DNA of 64,000 nucleotides from Nitrososphaeraceae archaeon (GTDB lineage Archaea; Thermoproteota; Nitrososphaeria; Nitrososphaerales; Nitrososphaeraceae), in assembly GCA_016782225.1 (NCBI GenBank), contig JADDOW010000112.1, positions 52,058-116,057 of the forward strand, in the 5' to 3' direction. Shown here piece by piece: positions 1 through 64,000 of this stretch. The notes beneath the pieces were generated by a model. The model had not been told where the DNA came from. It did not search any database and was given only the letters and a program-made list of their open reading frames with translations. Position 1 is the first letter of the stretch. The number at the start of each line of letters is the position of its first letter. The translations under genes and the position numbers were made by a program.

Positions 1-600
1 CTTCTTATATATTGGGCAATCCAATACCATGGTTTCGGCTTCCCCACCTTCAAAAGTTATATTAAACTTAAATTTTTTACTGTATTTTTTTAGCATTTCA
101 TAATTTTTTCTATCTATTGTTCTTCCTAACCATTTTTCATCTAATCCTTGTGCTGCTACTCTGGTAATTATAATTTCAAAATCAGAATCAATTAGATCAT
201 TATAATATTGAAAAGGTTCAATACCCCAAATGGGCGAATATAATTTTAAATTAAGATTATTACTAATTTCTTCAAATACATTAAGTTGAAACCTACTTGA
301 AATAGTTCCATGAATCAAACCTTTTATAGAATACTGGTCTATTGCTTGTTTTACTGACAAACGTAATTCGCCTATCTCGTGTTCTTTTTTTATGTCGTAG
401 CAATATTTTTCAATAATTGGGATTTCAACAGCTTCTGATATTTTTTTAAATAGGGTGTTATTAGGAAAATGGTATAACATGCTTTCATCATTAAAAGGGT
501 GGAGGGATATCAGACATGGTACTTCATGACCGTTCATTAACGATTTGTACAAAGAGAATGTACTATCTTTTCCCCCAGAAAACAAACATGCTAGTCTCAT
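1..600 (-). CDS. dph6: Diphthine-ammonia ligase / PP-loop ATPase family (partial, C-terminus runs off window start)
   Basis: Reverse-strand reading from 600: MRLACLFSGGKDSTFSLYKSLMNGHEVPCLISLHPFNDES...; SGGKDS PP-loop, ...EGGEAETMVLDCPIYKK; not in the ORF track because it is truncated. Confidence 0.85.
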   Translation of the reverse strand, partial: MRLACLFSGGKDSTFSLYKSLMNGHEVPCLISLHPFNDESMLYHFPNNTLFKKISEAVEIPIIEKYCYDIKKEHEIGELRLSVKQAIDQYSIKGLIHGTISSRFQLNVFEEISNNLNLKLYSPIWGIEPFQYYNDLIDSDFEIIITRVAAQGLDEKWLGRTIDRKNYEMLKKYSKKFKFNITFEGGEAETMVLDCPIYKK

Positions 601-666
601 AACTTACCCTATAGTTTTTTTTATATAATCTAATAGTTTTTATAATGCAACATAAATTTTAGACTT

Positions 667-876
667 ATGCTAAGCATTGGTGCTGAAATGATAGCCGGTA
701 TTGCAATAATGGGATTAGGGGTCCTTTTTTTGATTGGGGGATTACTGAACCCTGTTTGGGCATTAATCATACCTGTTGATTTCGTTATAATAGCTATTGG
801 GGTTGCAACTTTGGGACTTGGTATTTGGAGTTCAATGTATGAAAAAAAACACCCCATACACTCAAAACATCATTGA
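667..876 (+). CDS. Small two-TM membrane protein, unknown function
   Basis: 69 aa with two hydrophobic segments; between divergent neighbours. Confidence 0.5.
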   Translation: MLSIGAEMIAGIAIMGLGVLFLIGGLLNPVWALIIPVDFVIIAIGVATLGLGIWSSMYEKKHPIHSKHH

Positions 877-884
877 ATATTTTT

Positions 885-2666
885 TTATTCATTAGTGTAT
901 AGAATCGAATTGTTTTTTAATTCTTTTTGCGAACAAAGGTTAATTATTGTACTTTCTAATTTATCATAGTCTGGTACCTCGCCATCAATATTACCTTGCA
1001 GAATTAGGGTTAAATTAATTTTTGATTTCAGAACATCATGTAATTCCTGATTTGCAGTTGTTACGTATGGCCTTAAAGCGCCCCTGAATATCTCAGATCT
1101 AGCACGAATTTTCCCTTCGGTTTTTTGTCCAACTGGTGAATCCGGACCTATTAGAATTATGTTACCTAAAGACCCATTAAATTTATTTGGATCCTCAAAT
1201 GCTTCGTGTGTAGCCATGGATAGGACTGATTCACGTATAATGAGATGGGGGATATTGATAAAATTATTTACAAGCTTATCCCACTCATACCTTGAAATAG
1301 TCGTTATATCTCTATTATAGTCATAATTGCCTGTAAAGTGAATGGTTGAATTAATTTTTCCAAACCGAGTTTCAATTGTATTGAATATCCTTTTCAATGC
1401 ATCTTCATTTTCAAAATCTATGCTGTGATGATGGAGTTCTTTAAAGAATTCGTTAGTATTTTCAAAGTTATCATTTTTGTTGGTTAGTATTATGGTCTGT
1501 TTTACTTTTGTCGTGTTAATTCTGTTGGCAATTTTTTTTATTGTGGATAATGTGCTTTCATCGTCTGCTGTTGAGGTGATTAGTATTGTTTCTCCGTCCA
1601 AAGATAAATTGTGGTCTACATCAATGTTCCTATTCACTATGGGTTTTACGGGATAGAATACTCGATCATTGGGGATGATCTTGCCATTTATTAATTTACT
1701 TATGGATTCTGAAGATAAGTGAAATACCATTTCGGCAACATCTTCTTGAGATAAAAATTCATTATCTACAATCATTTTTTTTGTGTTATGTTGAACCTTC
1801 TCTGCAATTTCCTGTACTTTTTCTAAAAGATTTAGTATTGATTCTTTATATTCTTCTAACCTTTGATTTGACTCATTTCCTTCTTTAATGATGTTCTCTG
1901 CTACTTTCGCTACTTCATTTTCAATAATATCTTGATTCTCGCCTAAAAATGGGAGCAGAGAATTAGTAGCATACTCTATCTGTTTACTGGTTAATCTTTT
2001 AAATCCGCCAATTCTTAAGAACTCTGCAGCAGCTTTTGGATATACTGTCTTGTATATTCTGTCAGAATGTACCGGGCCTGGATTTGTCCCTATGGATTTT
2101 ATTCCCTTTGAGTTTAGCTCCCATGCTAGTGCTTCTGTTAATCTGTTCTTTGCCCCTTGAGCGGCTGTATAAGGTGTCCGAAACCGGTATGGTCTTTGTT
2201 CAAATTTGTTTTCTTCTGTGAAAAAGGTGGTTATTGTAATTATTTTACCATTTGTTTTTAGTGTTTCTAGGCTTTTTATACTCGTCCAAAAGGTGCCTGT
2301 GAGGTGGATTGATACACACTCTTTAAAATCCAAATAACTTGAATTGGTAAAGATTTTAACAGGCCCAGAAACTCCTGCATTATTTACAATGATATCGATT
2401 TTTCCGAATTCTGATTTTATATTATCAAAAAGAATATTGACTCCATTCTCATCTGCCACATCTATACCAGAATAATATTTAACTTTGGATTCAAATCCTT
2501 CTTTCTTTATGATTTCGTTTAAAATTTTGGAAGCTTCTAATAGCGGTTCTTTTCTTCTGCCTAATATTATTATATTGTATCCTAGCTTTGCAAATTTTCT
2601 TGCTATTGCCTGACCTATTCCAGTTCCACTACCCGTAACAAGCACTGTTTTGTTATCCTGATTCAT
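885..2666 (-). CDS. Tandem short-chain dehydrogenase/reductase (two Rossmann SDR domains), malonyl-CoA reductase N-half-like
   Basis: TGSGTGIGQ and NNAG motifs in domain 1, PGPVHSDRI; second SDR-like domain from ~aa 355 (ETILITSTADDES...). Confidence 0.8.
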   Translation of the reverse strand: MNQDNKTVLVTGSGTGIGQAIARKFAKLGYNIIILGRRKEPLLEASKILNEIIKKEGFESKVKYYSGIDVADENGVNILFDNIKSEFGKIDIIVNNAGVSGPVKIFTNSSYLDFKECVSIHLTGTFWTSIKSLETLKTNGKIITITTFFTEENKFEQRPYRFRTPYTAAQGAKNRLTEALAWELNSKGIKSIGTNPGPVHSDRIYKTVYPKAAAEFLRIGGFKRLTSKQIEYATNSLLPFLGENQDIIENEVAKVAENIIKEGNESNQRLEEYKESILNLLEKVQEIAEKVQHNTKKMIVDNEFLSQEDVAEMVFHLSSESISKLINGKIIPNDRVFYPVKPIVNRNIDVDHNLSLDGETILITSTADDESTLSTIKKIANRINTTKVKQTIILTNKNDNFENTNEFFKELHHHSIDFENEDALKRIFNTIETRFGKINSTIHFTGNYDYNRDITTISRYEWDKLVNNFINIPHLIIRESVLSMATHEAFEDPNKFNGSLGNIILIGPDSPVGQKTEGKIRARSEIFRGALRPYVTTANQELHDVLKSKINLTLILQGNIDGEVPDYDKLESTIINLCSQKELKNNSILYTNE

Positions 2667-2859
2667 TTTAATAAATATGAAGAAATAATTCTCTTATATT
2701 AATTGTATTTTAAAAAAATATCTAATTATTCTCAAATAAAAAACATATATCATCACTTATAAAAAAAAACTTATAAAAACAAGATTATTTCAGAGATACC
2801 ATAGATATGCATAATTACGGATTTGTTAATACTATTTCTGAGGTGGAGGTATTATTAGG

Positions 2860-3939
2860 ATGAGAATTAAATTTGGTTTGACATTTGGTTTAAATGTTGC
2901 AAGGCTTGGCTTGGATGAGACACAGGTTATTACTGCCGCACAGGTTGCTGATAGAACCAATTTTGACTCTATATGGGCAATGGATCATACAAATGTGCCT
3001 CAATGGAAAAATGCAGTAGTAAATGATGCGTGGCTAATGTTGGGTGCTATTGGCGCAGTTACAAATAAAGTGGAATTAGGAACTTGTGTAACCGATGCAA
3101 TAAGAAGACATCCTTCTACCATTGCATTATCTACAGTTACTCTTGATAGAATAACAAAAGGTAGGGGAATATTAGGTATCGGGGCTGGGGAAGCTCAAAA
3201 TGTCATAGATTTTGGTATTGAGTTTAGTAAACCAGTTACAAAATTCAAAGAACAATTGGAGGTCATTGAAAAATTATTTGAGTCGAACCCAAATAATAAA
3301 GTAAATTACACTGGAAAATATTATAATTTAATTGAGGCTTGTTTGCAAGCAAAACCAATTCGAAAGCCAAGGCCTCCTGTATATATTGCTGCTGGTGCTC
3401 CAAAAACATTAGAGCTCTGTGCAATATATGGCGACGGGTGGATTCCCATAGGTTACACTCCAGAGTTATTTGAACACCATGCAAATGTTATTAAAGACCA
3501 TGCCAAAAGATTGGGAAGGGATATTTCTAATTTTGAATTCGCAAATGATGTGGATGTCTATTTAACCGAAGATGGTGAAGGAGCTTGGGAAAAAATGAAG
3601 AATGCTGTGAAAGTTAGTTTGTATAAACCCGAACTTTTAAGAGTCCATAACATTCAACAAGATTCAGAATTTGATTTTCGAAAATATTTCACAGAATATG
3701 CTATGAATAAACCCGAATTAATGGAACAAATGAAAAAAGCATCTATTAATATTCCGGATGATGTTGCTAGATCTGCAATTGGGGTGGGAAGTCCTGATGA
3801 TGTTATAGAAATGCTAGAGAGGTTCATAAAGTCGGGAACTAACCACTTTATAATTAGATTTTGGGGAGAGGGTTTGTATAAGAATATAGAGACATTTGGA
3901 AACAAAGTAGTGCCGTATTTTAGAGATTTAGAGAAGTAA
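2860..3939 (+). CDS. LLM-class flavin/F420-dependent oxidoreductase (methylene-H4MPT reductase-like)
   Basis: KFGLTFGLNV..., FDSIWAMDH, GRGILGIGAGEAQN, PVYIAAGAPKTLELCAIYGDGW luciferase-like fold motifs. Confidence 0.85.
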   Translation: MRIKFGLTFGLNVARLGLDETQVITAAQVADRTNFDSIWAMDHTNVPQWKNAVVNDAWLMLGAIGAVTNKVELGTCVTDAIRRHPSTIALSTVTLDRITKGRGILGIGAGEAQNVIDFGIEFSKPVTKFKEQLEVIEKLFESNPNNKVNYTGKYYNLIEACLQAKPIRKPRPPVYIAAGAPKTLELCAIYGDGWIPIGYTPELFEHHANVIKDHAKRLGRDISNFEFANDVDVYLTEDGEGAWEKMKNAVKVSLYKPELLRVHNIQQDSEFDFRKYFTEYAMNKPELMEQMKKASINIPDDVARSAIGVGSPDDVIEMLERFIKSGTNHFIIRFWGEGLYKNIETFGNKVVPYFRDLEK

Positions 3940-3945
3940 AGGTCT

Positions 3946-4998
3946 TTAAAAAAAACTGTCCAACGTTTTATTTTTATATGTTTTTAATTCTTTTGTTTTT
4001 CTTCCTTTTAATTTATTCACAGGTTCCGCATTATATCCTAAATGATTGAGATGTTTCGCAAACTCAACTTGAAATCCATGCACAGTAAAAATCTTTTCGG
4101 GCCTGCTTTTCTTTATAACTTCCAATAGTTCGTCAAAATCACAATGGTCGCTAAATGGAAAGACATAATCCAAATTCATGATGTGACAATAATTTTTGTT
4201 GACTGCCCAACCACTAAATCCTATGGTAACTGCACCATACTTTTCTTTTAAATAGTTGATAGAGGTGTGCTTGCCGCTAATTAATGGATAAATTAATACC
4301 CATGGTTTTTTGTCCAACATGTTTTTTTCTTTTGCACGTGATAAAGATATTGATTCTTCTAATACTATGCCAAAATTTTTATATATATTATTGAATTGAT
4401 AGATATTATCGTGTACTATAAGTGGCTTCCATGCACCAAACAATGCGGTGAGAATTTGAGCTTTACCTAACGAATATCCCATCAATATCACCGGAATTCC
4501 TCTTGAGTACATTTCAGAAATCAATGAATTTACTTGGTATATTATTTTATCAAGGGGGGGAAATTTGTATTCTGGTTTACCAAAAGTTGACTCAATAATT
4601 AATGTTTCTACCTTTGGTATTTCGGGCTTATTTAGAAAAGCCCTCTTTCTGGTAGAAAGGTCTCCGGTATAAAAAACTTTTTTGTTGAATAGCAATCCTT
4701 TTGATCCTAGAATATGGCCATTGTCTATCAATTGAATGTCTTCATATGGTTCTAAATTATTGCTTATATTGTATCCTCTGATATTTGCAATTACCGATGT
4801 TTCATTAGAACTAATAATCTTGTTATTTAAATTGAATTTTTTTAGATGTGCTTTATTTAAGAGATGATCTGTATGGGCATGAGAAATAAAGACATAATCT
4901 TCATCTACTATGTGAATAGGGTCTAAGTATATTTTAGTTTTATTGTTTTCTAATAGTATTTCGTTGTTCTTATCTAGAATTACCTTATATTCTATCAC
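3946..4998 (-). CDS. MBL-fold exonuclease-like protein (RNA/DNA-processing beta-lactamase fold)
   Basis: FISHAHTDHL motif, GHILGSKG, YTGDLSTR, FPFSDHCDFDEL, VHGF motif. Confidence 0.85.
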   Translation of the reverse strand: MIEYKVILDKNNEILLENNKTKIYLDPIHIVDEDYVFISHAHTDHLLNKAHLKKFNLNNKIISSNETSVIANIRGYNISNNLEPYEDIQLIDNGHILGSKGLLFNKKVFYTGDLSTRKRAFLNKPEIPKVETLIIESTFGKPEYKFPPLDKIIYQVNSLISEMYSRGIPVILMGYSLGKAQILTALFGAWKPLIVHDNIYQFNNIYKNFGIVLEESISLSRAKEKNMLDKKPWVLIYPLISGKHTSINYLKEKYGAVTIGFSGWAVNKNYCHIMNLDYVFPFSDHCDFDELLEVIKKSRPEKIFTVHGFQVEFAKHLNHLGYNAEPVNKLKGRKTKELKTYKNKTLDSFF

Positions 4999-5030
4999 TA
5001 TTTAATTTATTTTTCGTTATAATATTAATT

Positions 5031-6401
5031 TTGTATCTGCTATGTACTTTTTCTTTAATATGGAAAGTTATTGTTTCATTAAAATTAAATTTGGCAATTC
5101 TAATAAAAGATAGATTGGACAATAAAATTATTTATGTTTTATTAGATGGAATAGGTGATCTTCCTCATCCGGACCTAAACGAATTGACTCCATTGGAATC
5201 TGCTATTACCCCTAATTTGGATAGAATAGCAAGAAATGGAATTTCAGGGCAAGTAATGAGTGTTGGTGAAGGAATTGCTCCTCAATCAGATATTGCAGTT
5301 TTTAATATGTTGGGATACAATTTTAAAGATAAAGACTATGTTGGAAGAGGCGTTGTAGAATGTCTAGGTTGTAACATAGATTTTAAAAACGGAGATTTAG
5401 CTTTAAGAGGAAACTTTGCCACTATTGATACTAATAAAAAAATAATTGATAGGAGAGCGGGAAGAATCATTTCCAGGGCGGATTCCTTAGAAATTTGTAA
5501 TTTGATCAATAAAAACATCCGGATTTTTGATGACCTTCAGATCACTATGGAGCCTACAATTGGTCATAGGGTTATATTACGTTTTAGAAAAAAAGACAAA
5601 GTTTTGGGTGAAAATATAACTAACACTGATCCTGCATATGATAAAATCGATGGTATTGGAATAGCTAAATCTAGCCCAACTAATGAACTTTATGTTGCTG
5701 ATTCTAAATACGGTGATGAAGATTCTAAATCTTCTGCTAATATTGTAAATTCTTTTTCAGATCAAACAATTCAGTTGTTGAATGACTGTGCGGTTAATAC
5801 TAGAAGAGTAAATCAAGGTTTGATGCCAATTAATTGTATTCTATTGAGAGATGCGGGTAATCGATACCCCCAAGTCCAACCAATAAATGAAAAATACAAC
5901 CTTGATTTTGCATCATTAGTTGATATGCCCGTCGAAATAGGCATTTCAAAAATTCTTGGTATTAAATCGTATAAAGCTGGTGAACCTGATGAATACGAAC
6001 TAAAATCTAAAACGCTTTTAGATAATATAAAAAATCATGACTTTTTCTATGTTCATATTAAAGGGCCTGATGAATTTGGTCATGACGGTGATGCAAAAGG
6101 AAAAAAGAAAAATATAGAAGAAATAGACAAATATTTCTTTAAACCATTAGAAAAAGGAATTGATGATTTTAAAGATATGGATGTAAATTTTATTATTTCA
6201 GGGGATCATTCCACTCCTTGCAGTAAAAAATCTCATACTGACGATCCAATCCCTCTTCTTGTATCCGGTAAAAACATTAAAAATGATGGTACATCAAGAT
6301 TTACTGAAACATATTCAAAAAAAGGAAAAATAGGCAAAATACTTGGTTATAAAGTGATAGAGCGGTCTTTGCAATATCTTTACCCTGTTATTGACAAATA
6401 G
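5031..6401 (+). CDS. apgM: 2,3-bisphosphoglycerate-independent phosphoglycerate mutase, archaeal type (true start probably downstream of 5031)
   Basis: YVLLDGIGDLPHPDLNELTPLESAITPNLDRIARNG, SDIAVFNMLGY, GRGVVE, HIKGPDEFGHDGD, SGDHSTPC. Confidence 0.9.
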   Translation: MYLLCTFSLIWKVIVSLKLNLAILIKDRLDNKIIYVLLDGIGDLPHPDLNELTPLESAITPNLDRIARNGISGQVMSVGEGIAPQSDIAVFNMLGYNFKDKDYVGRGVVECLGCNIDFKNGDLALRGNFATIDTNKKIIDRRAGRIISRADSLEICNLINKNIRIFDDLQITMEPTIGHRVILRFRKKDKVLGENITNTDPAYDKIDGIGIAKSSPTNELYVADSKYGDEDSKSSANIVNSFSDQTIQLLNDCAVNTRRVNQGLMPINCILLRDAGNRYPQVQPINEKYNLDFASLVDMPVEIGISKILGIKSYKAGEPDEYELKSKTLLDNIKNHDFFYVHIKGPDEFGHDGDAKGKKKNIEEIDKYFFKPLEKGIDDFKDMDVNFIISGDHSTPCSKKSHTDDPIPLLVSGKNIKNDGTSRFTETYSKKGKIGKILGYKVIERSLQYLYPVIDK

Positions 6402-6407
6402 CTAAAA

Positions 6408-7688
6408 CTAGTGGCTTAGTTTAAACCTTAGTAATGCACCTATCTTTCCTAAACTTTGTATTGCCGCTCCCTCTTCTGTTTTGGATGAGATTATCTCAAG
6501 TCTGGTCCCACTTAATGCAGATAATTCTTCTAAATAATCAATGATATCTTTTTCTTTTACCTGATAATCCATACTAGAACAAACCGAACATGGATTTGAA
6601 TTTAAATTCTGTTTAGTTTCAACCAAATGCTCATGGTCTACTATTTTATCAAATGTATTATTACATTTATTACAAATAAATTCTAACCTAATTAGATTTA
6701 TATCGTCAGTTACAATTATTAGATCAGTAATACCTGATTTTAATTTTTCAACAACATCATTAATACCGTATATTCCTAATCCTTTCCCTGAGTAAACTTC
6801 GCTCATGAATTTTTTAACTAATTTCTTTTCTTCCATAGATCTAAATTCTGACATTATACCCTGTTCATTTACTTTGTCAATTATTTCTCTTATGCCCTCA
6901 TCGCCTGTATATGATGTATCGAGTATGGAGATGATATTATTCTGTAACCTATAATCCAAATATTCCTCTCGAATAAATGTATCTTTTGTTGGACCTGGGC
7001 CTCCAATTACTAGTCCTTTGACTGGGTATTCCTCTATATATATTTTTTGAGCATAATCGGCTACACGGTGATAATATTCATTAAGCTCATTGTCTCTTAA
7101 TCTTTCAAATCTTCTTGCAGATTGACCTCCTTGTCTGTGCTTGCCTGCTACACCCGAAGTTAGTGTTTCTATAGTTTGCCACCTTTCTCCTGTTAATATT
7201 CCCAAGCCTGTTTCTTGGGTGTCTATGGAAATTATCCCAATGACTTTATCGTCTTTTAGCATCTCTTTGATATGATCTATCCAAAAATGATCATCACATC
7301 TGTACAAACTTATTTGTACTGGTTTTGGAGGGATGATGGTGTAGATTTCAATTTTTTCTGTTCCGATGCCTTTACCCGTCGATATTGCTCCGCAGAATAT
7401 GACTAATCCATTTTCAGGAGTCTCTTTATAAAGTTTTAATTGTTCCATGGTCTTACTCAGGGCATCTTGAACATGGGTCTTGGTAAGGTCTGATTTAATG
7501 TTGGATGCTGTTCCTGATTCATTTCTTAATTGTGCAATTACATCATAAATGGGCCTTCTTGGAGGAATATAGACAGTTACTAATTCTGTCCCATGTCCTG
7601 ATATTTTTGATAAGTCATTTAACATTTTTGTTATTTTATATTTTTTAACGGAATCCCATTTTTCCTCAGCTTTTGATGATTGGGGCAT
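6408..7688 (-). CDS. prf1: Archaeal peptide chain release factor aRF1
   Basis: NIKS motif (GTASNIKSDLT), GGQ motif (GKHRQGGQSARRFERLR), C-terminal CxxC pairs. Confidence 0.97.
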   Translation of the reverse strand: MPQSSKAEEKWDSVKKYKITKMLNDLSKISGHGTELVTVYIPPRRPIYDVIAQLRNESGTASNIKSDLTKTHVQDALSKTMEQLKLYKETPENGLVIFCGAISTGKGIGTEKIEIYTIIPPKPVQISLYRCDDHFWIDHIKEMLKDDKVIGIISIDTQETGLGILTGERWQTIETLTSGVAGKHRQGGQSARRFERLRDNELNEYYHRVADYAQKIYIEEYPVKGLVIGGPGPTKDTFIREEYLDYRLQNNIISILDTSYTGDEGIREIIDKVNEQGIMSEFRSMEEKKLVKKFMSEVYSGKGLGIYGINDVVEKLKSGITDLIIVTDDINLIRLEFICNKCNNTFDKIVDHEHLVETKQNLNSNPCSVCSSMDYQVKEKDIIDYLEELSALSGTRLEIISSKTEEGAAIQSLGKIGALLRFKLSH

Positions 7689-7910
7689 AAATATTGTTAT
7701 TTTTTGCTTAATTTAATTATTGATTAATTATCAAAATGTTACTGTAATAATGCAAAAAAATAAAATTTTTAATTAATCCTCATAAATCCATAAAACTTCA
7801 ATTACTTTTGATTTTTTTAACATTTTTGTTATCTAAATAAGCATATATCATTAATAATAAATACATAATATTTATTTAAAAGATTTTAGTGTAGGTTTTA
7901 GATAGAAAAA

Positions 7911-8978
7911 TTGTCAGAAATGAGGAAAGACTATTACGTTCAGGATAAATTTGTTTTGATCCCTTATAATGCAAATACAAATGAAAACTTTCAAAATATC
8001 ATTAATCAAAGTATTTTCCCATATGAATTTAAAGATGAAAATAAATGCCCCTATTGTCCTGGCAACAAACAATTTTCTGATCAATTGGTTTTATCATTTG
8101 TTGTCAAAGATGGAATGCTTCAACGGTTATATGATTCTCAAGGAGACGAAAATGATGATTGGGCTATAAGAGTATTTGAATGTAAAAATCCAATAGTTAC
8201 AACAACTCCAAACCATGAATATTCTGACAAACCTTTCTATAGGGAACCAGCTTATGGGTATGACTTAATTATAATACCCACTCCTAAACATAATGAATCT
8301 TTAACTGATTTATCTATAGACCAGTGGACGAATTTATTGTTGGTTTTACAAGATAGAGTACGATGGCTGTACAGTCAAAAGGGGGTTACATACGTAGCTA
8401 TTCATGCGAGTCGAGGGAAAAAAGGTGGCAGTACAATAAATCATCCTAATTTTCGTATCACAACATTTTCCTCTATTCCGCCAATTATTGAAAAAGAAGC
8501 TAAAACTTTTCATCAATCGATGAATGAAAATGGTATCTGTCCTGCCTGCAATATGATTGAATCAGAGATTAATGGCCCAAGACAGCTTTTTACCACTGAT
8601 AGCTTTATTACACTAGTACCTTGGGCTCCTACTTACAATTATGAATATTGGATATGTCCAAAGAGGCACTCTACATTTTTTTCAAAGACAAATCAAAAAG
8701 ATATTACAGACTTGGCTTTGGTTATTTGCTCATCAATGCGAGGAATGGATGCTGTTTTAGGAAAAACTGATTTTAGTATCGCATTTCATATATCTCCTGA
8801 AAAGAAGAATAGTAGGCAGCTCCATTGGCATATTGAGATTTATCCACTTTTAGCTTCATGGTCTGGGCTTGAAAGGGGATTTGGAATTTATGTTAATTTG
8901 TCAAATCCTGAATATTCAGCTGGGGTTTTGGGTGCTGCAGCTAGAAAAGAATTAGCTCGCCTAATTGGAATAATTTAA
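7911..8978 (+). CDS. galT: Galactose-1-phosphate uridylyltransferase family (HIT superfamily)
   Basis: CPYCPGN, ECKNPIV, two HIT-like halves, HWHIEIYP motif; TTG start. Confidence 0.85.
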   Translation: MSEMRKDYYVQDKFVLIPYNANTNENFQNIINQSIFPYEFKDENKCPYCPGNKQFSDQLVLSFVVKDGMLQRLYDSQGDENDDWAIRVFECKNPIVTTTPNHEYSDKPFYREPAYGYDLIIIPTPKHNESLTDLSIDQWTNLLLVLQDRVRWLYSQKGVTYVAIHASRGKKGGSTINHPNFRITTFSSIPPIIEKEAKTFHQSMNENGICPACNMIESEINGPRQLFTTDSFITLVPWAPTYNYEYWICPKRHSTFFSKTNQKDITDLALVICSSMRGMDAVLGKTDFSIAFHISPEKKNSRQLHWHIEIYPLLASWSGLERGFGIYVNLSNPEYSAGVLGAAARKELARLIGII

Positions 8979-9017
8979 TAAAATTAAAATAATCATTCTT
9001 TTTACTAAAAATAAAAG

Positions 9018-9461
9018 ATGTTAAAAACTGACGAATGGCTATCTTTATCCGTTGTAGGTTTGGTAGTTTTATTTATTTTTTTATCAATTTCTTTCTATAC
9101 CTTTCTGATTGGACCTAATTCCGAGGGTCCTCAAACAATTATAGAGCCTTCGAGTTCATTTATTCAAATAATTTTTCTTTCTGTAGGTCCTGCTGTGGCT
9201 TTATCTTTTTTTACAAATGCTGTATCGGGAGAACGTTCAAAATTATCATCACTTCTAGTCATTTCTTCTGGAATTATTCTTATTGTGGGTATGATTTATG
9301 TTTCATTTCTAATACCTCAGGTAAAACATATTGAACTGCCTATATGGGTTGCTAATACACCTTTAATTTTTGTGGTATTTGGAGTATTATTATTTTTTCT
9401 TGGTGTGATTAAGTATAGAAAAAGCAAACAAACACGAAACACTACACTTGATTCTAATTGA
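9018..9461 (+). CDS. Multi-pass membrane protein, unknown function
   Basis: 147 aa with about four hydrophobic segments. Confidence 0.6.
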   Translation: MLKTDEWLSLSVVGLVVLFIFLSISFYTFLIGPNSEGPQTIIEPSSSFIQIIFLSVGPAVALSFFTNAVSGERSKLSSLLVISSGIILIVGMIYVSFLIPQVKHIELPIWVANTPLIFVVFGVLLFFLGVIKYRKSKQTRNTTLDSN

Positions 9462-9488
9462 TCATGAATTAAAGGGAAGTCATCTCTA

Positions 9489-10982
9489 TTGGAAAAAGAA
9501 ATTAATTATCAAAAATTGAGAAAAGATGGTGGTAATAAATTAGAGTTTAAGAAAGAAAATCTATTTTTACCAATTACAATTAACAAAAATAATCTTACGA
9601 ATGTATTTTCACAAAATAAGGATTCTAAAAAAATTTTAGCAATAGTTATTGGGACAAAACCAGACTTCTATAAGCAGGCTCCGCTGTTATTGGAAGCCAG
9701 AAGACAAAATCTGCCTGTTTTTGTGATCTCAACAGGCCAACACTATGATGATTTATTAAGCTATGGTATCAAAGAATTCGGCTTAAGTGACTCAATTGTT
9801 TGTGATCTAAATATAAGAGGGGATTTAATGGAGAAATCAAGTGATTTAATTTTTAAATTTGGGAATTTTGGACGACATCTTAAGAATAAATACCCTAATC
9901 AGCATATTCTGCCAATAGTTCACGGTGACACATTAGTAGCTGGGATGGCAACATTATCTTGGGTTTTTGGTTTGGGTCAAAAGGTAGGGCAAAACGAGGC
10001 CGGTTTACGCTCTATGAGTCCAAGAATATTAAAGACTATTAAAATTAATCAAATACCAAACAAGATATTTTTAGAAAAGTTCTTTTTAGATCAACTAACT
10101 AATGATTGTTGGTTCTTGACTCGAGATGAACCATTTCCCGAACAAATCGATACATGGGTTTGCTCATCCGGTACAAAATTTTTTTTTGTTCCATCTAACC
10201 TTAACAGAGATCATTTAATAAGGGAGGGATATCCTGAAAACGATATTTATACGGTAGGTAATTCAGTAGTGGATGCAATAGATTTAAAGCGAAATAATAA
10301 GCCAAAAGAAAGCATATTTGATATTTATCCCATATTGGAATCAGGTAATTGGATTCGAATGGATATACATAGAAGGGAAAATTTGACATTCCATAGGTTT
10401 AATGCAATTATCGGGGGTTTGATTGACTTGATAACGAAAACTGAGTTTAAAGTTATTCTGATATTGCTAAATGCAACCATTTCTGCTTTAAACAAATACA
10501 ATCTATATTCAAAACTAAAAAACTTGGAAGAAAAATATCGTGAAAAATTCATTATTACGAATTTATGGAAAGAATATGGTAATGTTGTAGAGTTTTTGGA
10601 TAGTGGCAAATGTTGGGCAGAAGTTACTGATTCTGGATCGATGCAAGAAGAGTTATTATACTTTCCTAAAGTTTGCTCTTTTACAATTCGATTAAATACT
10701 GACAGACCTGAAACTATATTTGATGCAAGGGGAAATTTGTTGATCCCCCCAATTAGCAGGCATTGGTTTAAAGATATTATATCAATGATTTATGAAAAAA
10801 GAGAAGATTATGGATTTAATTTCAATAATAAAAAAAAGATATATGGAAAGCCTGGTGAAGTGTCAAAGAAAATAGTGGAAATACTTAAAAAGGAATTCGA
10901 AAATGATGAAAATAATTTTTTCCCTTGGTTGCATCAGCGATTTAATTATTGGAATGAGGAAGATAAATTCGAATATTTATAG
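9489..10982 (+). CDS. UDP-N-acetylglucosamine 2-epimerase-like (WecB family)
   Basis: IVIGTKPDFYKQAPLLLEARRQNLPVFVISTGQHYDDLL, VHGDTLVAGM, DSGSMQEE. Confidence 0.8.
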   Translation: MEKEINYQKLRKDGGNKLEFKKENLFLPITINKNNLTNVFSQNKDSKKILAIVIGTKPDFYKQAPLLLEARRQNLPVFVISTGQHYDDLLSYGIKEFGLSDSIVCDLNIRGDLMEKSSDLIFKFGNFGRHLKNKYPNQHILPIVHGDTLVAGMATLSWVFGLGQKVGQNEAGLRSMSPRILKTIKINQIPNKIFLEKFFLDQLTNDCWFLTRDEPFPEQIDTWVCSSGTKFFFVPSNLNRDHLIREGYPENDIYTVGNSVVDAIDLKRNNKPKESIFDIYPILESGNWIRMDIHRRENLTFHRFNAIIGGLIDLITKTEFKVILILLNATISALNKYNLYSKLKNLEEKYREKFIITNLWKEYGNVVEFLDSGKCWAEVTDSGSMQEELLYFPKVCSFTIRLNTDRPETIFDARGNLLIPPISRHWFKDIISMIYEKREDYGFNFNNKKKIYGKPGEVSKKIVEILKKEFENDENNFFPWLHQRFNYWNEEDKFEYL

Positions 10983-10988
10983 AATAAT

Positions 10989-11023
10989 CTACCTTTTAAG
11001 ATTTACTAAAACATAAAAGGTAG
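10989..11023 (+). terminator. Stem-loop immediately after the WecB-like stop codon (10-bp arms)
   Basis: ctacctttta (10989-10998) / taaaaggtag (11014-11023), exact reverse complements, 15-nt loop. Confidence 0.4.
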
Positions 11024-11221
11024 GTAAATTTATCTTAATTTTACCAATTTAAATAAAGAATTATCTCATGCAGAGATGAATTTTTCAAATTTATAATAGT
11101 TAGGTTCCTTAATGATGTAAAATAAATATTTGCTATTGCCTATAAAATATGCATATTATATTCACCAAATAATCGATATAGCAAAAGTTGTTTTCGTTAA
11201 AGAATCAAAATTGTAAATTTA

Positions 11222-11773
11222 TTATGCCCTCCACCAATCAAACCCAATGAATTTAATGCTTTTCCCTTCTAGTTCTACAATAGCCAATATGAATTGCTTT
11301 TTTACTGTAGTTGCAAGTCTCCCTGCTAAAACTATATCAACACCGGATATTTTTTGAGACGGTTTTAGCACTTTTACCAAGAATGGTGCATGATCAATTC
11401 CCGGGCCGTGGATATATACTGCAAAATCGCAGCCAAATTTTATTCCTGGGGACACAACATAGCCTTTATCTCTAAGATTTTCAAAAACAATGTATTTTAC
11501 TTCGAAATCAGTATATTGTCGTTTACAGATATTAGTTATCTCTTTTAAAGAAATTTGTTTTCCATTGTTTTTGATGATATTTAATTTATTGTTTACAAAT
11601 AGATAATATCCCTCAATGAGATCAAGGACCAGTTGTGAATCGAAATCAAAACTTTTTGGTTTTGAAATACCTAATGGTTTACCGTAGTATCCTTCACTAA
11701 ATAAGTCTCTAGATTCAATAATATCATGGATGAAAATCCGATTTTCTATTAGTTGACCAGTATATTTAGCCAT
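11222..11773 (-). CDS. endA: tRNA-splicing endonuclease (tRNA-intron lyase)
   Basis: YIVFENLRDKGYVVSPGIKFGCDFAVYIHGPG.DHAPFLVKVL...GRLATTVKKQFILAIV; catalytic Tyr/His/Lys pattern. Confidence 0.93.
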   Translation of the reverse strand: MAKYTGQLIENRIFIHDIIESRDLFSEGYYGKPLGISKPKSFDFDSQLVLDLIEGYYLFVNNKLNIIKNNGKQISLKEITNICKRQYTDFEVKYIVFENLRDKGYVVSPGIKFGCDFAVYIHGPGIDHAPFLVKVLKPSQKISGVDIVLAGRLATTVKKQFILAIVELEGKSIKFIGFDWWRA

Positions 11774-12003
11774 TAAATACCTAAATCTAAAATTGGAAAT
11801 GAATTAGAGCACTTATTGCTTTTGTCCATCATTTCTTCTAACCCAATGAATGAACAAATAAAATTAAGCCTTTTGATGTTATGATTTCTAATGCATTGAT
11901 TGCAATTTCTTGACATTTGATACAATTCATTATATTTTATTTTTTGTGTTAGAATTGCTAATGCCATCGGATTTTCTGCTTTTATTGGTAAAAATTTTGA
12001 CAT
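11773..12003 (-). CDS. Small Cys-containing protein, unknown
   Basis: 76 aa, NCNQCIRNHNIKRLNFIC; abuts endA. Confidence 0.5.
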   Translation of the reverse strand: MSKFLPIKAENPMALAILTQKIKYNELYQMSRNCNQCIRNHNIKRLNFICSFIGLEEMMDKSNKCSNSFPILDLGI

Positions 12004-12037
12004 TTCATTTAATTAGGAAATTGCATTAACTATATGA

Positions 12038-12226
12038 TCACAAAACTTTTAGTGCCTTATTTAAAAGATCTAAATGTTCTTTTCTTGTTGTTTCTTCATT
12101 GTATATACAAATATCATGTGGGAATATTGCAAATCCTCCTGAACAATTCGTAAATCTGTCAATATTATCTTTTAATGCTGCATTTGTTTTTCGTTTATCT
12201 GTAAATTCAATTTCTTCACTATTCAT
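12038..12226 (-). CDS. Small hypothetical protein
   Basis: 62 aa ORF on the same strand as endA and hom. Confidence 0.4.
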   Translation of the reverse strand: MNSEEIEFTDKRKTNAALKDNIDRFTNCSGGFAIFPHDICIYNEETTRKEHLDLLNKALKVL

Positions 12227-12336
12227 CTATTCAATTTAAATTATATCATATTAATAATCCTTTTTTACAATGTCTTGCTTTTAATGGAATGGTGAATTAG
12301 CGGCATATTTTTATTTATTTAATGCTGTTTTAAATT

Positions 12337-13344
12337 TTAAGAATTTAAAAAACTCTCTTTTATTTCAATTAAATCCCTTAATACAGAACTTGCTGTTTCC
12401 ATCCCGCCGGCCCCTCTCCCAATAATTGTTTGATCTCCTGAGTGTACTGATTTAAATGTAACTGCGTTCAATGTTCCATTAACACAAATGGGATCATCTG
12501 TTGATATGATGGATGGTTTTACATAAAGGTTTTTATCGTCACACTTTGCAATAAGTTTTATGTTTTTTCTATTTTTAATTGCATCATTGATATCATCGAG
12601 TTTGACATCTGCTATTCCTTTTTTATCAACATCTTTCATAGATACTTTGTAACCCATTATCCAATTTGCCATTATCACTAGTTTAGCTGCAGCATCATCG
12701 CCGTCTATATCCAAGGATGATTCTGCTTCTGCAAAACCCTTTATCTTTGCATCATTGAATGCTTCATCAAAAGTAAAACCCTCTGTCATTTTGGTTAAAA
12801 TATAATTTGTGGTGCCATTTAGGATTCCACTGAAGGAAGTTATTTTGTCACCTTTTAAGCAATGTTTAGCAAATTCTAGTACAGGGGTTCCGCCACCTAC
12901 TGTACCACTAAACCGTAACATCACATTGTTATAGTCGGATAATTCTATTAATGACGGAAAAGATAAAGCAAGCGGGCCTTTGTTTACGGTAATCACATTT
13001 TTATGTGTTCTCAATGCAGAAATTATGTGGGATAGCCCCGGTTCTCCGGAAATTAGATTTGTGGGTGTAAGTTCTAAAAATACTTCTGCGTCAATGTTCT
13101 CAATATAGTTTTCAAAATGTAATTTTTCTTCTGAATATTTGGCAACAGTTCCATACTTTTTTTTAACTATTAATAATTTTTCAAGGTCAAGGCCAGTTTG
13201 AGAGTAGGCTACACCATTGCTATCTGCACAAGCCACAATCCTTGGTTTTATGCCGTATTTTTTATATAAAGACTCGGAACTATCAATTAATAATTTAACA
13301 AAGCTTTGACCTACAACTCCCATGCCACAAATAATTAATCTCAT
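12337..13344 (-). CDS. hom: Homoserine dehydrogenase
   Basis: GMGVVGQSFVKLL, NKGPLA, GTVGGGTPVLEF, GILNGTTNYILTKM, DIDGDDAAAKLVIMAN, GRGAGGMETASSVLRDL. Confidence 0.95.
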   Translation of the reverse strand: MRLIICGMGVVGQSFVKLLIDSSESLYKKYGIKPRIVACADSNGVAYSQTGLDLEKLLIVKKKYGTVAKYSEEKLHFENYIENIDAEVFLELTPTNLISGEPGLSHIISALRTHKNVITVNKGPLALSFPSLIELSDYNNVMLRFSGTVGGGTPVLEFAKHCLKGDKITSFSGILNGTTNYILTKMTEGFTFDEAFNDAKIKGFAEAESSLDIDGDDAAAKLVIMANWIMGYKVSMKDVDKKGIADVKLDDINDAIKNRKNIKLIAKCDDKNLYVKPSIISTDDPICVNGTLNAVTFKSVHSGDQTIIGRGAGGMETASSVLRDLIEIKESFLNS

Positions 13345-13481
13345 TTAGTTTTCCTCCTTTTTTTTATAAATATTGTATATAATAAAATTTGTATTAACAA
13401 ATATTTATCAACTGTTTTTTGCTAAACTCTAAAACAACTCATAACACATTAATTAATGATAATAAAGTAATATGATAAAGA

Positions 13482-14468
13482 ATGTTGTATCAGGCTGATG
13501 GTTCAGGTGAAATAGATCATAGTTTCCCCTCTGATAATAAATTAAATAATCATTTTGATGTTATTATAATTGGATCAGGACCCGCAGGTTACACAGCTTC
13601 TATCTATACCTCTAGAGCTAAATTGAAGACGCTAATAATTACGGGTAGCTTGCCTGGCGGTCAGTTGATGACTACAAGTGAAGTAGAAAATTATCCTGGA
13701 TTTCCAAATGGAATATTTGGCCCGGAATTAATGATAAATATGAAACAACAGTCTGAGCGATTTGGAACAGTGATGATAACTGATGAAGTTAAAAAAGTTA
13801 ATTTTAATGTAAGACCTTTTGAGATTTATACTGAATCGTTAATGTATACTGCGGAAAGCGTATTGATTAGTACTGGTGCTACCCCAAGGAAACTTGGCAT
13901 AGAACCCGAGCAAGCATTTGCAGGAAGGGGTATTTCTTATTGTGCTACTTGTGATGGACCTTTCTTTAAAGATCAACAAATTGTAGTTGTGGGTGGTGGA
14001 GACACGGCTTTGGAAGAAGCTAGTTTTTTAACCAAATTTGGAAAATCCGTTAAAATAATACATAGAAGAGATTATTTAAGAGCAAGCAAAATTTTGCAAG
14101 AAAGAGCTTTTGAAAACCCCAAGATAGAGTTTGTTTGGAATTCTAGTGTAGTGGATATAAAAGGGGATAAGAAAATATCGTCAATCATCGTCAAAGATAA
14201 TAAAAACGGTGAGGAAAAAAAAATAAATGTTGGTGGCCTGTTCGTAGCCATAGGCCATGAACCAAATACCTCCATATTTAAAGGTCAAATAGATATGGAT
14301 GACAAAGGATACGTTATCGTCAATAACTACACACAAACAAATGTTGAAGGTGTTTTTGCTTCTGGTGATGTACACGATCACAGGTATAGGCAGGCTATTA
14401 CTGCTGCAGGATTTGGCTGTATGGCTGCATTAGATATCGAAAAATGGTTGGCCGAGAAAAAAAGCTAA
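13482..14468 (+). CDS. trxB: Thioredoxin-disulfide reductase
   Basis: IIGSGPAGYTASIYTSRA, CATCDGPFF redox motif, GGGDTALEEA, FASGDVHDHRYRQAITAAGFG. Confidence 0.95.
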   Translation: MLYQADGSGEIDHSFPSDNKLNNHFDVIIIGSGPAGYTASIYTSRAKLKTLIITGSLPGGQLMTTSEVENYPGFPNGIFGPELMINMKQQSERFGTVMITDEVKKVNFNVRPFEIYTESLMYTAESVLISTGATPRKLGIEPEQAFAGRGISYCATCDGPFFKDQQIVVVGGGDTALEEASFLTKFGKSVKIIHRRDYLRASKILQERAFENPKIEFVWNSSVVDIKGDKKISSIIVKDNKNGEEKKINVGGLFVAIGHEPNTSIFKGQIDMDDKGYVIVNNYTQTNVEGVFASGDVHDHRYRQAITAAGFGCMAALDIEKWLAEKKS

Positions 14469-14504
14469 TTCTTTAATTATTTATCGTCTTAATATGCAAA
14501 TTTA

Positions 14505-15524
14505 TTAGTAGACCAGAGATGGCAACATAATGCAATTGTTTAAGTATTTAATGTACTCCTGTTCAGTAAACAAGTTTTGCTGAAGATAAAGGCTCTTGAA
14601 TTTCCTTCCATCGTCAGCAAATATACCTACAAATACACCTTCATCCATGTCTTTTACATAATCCATCATTGATGCCATTACAGCGCCTGAGGAAGGCCCT
14701 ACCAGTATATTCTCTTTTTCTCTGAGCTCTTTTACCATTTGAAATGATTTTTCATTGGTTGCAGTATACCAATCATCAATTACTTTTTCTCTTCGCAAAA
14801 AGAGTTCGGGTTTAGACGATTCTTCAAAATTCCTTAACCCCTGCAATAAATGGTTTTGTTGAGCCTGAATAGCTATTACTTTCACTTTGTTATCCTTTTC
14901 TTTTAGATATGTTCCAATACCGGTGATTGTACCACCTGTTCCACATCCTGTAAAAAAATGGGTTACTTTTCCTTGAGTTTGCTCCCAAATTTCTGGACCT
15001 GTACTTTGATAATGGGAAAGAAAATTTGAGTCGTTTTCATATTGGTTAGGCATATAGTAAATATCTGGACGAGGTTTTGAAATTGCATACGCTAGTGCAA
15101 TGCTTTGATCCGTTCCTGCTCCAACTCTTGGACACAAGTCGTCACTAGTTTCATGCAATGTTGCTCCTAATTTCCTTAAGATGTTTTTTGTTTCCTCACT
15201 TACTTTTTCTGGAATAACTATTTCTACCTTGTAGCCCAAGTTTGAGGCTATTCCAGTTAACGCAATTCCAGTATTCCCTGAGGTGGGTTCAATGATTATA
15301 CTTTTATCTCTTTTTAATAATTTTTTATCTTCTGCGTTTTTAATCATCCAATAGGATGCTCTATCTTTTACGGAACCAAAAGGATTATACCATTCCAATT
15401 TCGCAAATATTTTTATTTTATCGGATGAAAAACTTTTAAGTTCTATTAAGGGCGTATTACCAATCCTATCGAGTATTTTATTTTTATTGGACTCTGCAAA
15501 AGTTGTTGAGGTCATTTTGTTCAT
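14505..15524 (-). CDS. PLP-dependent cysteine synthase family (CysM-like)
   Basis: IGNTPLIEL, NPFGSVKDRAS, EPTSGNTGIAL, GCGTGGTITGIGTYL, GPSSGAVMA; extended C-terminal tail. Confidence 0.9.
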   Translation of the reverse strand: MNKMTSTTFAESNKNKILDRIGNTPLIELKSFSSDKIKIFAKLEWYNPFGSVKDRASYWMIKNAEDKKLLKRDKSIIIEPTSGNTGIALTGIASNLGYKVEIVIPEKVSEETKNILRKLGATLHETSDDLCPRVGAGTDQSIALAYAISKPRPDIYYMPNQYENDSNFLSHYQSTGPEIWEQTQGKVTHFFTGCGTGGTITGIGTYLKEKDNKVKVIAIQAQQNHLLQGLRNFEESSKPELFLRREKVIDDWYTATNEKSFQMVKELREKENILVGPSSGAVMASMMDYVKDMDEGVFVGIFADDGRKFKSLYLQQNLFTEQEYIKYLNNCIMLPSLVY

Positions 15525-15781
15525 TTTGCCTTTTTAATTGTAAACTCTAAATCCGTGTTATTTTTATTTAGTGAGATTAACTCATGCCCATTACGATTAA
15601 CCCACCTTGAAATATCTTCCTCTGAATCTGGATCGTCGGATACAATTCGGAGCGTTTCGCCTTTTATCATTTTTTCTATTTCAATTTTTGTTCTAAATAC
15701 TGGCTCAGGGCAATACAGTCCCCTTACGTCAATTGTTTTCATGCTGGATTTGCTATTATCATTAGAACCGGAAGACATCAT
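15521..15781 (-). CDS. tusA: TusA-like sulfur-carrier protein
   Basis: VRGLYCPEPVFRTKIEIEKMIKGETLRIVSDDPDSEEDI, CPxP motif; 4-bp overlap with the CysM-like gene. Confidence 0.9.
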   Translation of the reverse strand: MMSSGSNDNSKSSMKTIDVRGLYCPEPVFRTKIEIEKMIKGETLRIVSDDPDSEEDISRWVNRNGHELISLNKNNTDLEFTIKKAK

Positions 15782-16174
15782 ATAATAAAAGACCTCTTTT
15801 ATTAATTAAATGTTTATGTGGGTTTTCACTATACTTTCTTAATGAAGATTATACTAATTACCTATCCTGAAATTTAGGTTGAAAAACTGAATCTTAATTA
15901 GAAAATAAAGCAATTATTACCTTTATGGCAAATTCTTACTCCAGGAAATTTCATTAATTTATTTATAATTATTGGTATCTGTACAAAATAGACTAAAAAA
16001 TCATAATTATAAATTATTTTTTATATGTATTGCATTTTATTGTTATTACTGTTTTAGCCATCAACATCATTGTTTTTTCATATCATTTCTTACACATTAA
16101 TATAAGTGACATATTGAAAGGTTTTTGCTTCAATAGCTTAATATTATGTAAATTAATGGAGAAAAGTTTGTCCT

Positions 16175-16840
16175 ATGCTTGTAATATTTGATGTAGAAGG
16201 AGTTTTATTGAATGCTGAATATCTTCCGGTATTAGCCAAGTTAATGGGACCTGAAAAAGAAAAAGAGATATGGGATATCACTAATAAAGGAATTCGCGGC
16301 GAAATTGATTGGGAAGAAGGACTTAAACAACGGGTCCATGCTTTACAAGGCATAGAGTATAATGATGCGTATGAAATAGCTCAAAATCTTGAGATTATGC
16401 CTGGAGCAAAGCAACTTTGCTCATTTTTAAAAAAATCCGGGTGGAAAATGGTTGCGGTATCTGGTGGATTCACAATAATTACTGACAGATTAGTTAAAGA
16501 GTTGGAATTAGATAAAATCTATTCAAACAAGCTCATTTTCAACAATAACAAACTGGAGGGTGTCGATATTACCGTTACTTCAGATAAATCCCTATCCGTA
16601 AAATCCTTTATTGACGAGAATGGCTTTACCAAAGATGAGGTTGTTGTTGTTGTAGATGGAGCAAATGATTTGAAACTTTTCAATCTGTCTTCTTTTACTG
16701 TTGGATTCTGTCCTGTTGACATAGTGAGAAAAAAAGCTAGTTTTGTTATCGATAATAAAAACTTGGCAGAGTTGATTCCTATCTTTGTAGACCGATTCGA
16801 AAATAAGTTAAAACAAATAAACTATGAAGGTGGGTGTTGA
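16175..16840 (+). CDS. HAD-superfamily phosphatase, SerB-like (variant motif I)
   Basis: VIFDVEGVLL (motif I), AVSGGF, DGANDLKLF; phosphoserine-phosphatase-like layout. Confidence 0.8.
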   Translation: MLVIFDVEGVLLNAEYLPVLAKLMGPEKEKEIWDITNKGIRGEIDWEEGLKQRVHALQGIEYNDAYEIAQNLEIMPGAKQLCSFLKKSGWKMVAVSGGFTIITDRLVKELELDKIYSNKLIFNNNKLEGVDITVTSDKSLSVKSFIDENGFTKDEVVVVVDGANDLKLFNLSSFTVGFCPVDIVRKKASFVIDNKNLAELIPIFVDRFENKLKQINYEGGC

Positions 16841-17615
16841 TTCTTTAACAATAACAATCATTCCACTAAAAATAAATAAAAATGTTGAAAAAAATGACAA
16901 TGTTGCTAGCCTGATTCTTGAGTCGGTGAATTCGGATAGTCTTCAAATTAAAGATGATGATATTATTGTAATTGCTCAAAAAATAATTTCTAAATCTGAA
17001 GGCCGAATATGCTATTTGGATAATGTTGTCCCGTCAAAGGAGGCGTTAGGTGTATCTGCCATTCACGAAAAAGATCCCCGTCTAATAGAATTAATTCTCA
17101 GGGAATCGATAGATATAGTCAAAGTGACAAACAAAAATTTAATAGTAGAGACAAAACATGGTTTTATTTGTGCAAATGCTGGAATAGATCAGAGCAATGT
17201 TTCTGTTGACTCTGATGCTGTTTTACTATTACCTGAAGACCCAGATGAATCCGCAAGAAAAATTAAAAATTATATTCACCATGAGCTTAAAAAAAATGTT
17301 TCAGTAATAATTTCAGATACCTTTGGTCGTCCATTTAGAAAAGGTCAAACCAATGTTGCCATTGGTGTTGCTGGAATTTGCCCAATAAAAAGCTATATTG
17401 GGATGACTGATACATTTGGTAAAGTTTTAAAGGTAACCGAAATAGCAATTGTAGATGAATTAGCATCTGCTGCAGAACTTGTAATGGGAAAAACCCTGGA
17501 AGTTCCAGCTGCCATTATAAGAGGATATGAATACCAGCCATTAGATTTAGGTGATGCAGGCGTTTCAATAAAATCTATTTTTAGGGAAAAATCTCAGGAT
17601 TTGTTTCGAAGTTAA
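16824..17615 (+). CDS. cofE: Coenzyme F420-0:L-glutamate ligase
   Basis: DDIIVIAQKIISKSEGR, ISDTFGRPFRKGQTNVAIGVAGICPIKSYIGMTD. Confidence 0.93.
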   Translation: MKVGVDSLTITIIPLKINKNVEKNDNVASLILESVNSDSLQIKDDDIIVIAQKIISKSEGRICYLDNVVPSKEALGVSAIHEKDPRLIELILRESIDIVKVTNKNLIVETKHGFICANAGIDQSNVSVDSDAVLLLPEDPDESARKIKNYIHHELKKNVSVIISDTFGRPFRKGQTNVAIGVAGICPIKSYIGMTDTFGKVLKVTEIAIVDELASAAELVMGKTLEVPAAIIRGYEYQPLDLGDAGVSIKSIFREKSQDLFRS

Positions 17616-17657
17616 AATGGTGTTTGTCTGAATATTGCAAAATAATTTATCTCCTGG

Positions 17658-18611
17658 GTGTCTTTATTTGTGTGGATGGATATTGTTGATAACATACTTT
17701 TAGGAGATAAAAGATCTATTGCTCGTTCTATTTCCATAATAGATGATAACGACCCTAAATCTTATGAGATTTTAAAAAAAATATACAACAAAACAGGCAG
17801 TGCTATTACAATCGGATTTACTGGTCCGGGTGGTGCAGGCAAAAGTACCTTAATTGGAAAACTAATCCCATATTTTAAAAGCATGGGATACAAGATCGCC
17901 ATATTGGCAGTAGATCCTACTAGTCCTATTACGGGGGGTGCAATCCTAGGGGACAGGGTTAGGATGCAATCAACTATGGATGACGAAGAAGTATTCATGA
18001 GAAGCTTTGGCTCCAGAGGAACAATGGGTGGTATCTCAAAATCATTAAGGAATGCGATTAGGATTCTTGATGCCGCTGGATTTACCCTTATATTGGTTGA
18101 AAGCGTAGGGGCCGGTCAATTAGAGGTTGAGATTTCAAAAGTTGTTAATTTAACAACGGTTGTATTTAATCCAAATACTGGCGATTCTGTTCAGGCAGTA
18201 AAAGCAGGGCTAACTGAAATAGGCGACATATACATAGTTAACAAATCCGATATGGAAGGATCTGGCACATTATATTTATCATTGTTAGATTTAATTGGAG
18301 AAACTCCTAGAAAGCCTTTGATTGTAAAAACTTCGACCAAAACAGGTGAAGGATTACAGGAACTATGCTTGAAAATTAATAGTATGATAAAAAATGATGA
18401 GTGGGTTTTAAAACAAAAACAAAAACAAAAACAAATTCTTCGAGATGAGTTAAAGGAAATGGTTTTAGAAAAAGGTAAACAAAAAACACTGGAGCTTTTC
18501 ACGAGCAGGAGTCAAGAAATTAACGATTTACTTGACTCGATGCTAAAAAAAATTAAAGATCCTTACACGGTGGCTGAAGAATTATCTTTATTAATATTTT
18601 CAAATAAATAG
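17658..18611 (+). CDS. meaB: Methylmalonyl-CoA mutase-associated GTPase MeaB
   Basis: GFTGPGGAGKSTLIGKL, DPTSPITGGAILGDRVRM, ESVGAGQLEVEI, NKSD. Confidence 0.95.
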   Translation: MSLFVWMDIVDNILLGDKRSIARSISIIDDNDPKSYEILKKIYNKTGSAITIGFTGPGGAGKSTLIGKLIPYFKSMGYKIAILAVDPTSPITGGAILGDRVRMQSTMDDEEVFMRSFGSRGTMGGISKSLRNAIRILDAAGFTLILVESVGAGQLEVEISKVVNLTTVVFNPNTGDSVQAVKAGLTEIGDIYIVNKSDMEGSGTLYLSLLDLIGETPRKPLIVKTSTKTGEGLQELCLKINSMIKNDEWVLKQKQKQKQILRDELKEMVLEKGKQKTLELFTSRSQEINDLLDSMLKKIKDPYTVAEELSLLIFSNK

Positions 18612-18621
18612 GTAGTAGAGT

Positions 18622-20202
18622 ATGAACGAGAATACCCCTAAAACCGACTCTGGTATCTCTGTAAAACAATTCTTTGTAAAAGACGATTTGAAAAATGAAA
18701 ACGAATCCCATCCTGGTACTTATCCTTTTTTGAGAGGAATTTATCCTACTATGTATAGGGAACGCCTATGGACTATGCGGCAATACAGTGGTTTTGGTAG
18801 CGCGGAAGAAACCAACAAAAGATTTAAATTTTTGCTAGATCACGGACAGACCGGTTTATCATTGGCATTTGATTTGCCAACTCAAACCGGCAGGGACTCT
18901 GATAACCCACAATCTGAAGGTGAAGTCGGTAGAACGGGAGTTCCAATAAGTTCTATTAATGACATGCTAACTTGTTTTAAAGATATTCCTTTAGATAAAG
19001 TAAGCACTTCAATGACTATAAATGCAACTGCATCTATACTACTTTCTTTATATATTTCTGCAGCCGAATCCCAAGGTGTTTCCCCTTCTCAATTAAGGGG
19101 CACTACTCAGAATGACATCTTAAAAGAATACATTGCACGAAATACATATATCTATCCACCCAGGCCATCTTTGAGATTAATTGGCGATATGATACAACAC
19201 TGTTCAGTTCATGTACCCCAATGGTATCCAATAAGTATTTCTGGATACCACATTCGGGAAGCCGGATCTAATGCAATTCAGGAACTTGCGTTTACTTTTG
19301 CAAACGCTATAGAATATATCAACACATGCATTAACAAGGGCCTAAAAATCGATGACTTTGCTCCCAGACTTTCGTTTTTTTTCTGCTGTACAATGGAATT
19401 TTTTGAAGAAATTGCAAAGTTCAGGGCGGCAAGGGTCATCTATTCAAAAATTTTAAAAGAAAAATTCAATGCTCAGGATCCAAAATCACTTCATTTGAGA
19501 TTTCATGTTCAAACAAGTGGCGAATCTTTAACGGCCCAGCAAGTTGACAACAATGTTGTCAGAGTTACCACTGAGGCTTTAGCTGCTGTTTTAGGTGGCT
19601 GCCAGTCATTGCATACAAATTCACGAGACGAAGCGTTAGCACTGCCAACTGAGGAATCAGTTAAAATTGCCCTTAGAACTCAACAAATAATTGCATCAGA
19701 GACTGGTGTTACAAAAACCGTTGATCCTCTAGCTGGATCTTATTATATTGAGTATTTGACTGAACAAATTATCGATAAAGTAAATCTGTACCTTGATAAA
19801 ATCGAAAAAATGGGGGGATCCTTAGCAGCAATTGAAAACAACTTTTTCCAAGAGGAAATAAGGAAAAATGCATATGAGTTAAAAAAAGAAATTGATGAAG
19901 ACAAAAGAGTTATTGTTGGAGTAAACAAGTTTAAAGACAACAAGGATATAGAACCAAAACTAAATGTTATTGATCACCTTCTTGAAAAAAAACAAATTAA
20001 CGCACTAAAAGAATTTAAAAATTCTAGAGATAACATAAAAGTACAGCACTCTATTTCTGATCTTGTTTCCTCTGCAGAAAAGCCGGATGTCAATTTGATG
20101 CCGTATATTATCTCTGCTGTAAAAAACAAAGTAACACTTGGTGAAATAAGTGATGGATTTAAAGAAATATTCGGTTTTTATTCACCTAAAATTTCCTTTT
20201 AA
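18622..20202 (+). CDS. mcmA1: Methylmalonyl-CoA mutase large (catalytic) subunit, lacking B12 domain
   Basis: RGIYPTMYRERLWTMRQYSGFGSAEETN, LAFDLPTQTGRDSD, HVQTSGESLTAQQ, LGGCQSLHTNSRDEALALPTEE. Confidence 0.96.
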   Translation: MNENTPKTDSGISVKQFFVKDDLKNENESHPGTYPFLRGIYPTMYRERLWTMRQYSGFGSAEETNKRFKFLLDHGQTGLSLAFDLPTQTGRDSDNPQSEGEVGRTGVPISSINDMLTCFKDIPLDKVSTSMTINATASILLSLYISAAESQGVSPSQLRGTTQNDILKEYIARNTYIYPPRPSLRLIGDMIQHCSVHVPQWYPISISGYHIREAGSNAIQELAFTFANAIEYINTCINKGLKIDDFAPRLSFFFCCTMEFFEEIAKFRAARVIYSKILKEKFNAQDPKSLHLRFHVQTSGESLTAQQVDNNVVRVTTEALAAVLGGCQSLHTNSRDEALALPTEESVKIALRTQQIIASETGVTKTVDPLAGSYYIEYLTEQIIDKVNLYLDKIEKMGGSLAAIENNFFQEEIRKNAYELKKEIDEDKRVIVGVNKFKDNKDIEPKLNVIDHLLEKKQINALKEFKNSRDNIKVQHSISDLVSSAEKPDVNLMPYIISAVKNKVTLGEISDGFKEIFGFYSPKISF

Positions 20203-20218
20203 CTTCGACAATAACTTT

Positions 20219-22048
20219 TCATCCACTTTCAAAAAGTTTTATTGCATTGAGATTATTGCTCAATATGGCGTTCAAAATCTTTCCTCCAGCTTCTGACTTT
20301 TTGTCAATCTTGAGTCTTGCTTTTTTCCCAATCAGATTGCTTAAGATTATTTCATCATCCAGAACTAAATTTATCTTTTTCCCAATCAAGTTATCGTCCA
20401 CTATAAAATAAATATGTGCTCCTGATTCAGTAACACTAAACTGCATCTCATCACCAATCTCTGGGTTTTTGGCTTCTACATCTATGCTTATTCCCAGCTT
20501 TTTCTCAATTTCTGAAATTGTGCTACCACCTTTACCGATTATTTTGGGGATTACTTCCTTATTCACTGAAATCTTGACTCTATCGTTTGAAACAATCCTG
20601 ATTTCAGCTTTGGAATCAAACCTGTTTATTATTTCTTTTATTTTCGCTTCTGCTAACTTGTTAATTTTGTTATTAGTATTCCCTGTTTTTTTATCTATGT
20701 TTTCTAAAGGAATTATGACATTTTCTTCCCCATAGGAATATATTTCATATTCTGTTTCCTTAGAAAAAAAATCTTTAATTTCCACTATGGGCCTTGCCAA
20801 ATCCTGTTCGGTCATTCCGGATGGTACTTTTACGGTAAGGTCCAATTCATAGATTTTTTTGATTTTCCCCTCTAAAATAAAAATGACTGTATCTATTATG
20901 TGGGGTATCATCCCCAACTCAATTTTACCGATAAATCTTTGGATCGCGTCTAATGCTTTACTGGCATGAATTACACCTATCATGCCTATTCCCGTCAATC
21001 TTAAATCTGCAAATAACTCAAAATCTTTAATCTTTCTCACCTCGTCAAAAATGGTGAAATCTGGCCTAACTAATAGGAGGAGGTCTGAAACTCTTTCATA
21101 ACCGTTCTTAAATGAGCCATATTGGACTACGCTATCTGGAACCTGCAAATCCCTAGGGGACTCCAATGTTTTTACCAATTTGTTTTTTAGAACATAGTGT
21201 TCAGCAATACTGCTGGCAAATGTACTTTTTCCAGACCCTGGTGGACCAGCTATTAGAATTCCTTCTGCCTCGTTAGATAGTCTGTTTATTAAATCATCAC
21301 TAATATCATAATCACTTAATGATAGTTTTCTTATTGGTCTCACTGCTGTGATCTCGATTTTGTTTGATATCGGTTGTTGAGTAATCACAATTCTGAGGTT
21401 CTTGTACATTATAACAAAACAACCTTCAAATGCGATTTCAATATTGGATATCCTTTTATTTTTTTTTACCGAAAATAAGAAATCTATTACTTTACCTAAG
21501 ATGGTTTTATCCAGTTTCTCGTTTGAGATTTTTTCTAACACAAAATTACCTGGTGTCCCTTTTTTAGCTAAAGGCTCTATTCCCTCTATTAGATGAACGC
21601 TCATTGTTCTCTCATCAAAATAACTCTCAATGTCATACTCTTCTGATATCTCCGTTTTTTTGTGAACATTTAGAATTCCTGTGGCATCTGCGACAAGATG
21701 CTGAATATAATCAGCAGTAAATAAAGTGGCATTTTCATTCTTTGCTATGTCGTTGATTATGGCATCTATTCTTCCATTCTTTGCTAATTTTATCTCAGCA
21801 AGGCTTGGCTTTTCTCCAACATAGTTAACATCAATTTTTTTTTCAATACTTTTCTCTCTGATTTTTTTTAACTCTAGCAGTCCGTCTGTGCCATACTCTT
21901 TTTGTTTACAGGCTTGCGATTGTAATTCATCAATTACTGCTCGAGGAATTATTATTTCATAATTTTCATTAATCTCGTCATTGTCAATTTTTTTGCTTAT
22001 TTCGCCATCTATTATAATGCTTGTGTCCAATACAATTTTTGTCTTCAA
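20219..22048 (-). CDS. PIN-domain / ATPase / KH-domain protein (archaeal PilT-like ATPase)
   Basis: N-terminal PIN (VLDTSIIIDG), GPPGSGKSTFASSIAEH Walker A, FDEV, KH-like VIPKIIGKGGSTISEIEKKLGI. Confidence 0.9.
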   Translation of the reverse strand: MKTKIVLDTSIIIDGEISKKIDNDEINENYEIIIPRAVIDELQSQACKQKEYGTDGLLELKKIREKSIEKKIDVNYVGEKPSLAEIKLAKNGRIDAIINDIAKNENATLFTADYIQHLVADATGILNVHKKTEISEEYDIESYFDERTMSVHLIEGIEPLAKKGTPGNFVLEKISNEKLDKTILGKVIDFLFSVKKNKRISNIEIAFEGCFVIMYKNLRIVITQQPISNKIEITAVRPIRKLSLSDYDISDDLINRLSNEAEGILIAGPPGSGKSTFASSIAEHYVLKNKLVKTLESPRDLQVPDSVVQYGSFKNGYERVSDLLLLVRPDFTIFDEVRKIKDFELFADLRLTGIGMIGVIHASKALDAIQRFIGKIELGMIPHIIDTVIFILEGKIKKIYELDLTVKVPSGMTEQDLARPIVEIKDFFSKETEYEIYSYGEENVIIPLENIDKKTGNTNNKINKLAEAKIKEIINRFDSKAEIRIVSNDRVKISVNKEVIPKIIGKGGSTISEIEKKLGISIDVEAKNPEIGDEMQFSVTESGAHIYFIVDDNLIGKKINLVLDDEIILSNLIGKKARLKIDKKSEAGGKILNAILSNNLNAIKLFESG

Positions 22049-22219
22049 TGTGATCTATAGTTTATTTATTGATTGAATTATTAAAAAAGGTTACTAGATG
22101 AAAGATTCAGATAACTTATTTTTTGCTGTCCGTTGCTGTATTATTGTTTTTAATACGTTAGCAATTTGTTAGGTATTAACAAGTTATATTATTGGGCTAA
22201 AAATATTATAATAGTTTAG

Positions 22220-23002
22220 TTGAGCAAGTTAGAAATTAGAAACATATCTAAAATATTCTCAATCAATAGTGACAAAGGTGAAAGAAACAAAGTTTTAGCT
22301 GTTAATAATGTAAATTTGTCAATTGAAGAAGGTGAATTTGTTTGCTTTGTCGGCCCTTCTGGATGTGGCAAATCCACACTATTGAACATTATTGCTGGAT
22401 TGGAAAAGCCTTCAAGTGGGGAGTTGGTGTTGAATGGGAGGCCGGTTTTTGAAACAGGACCTGACAGAATAATGGTATTTCAAGAAAATGCGTTGTTTCC
22501 TTGGTTAAGTGTGATTGATAACGTTGAATTCGGACTCAAGATGGTGGGTGTTGAAAAAGAAAAAAGGCAGAAGATCGCCATGCACTATCTAGATATGATG
22601 GATCTCGGTAAATTTGCCAAATCTTATACCTATCAGCTTTCTGGTGGCATGAAACAGAGGGTTGCCATATCCCGTGCTTTATCTATGGACCCCGATGTTT
22701 TGCTAATGGATGAACCGTTTGCTGCATTGGATTCTCAAACCCGTGATTTATTATTAGTTGAACTCCAATTAATATGGGCAAAAACTAGAAAAACAATAAT
22801 TTTTGTAACTCATAACATCTCTGAATCAATATGTCTAGGCGACAGGGTTGTTGTTTTTACCAAAAGACCCGCTTCTGTAAAGAAGGAGATAGTGGTTGAT
22901 TATCGAAGACCGCGGTTATCTGAGGATTCAAATTTATTTGAATATGCGAGATTAGTTTTGGATGAATTAAAAACCGAAATCATCCAAAGTAAAAAAAGTT
23001 AG
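22220..23002 (+). CDS. ABC transporter ATP-binding protein, NitT/TauT (SsuB/TauB) family
   Basis: GPSGCGKSTLLN Walker A, LSGGMKQRVAISRAL signature, LLMDEPFAALD; TTG start. Confidence 0.93.
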   Translation: MSKLEIRNISKIFSINSDKGERNKVLAVNNVNLSIEEGEFVCFVGPSGCGKSTLLNIIAGLEKPSSGELVLNGRPVFETGPDRIMVFQENALFPWLSVIDNVEFGLKMVGVEKEKRQKIAMHYLDMMDLGKFAKSYTYQLSGGMKQRVAISRALSMDPDVLLMDEPFAALDSQTRDLLLVELQLIWAKTRKTIIFVTHNISESICLGDRVVVFTKRPASVKKEIVVDYRRPRLSEDSNLFEYARLVLDELKTEIIQSKKS

Positions 23003-23781
23003 ATTTTACTAATTTTTTTTAATACCTCAACACCCTCATTGAAGTTATTTGGCGATGTAATTAACATCTGCTCCGTAATTTTCCCAATCTTGTAAATAAA
23101 TTCCAGAACGTTATCTTCGTATTCTTTCCAGTCAAGTCCAATCATTTTTGCAGCCTGAATGTTTTTTTTAGATGGTATCATTACACATGGAATCAATTTT
23201 ATTTTATGGGATTCCAATAACCCTTTTAGGTCTTTTACTTCTTGGAGCGTGTCAATTGATTGCGTTATCATTGCATAGGGATTTGACTTGGTTTTTTTTT
23301 TAAACTTTTTGAAATCAGATACCTTATTAGGTATTGATAAATTTAAATTTATCAACTTGTTATACCCTAAAGAGTTCAGCATTGTAACAACCTCTGTGGG
23401 TTTTGAAAGTGACCCTTTTGTAACAGCATTAATACTTATTCGGGGCTCATCACCCATAATAAACAATAGATCTTTTACATTCAAAGATATTGACTGGGTT
23501 GCAAATTGAATTATTGAGTTTATATTTCTGTCTCTTGTCCTAACACTACAGCTAACATTGATGTCTGCATTGTTTATGTTCTCCCTTATCAAAGCAGCTC
23601 CGTGGATACTAGAAATTCTAGGTATTCCTAAAACTGAATCCGTAATGTGTATAGATTTGGTAAATTCCAGGATTGACCGGCTCCTGTCCAAAAACTTTTC
23701 AATTTCTTGAGATAATGTATCCATATGTATGTTTGAACCGTAAAAAATTTTAGGCGGATTAAGTTCATAAATAATTTCCAT
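22999..23781 (-). CDS. Methylenetetrahydrofolate reductase-family TIM barrel protein (short)
   Basis: SIHITDSVLGIPRISSIHGAALI, SVRTRDRNINSI, DLLFIMGDEPRI. Confidence 0.75.
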   Translation of the reverse strand: MEIIYELNPPKIFYGSNIHMDTLSQEIEKFLDRSRSILEFTKSIHITDSVLGIPRISSIHGAALIRENINNADINVSCSVRTRDRNINSIIQFATQSISLNVKDLLFIMGDEPRISINAVTKGSLSKPTEVVTMLNSLGYNKLINLNLSIPNKVSDFKKFKKKTKSNPYAMITQSIDTLQEVKDLKGLLESHKIKLIPCVMIPSKKNIQAAKMIGLDWKEYEDNVLEFIYKIGKITEQMLITSPNNFNEGVEVLKKISKI

Positions 23782-23861
23782 CTTTTATTTTACATTAAGG
23801 AGTTTATTATATATAAAAAAAAAGTTTTTTAGATATTTTATGGTTTATATCTTTTGTATTA

Positions 23862-24449
23862 TTGATATCCGAAAAACAATTCTATGATTTACTTTTAAAT
23901 AGTGAAAGATTAAAAATTACCTCGGATAAGGATATCCTGAATATAAACAACCTAAACGTCGGGAAAATTTTTTCTAGTGTGTTGGTTATTATCCATTTTC
24001 CAGATAAAATCCCCTCAGTAATTCTAACCAAGCGTAGTTCTTTTTTAACTAATCATTCAGGGGAAATATCATTTCCCGGTGGTAAATTTTCATCCAATGA
24101 CAAAACAATTTTGGATACAGCAATTAGGGAGACATATGAGGAGATAGGTATTGTTGTAGACAAAAAAAAAGTTATTGGATGCCTACAACCCACATATACT
24201 TACACTTCTAAAATATTGATATATCCTTTTGTTGCTTTAGAAGAAATAATATCTGATAATCTTAAACCAAATGTGGAGGTCGAGCAAATTATTAGTCTAC
24301 CTATCGAAAAATTAATTAGATCTTTTTCTGAGGATGAGTTTCATTCAACTAAAAAATATCGAATGTTCAAATTTTTGGTCGAGGAGTATAAAATTTGGGG
24401 TGCTACAGCAAGGATATTAAAAGACTTGCTTGATGTTATAAAGGTATGA
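23862..24449 (+). CDS. NUDIX hydrolase (CoA pyrophosphatase-like)
   Basis: EISFPGGKFSSNDKTILDTAIRETYEEIGI Nudix box. Confidence 0.88.
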   Translation: MISEKQFYDLLLNSERLKITSDKDILNINNLNVGKIFSSVLVIIHFPDKIPSVILTKRSSFLTNHSGEISFPGGKFSSNDKTILDTAIRETYEEIGIVVDKKKVIGCLQPTYTYTSKILIYPFVALEEIISDNLKPNVEVEQIISLPIEKLIRSFSEDEFHSTKKYRMFKFLVEEYKIWGATARILKDLLDVIKV

Positions 24450-24455
24450 CGGATA

Positions 24456-25496
24456 TTATTCATATCCAAGCTGATCTAATATTTCTATAAATTTTTTATT
24501 AAATTCAAAGGTGGACAAATTTCCACCAATGTCTTTTGTTTTTGTGTTGTTTAAAAAGATTTTATCCACGGCTTTATCAATTTTTATTGACTGGTTCAGT
24601 ATGATTTTATCATTGTATTTTTCACCCAGCCATTCAAACATCATTTTCAGTGCCAAAATAAAAGATGTGGGATTGGCAATATTCTTGCCTGCAATATCGA
24701 AGGCAGCACCATGAACAGGTTCAAACATGGCAAATTTATCTCCAATATTTGCAGCTGGAGCCAAACCTATGCTTCCAGTAATTTGTGCCGCTTCATCTGA
24801 AATTATATCCCCAAACAAATTCGTTGTTAAAATTATATCAAATCGATTAGGGTTCCTTACCAGCTCCATGGAACAAGCGTCAACATACATCTCCTCTACA
24901 TCTATATCAGGAAATTGTTTTGATATTTCTTTGGCTGTATCAATAAAGAGCCTATCGCTTTTTCTTAATACATTGGATTTGTGAACTATTGTTACCTTTT
25001 TATTTGCTCTTTTGCTTGCCAATTTGAAACCATATTCAGAAATCTTTCTAGAAGCTTCCCTGCTTGTTTTTCTTAAAGAGATAACAGTGTTTTCATCAGA
25101 AAAAAACTCCCATCCTACATAGAGATCTTCTGTGTTTTCTCTAACTGTTATCAAATCTACGTTTTTTGATATGGCTGGGATGTTAGGATAGTTTTTTGAC
25201 GGGCGAATGTTTGCAAATAATTTAAAATACCTTCTTAAAACCAAAACAACATCAGCGGCAGATTCCCCAACGGGTGATTTCAAACAAGCTTGGGAGTCTT
25301 TTATTATGCTAAATGATGATTCTGGTAATGCTGAATTGAATTTCAATAGTGCATTGTCCCCTGCCTCTACTTTTTGTATTTCAAATTTCAAAGAGGATGA
25401 TTTATCGTGTATGTTAATTAATAATCTATTTACGCATTCAGAAAGTTCGGGTCCTATTCCATCGCCTACCAGCAATGAAATTCTATAAGTTGTCAT
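24456..25496 (-). CDS. leuB: 3-isopropylmalate / isocitrate-type dehydrogenase
   Basis: LLVGDGIGPELS, NIRPSKNYP, VRENTEDLYVGWE, NLFGDIISDEAAQITGSIGLAPAANIGD, EPVHGAAFDIAGKNIANPTS; downstream of leuA. Confidence 0.9.
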   Translation of the reverse strand: MTTYRISLLVGDGIGPELSECVNRLLINIHDKSSSLKFEIQKVEAGDNALLKFNSALPESSFSIIKDSQACLKSPVGESAADVVLVLRRYFKLFANIRPSKNYPNIPAISKNVDLITVRENTEDLYVGWEFFSDENTVISLRKTSREASRKISEYGFKLASKRANKKVTIVHKSNVLRKSDRLFIDTAKEISKQFPDIDVEEMYVDACSMELVRNPNRFDIILTTNLFGDIISDEAAQITGSIGLAPAANIGDKFAMFEPVHGAAFDIAGKNIANPTSFILALKMMFEWLGEKYNDKIILNQSIKIDKAVDKIFLNNTKTKDIGGNLSTFEFNKKFIEILDQLGYE

Positions 25497-25520
25497 AATG
25501 GTATGAAAACAGAAACATTG

Positions 25521-27056
25521 TCAATTAACTTGATTATCCTTTTCCAATAAATTTTTTAGCATGCTTGTATTTATGGCGTCAATTACAGCTTGTACTGATG
25601 TTACTACTATATCTTTGCCGGATTTTCGTGAGGATATTACGTTACCTTCCTTATCTTCCACTTTGACTGAAACCTCTGCAGAAGCATCTGAACCTCCTGT
25701 GATTGAATCCAGTTTGTATTCTCTGATCTTTATGCTGGCAATATCATTGGCAATGGTTTGGATTGCCTTTAGTACCGCATCAACTGGACCTACACCTGTT
25801 TCTGATGCAATAAAGTCTTTGTCATGTATATTTAACTTTACGACAGCTGTAGGGATGATATGTAGACCCGTAACTATATGAAACTCGTTTAGTTTGAATT
25901 TTCCGTCAAATTTCTTGTTTTTTATTACTTCGGATGCTATGGATAATAAATCTGATGTTGTTATCGCTTGCCCCGAGTCAGCTATTATCTTTTGTTTATC
26001 TACAATTTGTTTTAACTGTTCATCTGTAGTCCTAAGGGCAAACTCGTCTAATATTGATTTGATGCCGTGCGCTCCGGCATGTTTTCCCGCTTGTAGCCAT
26101 CTCTTTCGACCGACCAAATCGGGGCTAATTGGTTCATATGTAAGAGGATTATTTAGTACTCCGTGGGTATGAATCCCTGATTCATGACCAAATGCGTTTT
26201 CGCCAATTATTGCTTTGTTTGGTTGAACGATTATTCCCATAGTGTTTGAAACAAACTTTGAAACATCATACAAAATAGTTGTTCTGATGTTGTGTCTGTA
26301 GTTATAAAGGCACTGTAATGCCATTACCACTTCCTCAAGTGATGCATTCCCTGCTCTTTCGCCCAATCCATTTATGGTTACATGTGCACAGGATGCCCCT
26401 GCTTCAAATCCTGCAATGGAATTTGCAACGGCAAGGCCAAAATCATTATGGCAATGCACACTTACAGGTAAGTGGGTGTTCTCGATTACGTCATTTACTA
26501 GTTCGGAGATATACTTTGGAGTGGAATACCCTACTGTATCTGGGATGTCTATTCTATCTGCACCAGCCTCCGCTACTGCTCTGAATACTCTATTAAGGAA
26601 CTGCCTGTCCGATCTTGTGGCGTCTTCTGCAGAGAACTCGACTTTTAGGCCATGCTTTTTGGCGTACTCCACAGCGGATACCGCTTTGTCCAAAACCTGT
26701 TCTCTTGTCATTTTTAGTTTATATTGTAGGTGGATATCTGATGTTGCAATAAAAGTGTGAATGTATCTTAAATCACAATCAATTGCCATGTCTATATCAT
26801 TTCGAATTGTTCGGGCTAGACCGCATATGTCCGCCTTTAGTCCCATCTTACAGATTTTTTTTATCGCTTCTACCTCTCCCGGAGACACTACAGGAAATCC
26901 CGCCTCTATTGCGTCAACTCCAAGATCATCAAGCTTCATTGCGATGTCTATTTTCTGAGATGGAGAAACTGAAACCCCTGGGGTCTGTTCCCCATCTCTC
27001 AGTGTGGTATCAAAAATTCTGACCTTTCGGCCATTAGAGCTCATCATTGATTGCAC
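25521..27056 (-). CDS. leuA: 2-isopropylmalate synthase
   Basis: RIFDTTLRDGEQTPGVS, SVHCHNDFGLAVANS, NGLGERAGNASLEE, GIHTHGVL, C-terminal regulatory domain. Confidence 0.94.
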   Translation of the reverse strand: MQSMMSSNGRKVRIFDTTLRDGEQTPGVSVSPSQKIDIAMKLDDLGVDAIEAGFPVVSPGEVEAIKKICKMGLKADICGLARTIRNDIDMAIDCDLRYIHTFIATSDIHLQYKLKMTREQVLDKAVSAVEYAKKHGLKVEFSAEDATRSDRQFLNRVFRAVAEAGADRIDIPDTVGYSTPKYISELVNDVIENTHLPVSVHCHNDFGLAVANSIAGFEAGASCAHVTINGLGERAGNASLEEVVMALQCLYNYRHNIRTTILYDVSKFVSNTMGIIVQPNKAIIGENAFGHESGIHTHGVLNNPLTYEPISPDLVGRKRWLQAGKHAGAHGIKSILDEFALRTTDEQLKQIVDKQKIIADSGQAITTSDLLSIASEVIKNKKFDGKFKLNEFHIVTGLHIIPTAVVKLNIHDKDFIASETGVGPVDAVLKAIQTIANDIASIKIREYKLDSITGGSDASAEVSVKVEDKEGNVISSRKSGKDIVVTSVQAVIDAINTSMLKNLLEKDNQVN

Positions 27057-27567
27057 CTCTCGCCAATGCTGATACCCCAGTTCGAGCTACTTGTATTATT
27101 CCATAGCTTGAGACTAGGTTTTTAAAAGCGTCAATCTTATCTGGAGTTCCTATTAGTTCAACTGTAATGGTTTCATTGCTAATGTCCATTATATTTCCCC
27201 TGTATATTGATGCAAAGTTGGCTATCTCGATTCTCGTCGTTGGATCTTTCGCATTCATCTTAATCAGGGCTAGTTCTCTGTATACTGCGTTTTCTTTGTC
27301 TAAAACGTTAACTTGGATTACATCAATTGTTTTTCTTAATTGTTTTACTAGTTGTTCCAATGTTTTTACGTCTGATTTAGTTGTTATGGTCATTCTGGAT
27401 AAGTCCGGTTTTTCAGTGATTCCGACAGTAATGCTTTCAATGTTGAAGTTTCTTGACCTAAAAAGATTAGTAATTCTAAACAAAACCCCGGGTTTGTTTT
27501 CTACAATAACTGACAAGATATAGAGGGTGGTATTGCTAATGTTTGTAAAAATGGGTTTGCTATCCAT
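27034..27567 (-). CDS. ilvN: Acetolactate synthase small subunit
   Basis: YILSVIVENKPGVLFRITNLFRSRNFNIESITVG ACT domain; overlaps leuA start. Confidence 0.95.
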   Translation of the reverse strand: MDSKPIFTNISNTTLYILSVIVENKPGVLFRITNLFRSRNFNIESITVGITEKPDLSRMTITTKSDVKTLEQLVKQLRKTIDVIQVNVLDKENAVYRELALIKMNAKDPTTRIEIANFASIYRGNIMDISNETITVELIGTPDKIDAFKNLVSSYGIIQVARTGVSALARGAINDEL

Positions 27568-27573
27568 ATAAGA

Positions 27574-29265
27574 TCATGCACCTACGACCATATCTTTTAA
27601 CCCTGTACCTGGGGCAACAAATGGGTACACATCTTCATTGGGGTCAATTGGAATATCGATTACTGTAGCTATATTTGAATTTACGGCGGTTTTTACTGCC
27701 TTTTCTAACTCCTCCATTGACTGAACACGAATACCCTGAGCACCATATGCTTCTGCAATTTTGCAATAATCCGGAGTGTTCTTTTGGTGTACTCCGCTAT
27801 ATCTCCTGTTGTAGAAGGTACGCTGCCACTGGGCAACCATTCCTAACATGTAGTTATTTAGTATAAAAACAATTACGGGAAGATCTTCTAGAACTGATAC
27901 CGCCAGTGAATTTTCAGTCATATTAAATGAGCCGTCGCCTGCAATATCTACTACAGGAACGTTATTTCTCGCAGCTTTTGCTCCAATCGATGCCGGAAAC
28001 CCAAAACCCATAGTTCCTAATCCTGTAGAACTAAAGAATGTGCCTGGCGTAATGACATCAAAATGCAAAGATGCCCACATTTGACATTGACCCACTTCAG
28101 TTGTAACTATTCCGTCTGCGGGTAATATTTCCCTTAATTTTTTTAAAGCTTTTTTAGCCGTAATTTCCCTTGAATAGTCCTTTAGGGTATCTTCATAATA
28201 TGATACTAATTCTTTTTTTCTGTTTAGCCATTGCTTAGAAACCTCTTCGTCGGATTTGAATGTTTTTGGTATCATTTTAATTAATGTTCTCAATGATGAT
28301 TTTACGTCACCAATTACCGCTGCGTTTACTGCTTTGTTTTTGCCTATTTCAGCTGGATCTATGTCAAAATGAATTACGTTGATGTCTTTACCAAATTCGT
28401 CGAATCTTCCTACTGTCCTATCGGAAAACCTGGCACCTATTGCCATTATGCAATCTGCCTCAAGTATCATTCTATTTGCCTCAGCATGTCCGTGCATACC
28501 TATAGGCCCTAAAGCTAAATGATGGTTTTCAGGAAACGCCCCTTTACCTTTGAATGTTGTGACTACGGGAATTGTTAGCAACTCCGCCAGTGCCTGCAAC
28601 TCCGAAAAAGCACCTGAAAGAATCACCCCGCCGCCTGCCATAATTACGGGTTTTTCCGCCTTCAACAGCATTTCGCAAGCCTTATTTATCTCTGATAAGT
28701 CAGGATCAACAACTGGATTATATCCTCTAACCTTTATGTATTCTGGAAAATCTATCTTTGTTACTTGCTGTTGTATGTCTTTTGGAATGTCAATTAGCAC
28801 GGGACCTGGCCTCCCACTTTCAGCAATATAGAATGACTTTTTGACCATCTCAGGTATCTCGGAGGCATGTCTGGGCTGAAAAGCATATTTTGTACAGGGA
28901 TTAGTTATTCCAATAATGTCAATTTCCTGAAAAGCGTCTTTTCCTATCATTGGTAATGCCACTTGGCCGGTTACAGCTACAATTGGGGCAGAATCAGCAT
29001 AGGCTGTGGCGATTCCGGTTACAAGATTGGTCGCTCCTGGCCCTGAGGTGGCAAAACATACCCCTGCCTTTCTTTTTATTCTAGCATATCCATCAGCCAT
29101 ATGAGCGGCAGATTGCTCATGCCTAACCAATATGTGTCTTATTTTGGAGTCAACTAATGCATCATAAATTGGAAGATTGGCTCCTCCAGGAAGACCAAAG
29201 ATATACTCTACCTTTTCTCTTTCTAAGGCAGATAATAATGCAGATGCGCCAGATATTTCACTCAT
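27574..29265 (-). CDS. ilvB: Acetolactate synthase large subunit
   Basis: FGLPGGANLPIYDAL, RHEQSAAHMADGYAR, TSGPGATNLVTGIATAY, GDGSFNMTENSLAV...NNYMLGMVAQWQ. Confidence 0.97.
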   Translation of the reverse strand: MSEISGASALLSALEREKVEYIFGLPGGANLPIYDALVDSKIRHILVRHEQSAAHMADGYARIKRKAGVCFATSGPGATNLVTGIATAYADSAPIVAVTGQVALPMIGKDAFQEIDIIGITNPCTKYAFQPRHASEIPEMVKKSFYIAESGRPGPVLIDIPKDIQQQVTKIDFPEYIKVRGYNPVVDPDLSEINKACEMLLKAEKPVIMAGGGVILSGAFSELQALAELLTIPVVTTFKGKGAFPENHHLALGPIGMHGHAEANRMILEADCIMAIGARFSDRTVGRFDEFGKDINVIHFDIDPAEIGKNKAVNAAVIGDVKSSLRTLIKMIPKTFKSDEEVSKQWLNRKKELVSYYEDTLKDYSREITAKKALKKLREILPADGIVTTEVGQCQMWASLHFDVITPGTFFSSTGLGTMGFGFPASIGAKAARNNVPVVDIAGDGSFNMTENSLAVSVLEDLPVIVFILNNYMLGMVAQWQRTFYNRRYSGVHQKNTPDYCKIAEAYGAQGIRVQSMEELEKAVKTAVNSNIATVIDIPIDPNEDVYPFVAPGTGLKDMVVGA

Positions 29266-29465
29266 TAATTATCAAAACAACTCCTAACTAAAATATTTAA
29301 AATTTAGATTGGTAAAAAATTTTTAAACGAAAATATAATGCCATATGTTATGTCATAATTAGCTGATTTTTCCAATACCATTGAATGTCTGTTCTTTGTT
29401 TTAATTTATACGTTTTGTTGATAATTGACTTGAGATAAAAAGATAAAATTTACCTAGTTTATTTG

Positions 29466-30305
29466 TCATTGCTTTTTGTTTTCGATTTGTTTTTCGTATT
29501 GGATTTTGCTGTTTGCCTTGGATTCTGTTACAAATAGATCATAGGCCTCCTGGAAATTGTAATTCTCATGTACTATTGATCTTATTGCTTTGATCATCGC
29601 AACAGGATGGTCTGATTGCCAAATGTTTCTCCCCATATCTACACCAGACGCACCATCATTTATCGCGTCAAAAGTCAATTGCAATGCGTCTCTCTCGGAA
29701 GTTTTTTTGCCTCCCGCTATAATTATAGGAATAGGGCAGCTTTCAACCACCTTTGTAAAATCTTTGCAATAATATGTTTTTACTATGTGCGCTCCCAGCT
29801 CAGATGCTATTCTGCATGCCAATCCCAAATATCTTGAATCCCTGGACATTTCTTTCCCAACTGCAGTTACGGCCAAAACAGGGATTCCGTATTTTTCCCC
29901 ATTGTCGACCAATTTCGATAAATTAGATAGTGTTTGAGACTCGTATTTGCTACCTATAAAAATGGATAATGCCAGACATGAGGCATTCAATTTAATTGAT
30001 TCTTCTATGGATGTGACAATTGTTTCCTTAGATAGATCTTCCCCAATAATGCTTGAACCCCCTGAAACTCTTAAAACTATTGGTACGTTGCTTTCCGGGG
30101 GCACGGAAGTTCTTAGGATACCTCTTGTAAGCATTATGGAATCTGCGTGATTTAATAATGGCTTTATGGTCTCCCTTGGGTTTTCAAGCCTTTCTGTAGG
30201 TCCTAGAAAATAACCATGATCCACTGCCAGCATAACACAGCGACCATTATCTGGTTTAATTATTTTTGAAAATCTGTTTTTCATTCCCCAATCCATTTGA
30301 TTCAC
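29466..30305 (-). CDS. LsrF/DeoC-FbaB-type class I aldolase family protein
   Basis: MDWGMKNRFSKIIKPDNGRCVMLAVDHGYFLGPTERLENP...TRGILR..VPP; IIAGGKKTSERDAL; GASGVDMGRNIWQSDHPVAM. Confidence 0.87.
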   Translation of the reverse strand: MNQMDWGMKNRFSKIIKPDNGRCVMLAVDHGYFLGPTERLENPRETIKPLLNHADSIMLTRGILRTSVPPESNVPIVLRVSGGSSIIGEDLSKETIVTSIEESIKLNASCLALSIFIGSKYESQTLSNLSKLVDNGEKYGIPVLAVTAVGKEMSRDSRYLGLACRIASELGAHIVKTYYCKDFTKVVESCPIPIIIAGGKKTSERDALQLTFDAINDGASGVDMGRNIWQSDHPVAMIKAIRSIVHENYNFQEAYDLFVTESKANSKIQYEKQIENKKQ

Positions 30306-30345
30306 TTCTATTGTCTTTCTTTGGATATTATAAAAATTTTAGTAA

Positions 30346-31389
30346 TCAATCTGGTGAGGTTATTATTATTTTCATTGAATCTTTTGCTTTGTGTGCATAC
30401 TCTAAAGCATCAAATGAATCACTTAAACTAAATTTATGAGTTATCAGGGGTTCAATATCTATTATATTATTTTCGAGTAAGGTTATTGTTTGGTATATCT
30501 CTTTTTCAGATGTGGCATAGCTAGGAATAATCTTCAATTCTTTTGAATAAATCAAATTTAAATCGATTCTTAAATCAGATTCTTTTGAAGGGACGCCAAA
30601 AAGGGACACAGCTCCACCTCTTCTAGTAATTTCTATGGATTTAACAAATGCATCTAGATTACTAGTGGATATTATCGAGATGTCTGACCCCCTCTGCCCA
30701 ACACTAGAGAATACTTTATTACTAAACTCATTGGCGTCATTATCTTTTAGATTTATTGTGGTAATGCCTGGGTCCATTTTTTTTGCAAAGTTTAACCTAA
30801 ATTCATTTATGTCTACTATAACTATTTTTGAAGCCCCAAAAAGCTTAGCTAAAATCATGTGAATTAAACCTGTGGGCCCAGCACCAAAAATCGCAATTTT
30901 ATCTGCCTTCTTGAGGTTCAGTTTATTTATTGATCTAAGACAACACGCGATGGGTTCTATCAGGGCCGCTTGATTGAAGTTGACGTTATCTGGAAGTTTT
31001 ACTAGGCCTCCCCGAAGGACGTTCCATTCTGGTACAAGAATGTATTCTGACAATCCTGAAGGTTCTATGTTACTTGATTGGTATTTCTCACACATTGTAA
31101 AATCATCGTTATAGCAATAATGACATGAATAACAAGGGACATGGTGATGAATGAAAACTCTTTCCCCTGCACTGAATGTCTTTAAGTTTTCTCCAACTTC
31201 TGTTATTTCCCCTGCCGGTTCATGGCCTATTTTGGAGGACCTCATTCCATAGTTGCCAAATATTTTTTCTAAATCCGATCCACAAATACCACAAGTTTTC
31301 ATCCTAACTAGTACATCATTTTTACCCACTTTGGGTAAATCTCTATTTACTATTTTTACTACTTTATTGTCAAGTATTGCTGTCTTCAT
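30346..31389 (-). CDS. Zn-dependent medium-chain alcohol/polyol dehydrogenase
   Basis: CGICGSDLEK, GHEPAGEI, four-Cys structural zinc lobe (PCYSCHYCYNDDFTMC), GAGPTGLIHMI. Confidence 0.9.
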   Translation of the reverse strand: MKTAILDNKVVKIVNRDLPKVGKNDVLVRMKTCGICGSDLEKIFGNYGMRSSKIGHEPAGEITEVGENLKTFSAGERVFIHHHVPCYSCHYCYNDDFTMCEKYQSSNIEPSGLSEYILVPEWNVLRGGLVKLPDNVNFNQAALIEPIACCLRSINKLNLKKADKIAIFGAGPTGLIHMILAKLFGASKIVIVDINEFRLNFAKKMDPGITTINLKDNDANEFSNKVFSSVGQRGSDISIISTSNLDAFVKSIEITRRGGAVSLFGVPSKESDLRIDLNLIYSKELKIIPSYATSEKEIYQTITLLENNIIDIEPLITHKFSLSDSFDALEYAHKAKDSMKIIITSPD

Positions 31390-31427
31390 CTATAACTAAC
31401 AGATAATCTCATATCCTAAAATATTTG

Positions 31428-31568
31428 TTATTTTGAGTATTTCTTTGGTTTTTTTTCGAACAATCTTTTACATCCTTCACAGCAAAAGAAAAATGTTTTT
31501 TGGTTATACTCAATGGTTGTGGCTAGCTCTTTATCTAACTCGATTCCGCAAACAGGGTCTACAGGCAC
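31428..31568 (-). CDS. Small YHS-domain metal-binding protein (GTG start; not in ORF track)
   Basis: Reverse reading VPVDPVCGIELDKELATTIEYNQKTFFFCCEGCKRLFEKKPKKYSK*; YHS signature PVCG...FCCEGCK. Confidence 0.75.
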   Translation of the reverse strand: MPVDPVCGIELDKELATTIEYNQKTFFFCCEGCKRLFEKKPKKYSK

Positions 31569-31733
31569 ATATAAAAAAAAATTGGCTAGGTATTTATTAT
31601 TTCGCTTAAACTTACGGATATGTTAATACATACTGTTAATTTATTATGTAATTTAATTCTATTTTATTTTATTTTTGAGTCAATAATAGTTAACTATATC
31701 TTAATTTATTGAGCGAGAAGTATTAGAAATGGA

Positions 31734-31904
31734 ATGTCGTGTCCAATGATAGATGTCTATTGTGATAAATGCGGAAGCAAAATAAAGCATATGATCACTC
31801 TCAAGCCAATTAAAGATATACTTAGAGCCACAAAAAACAAATGCTCATCATGTGGGATTGGACTAAACCCACAAGATTTTACAATTGAATTGGAAAAATT
31901 TTAA
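31734..31904 (+). CDS. Small zinc-ribbon protein (not in ORF track)
   Basis: MSCPMIDVYCDKCGSKIKHMITLKPIKDILRATKNKCSSCGIGLNPQDFTIELEKF*; two CxxC knuckles. Confidence 0.6.
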   Translation: MSCPMIDVYCDKCGSKIKHMITLKPIKDILRATKNKCSSCGIGLNPQDFTIELEKF

Positions 31905-32143
31905 ATAGGCTGTCTTTTAAGTTGTGTTGCAGAGAAAAACAGACAGACGACAGCCAGACAGATAGTTATAAATCTCTTTATATTTATTATAACTGAAATA
32001 TTGGTATATCAAAAAACTTTTTTCCATAGTAGGTTCACAATAGGCTCAAATTTTTTAGGTTATACTGAAAATAATGGTGCTCATTCATTAGATTCCAAAG
32101 AAAAAGATAAAGAAAGAGTTACCTTATCTCATTAGAAATTGGG

Positions 32144-32527
32144 GTGTTTTTAGATAAATTGCCAAGTCACTATAATGTTGATTTAGGAAGGGCAGTATGT
32201 CATAGCATTAAAGAAGGTTTTGCAAATAAGGCATATCTAACGACAATCTGTCAATTGGTTATATCGGGAAATAATTTCCGTAGGGATTTCCACCGGTTTT
32301 TTGAAATTAAAGTGATTGAAGTGATTCCAATGTGTGTTAGATTAAGAAACGTAAACCTAAAGACTCTACCAAAAAGTAGGACTTTAAAATTATCACTAAA
32401 ACCCATTAGTTTGACACCTAAAGTGTTTAGTACATCGTTTTTGCATAAGATAATGAAAAATCGTTTCAATGCTAATTTCCTCAGTATGGGGCTTTACAGT
32501 CAATCGGCGATCAAGAATTATAATTAA
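32144..32527 (+). CDS. Hypothetical protein, unknown
   Basis: 127 aa ORF in the gap before the UbiA-family gene; no recognised motif. Confidence 0.35.
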   Translation: MFLDKLPSHYNVDLGRAVCHSIKEGFANKAYLTTICQLVISGNNFRRDFHRFFEIKVIEVIPMCVRLRNVNLKTLPKSRTLKLSLKPISLTPKVFSTSFLHKIMKNRFNANFLSMGLYSQSAIKNYN

Positions 32528-32541
32528 TAGCAATAAAAAAC

Positions 32542-33483
32542 ATGCCATATAAAATAAACATTTGGCTTAGAGCCATCAGATTTAGGTTTCTTGCGGCTTC
32601 AGCCATTGCTGTTACTAATGGGTTAGCTTTAAGTTATTTGGACCAGCCGTATGTTTTTAATCTTTATTATGCGATCTTAACATATATCGGGATTTTCTGT
32701 CTGCATTCGAGTGTGGATTTATTCAATGATTATTGGGACTTTAAGCGTGGAATAGATTTGATTACACAAAAAACTAGATTTAGTGGAGGCACTGGAGTCC
32801 TTCCCGAAGGCCTACTAAAACCACGCGAGGTTTACCGTGCTGCGGTATTGCTCCTAATATTGGGGTTATTAATTGGTGCCACTTTTATCTATGTTCGGGG
32901 TTACATTGTCGCTCTGATACTTGGTTTTGCAACGTTTTCTATCATTTTGTATTCTAGCAAATTGGTCAATTTGGGGTTGGGTGAGCTTTTTGTGGGAATC
33001 AAAGGTGTTCTTATAGTTATTGGTGCCTTTTATGTCCAGACCAATACTATAAACCTGGAATCTGTTTTTGTGGGTGTGATTATTGGGCTTTTATCGTCAC
33101 TAGTTCTTTACATCAATTCAGTTCCTGATATTAAAGCAGATAGGGAAAAGGGCAGAAAAACCTTGGCTATCCTTTTAGACAATCAATCATCAGCAAAAAT
33201 GACATTTGGGTTTGTTTTTGGTTTTTTTATCTCAATCTATTTGTTGACTGTGGTTTTTTACATTCAAGTGCTGAACAGCATTTCTTTGGTTTTTTTAAGT
33301 GCTTTCCTACTACCCTGGGCTATACTAATACTTTACAAGTTTTATAATTACTTACTTTACCGCCAATCAATTAGCCCATTTTATGAAAATATCATGGAAA
33401 AAACAGTTCTCTTTTCTAGGTTGTATGGTTTTTCTATTGCAGTAGGGATTATAATATATGCTTGGCAAATACAAAATGATTAA
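32542..33483 (+). CDS. UbiA-family prenyltransferase (1,4-dihydroxy-2-naphthoate prenyltransferase-like)
   Basis: LFNDYWDFKRGID, NSVPDIKADREKGRKTLAI, polytopic membrane protein. Confidence 0.88.
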   Translation: MPYKINIWLRAIRFRFLAASAIAVTNGLALSYLDQPYVFNLYYAILTYIGIFCLHSSVDLFNDYWDFKRGIDLITQKTRFSGGTGVLPEGLLKPREVYRAAVLLLILGLLIGATFIYVRGYIVALILGFATFSIILYSSKLVNLGLGELFVGIKGVLIVIGAFYVQTNTINLESVFVGVIIGLLSSLVLYINSVPDIKADREKGRKTLAILLDNQSSAKMTFGFVFGFFISIYLLTVVFYIQVLNSISLVFLSAFLLPWAILILYKFYNYLLYRQSISPFYENIMEKTVLFSRLYGFSIAVGIIIYAWQIQND

Positions 33484-33498
33484 ATAATATGACATGAT

Positions 33499-34374
33499 GT
33501 GTTATTCTTAACGCTGTTGTGGAAATTTTATTTGTCTAAAAAGTGCCAGACAAACTTTATTTCAGAGATTGCCAATTTATCTACTCCCGGTTTCATTTTT
33601 AACGATTTTTACTATTTTAATAGAATATCTTCAACCCAGGATTTTGCATTTAAAATCATCCAAAGAAAAAAAAAGATTAGACCCTCTGTAATTATTTGTA
33701 ACATCCAGAGCAGTGGTAAAGGAAGGAATGGTTATTTATGGTCTTCACCAAAAGGCGGAATATGGGTGTCTATTTTTTTGGAAACGGTATTGAAACTAGA
33801 AGATTTGTTTTTCTTTGCAATGGTTTCTGCGATCTGTATTTGCGAAACAATAGAAAAGAAAACCAACCTAAAACCCAAGGTAAAATGGCCTAATGATATT
33901 TTTGTTAACGGAAAAAAGCTCGCAGGGATCTTGTTGGATGTTCAAACCACCACTGATAATTGTAAAAACAAAGTTATCATAGGAATGGGTATAAATACCA
34001 ACAATGACATAAACTTGACAAAAAGCAAAATCCAAAAAGAACATCAGTATTATTACCAAATAACAACTCTCAAAGATGAAGTTGGTGAACCAAAAATTTC
34101 AAATGTGCATATTTTATCAAGCCTGCTAAACAACCTAAGTCTTTATTTGTCAAAGATTGAACGTGACGATTTCGTTAAAGAACTTGTCCAAAAAAACTAC
34201 CAACAACGAATTATGGAATCAAAAAACCATCTCAATTATTCATTTAATGTGGACGATATGGAATTTGATGGTGAGATAGTTGATGTTGATGTTGATGGAT
34301 CGCTTATAGTTAAAGACATTCGGCAACAAAAGATTATAAGCATATCCTCGGCAAATAGTGTAAATTTAAAATGA
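33499..34374 (+). CDS. birA: Biotin-[acetyl-CoA-carboxylase] ligase
   Basis: SSTQDFA, SSGKGRNGYLWSSPKGGIWVSIFLE, KWPNDIFVNGKKLAGILLD, GMGINTNN. Confidence 0.95.
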   Translation: MLFLTLLWKFYLSKKCQTNFISEIANLSTPGFIFNDFYYFNRISSTQDFAFKIIQRKKKIRPSVIICNIQSSGKGRNGYLWSSPKGGIWVSIFLETVLKLEDLFFFAMVSAICICETIEKKTNLKPKVKWPNDIFVNGKKLAGILLDVQTTTDNCKNKVIIGMGINTNNDINLTKSKIQKEHQYYYQITTLKDEVGEPKISNVHILSSLLNNLSLYLSKIERDDFVKELVQKNYQQRIMESKNHLNYSFNVDDMEFDGEIVDVDVDGSLIVKDIRQQKIISISSANSVNLK

Positions 34375-34409
34375 AGCGCATTTGTTAAATCATATTCGTT
34401 TAAGAAATG

Positions 34410-34817
34410 CTAAGAGCCCATCATTCCCGGAAGTTTGATGGGACTTCTGAATTCTTTATTGATGTCTATCCCCTCTCTAGTTTTAATGTTGACACTATTC
34501 AATGAAGCGCCTGAAGGGGGAGAAAGAATTATAGTTTCCCCTGGTTTGATTGTGTTAATTTTTTCATTGAACTTTATGTTCCTATCATAAACAATGTTAA
34601 TATCGTTTAGAGGTTGTATTCCCGAATTTTTTAAAACTACTCTGGAATTTACATGGAGTGATTCTGGATCCTTAAGTGCATCAATTTCCAATGAATAGCT
34701 TCTTGTGGGAATGGAGTTTACTAGATTATAAATTATTATGCTGCCTATTATTGTAATTAAGATTCCTAATATTGCTTCAGGCCTCTTTAGTTTTGTGTGT
34801 TTCTGTCTTTTTGACAT
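34410..34817 (-). CDS. Single-TM/extracytoplasmic hypothetical protein
   Basis: N-terminal basic + TM segment (ILGILITIIGSIIIYNLV) and extracytoplasmic beta-rich domain. Confidence 0.6.
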   Translation of the reverse strand: MSKRQKHTKLKRPEAILGILITIIGSIIIYNLVNSIPTRSYSLEIDALKDPESLHVNSRVVLKNSGIQPLNDINIVYDRNIKFNEKINTIKPGETIILSPPSGASLNSVNIKTREGIDINKEFRSPIKLPGMMGS

Positions 34818-35301
34818 ATAGAGGAAATATAATTCGTTTATAATTATAGTTATATATCGATAAGATTCTATAGATATTACGGATAATACACGATATTTAA
34901 AACAATACGTTTTATTTTTTAATAGATTACAGCATTTTATAATTTATCATGGCGTGGCGCTATATGTCGTCTGCTATATTATGCATATGGCTGTTGCTAT
35001 GGCTGTTGCATGATTAAAAGGAAACGTATGGTCTTCGAAATAATCTAAAGTTCTCCTATTTTTGTATTTTGTTTTGAAAATATGTACCAATTATTGATAC
35101 TCCTACACAATCTTTAGAGTCAGAATTTATAATAGCAAGTCTTGGCTGTTAAGAAAACATTTGAACTTTTATGCTATGGGCAAAATTAGGTCTCATGTAG
35201 ACACTTGATGTCAATTCGTTACAAAGTATTTTAGGCTGGTACAGCATTTAAATAGTATAATGCTCTAAATATAGATACATCGACCAAACCGAAGGGGAAC
35301 A

Positions 35302-35336
35302 TGCTTGGTTGGATGACTTAGTCATCCAACCAAGCA
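35302..35336. other. Perfect hairpin: 16-bp arms, 3-nt loop
   Basis: TGCTTGGTTGGATGAC TTA GTCATCCAACCAAGCA; 11 nt below the stop of the minus-strand CDS ending at 35348. Confidence 0.9.
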
Positions 35337-35347
35337 ATTTTAAATTA

Positions 35348-35959
35348 TTACTTTGATAAAAACTTAAATGTAGATATCATATCTCTAACTGTATTCTCAT
35401 ACTGGGAGTATTTGTCTATGGATGCCTTGTATGTAAATATAAATACGTTGGTATTATCAGTTGTAATTATTTGAAAGGCTTTTCTGTTTTGAAACTTGCT
35501 ATCTGTTGCGGTAAATACAATTTGTTTTGCATTTTTTCCGTCTACCATGAGATTGCTTGTTGATTCCAGTTTGAAATCATTGTAGTCTTTTTTTAGCTCA
35601 TTTGTTAATGTATTAGACAGGGTTCCTACAGAGACATTTTTTGATTGAAGCGGTACAACTTTTATTATGAGGCCGGCCGGATTGCTTACAGCGTCTTTTT
35701 CCTTTGGAGAAACAAATACAATTTCATTATTTATTTTAACTGATCGTTCCCAGTTACCTGGATAGTCGATTTTAAAATCAAACTCATTATTCTGATATGA
35801 TAGCATTGTTTGTTTTTGTTTGTCATGGAATAACCCCAAAGCTTCTGAATTGTTATCAATAACTATTTGGTTGATTTGAATTATTAAAATTGATAGGGCT
35901 ACAAAAAAAGGAATGTTAAATCTATAACTGGAGAATAAAAAACCAAGTATATTGCGCAT
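35348..35959 (-). CDS. Secreted PsbP-like domain protein
   Basis: Signal-like N-terminus, FDFKIDYPGNWER... repeated YPxxW/beta pattern of PsbP-like family. Confidence 0.65.
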   Translation of the reverse strand: MRNILGFLFSSYRFNIPFFVALSILIIQINQIVIDNNSEALGLFHDKQKQTMLSYQNNEFDFKIDYPGNWERSVKINNEIVFVSPKEKDAVSNPAGLIIKVVPLQSKNVSVGTLSNTLTNELKKDYNDFKLESTSNLMVDGKNAKQIVFTATDSKFQNRKAFQIITTDNTNVFIFTYKASIDKYSQYENTVRDMISTFKFLSK

Positions 35960-36049
35960 GAATACTATTTAAAAAAGCCTTTATTAAATTTAAATTATTA
36001 TTATTATTATTTCTGACTAGTTAATTGAGGATAAAATTGTCTTCGTTTA

Positions 36050-36364
36050 TTATTTTGATCTTGAAATCGATACATCAATTGTAGATACATTTCTAGGTTT
36101 TTCCCCTTCTTCGCTAGACAAAAGATCCGATCCTAATTTTACGCTTGCCACTCGGTATCCAAGTGAGTCCATTCTTTTTACTATTATCTGTGCTACATCA
36201 ACAGCTCTTGTAATGCTTTTCCCTCTTGCTTTGATTACGACTGTTGGTTCGTTAGCTAATTGGACAAGTGTAGCAGTTACGTATGTCATTAGTGGTTTTT
36301 TGCCAATAAAAATCTCATTTCCTTTTCTATTGCCTGTTTCGTATTTACCGTTCGACATTAACAA
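36050..36364 (-). CDS. albA: DNA/RNA-binding protein Alba
   Basis: IFIGKKPLMTYVTATLVQLANEPTVVIKARGKSITRAVDVAQIIVKRM. Confidence 0.95.
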   Translation of the reverse strand: MLMSNGKYETGNRKGNEIFIGKKPLMTYVTATLVQLANEPTVVIKARGKSITRAVDVAQIIVKRMDSLGYRVASVKLGSDLLSSEEGEKPRNVSTIDVSISRSK

Positions 36365-36454
36365 TTAAGCATAGAGAAGCATATAATAATATTTCAATTT
36401 TTAATTTTACCAATTGCTAGTTATATTGATTTCATTGGCGTATTTGCCATTTAC

Positions 36455-36766
36455 TTATTTGTTGAACCCTTCAAGAATTTCTATTATTTTATCGGGATTA
36501 TTGATTATCTTTTCTTTAGTTTCTTTATCTGAGATCTCATAACAGTGAATCAGTTTGTTTTCGTCTTTAAAAAACAAAAAGACAGAGTTTTCGTGTATTA
36601 AGGGATAAAGTTTTTCCTCTACCATCAATTCGGGTTTAAGCTTGATTTTATTTTCATTGTCTATCTCAATTGGATTGTTTTGCATTTCTATAGCCTTCCC
36701 ATATTGTTTATATTGTAAATGAACCAATAAACCTTTATATCGAATATTCTTCAAAAATTTTGTCAA
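36455..36766 (-). CDS. Hypothetical protein
   Basis: 103 aa; real start may be internal Met (MQNNPIEID). Confidence 0.5.
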   Translation of the reverse strand: MTKFLKNIRYKGLLVHLQYKQYGKAIEMQNNPIEIDNENKIKLKPELMVEEKLYPLIHENSVFLFFKDENKLIHCYEISDKETKEKIINNPDKIIEILEGFNK

Positions 36767-36812
36767 TTTATACTACAGATGCTTTATTTTTAAATTAAAA
36801 ATAACGTTTCTT

Positions 36813-37001
36813 TTACTCGAAAAGCGCTCCTACGAACTTAAAAACAAAACCAATGCCACCAATAGCTCCAATTGCTAACAATACTAATCTGAGATGGGTC
36901 AAATAGTCGTCTTTGCTTGTTTTTTTGGCTAACTTTAAAGTCTGAAACATTACTATTATTTTTTTCTGAATTGTATTTGGTAGGGAAGATATCGATAACA
37001 A
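36813..37001 (-). CDS. secE: Protein translocase SecE/Sec61-gamma subunit
   Basis: QTLKLAKKTSKDDYLTHLRLVLLAIGAIGGIGFVFKFVGALF. Confidence 0.85.
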   Translation of the reverse strand: MLSISSLPNTIQKKIIVMFQTLKLAKKTSKDDYLTHLRLVLLAIGAIGGIGFVFKFVGALFE

Positions 37002-37072
37002 ATGATTTCTATCCTTCTAAAGCTTAAAATATTATTTTAATATTTCTAATTTGGATCCATCTAAAGTAGAAT

Positions 37073-37546
37073 TCAAAAGGCATTTGTATTGGATTGAATC
37101 ATGTAAATAGGCTCCTTGTCTGTTCTTTGCATTTCTACGAATGTTTCAGTTGTTTGGATTCCTTCGATTTTTCCTATTCTCTCTATAACCACTTTGTGCA
37201 ATTCCTCTAGTGTTCTTGCATAAACTGTTAGTATTATATCAAAACGACCTGTAACCTCGATCAAAGAACGAACTTCGGGAATCTTTAGCAATTCTGTATG
37301 CATTGGTTCTTTTAGTTTTGGATCCCTGTTGATTCCAACTGTAGCTTTGATGTTGATTCCAAGTTGGGTCTCATTAATGATAACTGTAAATTTTTTAATG
37401 AGATCCCTTTTCACCAGTCTTTTTATTCTGCTGTATAACACAGAAGAGTTAATGTTTAGCTTTTTACTTAGTTGAGGAATTGAAATACTTGCATCTTTTG
37501 TTAATTCTGATAATATCTTCATATCTAGATCATCAAATCTCTGCAA
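37073..37546 (-). CDS. Lrp/AsnC family transcriptional regulator
   Basis: LDMKILSELTKDASISIPQLSKKLNINSSVLYSRIKRLVKRDLIKKFTVIIN + RAM domain. Confidence 0.93.
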   Translation of the reverse strand: MQRFDDLDMKILSELTKDASISIPQLSKKLNINSSVLYSRIKRLVKRDLIKKFTVIINETQLGINIKATVGINRDPKLKEPMHTELLKIPEVRSLIEVTGRFDIILTVYARTLEELHKVVIERIGKIEGIQTTETFVEMQRTDKEPIYMIQSNTNAF

Positions 37547-37690
37547 GTTTGATTCATTTTTATCATTCTTTGTTACATTAATAAATGTAATTAAATAATT
37601 TTATATAAAACAGTGAAAAATTAAAAAAAGTGAATTAACGGCTTTTGGTTTTTAGCAAATAATATATTATAAGCTTATTCTTTTTTTATT

Positions 37691-38194
37691 ATGTTTGGAT
37701 CAAAAATTCGCACCGGTGGTTTCATTTTTGCAGTGAGAAGAGATGAGATTTCAAATTTTATAATTATTGGGAGAATTATGGCAGAAGGCAACAACAAAAC
37801 ATATGATGTTAAAGGATCTTTTTTTAGGCCCATAGGATTAATTGAAAGGATAAAATCCGGTAAGGCCCAAGGCAAACCAGTAGAAGCACTTAACAATCCA
37901 AATCCAAACAACTGTATATTTTTGATTTTAGAGAAGGTTGATACAGGTATCTATAACGATAAAGTTGACTCAAAATACGATAAACTTTATCCCATAAATG
38001 AAAATCGATATTTTGTTTTGGACGGGTGGATTAAGGAGAGTTTTTCAGATCTTTTTAGCAGCTTTTTTAATTCGCCTACTCAAGAAGAGAGAATGGAGGC
38101 AAGAAATGTTTTAATCAACAAGATGAATTCGCTTATATCCCCTGAGTTAAAAGAGCATGTTTATGCAGTAGCGCGAAGCTCCAGAATTTTATAA
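37691..38194 (+). CDS. Conserved-looking hypothetical protein
   Basis: 167 aa ORF, 37 nt upstream of ribosomal P1 on the same strand. Confidence 0.6.
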
Positions 38195-38231
38195 AGTTTT
38201 ATATTATGGTAAAACCAAATTTTCATCTATC

Positions 38232-38540
38232 ATGGAATATGTATATGCTGCTTTACTATTGCATAAATTAAAGCAAGATATTAATGAAGATAATGTTAAA
38301 AATGTAATCAAAGCTGCTGGAGTTTCCCCCGATGATGTTAGGGTTAAATCTCTGGTTGCTGCTATAAGTGAAGTAAATATTGAGGATGCACTAAAAGCGG
38401 CCCCAATAGCTGCCGCCGCCGCACCAGCTGTCGCACCAGCTGCCTCAAACGCTGGAGCTGCTGCGGATAATGAAGACGAGAAAAAAGACGAGAAAAAAGA
38501 AGAGGAAGCCTTGGAAGGTTTGTCTTCTTTATTTGGTTAA
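38232..38540 (+). CDS. rpl12: 50S ribosomal protein P1 (L12)
   Basis: [31 protein letters not shown], Ala-rich hinge, acidic C-terminus [11 protein letters not shown]. Confidence 0.97.
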
Positions 38541-38716
38541 TTTTTATTACTTTCATTATATTATTTTAGATAAAATTCTTAAAATCCTCTAGTTTTAATA
38601 TTTATCTGAATTAAACAATGTTTTTCAAAATCTGTACCTGGGAGGATAATGTATTTATTTATTAAAGGATTTTGGAAAGGCTAATAAATAAACTATGATA
38701 AAAAAAAGAAAGTTAG

Positions 38717-39631
38717 TTAGCTATTAACTTTATAGCCCTTTGAATCAAGCTGTTGAGATAAGCTCGTGGCAAATAAATTGGCTTTTGATATCACTAATTC
38801 GGCAGTATCTGGAGATATGTATCCTGACTCGCTTGATAATGAAACGGCATGTTGTTTTGCTTTGATTAAAATAAGCGGCATTGTTTCTTTGCTAAAGTAT
38901 GCTGCTTCTACCGACAATGCCAAAGCTTCTTGGTAGGATCTCACTATGTCTTGAATATATTCTTCAATGACAATCTTGAGATCTTTTTCTTTAAATTCTA
39001 GGCCTTCTGATATTGCAAAATTAACCGCAATACCGGCCTCTATTGGTTTGATGTTTAGTTTGCTTAACAGGGCTGCTAATTTTTGTGAAATCACATCCCC
39101 AGGTTTTGCAACAACCGTGTCTTTTGATACCCAAATTGTACCTTGGTCTATTCTTGTTGGGACTTTGGATTCTTTGAATTCCGATAAAACCGGACCAGGG
39201 TTAATTCCTGTGTTTCCTGCAGGAATAACCAGTTCATTTGGAGCGATATCTCCCCCTTTAGCTGCTAAAAATATTTTATTTTTGTCAAATGTTAGGTTTA
39301 GTTTAAAGGGGCTTATGTTGGTGAACATTAAAGCGCATTGGCCTTCAAGCTCATGATTTAGAAATTCCAGTCCTTTGACGTCATCAAATATTTTCTCAAA
39401 AGATCTTTGGGCTACTTTATTCTTTATTGTTAGTATTTTGATATCGTTTCTGAATTTTTTCCTAATTGACATCAATTGTGCAGATCTGACCTTTGTCATC
39501 TTTGAGAGTGCAATTACATTGTATGATTTGGCCAAGTTTTGGAGGTCATCATATAATTTTACCTTTTTTTCCGGATAACTGGACCTGTTTAATTTATTTA
39601 TTGTGGGTGCTTCTGCTGTTGTTTGGCTCAT
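38717..39631 (-). CDS. rplP0: 50S ribosomal protein P0 (L10)
   Basis: NVIALSKMTKVRSAQLMSIRKKFR, NTGINPGPVLSEFKESKVPTRIDQGTIWVSKDTVV. Confidence 0.95.
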   Translation of the reverse strand: MSQTTAEAPTINKLNRSSYPEKKVKLYDDLQNLAKSYNVIALSKMTKVRSAQLMSIRKKFRNDIKILTIKNKVAQRSFEKIFDDVKGLEFLNHELEGQCALMFTNISPFKLNLTFDKNKIFLAAKGGDIAPNELVIPAGNTGINPGPVLSEFKESKVPTRIDQGTIWVSKDTVVAKPGDVISQKLAALLSKLNIKPIEAGIAVNFAISEGLEFKEKDLKIVIEEYIQDIVRSYQEALALSVEAAYFSKETMPLILIKAKQHAVSLSSESGYISPDTAELVISKANLFATSLSQQLDSKGYKVNS

Positions 39632-40302
39632 GCACTTTCACTTTTTGTTTGTTTGTTTAAACTGTTCATTTTGATGGCTTTTCCCATTGTAAACTTTATT
39701 ATTGTGTTTCTGAGATTTTTATCGCCCTGTGGAAGTCTTTTTTCTACCGCTGAAATAACTGCGTTAGCATTTGCTGCTATCTGTTCATCAGTTAAATCCT
39801 CGTCACCTATTTTGGTTGACATGTTCAATTGGTTTTTTGAACGAATTCTTGTAGAGGATCTTAACCTTGTGGCTATTGTTTCAATTGGGGCACCATATGG
39901 TAGTGGTGTGGGCATTTTACCTTTAGGACCTAAAAATTGGCCTAAGGCACGACCTACTGATGACATTAAACTTGCATCTGCAAGGAAAAAATCATGGGCA
40001 CGCACTATTTTCCTTGCATCTCTTTTATTTGATCCTAGCCTATCAAGTGTGTCGGGCTCCAATACTGTTTCAACACCTGCCCTTTTAGCTCTCAGACCCA
40101 TATCACCACCTCCCAAAACACATAATGAGGCTCCTTCCTTTGTGGGGTTTGGCAATACCACTATTTCGTTTAAACTAAACCCCTTTTTGACGTCAATATC
40201 CTTTAACACCAATGTTATTTCTGCCGATTGAGTAAACTTCTTTTTTGGGGTGGTTTCCCTAGCTTTTTTAATAAGTGTACTTAACTGATCATTATTAACC
40301 AT
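39628..40302 (-). CDS. rpl1: 50S ribosomal protein L1 (probable start at 40302, MVNNDQLSTL; ORF track extends to 40368)
   Basis: SLMSSVGRALGQFLGPKGKMPTPLPYGA, NLRNTIIKFTMGKAI. Confidence 0.95.
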   Translation of the reverse strand: MVNNDQLSTLIKKARETTPKKKFTQSAEITLVLKDIDVKKGFSLNEIVVLPNPTKEGASLCVLGGGDMGLRAKRAGVETVLEPDTLDRLGSNKRDARKIVRAHDFFLADASLMSSVGRALGQFLGPKGKMPTPLPYGAPIETIATRLRSSTRIRSKNQLNMSTKIGDEDLTDEQIAANANAVISAVEKRLPQGDKNLRNTIIKFTMGKAIKMNSLNKQTKSESA

Positions 40303-40653
40303 GATTATATACAATAAACCTAGTAATAGCCATTTAAAATCGTTTTTACAGGCAATAAAATACAACAATATAATTTATGATAAAATGGAAAAGAAGGAAA
40401 AAGTGTTTATTTTGTTTTGTAGTTTTGTCAAGAATTGAATTTAGTTGTTATGATGTTGCCTTAATCGGCGTATCTCAAATCAACTACCTACATTTTTGAT
40501 TTGCCTATGATGCAATAAAGATTATTTATATGGTATCAAGATTTTATAGTCAATGAATATGTTTATAGCCAAATTTTTTTTTGCTGATAATTGTGCTGTG
40601 GATTAGGCTTTTACATTAAAAAATAATGGTAATCAGATTTTTTTGTTGTGCTA

Positions 40654-41853
40654 TTAGCTCACAATGTCTGCTAATGCGTCTCCAGATGCAGCAGGGTTTG
40701 ATGCATTGTTGTTGTTTATGATGGTGCCCCCAATAGGATCGAGTCCTCTTTCTACTAGAACTTTATCTAACAGTGTCAAATCATAGATATTTGATAAATT
40801 TGGCCTTTCTTTTCCCTTCTCTATCAATCCAAGGTCATAGGCATCATTAGCATCTTTGATTAACGATAGTTTTATCGGATCATATGTAAATTCCAGCTTT
40901 GTCACTGCAGTTGCTAAAACATTTTCCGGTATTGTTTTTCCAGTCAGTTTCTTTAGTTGAACGTTAAATTCACTTATTGCCTTTTCTTTGTTATTGTTTA
41001 TTCTTAAAGTTTCATCTACATGGGCATCCAATAGCTTTTCTATTACGTCTGGGTTTTTCTTCAAATAGTCAGTTCTAACAATGATGTTTCCTGTAACGAA
41101 TTTCCCTTCAGGTGGCCATAAATCCCTCTCATCGACAAACACTTTACCATTTGCCTCGTTTATCAATCTGATGCCCCATGGTTCGGGAACCCATGCCCCA
41201 TCAATTTCTTTCTTTAACATGAGTGTGACTATGTCTGATGGTTTTACCGCAACCACTGTTACGTTTCCTCCATTTTCCACCGTATTGAATCCATTGTCAA
41301 TGATGTACTTTCTAAGCGATATGTCCTGTGTATTGCCCAGCTGCGGGGATGCAAACTTCTTTCCGCCCAAATCGTCAACCGATTCGATTCCTGCATCATT
41401 TCTCACAATAAATGATGCCCCACCGCTTGATGCCCCTGCTATGACTCTTACATCCTTCCCACCTGAAACTACATATCCATTGATTGCGGGATTGGGGCCG
41501 ATGTATGTGACATCGATCCTCTTTGCTAACAATGCCTCAATGGCTGATGGCCCTGCGTTGAAAACAAACGTTTCAACATTAGTGTTGTTCCCTAAACTCT
41601 TTTGATAGTCCCCGTTATTGAGCCCAATAACTGCCTGAGCGTGATTTATGTTTGGAAAATAGCCTATTCTTAAGGTACTTGTTTTTTCTGATGGGGTTTG
41701 CTGTGCGTTTACACCGTTAATTGGATAACTTGATAATATTGCAAAGGTTACAAAAATCGTGATAAGGATTGAAATGGATTTTGATTTCTGTATGTATTGA
41801 TTGTTGTGTTGTGATTTATATCTATTTTTTGACAGCGATATTTTGAATTTCAT
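40654..41853 (-). CDS. ABC transporter substrate-binding protein, NitT/TauT/SsuA family (paralog 1)
   Basis: LRIGYFPNINHAQAVIGL, AGPSAIEALLAKRIDVTYIGPNPAINGYV, GAWVPEPWG; signal-like N-terminus. Confidence 0.92.
   Translation of the reverse strand: MKFKISLSKNRYKSQHNNQYIQKSKSISILITIFVTFAILSSYPINGVNAQQTPSEKTSTLRIGYFPNINHAQAVIGLNNGDYQKSLGNNTNVETFVFNAGPSAIEALLAKRIDVTYIGPNPAINGYVVSGGKDVRVIAGASSGGASFIVRNDAGIESVDDLGGKKFASPQLGNTQDISLRKYIIDNGFNTVENGGNVTVVAVKPSDIVTLMLKKEIDGAWVPEPWGIRLINEANGKVFVDERDLWPPEGKFVTGNIIVRTDYLKKNPDVIEKLLDAHVDETLRINNNKEKAISEFNVQLKKLTGKTIPENVLATAVTKLEFTYDPIKLSLIKDANDAYDLGLIEKGKERPNLSNIYDLTLLDKVLVERGLDPIGGTIINNNNASNPAASGDALADIVS
41017..41436 (-). repeat. ~420-bp near-identical direct repeat unit A (within SBP paralog 1)
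   Basis: Matches 42461-42880 with two visible mismatches (41026, 41058). Confidence 0.95.
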
Positions 41854-42091
41854 TTTTAAGACTTCTTTGTGGCAGTCATATAATATGGCTATTGAATATG
41901 CAAGTTATTCTATTGTTATGCGAATTATACCTATTCTTTATGGTTAACGGGTTTACAGCAATCTGGTGAACCAGATAGAAAATAAATTACACCTATTATC
42001 AGTTAATGTTTGGTTTTAGAAAAAACATAACTTTCAAAACAAACCAAAAAATAAATCATGAAAACAATGGATGAAACTTTATTTTACATTT

Positions 42092-43306
42092 TTATCGTAT
42101 TTCTCCAAGTCCTTTTTCTTGTAATACTTTGTTTAACAAAGTCAAATCATATATTCCGGTGATGTCTATCGCGTTATTTCCTTTTGTGTTCTTTAGGAAT
42201 CCTAATCTGTTTGCATCATCTGCTATTTTGAATAGTGATGCCTTTATCGGATCATATGTAAAGTCCATCTTTGTTAGTGCTTCTTTTAATTCATTTTCGG
42301 GTATTGTTTTTCCAGTGACTTGTCTTAAACCATCGTTAAATGCATTAACCACTTCCGCACTGCTGCTAATATTGTTGTCGTCGTTAAAATTCGTCTCTTT
42401 TGATGTATTGTTTTCATTATTTATTTCACTTAATTTCTCATTAATCCATAGCGTTTGGTTTACATGGGCCTCCAATAGCTTTTCTATTACGTCTGGGTTT
42501 TCCTTCAAATAGTCAGTTCTAACAATGATGTTTCCTGTAACGAATTTCCCTTCAGGTGGCCATAAATCCCTCTCATCGACAAACACTTTACCATTTGCCT
42601 CGTTTATCAATCTGATGCCCCATGGTTCGGGAACCCATGCCCCATCAATTTCTTTCTTTAACATGAGTGTGACTATGTCTGATGGTTTTACCGCAACCAC
42701 TGTTACGTTTCCTCCATTTTCCACCGTATTGAATCCATTGTCAATGATGTACTTTCTAAGCGATATGTCCTGTGTATTGCCCAGCTGCGGGGATGCAAAC
42801 TTCTTTCCGCCCAAATCGTCAACCGATTCGATTCCTGCATCATTTCTCACAATAAATGATGCCCCACCGCTTGATGCCCCAGATACTATTCGCAGTCCTT
42901 CATTGCTTGATGCAATAAATCCGCTAATTGCAGGATTTGGACCGACATATGCAGCATCTATTTGACCTCCAAATAATGCCTCTATTGCTGATGGTCCGGC
43001 GCTAAATACAAATTCATTTATCCCTATTTTACTTTGATCTGTGCTGCTGCTGCTGCTGCTGCTGTTAATGCTCTCGAAAACCTTAAGAAACTCCCCGTTT
43101 TTTAACCCTATTATGGCTTGGGCATGATTTACATTGGGAAAATACCCTAATCGCAATGTTTTTGATTCGGGTGTATCGTTGTTTGTAATCCTGGTAATGC
43201 TGTTTGTATTAATTGAAAATAATCCGTGGTTATCTGATTGTGAAGATGCTATTACTGCTATGATTATTCCGAATGAGACTGTAAATTTTGTTTTTGTATT
43301 CACCAA
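42092..43306 (-). CDS. ABC transporter substrate-binding protein, NitT/TauT/SsuA family (paralog 2)
   Basis: LRLGYFPNVNHAQAIIGL, AGPSAIEALFGGQIDAAYVGPNPAISGF; shares identical central domain with paralog 1. Confidence 0.92.
   Translation of the reverse strand: MVNTKTKFTVSFGIIIAVIASSQSDNHGLFSINTNSITRITNNDTPESKTLRLGYFPNVNHAQAIIGLKNGEFLKVFESINSSSSSSSTDQSKIGINEFVFSAGPSAIEALFGGQIDAAYVGPNPAISGFIASSNEGLRIVSGASSGGASFIVRNDAGIESVDDLGGKKFASPQLGNTQDISLRKYIIDNGFNTVENGGNVTVVAVKPSDIVTLMLKKEIDGAWVPEPWGIRLINEANGKVFVDERDLWPPEGKFVTGNIIVRTDYLKENPDVIEKLLEAHVNQTLWINEKLSEINNENNTSKETNFNDDNNISSSAEVVNAFNDGLRQVTGKTIPENELKEALTKMDFTYDPIKASLFKIADDANRLGFLKNTKGNNAIDITGIYDLTLLNKVLQEKGLGEIR
42461..42880 (-). repeat. ~420-bp near-identical direct repeat unit B (within SBP paralog 2)
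   Basis: Same block at constant offset of 1444 bp from unit A. Confidence 0.95.
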
Positions 43307-43751
43307 CTATTTTTTAATGTGTGCAATGTATTAGCAATTAGAAATAGGCAAAAAATGTAATATATGTGTGAATATTTCCTACTTTGTTACCCTTTTGATT
43401 TTGGAGTTTCGATATGTTGTTGTAATGTTGTGCGGAATGTGCTGTTGTGAATTTCATCTGATGGTATTTTGCGCATTATGTTGACAGAAGGAAAACAAAT
43501 GCTATCTTAGTTATTGTTATTTATGTCCACAAATGAGATTTTTTTAATCTTCCACGGTACTATGTAGAACATCACACACATGCTTTTGAGAACTACGATA
43601 GGATTATCCATTGATGGCATTATGTTATGGACCTGATTGTAAAATATACTATCAATCCAAAAATAGCAAGTTCAAGAAATGTGTATATTATCCATTTACT
43701 GTTTGAGATTGGAAAACCAAAAAATACCTGATAACTATTTTATTGCTTGAC

Positions 43752-44672
43752 TTATGTATTTTCTTGTTCTTGCTTTAATCCCCATTTTTCTCTTACCTTG
43801 TCCTCTAATTTCATGAATAACATCCTGTCAAATAACATGCCTAATGCAAAGATAGTGATCATTGACGCTATAATCTGATTCATTGCCTGAAACTCTCTTC
43901 CAATTAGTAATATGTGGCCTATACCTATCGACGCGGCCATTAGTATTTCAGCCCCAATTAGTGCATGCCACGCAAAAGACCATGCTTGTTTGATTCCGGT
44001 TATCAAAGCGGGAGTGGCAGCGGGAATCATGAGATACCGAAATAAATGAATTCCTTTGGCGCCCATGTTTTTTGCTGCTCGGATATAGATTGTCGGTATG
44101 TTGCGCATCCCACTGTATGTTGACATCATTACTGAAAACACAGAACTCATTACAACAACAAACAATATTCCAGCATCATTCAGGCCTATCAGTAGGATTG
44201 CAAAAGGAACCCATGCTACGCTTGGAAATGACTGTAGCCCTATAGCAAAAGAGCCCATGGTCTTTCCAAAACCTGTAAATTTTACCATTGCAAGACCAAT
44301 TGCTACACCTAATGCTATGGATATGAAAAAACCAATTGTTAGCCTATACAAAGTCATTGCTATACTTGTTATGAGCATATTATTTTGTAGTAATTCATAA
44401 AATGACTCTGCAACCATTAATGGGGATGGCAATGATATCTTTGGCCATATTCCTAAAACGTAAATTAGCTGCCAAATGCCTATAAACGCCATCAGGAATA
44501 ATGTTGTATTTGCTAATTCATCAAAGTTGATTTTTTTTTTATTGGCAAAAATAAAGTGATGCTTTCTGCTTTTTTCTACTGTGGTTGATTCTACATCTTG
44601 TAGATGTTTTATTTTTATTTCTTTATTTTTGTCTTCCTTTGTGTTTGTGTTGTCTTTGGATGAATTGCGCAC
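43752..44672 (-). CDS. ABC transporter permease, NitT/TauT/SsuC family
   Basis: Six TM-like segments; GLQSFPSVAWVPFAILLIGLNDAGILFVV; EAA-like loop AAKNMGAKGIHLFRYLMIPAATPALITGI. Confidence 0.93.
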   Translation of the reverse strand: MRNSSKDNTNTKEDKNKEIKIKHLQDVESTTVEKSRKHHFIFANKKKINFDELANTTLFLMAFIGIWQLIYVLGIWPKISLPSPLMVAESFYELLQNNMLITSIAMTLYRLTIGFFISIALGVAIGLAMVKFTGFGKTMGSFAIGLQSFPSVAWVPFAILLIGLNDAGILFVVVMSSVFSVMMSTYSGMRNIPTIYIRAAKNMGAKGIHLFRYLMIPAATPALITGIKQAWSFAWHALIGAEILMAASIGIGHILLIGREFQAMNQIIASMITIFALGMLFDRMLFMKLEDKVREKWGLKQEQENT

Positions 44673-44826
44673 AAAAATCTCTTTTTATAACTGGATGCCC
44701 GTATATCAATATTCTTCCTTTGTGTTTTTTAATCTTTTATTTCGTCTATCTTGTATAATTATAATTGTTCTATTTTTTCATAATGACTTTTCGGCATAAA
44801 ATGATAATGCCGAAGAAAGGGGTAGA

Positions 44827-45825
44827 TTATACCCATTCGTCTTTAACCAGATTGTAAACCTTTTTTCTGGTGTCATCAAGACTGTTTTTTTCTATTATTA
44901 GCCCCTGGTTTCTCAATTCTTCAACCGATGCCTGAACTGTTCTCCTTGGGAGATTAGTCATGTAAATCAACTCGCTTTGTTCTATTGGATGCTTGTTGCG
45001 AATTATGTAGTAGATGAATTTTGTTGCCGGACTCCCCTCGGGTCCTTTTTTTACTGGATTTATGCTAAAGCTTGCTTTTGAAAGAAACCCTCTTCTTTGA
45101 GATTCAATGGATGCCACGTTTTCTAGTTTTACCTCTCCTAAGTTTACCCTCTGGCCAAATTCAGCTATCAATACAGCCTGCTGGATTTCAAGTGGTGCTT
45201 CAAAAATTATGTTGTTTGGCGGGATTTTGGATGTAATGGCTGACAAAAGATTCCACTTTACGTCCCCTTTTTCATCATAAAGCCCAACACTGTAACCTAG
45301 ATTTGCCTCCAGTATTATCTTCTCCCGTTGGTTTATCTCCAATGCCTCGTTTGCCCTTTTTATGGTCTCATCCACTGTTAACTGCCTTCTTGGATCCTTT
45401 CTGCCTATTTTCCATTGGTGTCTCAAATATTGCGACTCTATTATTTTTGTAATCTTCTTCTTTTCATCAAAAGAAAGGTGTATGTTATTTTCACTAATTT
45501 CTATAATGTCAAATCCAGATATTTTGGATTCCTCAACGAATTTTTCGAAAACGTTTTCTCTCAAAGCGTATTCTGTGAGAGTGCTGCCTGTTGAAACCAA
45601 AACGTTGTTTTCATGATAGAAATTTATCCTTTTTATTAGATGGTTATCTGATATTAAAAGAGGGTAAGCACCATAGATTTTCACCATATCCACGAAAGGG
45701 GAGATGATTTCAAAGTTTTCCCTATCAAACCCTTGGAATTTATCTATTATGTAGGTAATTCCTTCGTGTCTTGGCTTTTTGTGGTCAACCCTATTCTCGA
45801 TTAGACTATCTAACATAATATACAT
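44827..45825 (-). CDS. Phosphosulfolactate synthase (ComA)-like TIM barrel fused to C-terminal winged-helix domain
   Basis: VDMVKIYGAYPLL, GSTLTEYAL, GFDIIEISENNIHLS, RQLTVDETIKRANEAL, IILEANLGYSVGLYDEKGDVK, IIFEAPLEIQQAVLIAEFGQRVNLGEV..ESQRRGF; wHTH ELIYMTNLPRRTVQASVEELRNQGLIIEK. Confidence 0.82.
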   Translation of the reverse strand: MYIMLDSLIENRVDHKKPRHEGITYIIDKFQGFDRENFEIISPFVDMVKIYGAYPLLISDNHLIKRINFYHENNVLVSTGSTLTEYALRENVFEKFVEESKISGFDIIEISENNIHLSFDEKKKITKIIESQYLRHQWKIGRKDPRRQLTVDETIKRANEALEINQREKIILEANLGYSVGLYDEKGDVKWNLLSAITSKIPPNNIIFEAPLEIQQAVLIAEFGQRVNLGEVKLENVASIESQRRGFLSKASFSINPVKKGPEGSPATKFIYYIIRNKHPIEQSELIYMTNLPRRTVQASVEELRNQGLIIEKNSLDDTRKKVYNLVKDEWV

Positions 45826-46512
45826 CTTTTATATGCGATATCTGCATATTTTGAAGTATTGATATGAATTACAAAGAAAACTCCAAATAATCGAAAACAA
45901 TGCGCGAATTGACAAACATAAAAAACTGCAAACAAAACGAGCGGATACTTCACCTATTTAGTAAAAACAGTATTCAAGAATAATTATATCATCTTTATAC
46001 ATTATATGGTATAATACAACTGCAATAAGGTTGAATTATCATGCAATTGATTGGAAGTATCCATCTCCGTTTCCTCCAATCAAATTTCAAAAATCTTGCT
46101 AATGGAATTGACCACAATAGGATTTAATATTGCTGAAAAACAACCTATTTTGTGTTCTATGTCATTATTTGCAATCACGTCATGTTCCAAAACTTTCCAT
46201 AATGTCAATGGCCATTAAAATATTGTTAACATGGATACCATACTTTTACTTATTTTGTGTATTTCTATAAATCGAATGGAGTTTTTGTTTCAAGTCTTTT
46301 GTATCTCTGCAGCTGCTAGAAGTTTTTGTGTTCATGCTGTTTCGATTTCTATGGTTTGAGTATTTGGAATTGGGTAAATAGGATGTGCATTTGATGTGCA
46401 CTCATTAGGTTATGAGGCATCTGAGACCATCCGCCAAGGTTTTACTTAAAATTTGAATTTTGTTACCTTGATTTTATGTTGTAATTTATATTAAACATGG
46501 TCATTATGTTTC

Positions 46513-46695
46513 TTAAACTTTCATCAGATGCAAATCTGAAGATTGTAACATACCTGATTTTATATTTGCCTTGATTTCGCATACGCTGTTATGTGGAACA
46601 ATCCCTACCTCAATATCAAATTTGTGCCTTAGCTTTTCCTCTAGTTTGTTATTGACTTGCTCTACAGCCAAGATCAGGATCTTTCGCATGCTCAA
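46513..46695 (-). pseudogene. Possible truncated N-terminal fragment of archaemetzincin
   Basis: MRKILILAVEQVNNKLEEKLRHKFDIEVGIVP resembles archaemetzincin N-terminus; no HExxH region follows in any nearby frame that I could see. Confidence 0.35.
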
Positions 46696-47761
46696 AATTC
46701 ACTATTTGTTCTTATATTAAATGGCAAATGTTAAAAATATATCTGTTATACCCTATATTGTTATATTATTGCCTTCTGTTATGAAAACAAGTCTATCCAA
46801 CTGACAAAGAACAACTAAATTGACATTTAATATGAGAATGACATATTCTTGGATCTATCTCCTTGTAAACCCCATTTTAGTTTAGAAAGGGATAGCTAAT
46901 CAAAATAGGTTGGATAATTGTTTTTATTATTCCTTTTCATAAAAACTGCATGATAAAGCATTTATAGAAAGATGCTGTTTTTCCGCACTTGTCTATAACA
47001 TATTTATAATCTTGTGGTTTACTTTTGATTTTTGATTATAAACCAAGGGCTAATCCTGTTTGAAAAACAATGATTATTTTGAGTGCAAGGTAACACATGC
47101 ATCTAAAACACACTTTGTAAATAGATTTGTTATTATTAATAGTAACTATTTTCTGTTTTTTAGATATCCAATCAACAACAACTATGTCAAATTATATGTA
47201 TTTATAATATTTTAAAGAGATGTTGAAATTTAAAGATAATGATGATAAAAACACAGGTTATAATAAAATCAAACATTTAGTTGGGGTAGATGATGACATT
47301 TTTGCAGTTTTAATAGTGGACAATCCAAAATAAAGGATTTAAATATTTCGAAAACTCAAAGATTGAAATATATCTTATATAATCAGTATTTAACATTATA
47401 TCTGATTTTTTCAAAAGTATGGATGGGAAAAAACGGACAATGCCAATGATGTTGCATTGGGAAGTCATTCATGGGATGTTTCTAAATATGATAAACAAAG
47501 AATTCTAAAAATATTTGAAAAAAGATAAAACAATTGTAGATTTGATAAAGAGTAATACTTAGCTACGTGATACTGTTGATAATATATTGGATTATTATTC
47601 TGAATCTGATGATACTCCTAAAAGTCTGTTCTAATAATCAATTATTTGATAGTAAAAGAAAATTATGGTTCATAGGACTATGCAAATAATCCGACTGTCA
47701 TTATTATTTATTGCGCTATTTTATTATAACCCGTAAGCAACTTTTACAATTGAAGTATACA

Positions 47762-48993
47762 ATGGCTGCAGAACTGTCTTTATCCATGTAATAATTTCTC
47801 TTTCAATTTTACTATTTACTGCTAAACTCTTCGCAGAGATTTTCCAGAGGCTAAGGATGCCTGTTGTATTGGGGGAACTTTTAGCTGGGATAATGGTAGG
47901 ACCTTATGCTTTAGGGGGTTGCCAATATTTGATGGTGGACCAATAGTGGTATTGGATGAGACTATCAAGCATATAGGGGAACTATCTGCCATTGTAATTT
48001 TATTTGTGGCGGGATTGGAAATCACACCAAGGGAATTTCTAAGGGGTGGTGCAGCATCCTTCACTGTAGGGGCATTAGGCGTAATTGTGCCATTCTTTGT
48101 GGGATTTATCATATTCTCAATATATGGCCTAGGGGCGTTTGAAACTTTGTTGATTTCCACTGCCCTGACTGCAACTAGCATAGCAATATCGATTCAGGTA
48201 TTGACAGAATTGGGAAAAATGCAAACAAAAGAGGCAAGACTGATTTTGGGTGCTGCAATAGTTGATGATATTCTTGCAATTGCTGTATTGTCTGTAGTTA
48301 TAACAATGGTTCATTCCGGTAACATCATCCCAGATATTATGGAAATCACCTTTTTGATTTTAAAAATATTGGGGCTATTTGCAGCATTACTGATTGGTTC
48401 GATTTTTATTGTACCAAGGATATTGCATCGGGAGAAATTATGGAGATCCCAAGGTAGCATAGAGGGGATTACAACTGTGATTTTCTTGGAACTGCAGGTA
48501 TTGCTGCGTACATAGGGCTATCCCCTATTGTAGGTGCTTTTGCTGTTGGAATGGCTGTTGCCAGTACCAAGCTAATTAAGCAAGTCGAGGAATACGTTCA
48601 TAGGCTGCAATTTATCTTTGCCCACTTTTTTTTGCAATAATTGGTGCCCAAGTCGATTTAAGGGGAATAAACTTGAATGTACTTCTGATTGCAGGAATGA
48701 TGATGGCGATAGCCATATCTACAAAACTGATTGGTTGTGGAATACCCTCGCTGTTTTTTCTGAAAAATAAGACTAAATCCATGAGAGTTGGCATAGGGAT
48801 GGTATCTAGAGGTTAAGTGGGTTTGATTGTGGCTGGAGTGGGGGTAACATCGGGAGCATTATCTGCAGACATTTACACCTCTATAATTATCATGGTTGCG
48901 TTAACTACCATTATCACCCCAATTTGGCTTAAAAAGGCATACCAAAAGGAGTTGCCATCCAAAGATACTAGATATTTTTATAAAACTTATTAG
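47762..48993 (+). pseudogene. Kef/CPA2-type cation:proton antiporter, multiply frameshifted
   Basis: Fragments across frames: LFAEIFQRLRMPVVLGELLAGIMVGPYALGG / LPIFDGGPIVVLDETIKHIGELSAIVILFVAGLEI... / GTAGIAAYIGLSPIVGAFAVGMAVASTK / AIIGAQVDLRGINLNV...GMVSRG*VGLIVAGVG; in-frame TAA at 48814. Confidence 0.9.
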
Positions 48994-49552
48994 AAGAAAC
49001 ATTTTTTCCAAACACCTTATTATTGCATTGAGGGGGAATGGACTTCGAAGTATCTATCCCTCAATATATTATATTAATGCCATTAAACATTGCCAATAGT
49101 TTTTTATTTTGTTCACTGTTTTATGGAATGCATGCATATAGGTTTTTTTCATTATTTGCAAGAAAAAAATGATTTAACCATGGCCAAAAATTGATAATGC
49201 TAACAATAACATATTTTGACTTTTGCAGATTTTTAAATAAAAAGCGATTTATTATGTTTTATCTTTAGTCCACTAAAAAATGATTTCTAGAAACCTTTCC
49301 GGAAGAATTGATTTGATTCTCGGTCCTTTAATTTTTAATTCGTAGTTTTTTTCATTTACCTCAAATAGGCGACCTGTCTTTTGAATTCCGGGTTGTCTTG
49401 ACAAAAACTGTTTGGATGGTCAAAGGGTGGATTACAAGAGCAATTTCTATCTATGTAACAGCATTATCCGCAATTTAACGGTTTTTTTACAACAAATCAA
49501 CCCAATGATATGGCATATATTTCAAATTAGTTTGTTTGTTGATTATTGTCAC

Positions 49553-50866
49553 TTATTTATTTGCTAGCCGGTCAAATTCTTCTCGTTCGCTTGCAATATT
49601 TAATAAATCTGATTTACTGATAATCCCTAAAAGCTTTATCTTTGTACTGGCTGCTAATCTTTCACTACTTTGAGATACATTGTCTTGATCCATCATTAAT
49701 TCATAATCATCATTATCACAAACAAATACCCTGTTTTTATTTTTTTGATAGATTCTCTTTAACGCTTCATCTGCTCTACTATTGGCATTCATTATTACTA
49801 ATTCTTTTTTTGGAATCATTATTTTTTCAACCATTACCTTTTCTGCGTCATTTTCTGAAATACTCATAGCTTGTTGGCTTGTAATTGCGCCTACTAAATG
49901 GCCTTCCGCATCCAATACAGGAAATTCGCTTTTTCGGTAGACGTTAAAGTAGCCCCTTAATGCTTCAGCTACTGTTTGATTTTGTCCAACAGATATGAAC
50001 TTTGTATTCATTATATCTTTTAATCGTACCCCAACCAAAGCAGCTGATAATTCATGCTGCTGCAAATATGTCTGTGCACCACTTTGAATAAACCATCCTA
50101 TTATTATAAACCAAAAACCTCCAAGGGTTGACCCTGTTAATATTGTTATAAACCCAAACGCCATCAATCCAAAAGATATTCCTACTCCTACTCTTACAGC
50201 AATCCTTGTGGCTTCGGTGTAGCTCTTTTTCCATTTAATTAATCCTGCACGCAACATTCTCCCCCCATCCAACGGGAAAGCGGGTATCAAATTAAATAAC
50301 CCTACTAATGCATTTATTATGGATGCATAAATCATTATTCCGGAGATTATAGGTATAGCTTGAAAATGATTTGTAGTTTCTTCTCCCTGTAACGTTCTTG
50401 TATCTTCTGTATTTGTTTCCATACTGTCCTGAATTGTTGATGTCACCATCGGTATGGCATTTTGACCACCAACCTGTATTAGCAACAACCACACCATGGC
50501 AAAAATAAAAGCCAAAGCAAAGCTTGTGACAGGCCCAATTGCAGCTATTTTAAATTCCTTTTTATAATCTTTTGTCTCTTCTTTGATGTCGGCTATTCCA
50601 CCGAATATAAATAGAATTATTTGACGTACTCTGATTCCGTATTTCAAAGACAACAATGAATGGGCTAATTCATGTAATAAAACCGACATGAACAAAACAA
50701 TGGCACCTGCTATTCCCATAATCCAATAAGATGACGATTCCAAATTTGGATAAAATCGCGGCATAAAGCCAGATGCAAGGGTCCAGGTGACAAGGGCAAA
50801 GACGATGATTAATGTGAAATGCAGCTTAATTGGTATACCTTTAACTTTTGCTATTTGTAGGGACAC
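49553..50866 (-). CDS. Site-2 protease family (M50) metalloprotease with CBS domains
   Basis: VLLHELAHSLLSLKYGI (HExxH), NLIPAFPLDGGRMLRA, C-terminal CBS pair (LKDIMNTKFISVGQNQTVAEAL...). Confidence 0.93.
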   Translation of the reverse strand: MSLQIAKVKGIPIKLHFTLIIVFALVTWTLASGFMPRFYPNLESSSYWIMGIAGAIVLFMSVLLHELAHSLLSLKYGIRVRQIILFIFGGIADIKEETKDYKKEFKIAAIGPVTSFALAFIFAMVWLLLIQVGGQNAIPMVTSTIQDSMETNTEDTRTLQGEETTNHFQAIPIISGIMIYASIINALVGLFNLIPAFPLDGGRMLRAGLIKWKKSYTEATRIAVRVGVGISFGLMAFGFITILTGSTLGGFWFIIIGWFIQSGAQTYLQQHELSAALVGVRLKDIMNTKFISVGQNQTVAEALRGYFNVYRKSEFPVLDAEGHLVGAITSQQAMSISENDAEKVMVEKIMIPKKELVIMNANSRADEALKRIYQKNKNRVFVCDNDDYELMMDQDNVSQSSERLAASTKIKLLGIISKSDLLNIASEREEFDRLANK

Positions 50867-51682
50867 AATACTTGTATGCTTATGTTATTATTTATATTAA
50901 GCACAAGTATTTTAAAATCTAGATAAAGGTGATATATCTACTATGCATTGTCATTATTAAATTGCTCTTTAACTTTATGTATAAGAAGACAATTCTTTTT
51001 CATAATACAAAGATGAAATGATTCTCTTGAGATTAGTAGAAACCTATAAAGATTTAAAAGATGAACACAACAAGGAAAAAAACTTGTAGAAAATCCTACT
51101 ATAACAAATATGTATGCGTCTTTATCAAAAATCAATGAGATGATGAAAAAATAAAAAAATCAAAGTATTATCCAACTAGTAGGGGATAAATCTGTATTGC
51201 ACATAGATATAATATACATTTAACCAGCAACAAACACAGAATTATTAAAATCAACAACCGTAAAAAAGATCTCGGGTTCTATTGAGAACGATAATATAGA
51301 GACAGCGCAAGATAATGCACATAGAAAGCCTCCTCACAATACCAAAAAATTCTGAATGACCCTATTTCATTGTGTACAGGGTGGCTATAAGTATTTATGA
51401 CTCATAACACATCCAACATCATCATTATAGGTTACTTTCTTTTACTGTGTAAGTTTTAATAATTGAGAACGTTTAGTCAACATGAATATTTAAATCTCAT
51501 ATATAAAAATTTTTTCTAAAAACTAATTATAATTATAATATTTCTGAACTATTTAAGTTACTGATATTAATAATAGTAAAAAGTAATAGCTCACTATAAT
51601 TTAAAATTTATCTTTAGTCTATTTGAAATTTCTTTTTTATTTTTAAAATAAACATATAAAATATACGATACTTTATTTTTTT

Positions 51683-52012
51683 ATGGTAGACGAAAATTTT
51701 AAAAAAAATTTAGCAGTGAAAACCAAAGAACCAATAAATAATTATAAAGAAGTTATAAACAAATTATATGAATTTATTTCAAAGGTTGGTGAAGACTTAA
51801 TCTTAGATTTTCTAAGACTAGAAACACAAAAATCTGATTGGATGGGCAATACCACTTTTGAATTACCATATAAAAACAAAGATGTTAATCTAAAGGAAAA
51901 GATGGAGGTCGATATAGCAAATTCAATATGCTTCCAATGGGGAAAGATGAAAGGACTTTACGTTTTAAAGCAAAAAGATGCTTTAAGAGGATATAAAAGA
52001 ATTGATCGCTAA
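51683..52012 (+). CDS. Hypothetical protein
   Basis: 109 aa ORF, no recognised motif. Confidence 0.4.
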   Translation: MVDENFKKNLAVKTKEPINNYKEVINKLYEFISKVGEDLILDFLRLETQKSDWMGNTTFELPYKNKDVNLKEKMEVDIANSICFQWGKMKGLYVLKQKDALRGYKRIDR

Positions 52013-52107
52013 AGATCAAGATATAGAATATATTAATGGATCCGCAAAGTCTACCAAGATAATCAGTATCCATCAACCATGGTTGGGTTATTATCAATAA
52101 TGGTAGT

Positions 52108-52610
52108 TCATCTTACTATCAAGATAGGGCAATAAACCCTTTCTGAAACATTTCTCGATACACTACCTAATCCTTTAATAACCTTTGATAATCCTTGAAG
52201 TCCTTTGCTCCCTATTACTGTAAGATCCACTCTATTATTATCGGCATAATCTACAACCTGGTTCGACGGGTTACCGTTAAGAATTACCGAATTTATTTTA
52301 ATTCCATCTATTGTTATATAGGTCTCCTTTTTCTCTTCTAGGCTTTTTTCCATACTTTCCTTCATTTCATTGTATATTGTTGTAGCCTGTTGACTTAGAG
52401 ACACAACGTTACCAGAATGATCACGCATAGGCTTATCAAAAAGAGCTTTGGAAATTGGTAATTCTTGGATTATATGTAATAATATAATTTCTATAGGTTG
52501 TTTGTTCTCTTTACCAAAAAAAATGTTTTTGCTAATTCTACAGCGTAATCTAACGATTTGTCCGAAAATTGAGAGCTATCGTATGGCACTAGAATATTCT
52601 TTATTTCCAA
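52108..52610 (-). pseudogene. UspA-family universal stress protein with a frameshift at an A8 tract
   Basis: N-terminal IKNILVPYDSSQFSDKSLDYAVELAKT in one frame, IIQELPISKALFDKPMRDHSG...VIGSKGLQGLSKVIKGLGSVSRNVSERVYCPILIVR in another; shift at 52516-52523. Confidence 0.8.
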
Positions 52611-52841
52611 TTGGATGTCACCTATTCAATATTTAATTAGCCTATTATAAAAAATTTTTCTGCCCATATTAAATTGAATGGTGTTAGATTTGTGGTAAAG
52701 CCAATTGTTTCTAAATTGCTATCATTTGATGCGAAAGCCAGAAAAACTCTATAAATACCTATATGAAACCTTCTCTGGGACTAAATTATGAGAACAAGTG
52801 CAAATACTTTTCATCAATATCCATTAACCAATATTAGCTAA

Positions 52842-53075
52842 ATGATCAATGTAATAACCAAATTATTATTAGACAATTTTGAAAAAGGTGTCTATCAAAA
52901 TAGAGTTTTTTCAAATCCCTATAATATTACAGAATATCATAACGGAACCAAGACATATGTAAATAGCCCAAATAACATGGATCACATTGATTTGGATGGT
53001 TCTTTTAACCATGAAATAACATCTTTCGCATCATTATATCCTAATACACCTGACATTATGAAAGCAAATAACTAG
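52842..53075 (+). CDS. Hypothetical small protein
   Basis: 77 aa ORF in a gene-poor stretch, no motif. Confidence 0.25.
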   Translation: MINVITKLLLDNFEKGVYQNRVFSNPYNITEYHNGTKTYVNSPNNMDHIDLDGSFNHEITSFASLYPNTPDIMKANN

Positions 53076-53560
53076 TATTTATGTGATGGATGTATTTTTA
53101 ATTGTTCTTGGTTTTGACCTTACGAGTATTTTTTTGATGCTGCTAAATAGAGTACACCATTTTCTTGACTTATACGGAGTTTTGAATATCAATTGCTTCG
53201 TCTACTTTATAACTAGTTTGAGGTTAAAGAACTAATGTTAAATCAGCAATAGTGCCCATATCTACATGATATTTGGGTTATTTGTTTGCAACGTCTCGAA
53301 TATTGGTCATATTATTTTTAAATCTTATCTTTTTCCTTTTCAATGAATTGGCATTATCAATATATTATACAGATGCTGATTCCACTTGATCAAAGCCATC
53401 AAGATAAAAGTTGAATGTCATTTTGCGGATATCTGTTTTTTACTGTTCTAGGATAATGTTGATTCCTTGAATATTTTTATTCTTTATGCTACCTAAAATA
53501 ATTTTATTTTATTGTATTGGACCATGATGTATCTAAGATTAAACTTGCATTAATCCATCA

Positions 53561-54568
53561 TCAAATATCATTTCTTAAAACTATGCGATATCTTGCTTTA
53601 CCAGATTCAAGGTGAGCCATTGCCTCATTCACTTTGGAAAGTGGAAACTCTTCTGTAACTGGCTCAATATTATGCCGATTACAAAAATTAAGCATCTTTA
53701 CAATCGTTGAAGGACTACCTGTAGGTGAGCCTCCAATAGATTTTTCATTAGAAATTAAAGAAGAAACAGTAGCCTTAACTTGCGATGCTGCTCCAACAAT
53801 ATGTAGTTTACCTCCAGGACGAAGTGTATTGATATATGCATCCCAATCTAATTCAGCGTTTGAAGTAACTAATACCATGTCAAATCTATTTGCCGAAGTT
53901 TCTAAAGAACCGTGATTTTTTGAATTTAAGAAATGATTAGCTCCAAATTCTCTTGCCTCCCTCTCCTTATCTGGATTTGTAGATATGGCTGTTACTTCAC
54001 ACCCCCATGCATTAAGAAATTTGAGAGCCATATGCCCTAATCCTCCAATTCCAACTACTGCTACGTCAGATGTTGAATTGATGTTATTTTGGATAATCGG
54101 ATTAAAAACGGTGATTCCGCCACAAAACAATGGACCGGCAGATTTAATGTTAAGGTTACTAGGTAAAGGAAATGCCCATAACCCTTGACAGCGAACTTTG
54201 TCTGCAAAACCCCCATGCCTTCCAACAATTACATCTTCTCCACTCAAACAGCGATTATGGTGTCCACTCAAACACTGATCGCACATTAGGCAAGAGCGCG
54301 CATTCCAACCAAGTCCGACATATTGACCGACCTTTAGATGTTTTACCGTATCTCCAATAGCAGACACCTTGCCGACAATTTCGTGACCAGGTACAAGGGG
54401 ATAATGCGTAATTCCCCATTCATTTTTCAGCATATGCAAATCACTGTGACATATGCCACAATATTCGACATTGATTTCTATTTCATCCGGCTTTAGAGAC
54501 CCTACTTCGTATTCAAATCGTTCCAGTTTATCACCAAGTTTAGGTGATGCATAAGCTTGAATTGTCAT
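53561..54568 (-). CDS. NAD(P)-dependent Zn alcohol dehydrogenase (cinnamyl-alcohol dehydrogenase-like)
   Basis: CGICHSDLHMLKNEWGITHYPLVPGHEIVG, CxxCxxCxxxxxxxC zinc lobe, GIGGLGHMALKF. Confidence 0.93.
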   Translation of the reverse strand: MTIQAYASPKLGDKLERFEYEVGSLKPDEIEINVEYCGICHSDLHMLKNEWGITHYPLVPGHEIVGKVSAIGDTVKHLKVGQYVGLGWNARSCLMCDQCLSGHHNRCLSGEDVIVGRHGGFADKVRCQGLWAFPLPSNLNIKSAGPLFCGGITVFNPIIQNNINSTSDVAVVGIGGLGHMALKFLNAWGCEVTAISTNPDKEREAREFGANHFLNSKNHGSLETSANRFDMVLVTSNAELDWDAYINTLRPGGKLHIVGAASQVKATVSSLISNEKSIGGSPTGSPSTIVKMLNFCNRHNIEPVTEEFPLSKVNEAMAHLESGKARYRIVLRNDI

Positions 54569-54952
54569 ACCTTGTATTATTCTCTACTTGGCTCTAAAAA
54601 AACTAGTTGTTTTAGTAGCCGGATGTTATAATTGTTTATTTTAAATATTTGTATAGATCATTTGAAATTGGCCATTTAATGTAATTAACAACTGTATTTT
54701 TAGTTGTATGTATCGTTAGTTTGATGTGCAAAATTACTCTTTTACTATCTTATATAATTTCTATTGTTGCATAAAATCAAATATATGGAATTGTTAAATA
54801 AATTTTGAAAAGAGATACAGCAAGATAGGCGCGGCATTTTCTTTTTTAAATTGATAATGTGTCATACTTTGAGGTCTAGGAACTAGTTCCTCCTTGGAAA
54901 TACGCTTATTTTCTCTGTTGGAATATTATTATTGTTTATGTAAGTTACAAAA

Positions 54953-55741
54953 TTAAATAAAATGGAATAGAGTCAAACCAAGTAAAAAACCCAAAGAAGC
55001 CGATAAACCTATGTGCAATTCTGCACGTTTATATGCTTGGGGTATAAGCTCTTCTGTAACAAATGCCATGAGGGCTCCCGCAGCAAACCCTATGATAATA
55101 GATAAGTGTTGAGGGTCCAATGGTTTTTCTAAATACCAGCCTATTGGTCCACCTATGGCTATGATAGCGAATATGTAAAACCATTGTTTAATAACCCTAA
55201 TGCGATTATGATCTTCATCAAACATTCTCTTTGATCCTTCCATTGTAGCAGCCAGATTACCTATGAATAGTGCTAGTGTTACTGCAATTAATCCCTGTAA
55301 ATTTAGTGCTATAATTACACCTATGAATAGTGATTCAGGAAAGCTGTCAAGGAATATTCCTAAAATAATTATTCTTGATCTACTATCACCTGGACTGGAA
55401 ATACCATTCTTATTGTTAGACTCATTCGACCTTAAAAGATCTACTTTTTCTTTTTGTTTTTCTTTTATCCTTTGAATCATCCTATTCATGATACTAAAAG
55501 CTATCGCTCCAACACCAAAGCCTGATGCCATGGTGATGAAGGATCCCTCTTTTAATGCATCGTCAATTAATGAAAATGCTATGGAAGATAAAAATATTCC
55601 AGCTGCAAAAGCAGAAAGATCTGCTCTCAACCTTTCTGGATATCGAAAGATAACTGATAAAATTGCTCCTATAATAAATCCACTGGATACCAAAGTTGAA
55701 TATATTAGGCTATTTGCAAATTCCAAAACCTCCGAATTCAA
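54953..55741 (-). CDS. ZIP-family metal transporter
   Basis: SFPESLFIGVIIALNLQG, GAALMAFVTEELIPQAYKRA, polytopic. Confidence 0.8.
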   Translation of the reverse strand: MNSEVLEFANSLIYSTLVSSGFIIGAILSVIFRYPERLRADLSAFAAGIFLSSIAFSLIDDALKEGSFITMASGFGVGAIAFSIMNRMIQRIKEKQKEKVDLLRSNESNNKNGISSPGDSRSRIIILGIFLDSFPESLFIGVIIALNLQGLIAVTLALFIGNLAATMEGSKRMFDEDHNRIRVIKQWFYIFAIIAIGGPIGWYLEKPLDPQHLSIIIGFAAGALMAFVTEELIPQAYKRAELHIGLSASLGFLLGLTLFHFI

Positions 55742-55995
55742 ATCGTTAACTAATATTTTTAGATAACGTCGCCATAGTTTATAGGTATCATTTTGAACAA
55801 TTGATTGAAACTGACTGTTTTATTTTAAGAATATAATAGATGTTATATTTTATTTAGAAATTTTATTGCAGCCGCTCTGAAAAGCAAAATGTATTGTACT
55901 TTAATTTGTCTTTGAAAAGGTTGTTGCCAAGATACTATTGGAAATAATATTAAATTATAGGTGGATGTCTTGGTAGTAAAAAAAATGATAAAATA

Positions 55996-57201
55996 CTAAA
56001 TCATGTTTAGGGTTTTGCAGTTACTGAGAATCATTTCAGCAAATGTTTCAATAGGTATTGATTTTATGGGTTTCATTATATGGTGGTATTTTTTATTGTC
56101 ATTATCCGTATTTGTGCCATTACTTTTAGATTTTACCTGTAACATAAGCAAATGATCTTTTATCACTTTTGTCAATTCCATGTTGCAAATCTTGCTATTG
56201 TTTATTGCAAGGAGAGAATCCTGTAGCATTCCTGTCAGATGATCGTTTCCCTTTTCTTCATGCAAGTGGGGATTCCTGGTTTCAATTTGAAATATCTCTA
56301 CACCTTTTTTTATTATGCCTGCAAAGTTTGAGGGCAACAAACCTCCAAACTTTTCTAAAATATCTATTAATTCATAAGGTTCAACCGAATAACCGCTAGA
56401 ATAATTTAGATTATCCGCAAGTGCCATGGATAGCGCGTGTTCTCCGGCATTCCCAGTTGAGATGATTTCACTCTTGGTGCCAGTTATGTTGGAAATCAAA
56501 TCATTTAGATATTTGTTACTATATTCGGATATTCTTCCCCATTTTGGGAATACTAGAGTGTTATCCACTATTTTTGGTTTGGATTTCCAAGATATTCTGA
56601 TGTTGCTATATGGGGTAGAAGCCATTCCGAAGCCTGCTGCAAAAATCTTGACATATTCATTTACTGCTCCAGGAAAATAGTTATCGCTATCAATAAAACC
56701 AACGTATTTTTTCAATTGCATTTTAGCCAATAAAATGCCAATTATCATTCCTTCCGCTTTGCCATTACGCACTTGACCTTTGGAATCTAGGATTGAAGTA
56801 TAGTTTACCTTCTTGAATATTTTGCCAAGATCTTTATCTTTCTGGTTAATGACCATAATTTTTTTATCTGCGAATCTGGAATATTGCTTTACCATTTCTA
56901 ACTCCATTGAAAATCTGTCATCAGGTGCTCTTTTACTGTTTGATACAATGATAACAAGACATTCATTTGGAATACCACTTAAAACTCCTTCAAGAAGACC
57001 TAGTTTTTCGTTTTTTACCGGTATGACTATGGCTAATTCGCGTAATATGGATGATAATTCGTCATAGCCAAATGCTTTGATGGATTGATGACCGTTTAGA
57101 CTAGGGGATTTTCCTGAGTCTATCTCATAAATCTTTTGAAGTTCATGGATACTAACTGATCCTATCTTCTCAGTATGTTTCGGTGGGAAATCTAATCTCA
57201 T
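55996..57201 (-). CDS. mpgS: Mannosyl-3-phosphoglycerate synthase
   Basis: LAIVIPVKNEKLGLLEGVLSGIPNECLVIIVSNSKRAPDDR, VGFIDSDNYFPGAVNEYVKIFAAG, STGNAGEHALSM. Confidence 0.92.
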   Translation of the reverse strand: MRLDFPPKHTEKIGSVSIHELQKIYEIDSGKSPSLNGHQSIKAFGYDELSSILRELAIVIPVKNEKLGLLEGVLSGIPNECLVIIVSNSKRAPDDRFSMELEMVKQYSRFADKKIMVINQKDKDLGKIFKKVNYTSILDSKGQVRNGKAEGMIIGILLAKMQLKKYVGFIDSDNYFPGAVNEYVKIFAAGFGMASTPYSNIRISWKSKPKIVDNTLVFPKWGRISEYSNKYLNDLISNITGTKSEIISTGNAGEHALSMALADNLNYSSGYSVEPYELIDILEKFGGLLPSNFAGIIKKGVEIFQIETRNPHLHEEKGNDHLTGMLQDSLLAINNSKICNMELTKVIKDHLLMLQVKSKSNGTNTDNDNKKYHHIMKPIKSIPIETFAEMILSNCKTLNMI

Positions 57202-57212
57202 TTATTCACTTA

Positions 57213-57238
57213 TCTGTATATATATTCATATATATAGA
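57213..57238. promoter_or_regulatory. AT-rich inverted repeat upstream of mpgS start
   Basis: TCTGTATATAT ATTC ATATATATAGA; 10/11 arm match, 12 nt upstream of ATG. Confidence 0.4.
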
Positions 57239-57719
57239 TCATACATCAATTTAATTGAATTCTTCATGTTTTCAACGGTATTAGATCATGAGCATGATAA
57301 CAAAGATAATGACCACTTTAAGGTTCTAAATCATTAAAAATGGATAAAGATCCTTTCTTCCAAAAGATTAAAATAAAAAGTAAATTTTGATAGTTCATTG
57401 CCCCTAGAAAATACCACTGGATAAAACAATAGCATTGATAATTTTCACATAAACCTTCTGAAATCACCTCTCTGCTTGTATTCAATATTATCACATAGAT
57501 CCTTTATTGCCATAGTTTCAGTTGAAATATTTGATCACTATGTCAAATATTTGATTTTTTTAATTGTATATTCAACTGCAAAGACTGAATGTTGATAAAA
57601 TGTTGATGTCTTTTTTTTTGGAGTATAAATTCAGCATAAACCAATTTGATTAACCTATATGCGTATAGCGATGTGGTATAGAATAATATGCAGTAGTTCT
57701 CTTTCTATAATATATCAAG

Positions 57720-58373
57720 ATGACATCTAAAATTAAATTGGCTGTTTTTGACATGGACGGGACAATCATTGATGGTAGACTTATTGATGCACTATCAACC
57801 AAATTTGGGTTATATGATCAAATAAAACAAATTCAAGCTGATTCCTCTATTTTGGGTTATATAAAAACTCAAAAAATAGCTTCTCTTCTTAAGGGACTAG
57901 ATGAAAAGGAAATAGTATTAGCGCTTGAGTCTATACCAATTATGAATAATTACCAGAATGCAATATCTGTTTTAAAGGAAAATGGATATAAAATAGGTAT
58001 AATAACTGATAGTTATAGCATTGCAGCCAAAACTTTGGCTAATAATTATGGTTTGGATTTTTTTACTGCCAATGATTTGATTGTAAATGATGGATTAGTA
58101 ACAGGAGAGGTTTGCATGCCATTAGGGTGGGACAAAATAAACTGTTTTTGCAAGAACTCTGTATGCAAAAGATACCATTTAGAGACTCATGCAAAAAAAT
58201 ATGGTATAGATATTAAAGATACGGTAGCTATTGGCGATACCCGAGGTGATTTATGCATGGTGACTCATGCAGGTATAGGTATTGCATTTATGCCTAAGGA
58301 TGACTATATCAATAAATGCAAAAATATAATATATCGACCCAATCTATCAGATATATTCTATTTTATACAATAG
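57720..58373 (+). CDS. HAD-superfamily phosphatase (SerB-like)
   Basis: LAVFDMDGTIIDGR motif I, IGIITDSYS motif II, AIGDTRGDLCMV motif IV. Confidence 0.88.
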   Translation: MTSKIKLAVFDMDGTIIDGRLIDALSTKFGLYDQIKQIQADSSILGYIKTQKIASLLKGLDEKEIVLALESIPIMNNYQNAISVLKENGYKIGIITDSYSIAAKTLANNYGLDFFTANDLIVNDGLVTGEVCMPLGWDKINCFCKNSVCKRYHLETHAKKYGIDIKDTVAIGDTRGDLCMVTHAGIGIAFMPKDDYINKCKNIIYRPNLSDIFYFIQ

Positions 58374-58453
58374 ACAGGAAAGATATCAATCTAAAATAAG
58401 GTAGTACTTTTTATATCTTGTTCACCAATAACAGTTGTTTAGGAAATTATAAA

Positions 58454-60151
58454 ATGTGTAGTATTGTAGGAATTTTAAGCAAAAAAGAGGGGAATGTTAC
58501 TCCTTTAATTGGAAAAATGTTATACTGTATGCAAAATCGTGGACCGGATGGAATGGGTTTTGCCACAGAGAACCAAATAGTATACTCGGACACTTTTGAT
58601 AAATTGTTGTTCTCACAGGTGCATGGACATGACGTTTTGGGGCACACAAGGTTAGCAATAGTAGGTGGTCCATGTGGTCCACAACCGTTTATGAGTTGTG
58701 ACAAAAAATTCATACTCGAACATAATGGTGAGATTTATAACTACAAAGAGCTTAGAAAAAAACTATCAGAACATCATAAATTCAATACTCAGACTGATAG
58801 TGAGGTTATTGTGCATCTTCTCGAGGACCAATATCAAAAAACAAATGGCGATCTAATCGAAGCCATCAAAAGCACAGTTTCGCAACTTGATGGAATATAT
58901 ATTATTGCAATAAAAGAACAGTCCACAGGCAATATCATCTTGGTGCGTGATGGTATAGGGGTAAGACAAATTTACTATGGTGAAAACAAAGACTTGATTG
59001 CATTTGCTTCAGAAAAAAAAGCCCTATGGAAAGTAGACATGTTCAATCAGATCAAGAGACTATTACCCGGATATGCTTTGGTTATTTCACATGAGAAAGA
59101 GTTTACAAAATTTGAAACGACCCTATTCCCGATTTCAGTAAATACAAAAAAATCAATTCGTAAGGAATACCCAATTTTATATAAAGACCTTGACACTGCA
59201 GTTAATGCATATAGCAAGGCATTGTTTGAATCAGTAAAAAAACGAGTCAGTGGCTTTAACAAAATTGGAATTATCTTTTCAGGTGGAATTGATAGCGTTG
59301 TCGTAGCGTATTTGGCTAAACAAATGGTTCCAGAAGTTGTTTGCTACACTTCTGGAATTAAGGATTCAAATGATATAGTCAATTCAATAGAAATAGCAGA
59401 AAAATTAGGTCTAAAATTAGAAGTAAAGGAGTGGACTGAAACTGATGTTGAAAACATTATTCCCCAAATAATCAATGTTATTGAAGACGACAACATGGGT
59501 CAAGTAGAGGTTGCTATACCCATTTATGGTGCCGTAAAATTGGCACATGAACAAGGCATACGGGTCATGCTCACTGGTCAAGGGGCTGATGAACTTTTCG
59601 GCGGGTACTCTTGGTACTCTAAGATTGTTCAGAAATACGGGTATGACAAAATCAGAGAATACATGATCCAGGATCTCAAGTTACTCTATAAAGAAACTTT
59701 GGAAAGAGAGGATAAAATCACCATGTCTGAAAGCATAGAACTTCGTGAACCATTTCTGGATACCGATTTGATAGACACTGTGTTGAGGATAGACCCACGT
59801 CTCAATATTCACAATAACGGCAATAAGTATGACAATTTGGGTAAACGAGTGCATCGTAAACTAGCAGAAAAAATAGGAATACCAAAAGAAATTGCATACC
59901 GAATAAAAGAAGCGGCGCAACATGGCTCTGGGCTACATAGTACATTGGATGCCTTGGCAAAGAAAAACGGTTTTACACAATTGAACGTTAAATCCGGTTA
60001 TTTGGATAAGTTAAACAAGAGGGAGTTAATAGGGAGCTCTCAAAGATATGGGCATCTATTCGAAAACGAAAAGATATGGACAATAGAGCCTCACATACAA
60101 TTGTATTTGGAAAACATCGCAATGAACATTTTACCTAAAATCAATAATTGA
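58454..60151 (+). CDS. asnB: Asparagine synthetase (glutamine-hydrolysing)-like; mature N-terminal Cys expected from MCSIVGIL at 58454
   Basis: MCSIVGILSKKEG, NRGPDGMGF, LEHNGEIYNYKELR, GIIFSGGIDSVVVAYLA, TGQGADELFGGYSWY. Confidence 0.93.
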   Translation: MCSIVGILSKKEGNVTPLIGKMLYCMQNRGPDGMGFATENQIVYSDTFDKLLFSQVHGHDVLGHTRLAIVGGPCGPQPFMSCDKKFILEHNGEIYNYKELRKKLSEHHKFNTQTDSEVIVHLLEDQYQKTNGDLIEAIKSTVSQLDGIYIIAIKEQSTGNIILVRDGIGVRQIYYGENKDLIAFASEKKALWKVDMFNQIKRLLPGYALVISHEKEFTKFETTLFPISVNTKKSIRKEYPILYKDLDTAVNAYSKALFESVKKRVSGFNKIGIIFSGGIDSVVVAYLAKQMVPEVVCYTSGIKDSNDIVNSIEIAEKLGLKLEVKEWTETDVENIIPQIINVIEDDNMGQVEVAIPIYGAVKLAHEQGIRVMLTGQGADELFGGYSWYSKIVQKYGYDKIREYMIQDLKLLYKETLEREDKITMSESIELREPFLDTDLIDTVLRIDPRLNIHNNGNKYDNLGKRVHRKLAEKIGIPKEIAYRIKEAAQHGSGLHSTLDALAKKNGFTQLNVKSGYLDKLNKRELIGSSQRYGHLFENEKIWTIEPHIQLYLENIAMNILPKINN

Positions 60152-60704
60152 ATTCCAGAACCACTTTTATTTTGGCGGAAAAACATTATTATCTGCTGTC
60201 GCTATCCACCCAAAATATTTTTTATATGCAATATCCAGTGTGCGTAAAGATGTAAATCATTATTTTTTTGAAACTTTGCATTAAATTATTTTGGGTATTG
60301 GACTGTTCATTATGTTGTTGGTCTTTTATTTAGCATGAAAAAGATATTTGGACTGTTGCTTTATCTTAACTTTTGAGCATCAATTTATTTTAGAAAACAA
60401 GCTTTGTTTTAAACCAATCTTTAACTATTGTTATTATTGTTATTATTATAGATCTCAATGTCAAACAGATTATATTATAATTCATTGATGAACAACAAGT
60501 AAACAATAAATCACTATTTCAGATTGTTCCATCATAAATTCAAGATAAAGGTCAGTCCAAGGACAAAAATACAAAAATGCCCATCATCACTTTACAGCAA
60601 TTTTCAAAAATTATGTATTTGCATTTGATCTCTTATGATTTTATATTAAAATCATATATTTACAATCTACAATAACAACAATCACTATTTCTTTTAATAT
60701 CATA

Positions 60705-61883
60705 ATGTGCTATATAATTACAAGGATGATGAATAGAGAAACAAAACAATTCAAGTTATTGTTCTTTGGTTATCCGTCCAATCTAATTAATTATACTGGT
60801 GGTTATCTGTGGATGAAAAAGGTCGCAGACTGTATAGAAAAGAGTGGCTCCTACTTGGTTTTAAAAACAGAAAAAAATTACTCATCCACTATATTGCCCC
60901 GAAAAATCATAAATGATTTGTACAATGCTGTAAAAGCCCTTGTTAGACAACCAGATGTCGCAATATTGGATTCTTGGGGTGAATCAAATATTGTTCTTTG
61001 GATCCTTCTTAGAGTATTCAAACCAAAAACCAAGATATTGGTTGTGTTTCACCATCACGAACCCCGTATACTAGTATCTAAAAACCTTTTTCAATCCATG
61101 TATAACCTCATGATTCTGAAATTTACCACAAAAATGCTTAAGGATTCCGATACAATCCTAACAGTAAGCCACACATCAAAGCACGAACTCAATACAATCT
61201 ATGGCATAGGCGTGGATAAAATAAACAAAATTAAGGAAAAAACAAACATAAAAACTGAAATATTAACAAAAAGCCTTAGAGATAGAATTGCTGTCGTCGG
61301 AACCGGAATAGACAGTAATATGATATTTAAGGTAAACGGTAATAAAGATGGCAATAACGATAAGAAAGATATCGATTTCCTATGCATTGGGCGAATCGAG
61401 AAATTCTGTGGATTGGAAGAAATTTGGAAAAACATAAAGAAACTAAAACCAAACGCGAATCTAGTAATGATTGGATCCGTGTCTACGGAAACGAGGGGCA
61501 AGCTTTGCAGAATGGGGATAGATCACAGAGGTTTTGTACCTGAAGAAGAGAAAATCAATCTTTATTCAAGGGCTAAAGTCTTTATTTTCCCATCATCAAT
61601 GGAAGGATTTGGTATTGCTGTGGCAGAAGCTCTGTATGCTAGTATTCCGGTAGTGGCATGGAACCTTCCCGTTTTTGAGGAGTTATACAAAAAAAATGAC
61701 AGCGTAAAGATAAAACTGATAGAGTATGGAAAAAACGATTTGTTTGCAAAAGAATGCATTGACACTTTGGAATCGTATAATAAGACAAAAAAAACCAAGG
61801 ATGGCAAAAAAATGAGCTTGCCTATTCCAAACTGGCAAGCAGTGGCTCAGAATGTAATGACAACTATAGAATCTATAAAATAA
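60705..61883 (+). CDS. Glycosyltransferase family 4-like
   Basis: FLCIGRIEKFCGLEEIW, FIFPSSMEGFGIAVAEALYASIPVVAWNLPVFEEL. Confidence 0.9.
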   Translation: MCYIITRMMNRETKQFKLLFFGYPSNLINYTGGYLWMKKVADCIEKSGSYLVLKTEKNYSSTILPRKIINDLYNAVKALVRQPDVAILDSWGESNIVLWILLRVFKPKTKILVVFHHHEPRILVSKNLFQSMYNLMILKFTTKMLKDSDTILTVSHTSKHELNTIYGIGVDKINKIKEKTNIKTEILTKSLRDRIAVVGTGIDSNMIFKVNGNKDGNNDKKDIDFLCIGRIEKFCGLEEIWKNIKKLKPNANLVMIGSVSTETRGKLCRMGIDHRGFVPEEEKINLYSRAKVFIFPSSMEGFGIAVAEALYASIPVVAWNLPVFEELYKKNDSVKIKLIEYGKNDLFAKECIDTLESYNKTKKTKDGKKMSLPIPNWQAVAQNVMTTIESIK

Positions 61884-62703
61884 TACAAGGCAAAAATAAC
61901 ATTCCTAAATTAAAGTCTTTGTCATTATTTTATCTGCATCTGTGATTAATTTATAGTTGTTTTTGAGGTTTTAAATTAGGAAACATGAATATTGCAAATT
62001 TTATTTTACGATATTCCATTAGAAAATATTCTGTTAACCCAATACTTTTAAAACTAAAATCAACTGCCTCAACGAATCCATGTTAAATATGTGTAAAAGG
62101 ATCTATCGAATCTGCTTGACACTGGCTCTCAATGTTTTGAGTTAGTTGCACCATGTGAACTTGGATGTGATTTAGTCCGGGATAAACAAGTGTTTATTTT
62201 CAACTGTAACGTCATCGATTTTAAATGGTTATGGTGGAAGGGAAAAAAGTGCCAGAGGTGTTAATGGTAATTTTCAATGGGTAGAGAAAAAATGCTTTTG
62301 CAGGGCAATACCTAAAATAGTGATTGGTTTTCATGCAATAACTTTAGCTATAAATGATTGTGTAATTTTTTTTTAACAAAATAAAGTAATTTATTACTTT
62401 GTTCACGGTAAGTGTGTTTAGTTCTTCTTATTATCGTTAAAAAGAAATACCTCTGGCCCACACTATTTATCCTCTATCCGATTATCTTGATGATTATGAT
62501 ATCAATGGAAGCCAGATAACATGTTATTTGGTATATTAATATTTTGAGAAATCTAATACTCTTATGATACTGACCTTAATGAAACTTTATGAATGATATC
62601 GCGTTAGTTATTAAATGCGAAATGATAAAATGCCTAAATTAGTAGTTCATTGAATAGTTTTTTTTATAGAAAATTTTTGTTATGGAAAAAAGGATGTATT
62701 TCC

Positions 62704-63360
62704 CTAATCTATTTTGATCTCTTTTCCTTTTGGCTTTATACTTTTCTTTTTGTTAAATGTTACTTCCAAGATTCCGTTATGGTATTTGGATTTGGCAGTT
62801 TCAATATCTGCATCCTGAGGCAATTCTATGGTTTTATGATATCTCCTTTGGGGATCATTTGCAATGACCTCTACTTCACCGTCATAAGCATTTATTTTTA
62901 TGTCTTCTTTTCTTATGCCTGGCATTTCCAGTATTACTTTGACATCTGTATCGGTTGAGTTAACATCCACCAGAGGTTCTCTTTCGGCAGTTATTTGGGT
63001 ATTTGTTCTGCTTCCATCAATATTTGTTTTTCCAGTTCCCCTTGCACCATGTGACTTTACATTTCCAAACTCCCTTACTTTTGGCTTGCCATCAGGCCCA
63101 ATAGTCATTGAATATCCGTATACTATTGGTCCCACTTCCCTTACCTTTCCGCCGTCGGCTGTTTGGTATTCCCTTACCAGCTCTTTTGGAGCGTTTGATT
63201 GAATATCGCTAAATTGGTTAAACATCCTTTCCATATCCTGCTGCATATCCTCAAATTCCTTAAATACATCCCTATCAAAGAAACCTCTTCTCATATTATT
63301 AGTGCTGCCACCAATAAATCTTTTAAACCAATCGTAATTGTCTATATCTCTAATGCTCAT
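62704..63360 (-). CDS. hsp20: Hsp20/alpha-crystallin small heat-shock protein
   Basis: VILEMPGIRKEDIKINAYDGEVEVIAN...RYHKTIELPQDADIETAKSKYHNGILEVTFNKK. Confidence 0.95.
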   Translation of the reverse strand: MSIRDIDNYDWFKRFIGGSTNNMRRGFFDRDVFKEFEDMQQDMERMFNQFSDIQSNAPKELVREYQTADGGKVREVGPIVYGYSMTIGPDGKPKVREFGNVKSHGARGTGKTNIDGSRTNTQITAEREPLVDVNSTDTDVKVILEMPGIRKEDIKINAYDGEVEVIANDPQRRYHKTIELPQDADIETAKSKYHNGILEVTFNKKKSIKPKGKEIKID

Positions 63361-63380
63361 TTGTAATGATCCCTAGTATA

Positions 63381-63396
63381 TGTAATACATATTACA
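63381..63396. promoter_or_regulatory. Inverted repeat in hsp20 promoter region
   Basis: TGTAATA-CA-TATTACA, 7-bp perfect arms, 21-36 nt upstream of ATG; TTTATA box candidate immediately upstream on the minus strand. Confidence 0.5.
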
Positions 63397-64000
63397 GTAT
63401 AAATACATTTCTAACATCTTGTAATATTATATTAAAATATATTATCTATTGCAAATAAAAACTGTAGCTGATTCATACTCTTTGTATGATGAAAGAATAA
63501 CTCCAAGACTATGGTATCCAAGATGCAACACCATTATTTATAAAAAAACCGATTATACAGGTCAGGTTTGGCTTAATCAATAGACACACTTTGTACTAGA
63601 GGTATAAACCATCAGTTATGGTAGTCTGTGTGTTTAAAATAAGAACTAGTTAGGTGGCTATGCTTTTTGTATTAAATGTGTTTTTGGTTATTGTTATCTT
63701 AAATTACAGTGAAGTGCATGCTTTGGTTCCTTTTATTCATTCAATTGCTTTATAAAATTCTACTTTTGGATGATATTTATCTATACAGGTTGTCAGTAAA
63801 ACTGCCAAATGGTTATACAGAGGCATTTAACTTTTTAATAAAATACCATCTAGTTGCCAACATTATCATTATGGCCATAGCAAAGATACCTAATACTATT
63901 TACAAATGGTTACACAGATGCTAAGGGGCCAAAAAATGAACCTCAGTAGTTTTGTTTGTATCCAAACCATACTCAAAGTAATATAAGAATATTTTCTGAT

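Follow-up and report, generated by a model that had tools for sequence, protein, structure and literature searches.

A phosphosulfolactate synthase-like barrel fused to a MarR-like winged helix: a candidate one-component regulator beside Ssu-type transport genes in Nitrososphaeraceae

The gene described here lies in a 64-kb window (the whole stretch of DNA that was analysed) which, judged by named relatives, is close to Candidatus Nitrosocosmicus. Its product is a ComA barrel fused to a MarR-like winged helix, and it is the only such copy in its own genome. As the initial annotation had described, it is located beside an SsuC-like permease gene and two SsuA-like genes on the same strand, with the fused gene upstream of the permease and a gap of 154 bp between them (Table 1). 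All NCBIfam scores of the permease lie under the equivalog cut-offs, and no ssuB adjoins the locus in the window. Between the two ssuA-like genes a 300-nt block is 97% identical (40997-41296 and 42441-42740), with 71% identity in another aligned part, which suggests a recent gene conversion or partial duplication. Sulfonate is a possible cargo of the neighbouring transporter, and sulfonate (taurine-type) transporters in these archaea have been described from sequence by comparative genomics (PMC4129164). None of the 70 genomes searched in the family gave an SsuD equivalog (TIGR03565) match above cut-off.

Table 1. Coordinates of the features at the locus, in positions of the window.
Feature	Position	Strand	Details
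ComA-barrel and winged-helix gene	44827..45825	minus	332 aa; probable start codon 45816
ComA (PF02679) barrel, residues 15-248, predicted catalytic face remodelled	45082..45783	minus	Pfam, structure and residue comparison
Winged helix, approximately residues 265-327	44845..45033	minus	recognition helix with invariant R294 R295 T296
Candidate autoregulatory operator ATATGCGATATCTGCATAT (plus-strand reading)	45831..45849		centre 24 bp before M4 start
SsuC/TauC-type ABC permease	43752..44672	minus	PF00528 1.8e-14; NCBIfam SaoP 1.8e-39, SsuC 1.5e-28
SsuA-like substrate-binding protein 1	42092..43306	minus	TIGR01728 145.7 bits, below cut-off 163.5
SsuA-like substrate-binding protein 2	40654..41853	minus	TIGR01728 188.9 bits, above cut-off 163.5
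Weak operator-like site, GCATA third half-site downstream	41916..41934		centre 72 bp upstream of ssuA2

The family alignment, with its consensus MLDxL, places the probable true start of the protein at M4. A Pfam search matched the N-terminal part to ComA at an E-value of 9.9e-60. The AlphaFold2 model of the whole protein, with a 37-sequence alignment as input, had a mean pLDDT of 86.7 and showed a disordered linker at residues 248-259 between both domains. In a structure search, the modelled barrel matched M. jannaschii ComA (PDB 1qwg) with an E-value of 2.6e-20 and a target TM of 0.87, at approximately 29% identity over the structural alignment. In the case of the C-terminal domain, the matches at the sequence level were weak (MarR_2, E 0.0047; MsvR, 2.8e-4), the MarR_2 score of 17.5 bits being below family level given the Pfam cut-off of 27; a family profile search matched the SlyA/MarR-like PDB entry 4mnu at 1.6e-4. 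By structure, however, the fold is confident: modelled by itself, the domain had a core pLDDT of about 95, and its top PDB matches were MarR-family regulators. The model consists of three helices and a wing after the linker, and the flanking helices of MarR-type dimerisation are absent from it. In the family alignment the recognition helix begins with invariant arginines. Both the fusion and the winged-helix nature of its C-terminus, as first proposed from the sequence, were therefore borne out.

Related winged helices were also seen outside the fused genes. A genuine free copy was found solely beside one fused gene, in Nitrosopumilaceae (L235:9051-9359), where it is divergent from the full ComA-winged-helix gene; a seemingly free-standing one beside ssuA in G044 was rejected, as there the contig ends within a fused gene. 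A second fusion to a metabolic enzyme is the NAD kinase of ammonia-oxidizing archaea (AOA), whose C-terminal MarR-like winged helix is related to the one described here; most of the AOA genomes examined have one copy of this gene (G000:C69:12353-12565 (L232:1345-2349); L231:1056-2054). The NAD kinase of L231 matches PF20143 and MarR_2, both above cut-off.

As the barrel resembles an enzyme, its residues were compared, in M. jannaschii numbering, among 7 canonical ComA proteins, 39 Thermoplasmata fusions and 35 Nitrososphaerales fusions. G45, W46, G75, G107, E133 and R170 are found in 7/7 canonical proteins and in at least 37 of the 39 Thermoplasmata fusions, and all six are replaced in 35/35 Nitrososphaerales fusions, including the window protein. 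K209, present in 7/7 canonical proteins, has given way to E in all 39 Thermoplasmata fusions and in 33 of the 35 Nitrososphaerales ones, and it is replaced in the window protein too. The S105 position is retained almost without exception in the Thermoplasmata fusions and substituted in 30/35 Nitrososphaerales ones; the window protein keeps its serine (S111). Judged from the fold, the replaced positions would sit at the C-terminal ends of the barrel strands and so on the catalytic face. The altered motifs noticed initially (FGWGT to IYGAYP, GGTL to GSTL) were confirmed and are fixed throughout the lineage. Persistence of the catalytic residues is partial: seven invariant ones are replaced, and K137, E103, E168 and E205 are kept in the window protein. 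Across the Nitrososphaerales, K137 is retained in 31/35 fusions (R in 3), and E103, E168, E205 and R240 in all copies.

ComB is the enzyme that follows ComA in CoM synthesis. A profile search for ComB (PF04029), positive in the M. jannaschii control, found it in 0 of 70 family genomes, and the canonical CoM-pathway setting that would have spoken against the initial annotation did not materialise at the sequence level. With the ComA equivalog model TIGR03849 the window protein scored 155.6 bits, below the cut-off of 280. Because the residues are replaced and ComB is absent from the 70 genomes, the Nitrososphaerales protein should, on these sequence grounds, not be filed as a phosphosulfolactate synthase. 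The bifunctional enzyme-regulator, offered initially as an option, is weakened for this lineage, and some residual activity may survive because K137 and several acidic residues persist. A reading of this kind would be a trigger enzyme, which performs a ComA-like addition to PEP, maybe with another nucleophile, and regulates with turnover or occupancy as the signal. It draws on the retained K137, E103, E168, E205 and R240 and on the Thermoplasmata fusions (L143-L164), which have a near-canonical, nearly whole ComA signature and a short-chain dehydrogenase gene after them in 13 of 22 loci. Against this, W46, G75, G107, E133 and R170 are lost from every Nitrososphaerales copy, the equivalog score is low and ComB is missing, so that we consider it improbable, albeit the best of the alternatives.

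ComA is present in 57 of 70 genomes from the window's own taxonomic family and, where complete, nearly always in a frame of approximately 330-380 aa. The fusion architecture occurs in most Nitrososphaeraceae and also in a few Nitrosopumilaceae, in deep Thaumarchaeota (41% identity) and in many Thermoplasmata (36-40%). A quick, midpoint-rooted tree of the ComA domain places the Nitrososphaerales sequences within the Thermoplasmata-type fusions, with a support of 0.996. A survey of the fusions and their neighbours, as recommended at the outset, showed that the linkage to SsuA/B/C-type genes is conserved and the orientation varied, with tandem, divergent and operon-internal gene orders. SsuA and SsuC genes lie within 8.5 kb of 27-29 of the 43 copies examined. 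Six complete genomes together contain 12 copies, of which 9 have ssuA within 3 kb, with about 1% expected per gene; the nominal binomial p of 5e-16 under random placement is a guide only, as the genomes are related. The linkage is also found at 41% identity, in NC_groundwater Thaumarchaeota (L140, L141). In G408 the fused gene lies within ssuB-ssuC-X-ssuA, and ssuBCA is uninterrupted in syntenic relatives. Of 67 family copies, 29 lie away from ssuA. Some of them come from short contigs; others represent a second paralogue, at a PNPOx/VOC locus, or a copy with menaquinone-type genes as neighbours. In related archaea, ssuA-type genes are common even where the fused gene is absent, and the regulator would therefore be a facultative partner.

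Several relatives deserve separate mention. The second Nitrosocosmicus paralogue, approximately 63% identical, occupies a conserved PNPOx/VOC/SRPBCC locus and lacks the palindrome described below (L058, L038, L035, L037, L050, L052, L057). A divergent paralogue (40% identical) adjoins ssuA and ssuBC (L070:10166-11155, L069:2752-3744), its ComA barrel strongly eroded and its winged helix conserved. In G018 a winged-helix relic upstream of ssuC (L230:6181-6276) is apparently a decayed copy at an Ssu locus. In the case of the Thermoplasmata, a CTGC...GCAG palindrome lies near the start codon in 5 of 22 loci (shuffle maximum 3), which is suggestive only.

Upstream of the Ssu-linked copies of the fused gene, and over the start-proximal promoter, we found a near-perfect 19-base palindrome, ATATGCAGAATCTGCATAT, centred mostly about 15-25 bp before the start codon. 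Its instance before the window gene is the sole exact ATATGC-N7-GCATAT in the 64 kb. Copies that are not linked to Ssu genes are without the motif. A matrix was then trained solely on hand-picked regulator-upstream sites from related genomes. Among genes outside the training, it matched 45-105 bp upstream of ssuB in 10/17 cases, of ssuA in 9/21 and of other genes in 4/383 (Fisher enrichment versus other genes of 7e-13 for ssuB and 3e-10 for ssuA, values that are inflated because of the shared ancestry of the genomes and serve as guides only). The sites precede non-homologous genes and occur in several genera. At ssuA and ssuB the centre of the site is usually 67-73 bp upstream of the start codon, and in 15 of 19 such promoters a third half-site, GC[AG][CT]A, was detected (shuffle mean 0.15). 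This half-site (GCATA) comes after the palindrome, at a fixed offset of approximately 15 bp, and is followed by an AT-rich TATA-like stretch, TATA positions being inferred from base composition and not from mapped transcripts.

The motif also follows the presence of the regulator gene. In loci from 9 genomes that lack it, 0 of 22 Ssu genes scored above 8. Among held-out loci with it, the sites of L229 and L233 scored 14.8 (at -70) and 14.5 (at -53), and in those of G369 (L234) the Ssu genes all scored below 8. A degenerate consensus had a single exact match in G025 and a single one in G042, each of them between the regulator gene and ssuA. Within the window, the autoregulatory site is the only strong one: the site ahead of ssuA2 has a matrix score of 10.0, which is not significant alone, yet it stands at the conserved -70 position; no site was found upstream of ssuA1 (score 4.6) and none was seen before ssuC. 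Altogether, a conserved candidate operator is present at the promoters of the regulator and of its predicted targets. It is the strongest new support for the regulator reading of the initial annotation, which is considerably strengthened by it.

The regulon scan covered selected loci and genome-wide pattern searches. A few genes for small cysteine-containing or secreted proteins carry the motif at the same upstream position as ssuA and ssuB. For the small cysteine-containing proteins, one with DUF326, the palindrome is 52-76 bp upstream (L033:8234-8521, L044:9792-10058, L070:3865-4110, L034:5795-6028, L039:13737-14087), and these genes are possible further targets. A distant regulon is not claimed, as more than half of the palindrome matches with 2 mismatches outside Ssu loci are intragenic, and the loose pattern ATGC-N5-9-GCATA was unusable alone, with 128 strand hits in G000. 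An RNA structure was rejected (z of -0.71). Likeness to the N. viennensis copper-limitation motif, TTCSGSMTTTGWACYANT (PMC7785015), was rejected as well, the sequence being different.

The palindrome could be bound by another factor, with the fused protein acting as an enzyme or binding protein whose winged helix makes protein contacts. Winged helices are able to mediate non-DNA contacts, and the NAD kinases of AOA carry a related one. However, across genera the motif tracks the regulator gene, and it is absent at regulator-less loci and at non-Ssu paralogues, and a recognition helix opening with invariant arginines likewise argues for DNA binding, which makes such a division of roles very unlikely. 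Least credible of all is a plain phosphosulfolactate synthase whose C-terminal extension is incidental and whose neighbourhood is coincidental, a reading for which the strong Pfam match speaks, against replaced active-site residues, a conserved winged helix and linkage, and the absent CoM pathway partner.

We therefore favour, with a probability of roughly 0.78, a one-component regulator derived from the phosphosulfolactate synthase fold, which would repress itself and control the adjoining Ssu-type genes with the barrel as sensor. One chain holds a sensor-type and a DNA-binding domain; ligand sensing would fall to the barrel. Domain structure, linkage, residue loss, the motif and the co-occurrence of the motif with the regulator gene are computed results, whereas we infer that the protein binds DNA, in what oligomeric form it does so, in which direction it regulates, what it senses and what the transporter carries. 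Oligomerisation of the ComA barrel would form pairs of MarR-like winged helices, and these would bind ATATGCAGAATCTGCATAT. At its own promoter the site, with its centre at -18 to -25 relative to the start codon, overlies the inferred TATA region, which is why autorepression is proposed. At the ssuA and ssuB promoters activation is proposed because the palindrome and third half-site sit upstream of the inferred TATA box, at about -70. The barrel, with catalytic residues replaced and the anion-binding pocket partly kept, would most likely sense a PEP-, sulfite- or sulfonate-like metabolite. In the proposal of a regulator of sulfonate uptake, the regulator part has gained from the winged-helix fold, the Ssu linkage, the loss of signature residues, the absence of ComB from 70 genomes and a palindrome that the lineage conserves before both the regulator gene and ssuA/ssuB, and sulfonate itself stays a prediction.

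A wider reading seems to us slightly better than an even bet: an undescribed archaeal one-component family in which ComA serves as the sensor of a winged-helix repressor/activator, the Thermoplasmata fusions with their nearly intact signature are bifunctional intermediates, and AOA control Ssu-type uptake through the palindrome and third half-site. In the literature searched, no earlier description of ComA-winged-helix proteins was found.

Compared with ComA enzymes (PF02679; TIGR03849; 1qwg), the window protein has the same barrel fold and the retained K137, E103, E168 and E205, but it adds the winged helix, replaces several invariant residues, belongs to genomes without ComB, is linked to ABC transport genes and has its own palindrome. 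With MarR-type regulators (PF12802/PF01047), the best PDB matches of its C-terminal domain, it shares the helix-helix-helix-wing fold, whereas its effector part is a ComA barrel, only three helices and a wing are modelled and the Pfam scores are below cut-off. PurR/GfcR (PRTase-winged helix) and ROK repressors are enzyme-derived one-component regulators; we know of no characterised one that uses a ComA barrel. MocR is an aminotransferase-winged-helix regulator of the same enzyme-derived kind (PMC6677901). Here, likewise, a metabolic enzyme fold appears to be reused as effector domain together with a winged helix. Cbl, of the LysR type, regulates sulfonate genes in enterobacteria. CysB, also LysR-type, regulates sulfur genes there (PMC11329422). 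The role predicted here, control of sulfur/sulfonate acquisition, is the same, whereas protein family and site are unrelated.

Ammonia-oxidizing archaea are abundant in soil, and to our knowledge few of their metabolite-responsive regulators have been characterised. The fused protein is a candidate for such a regulator; it comes with a candidate operator and predicted targets, and some relatives exist in culture. The annotation of these proteins as phosphosulfolactate synthase is probably misleading. If the regulator reading is true, a CoM synthesis enzyme has become a sensor for transcription, Thermoplasmata have what look like intermediates of this change, and the regulator's ligand could reveal the substrate of the widespread SsuABC-type transporter of AOA.
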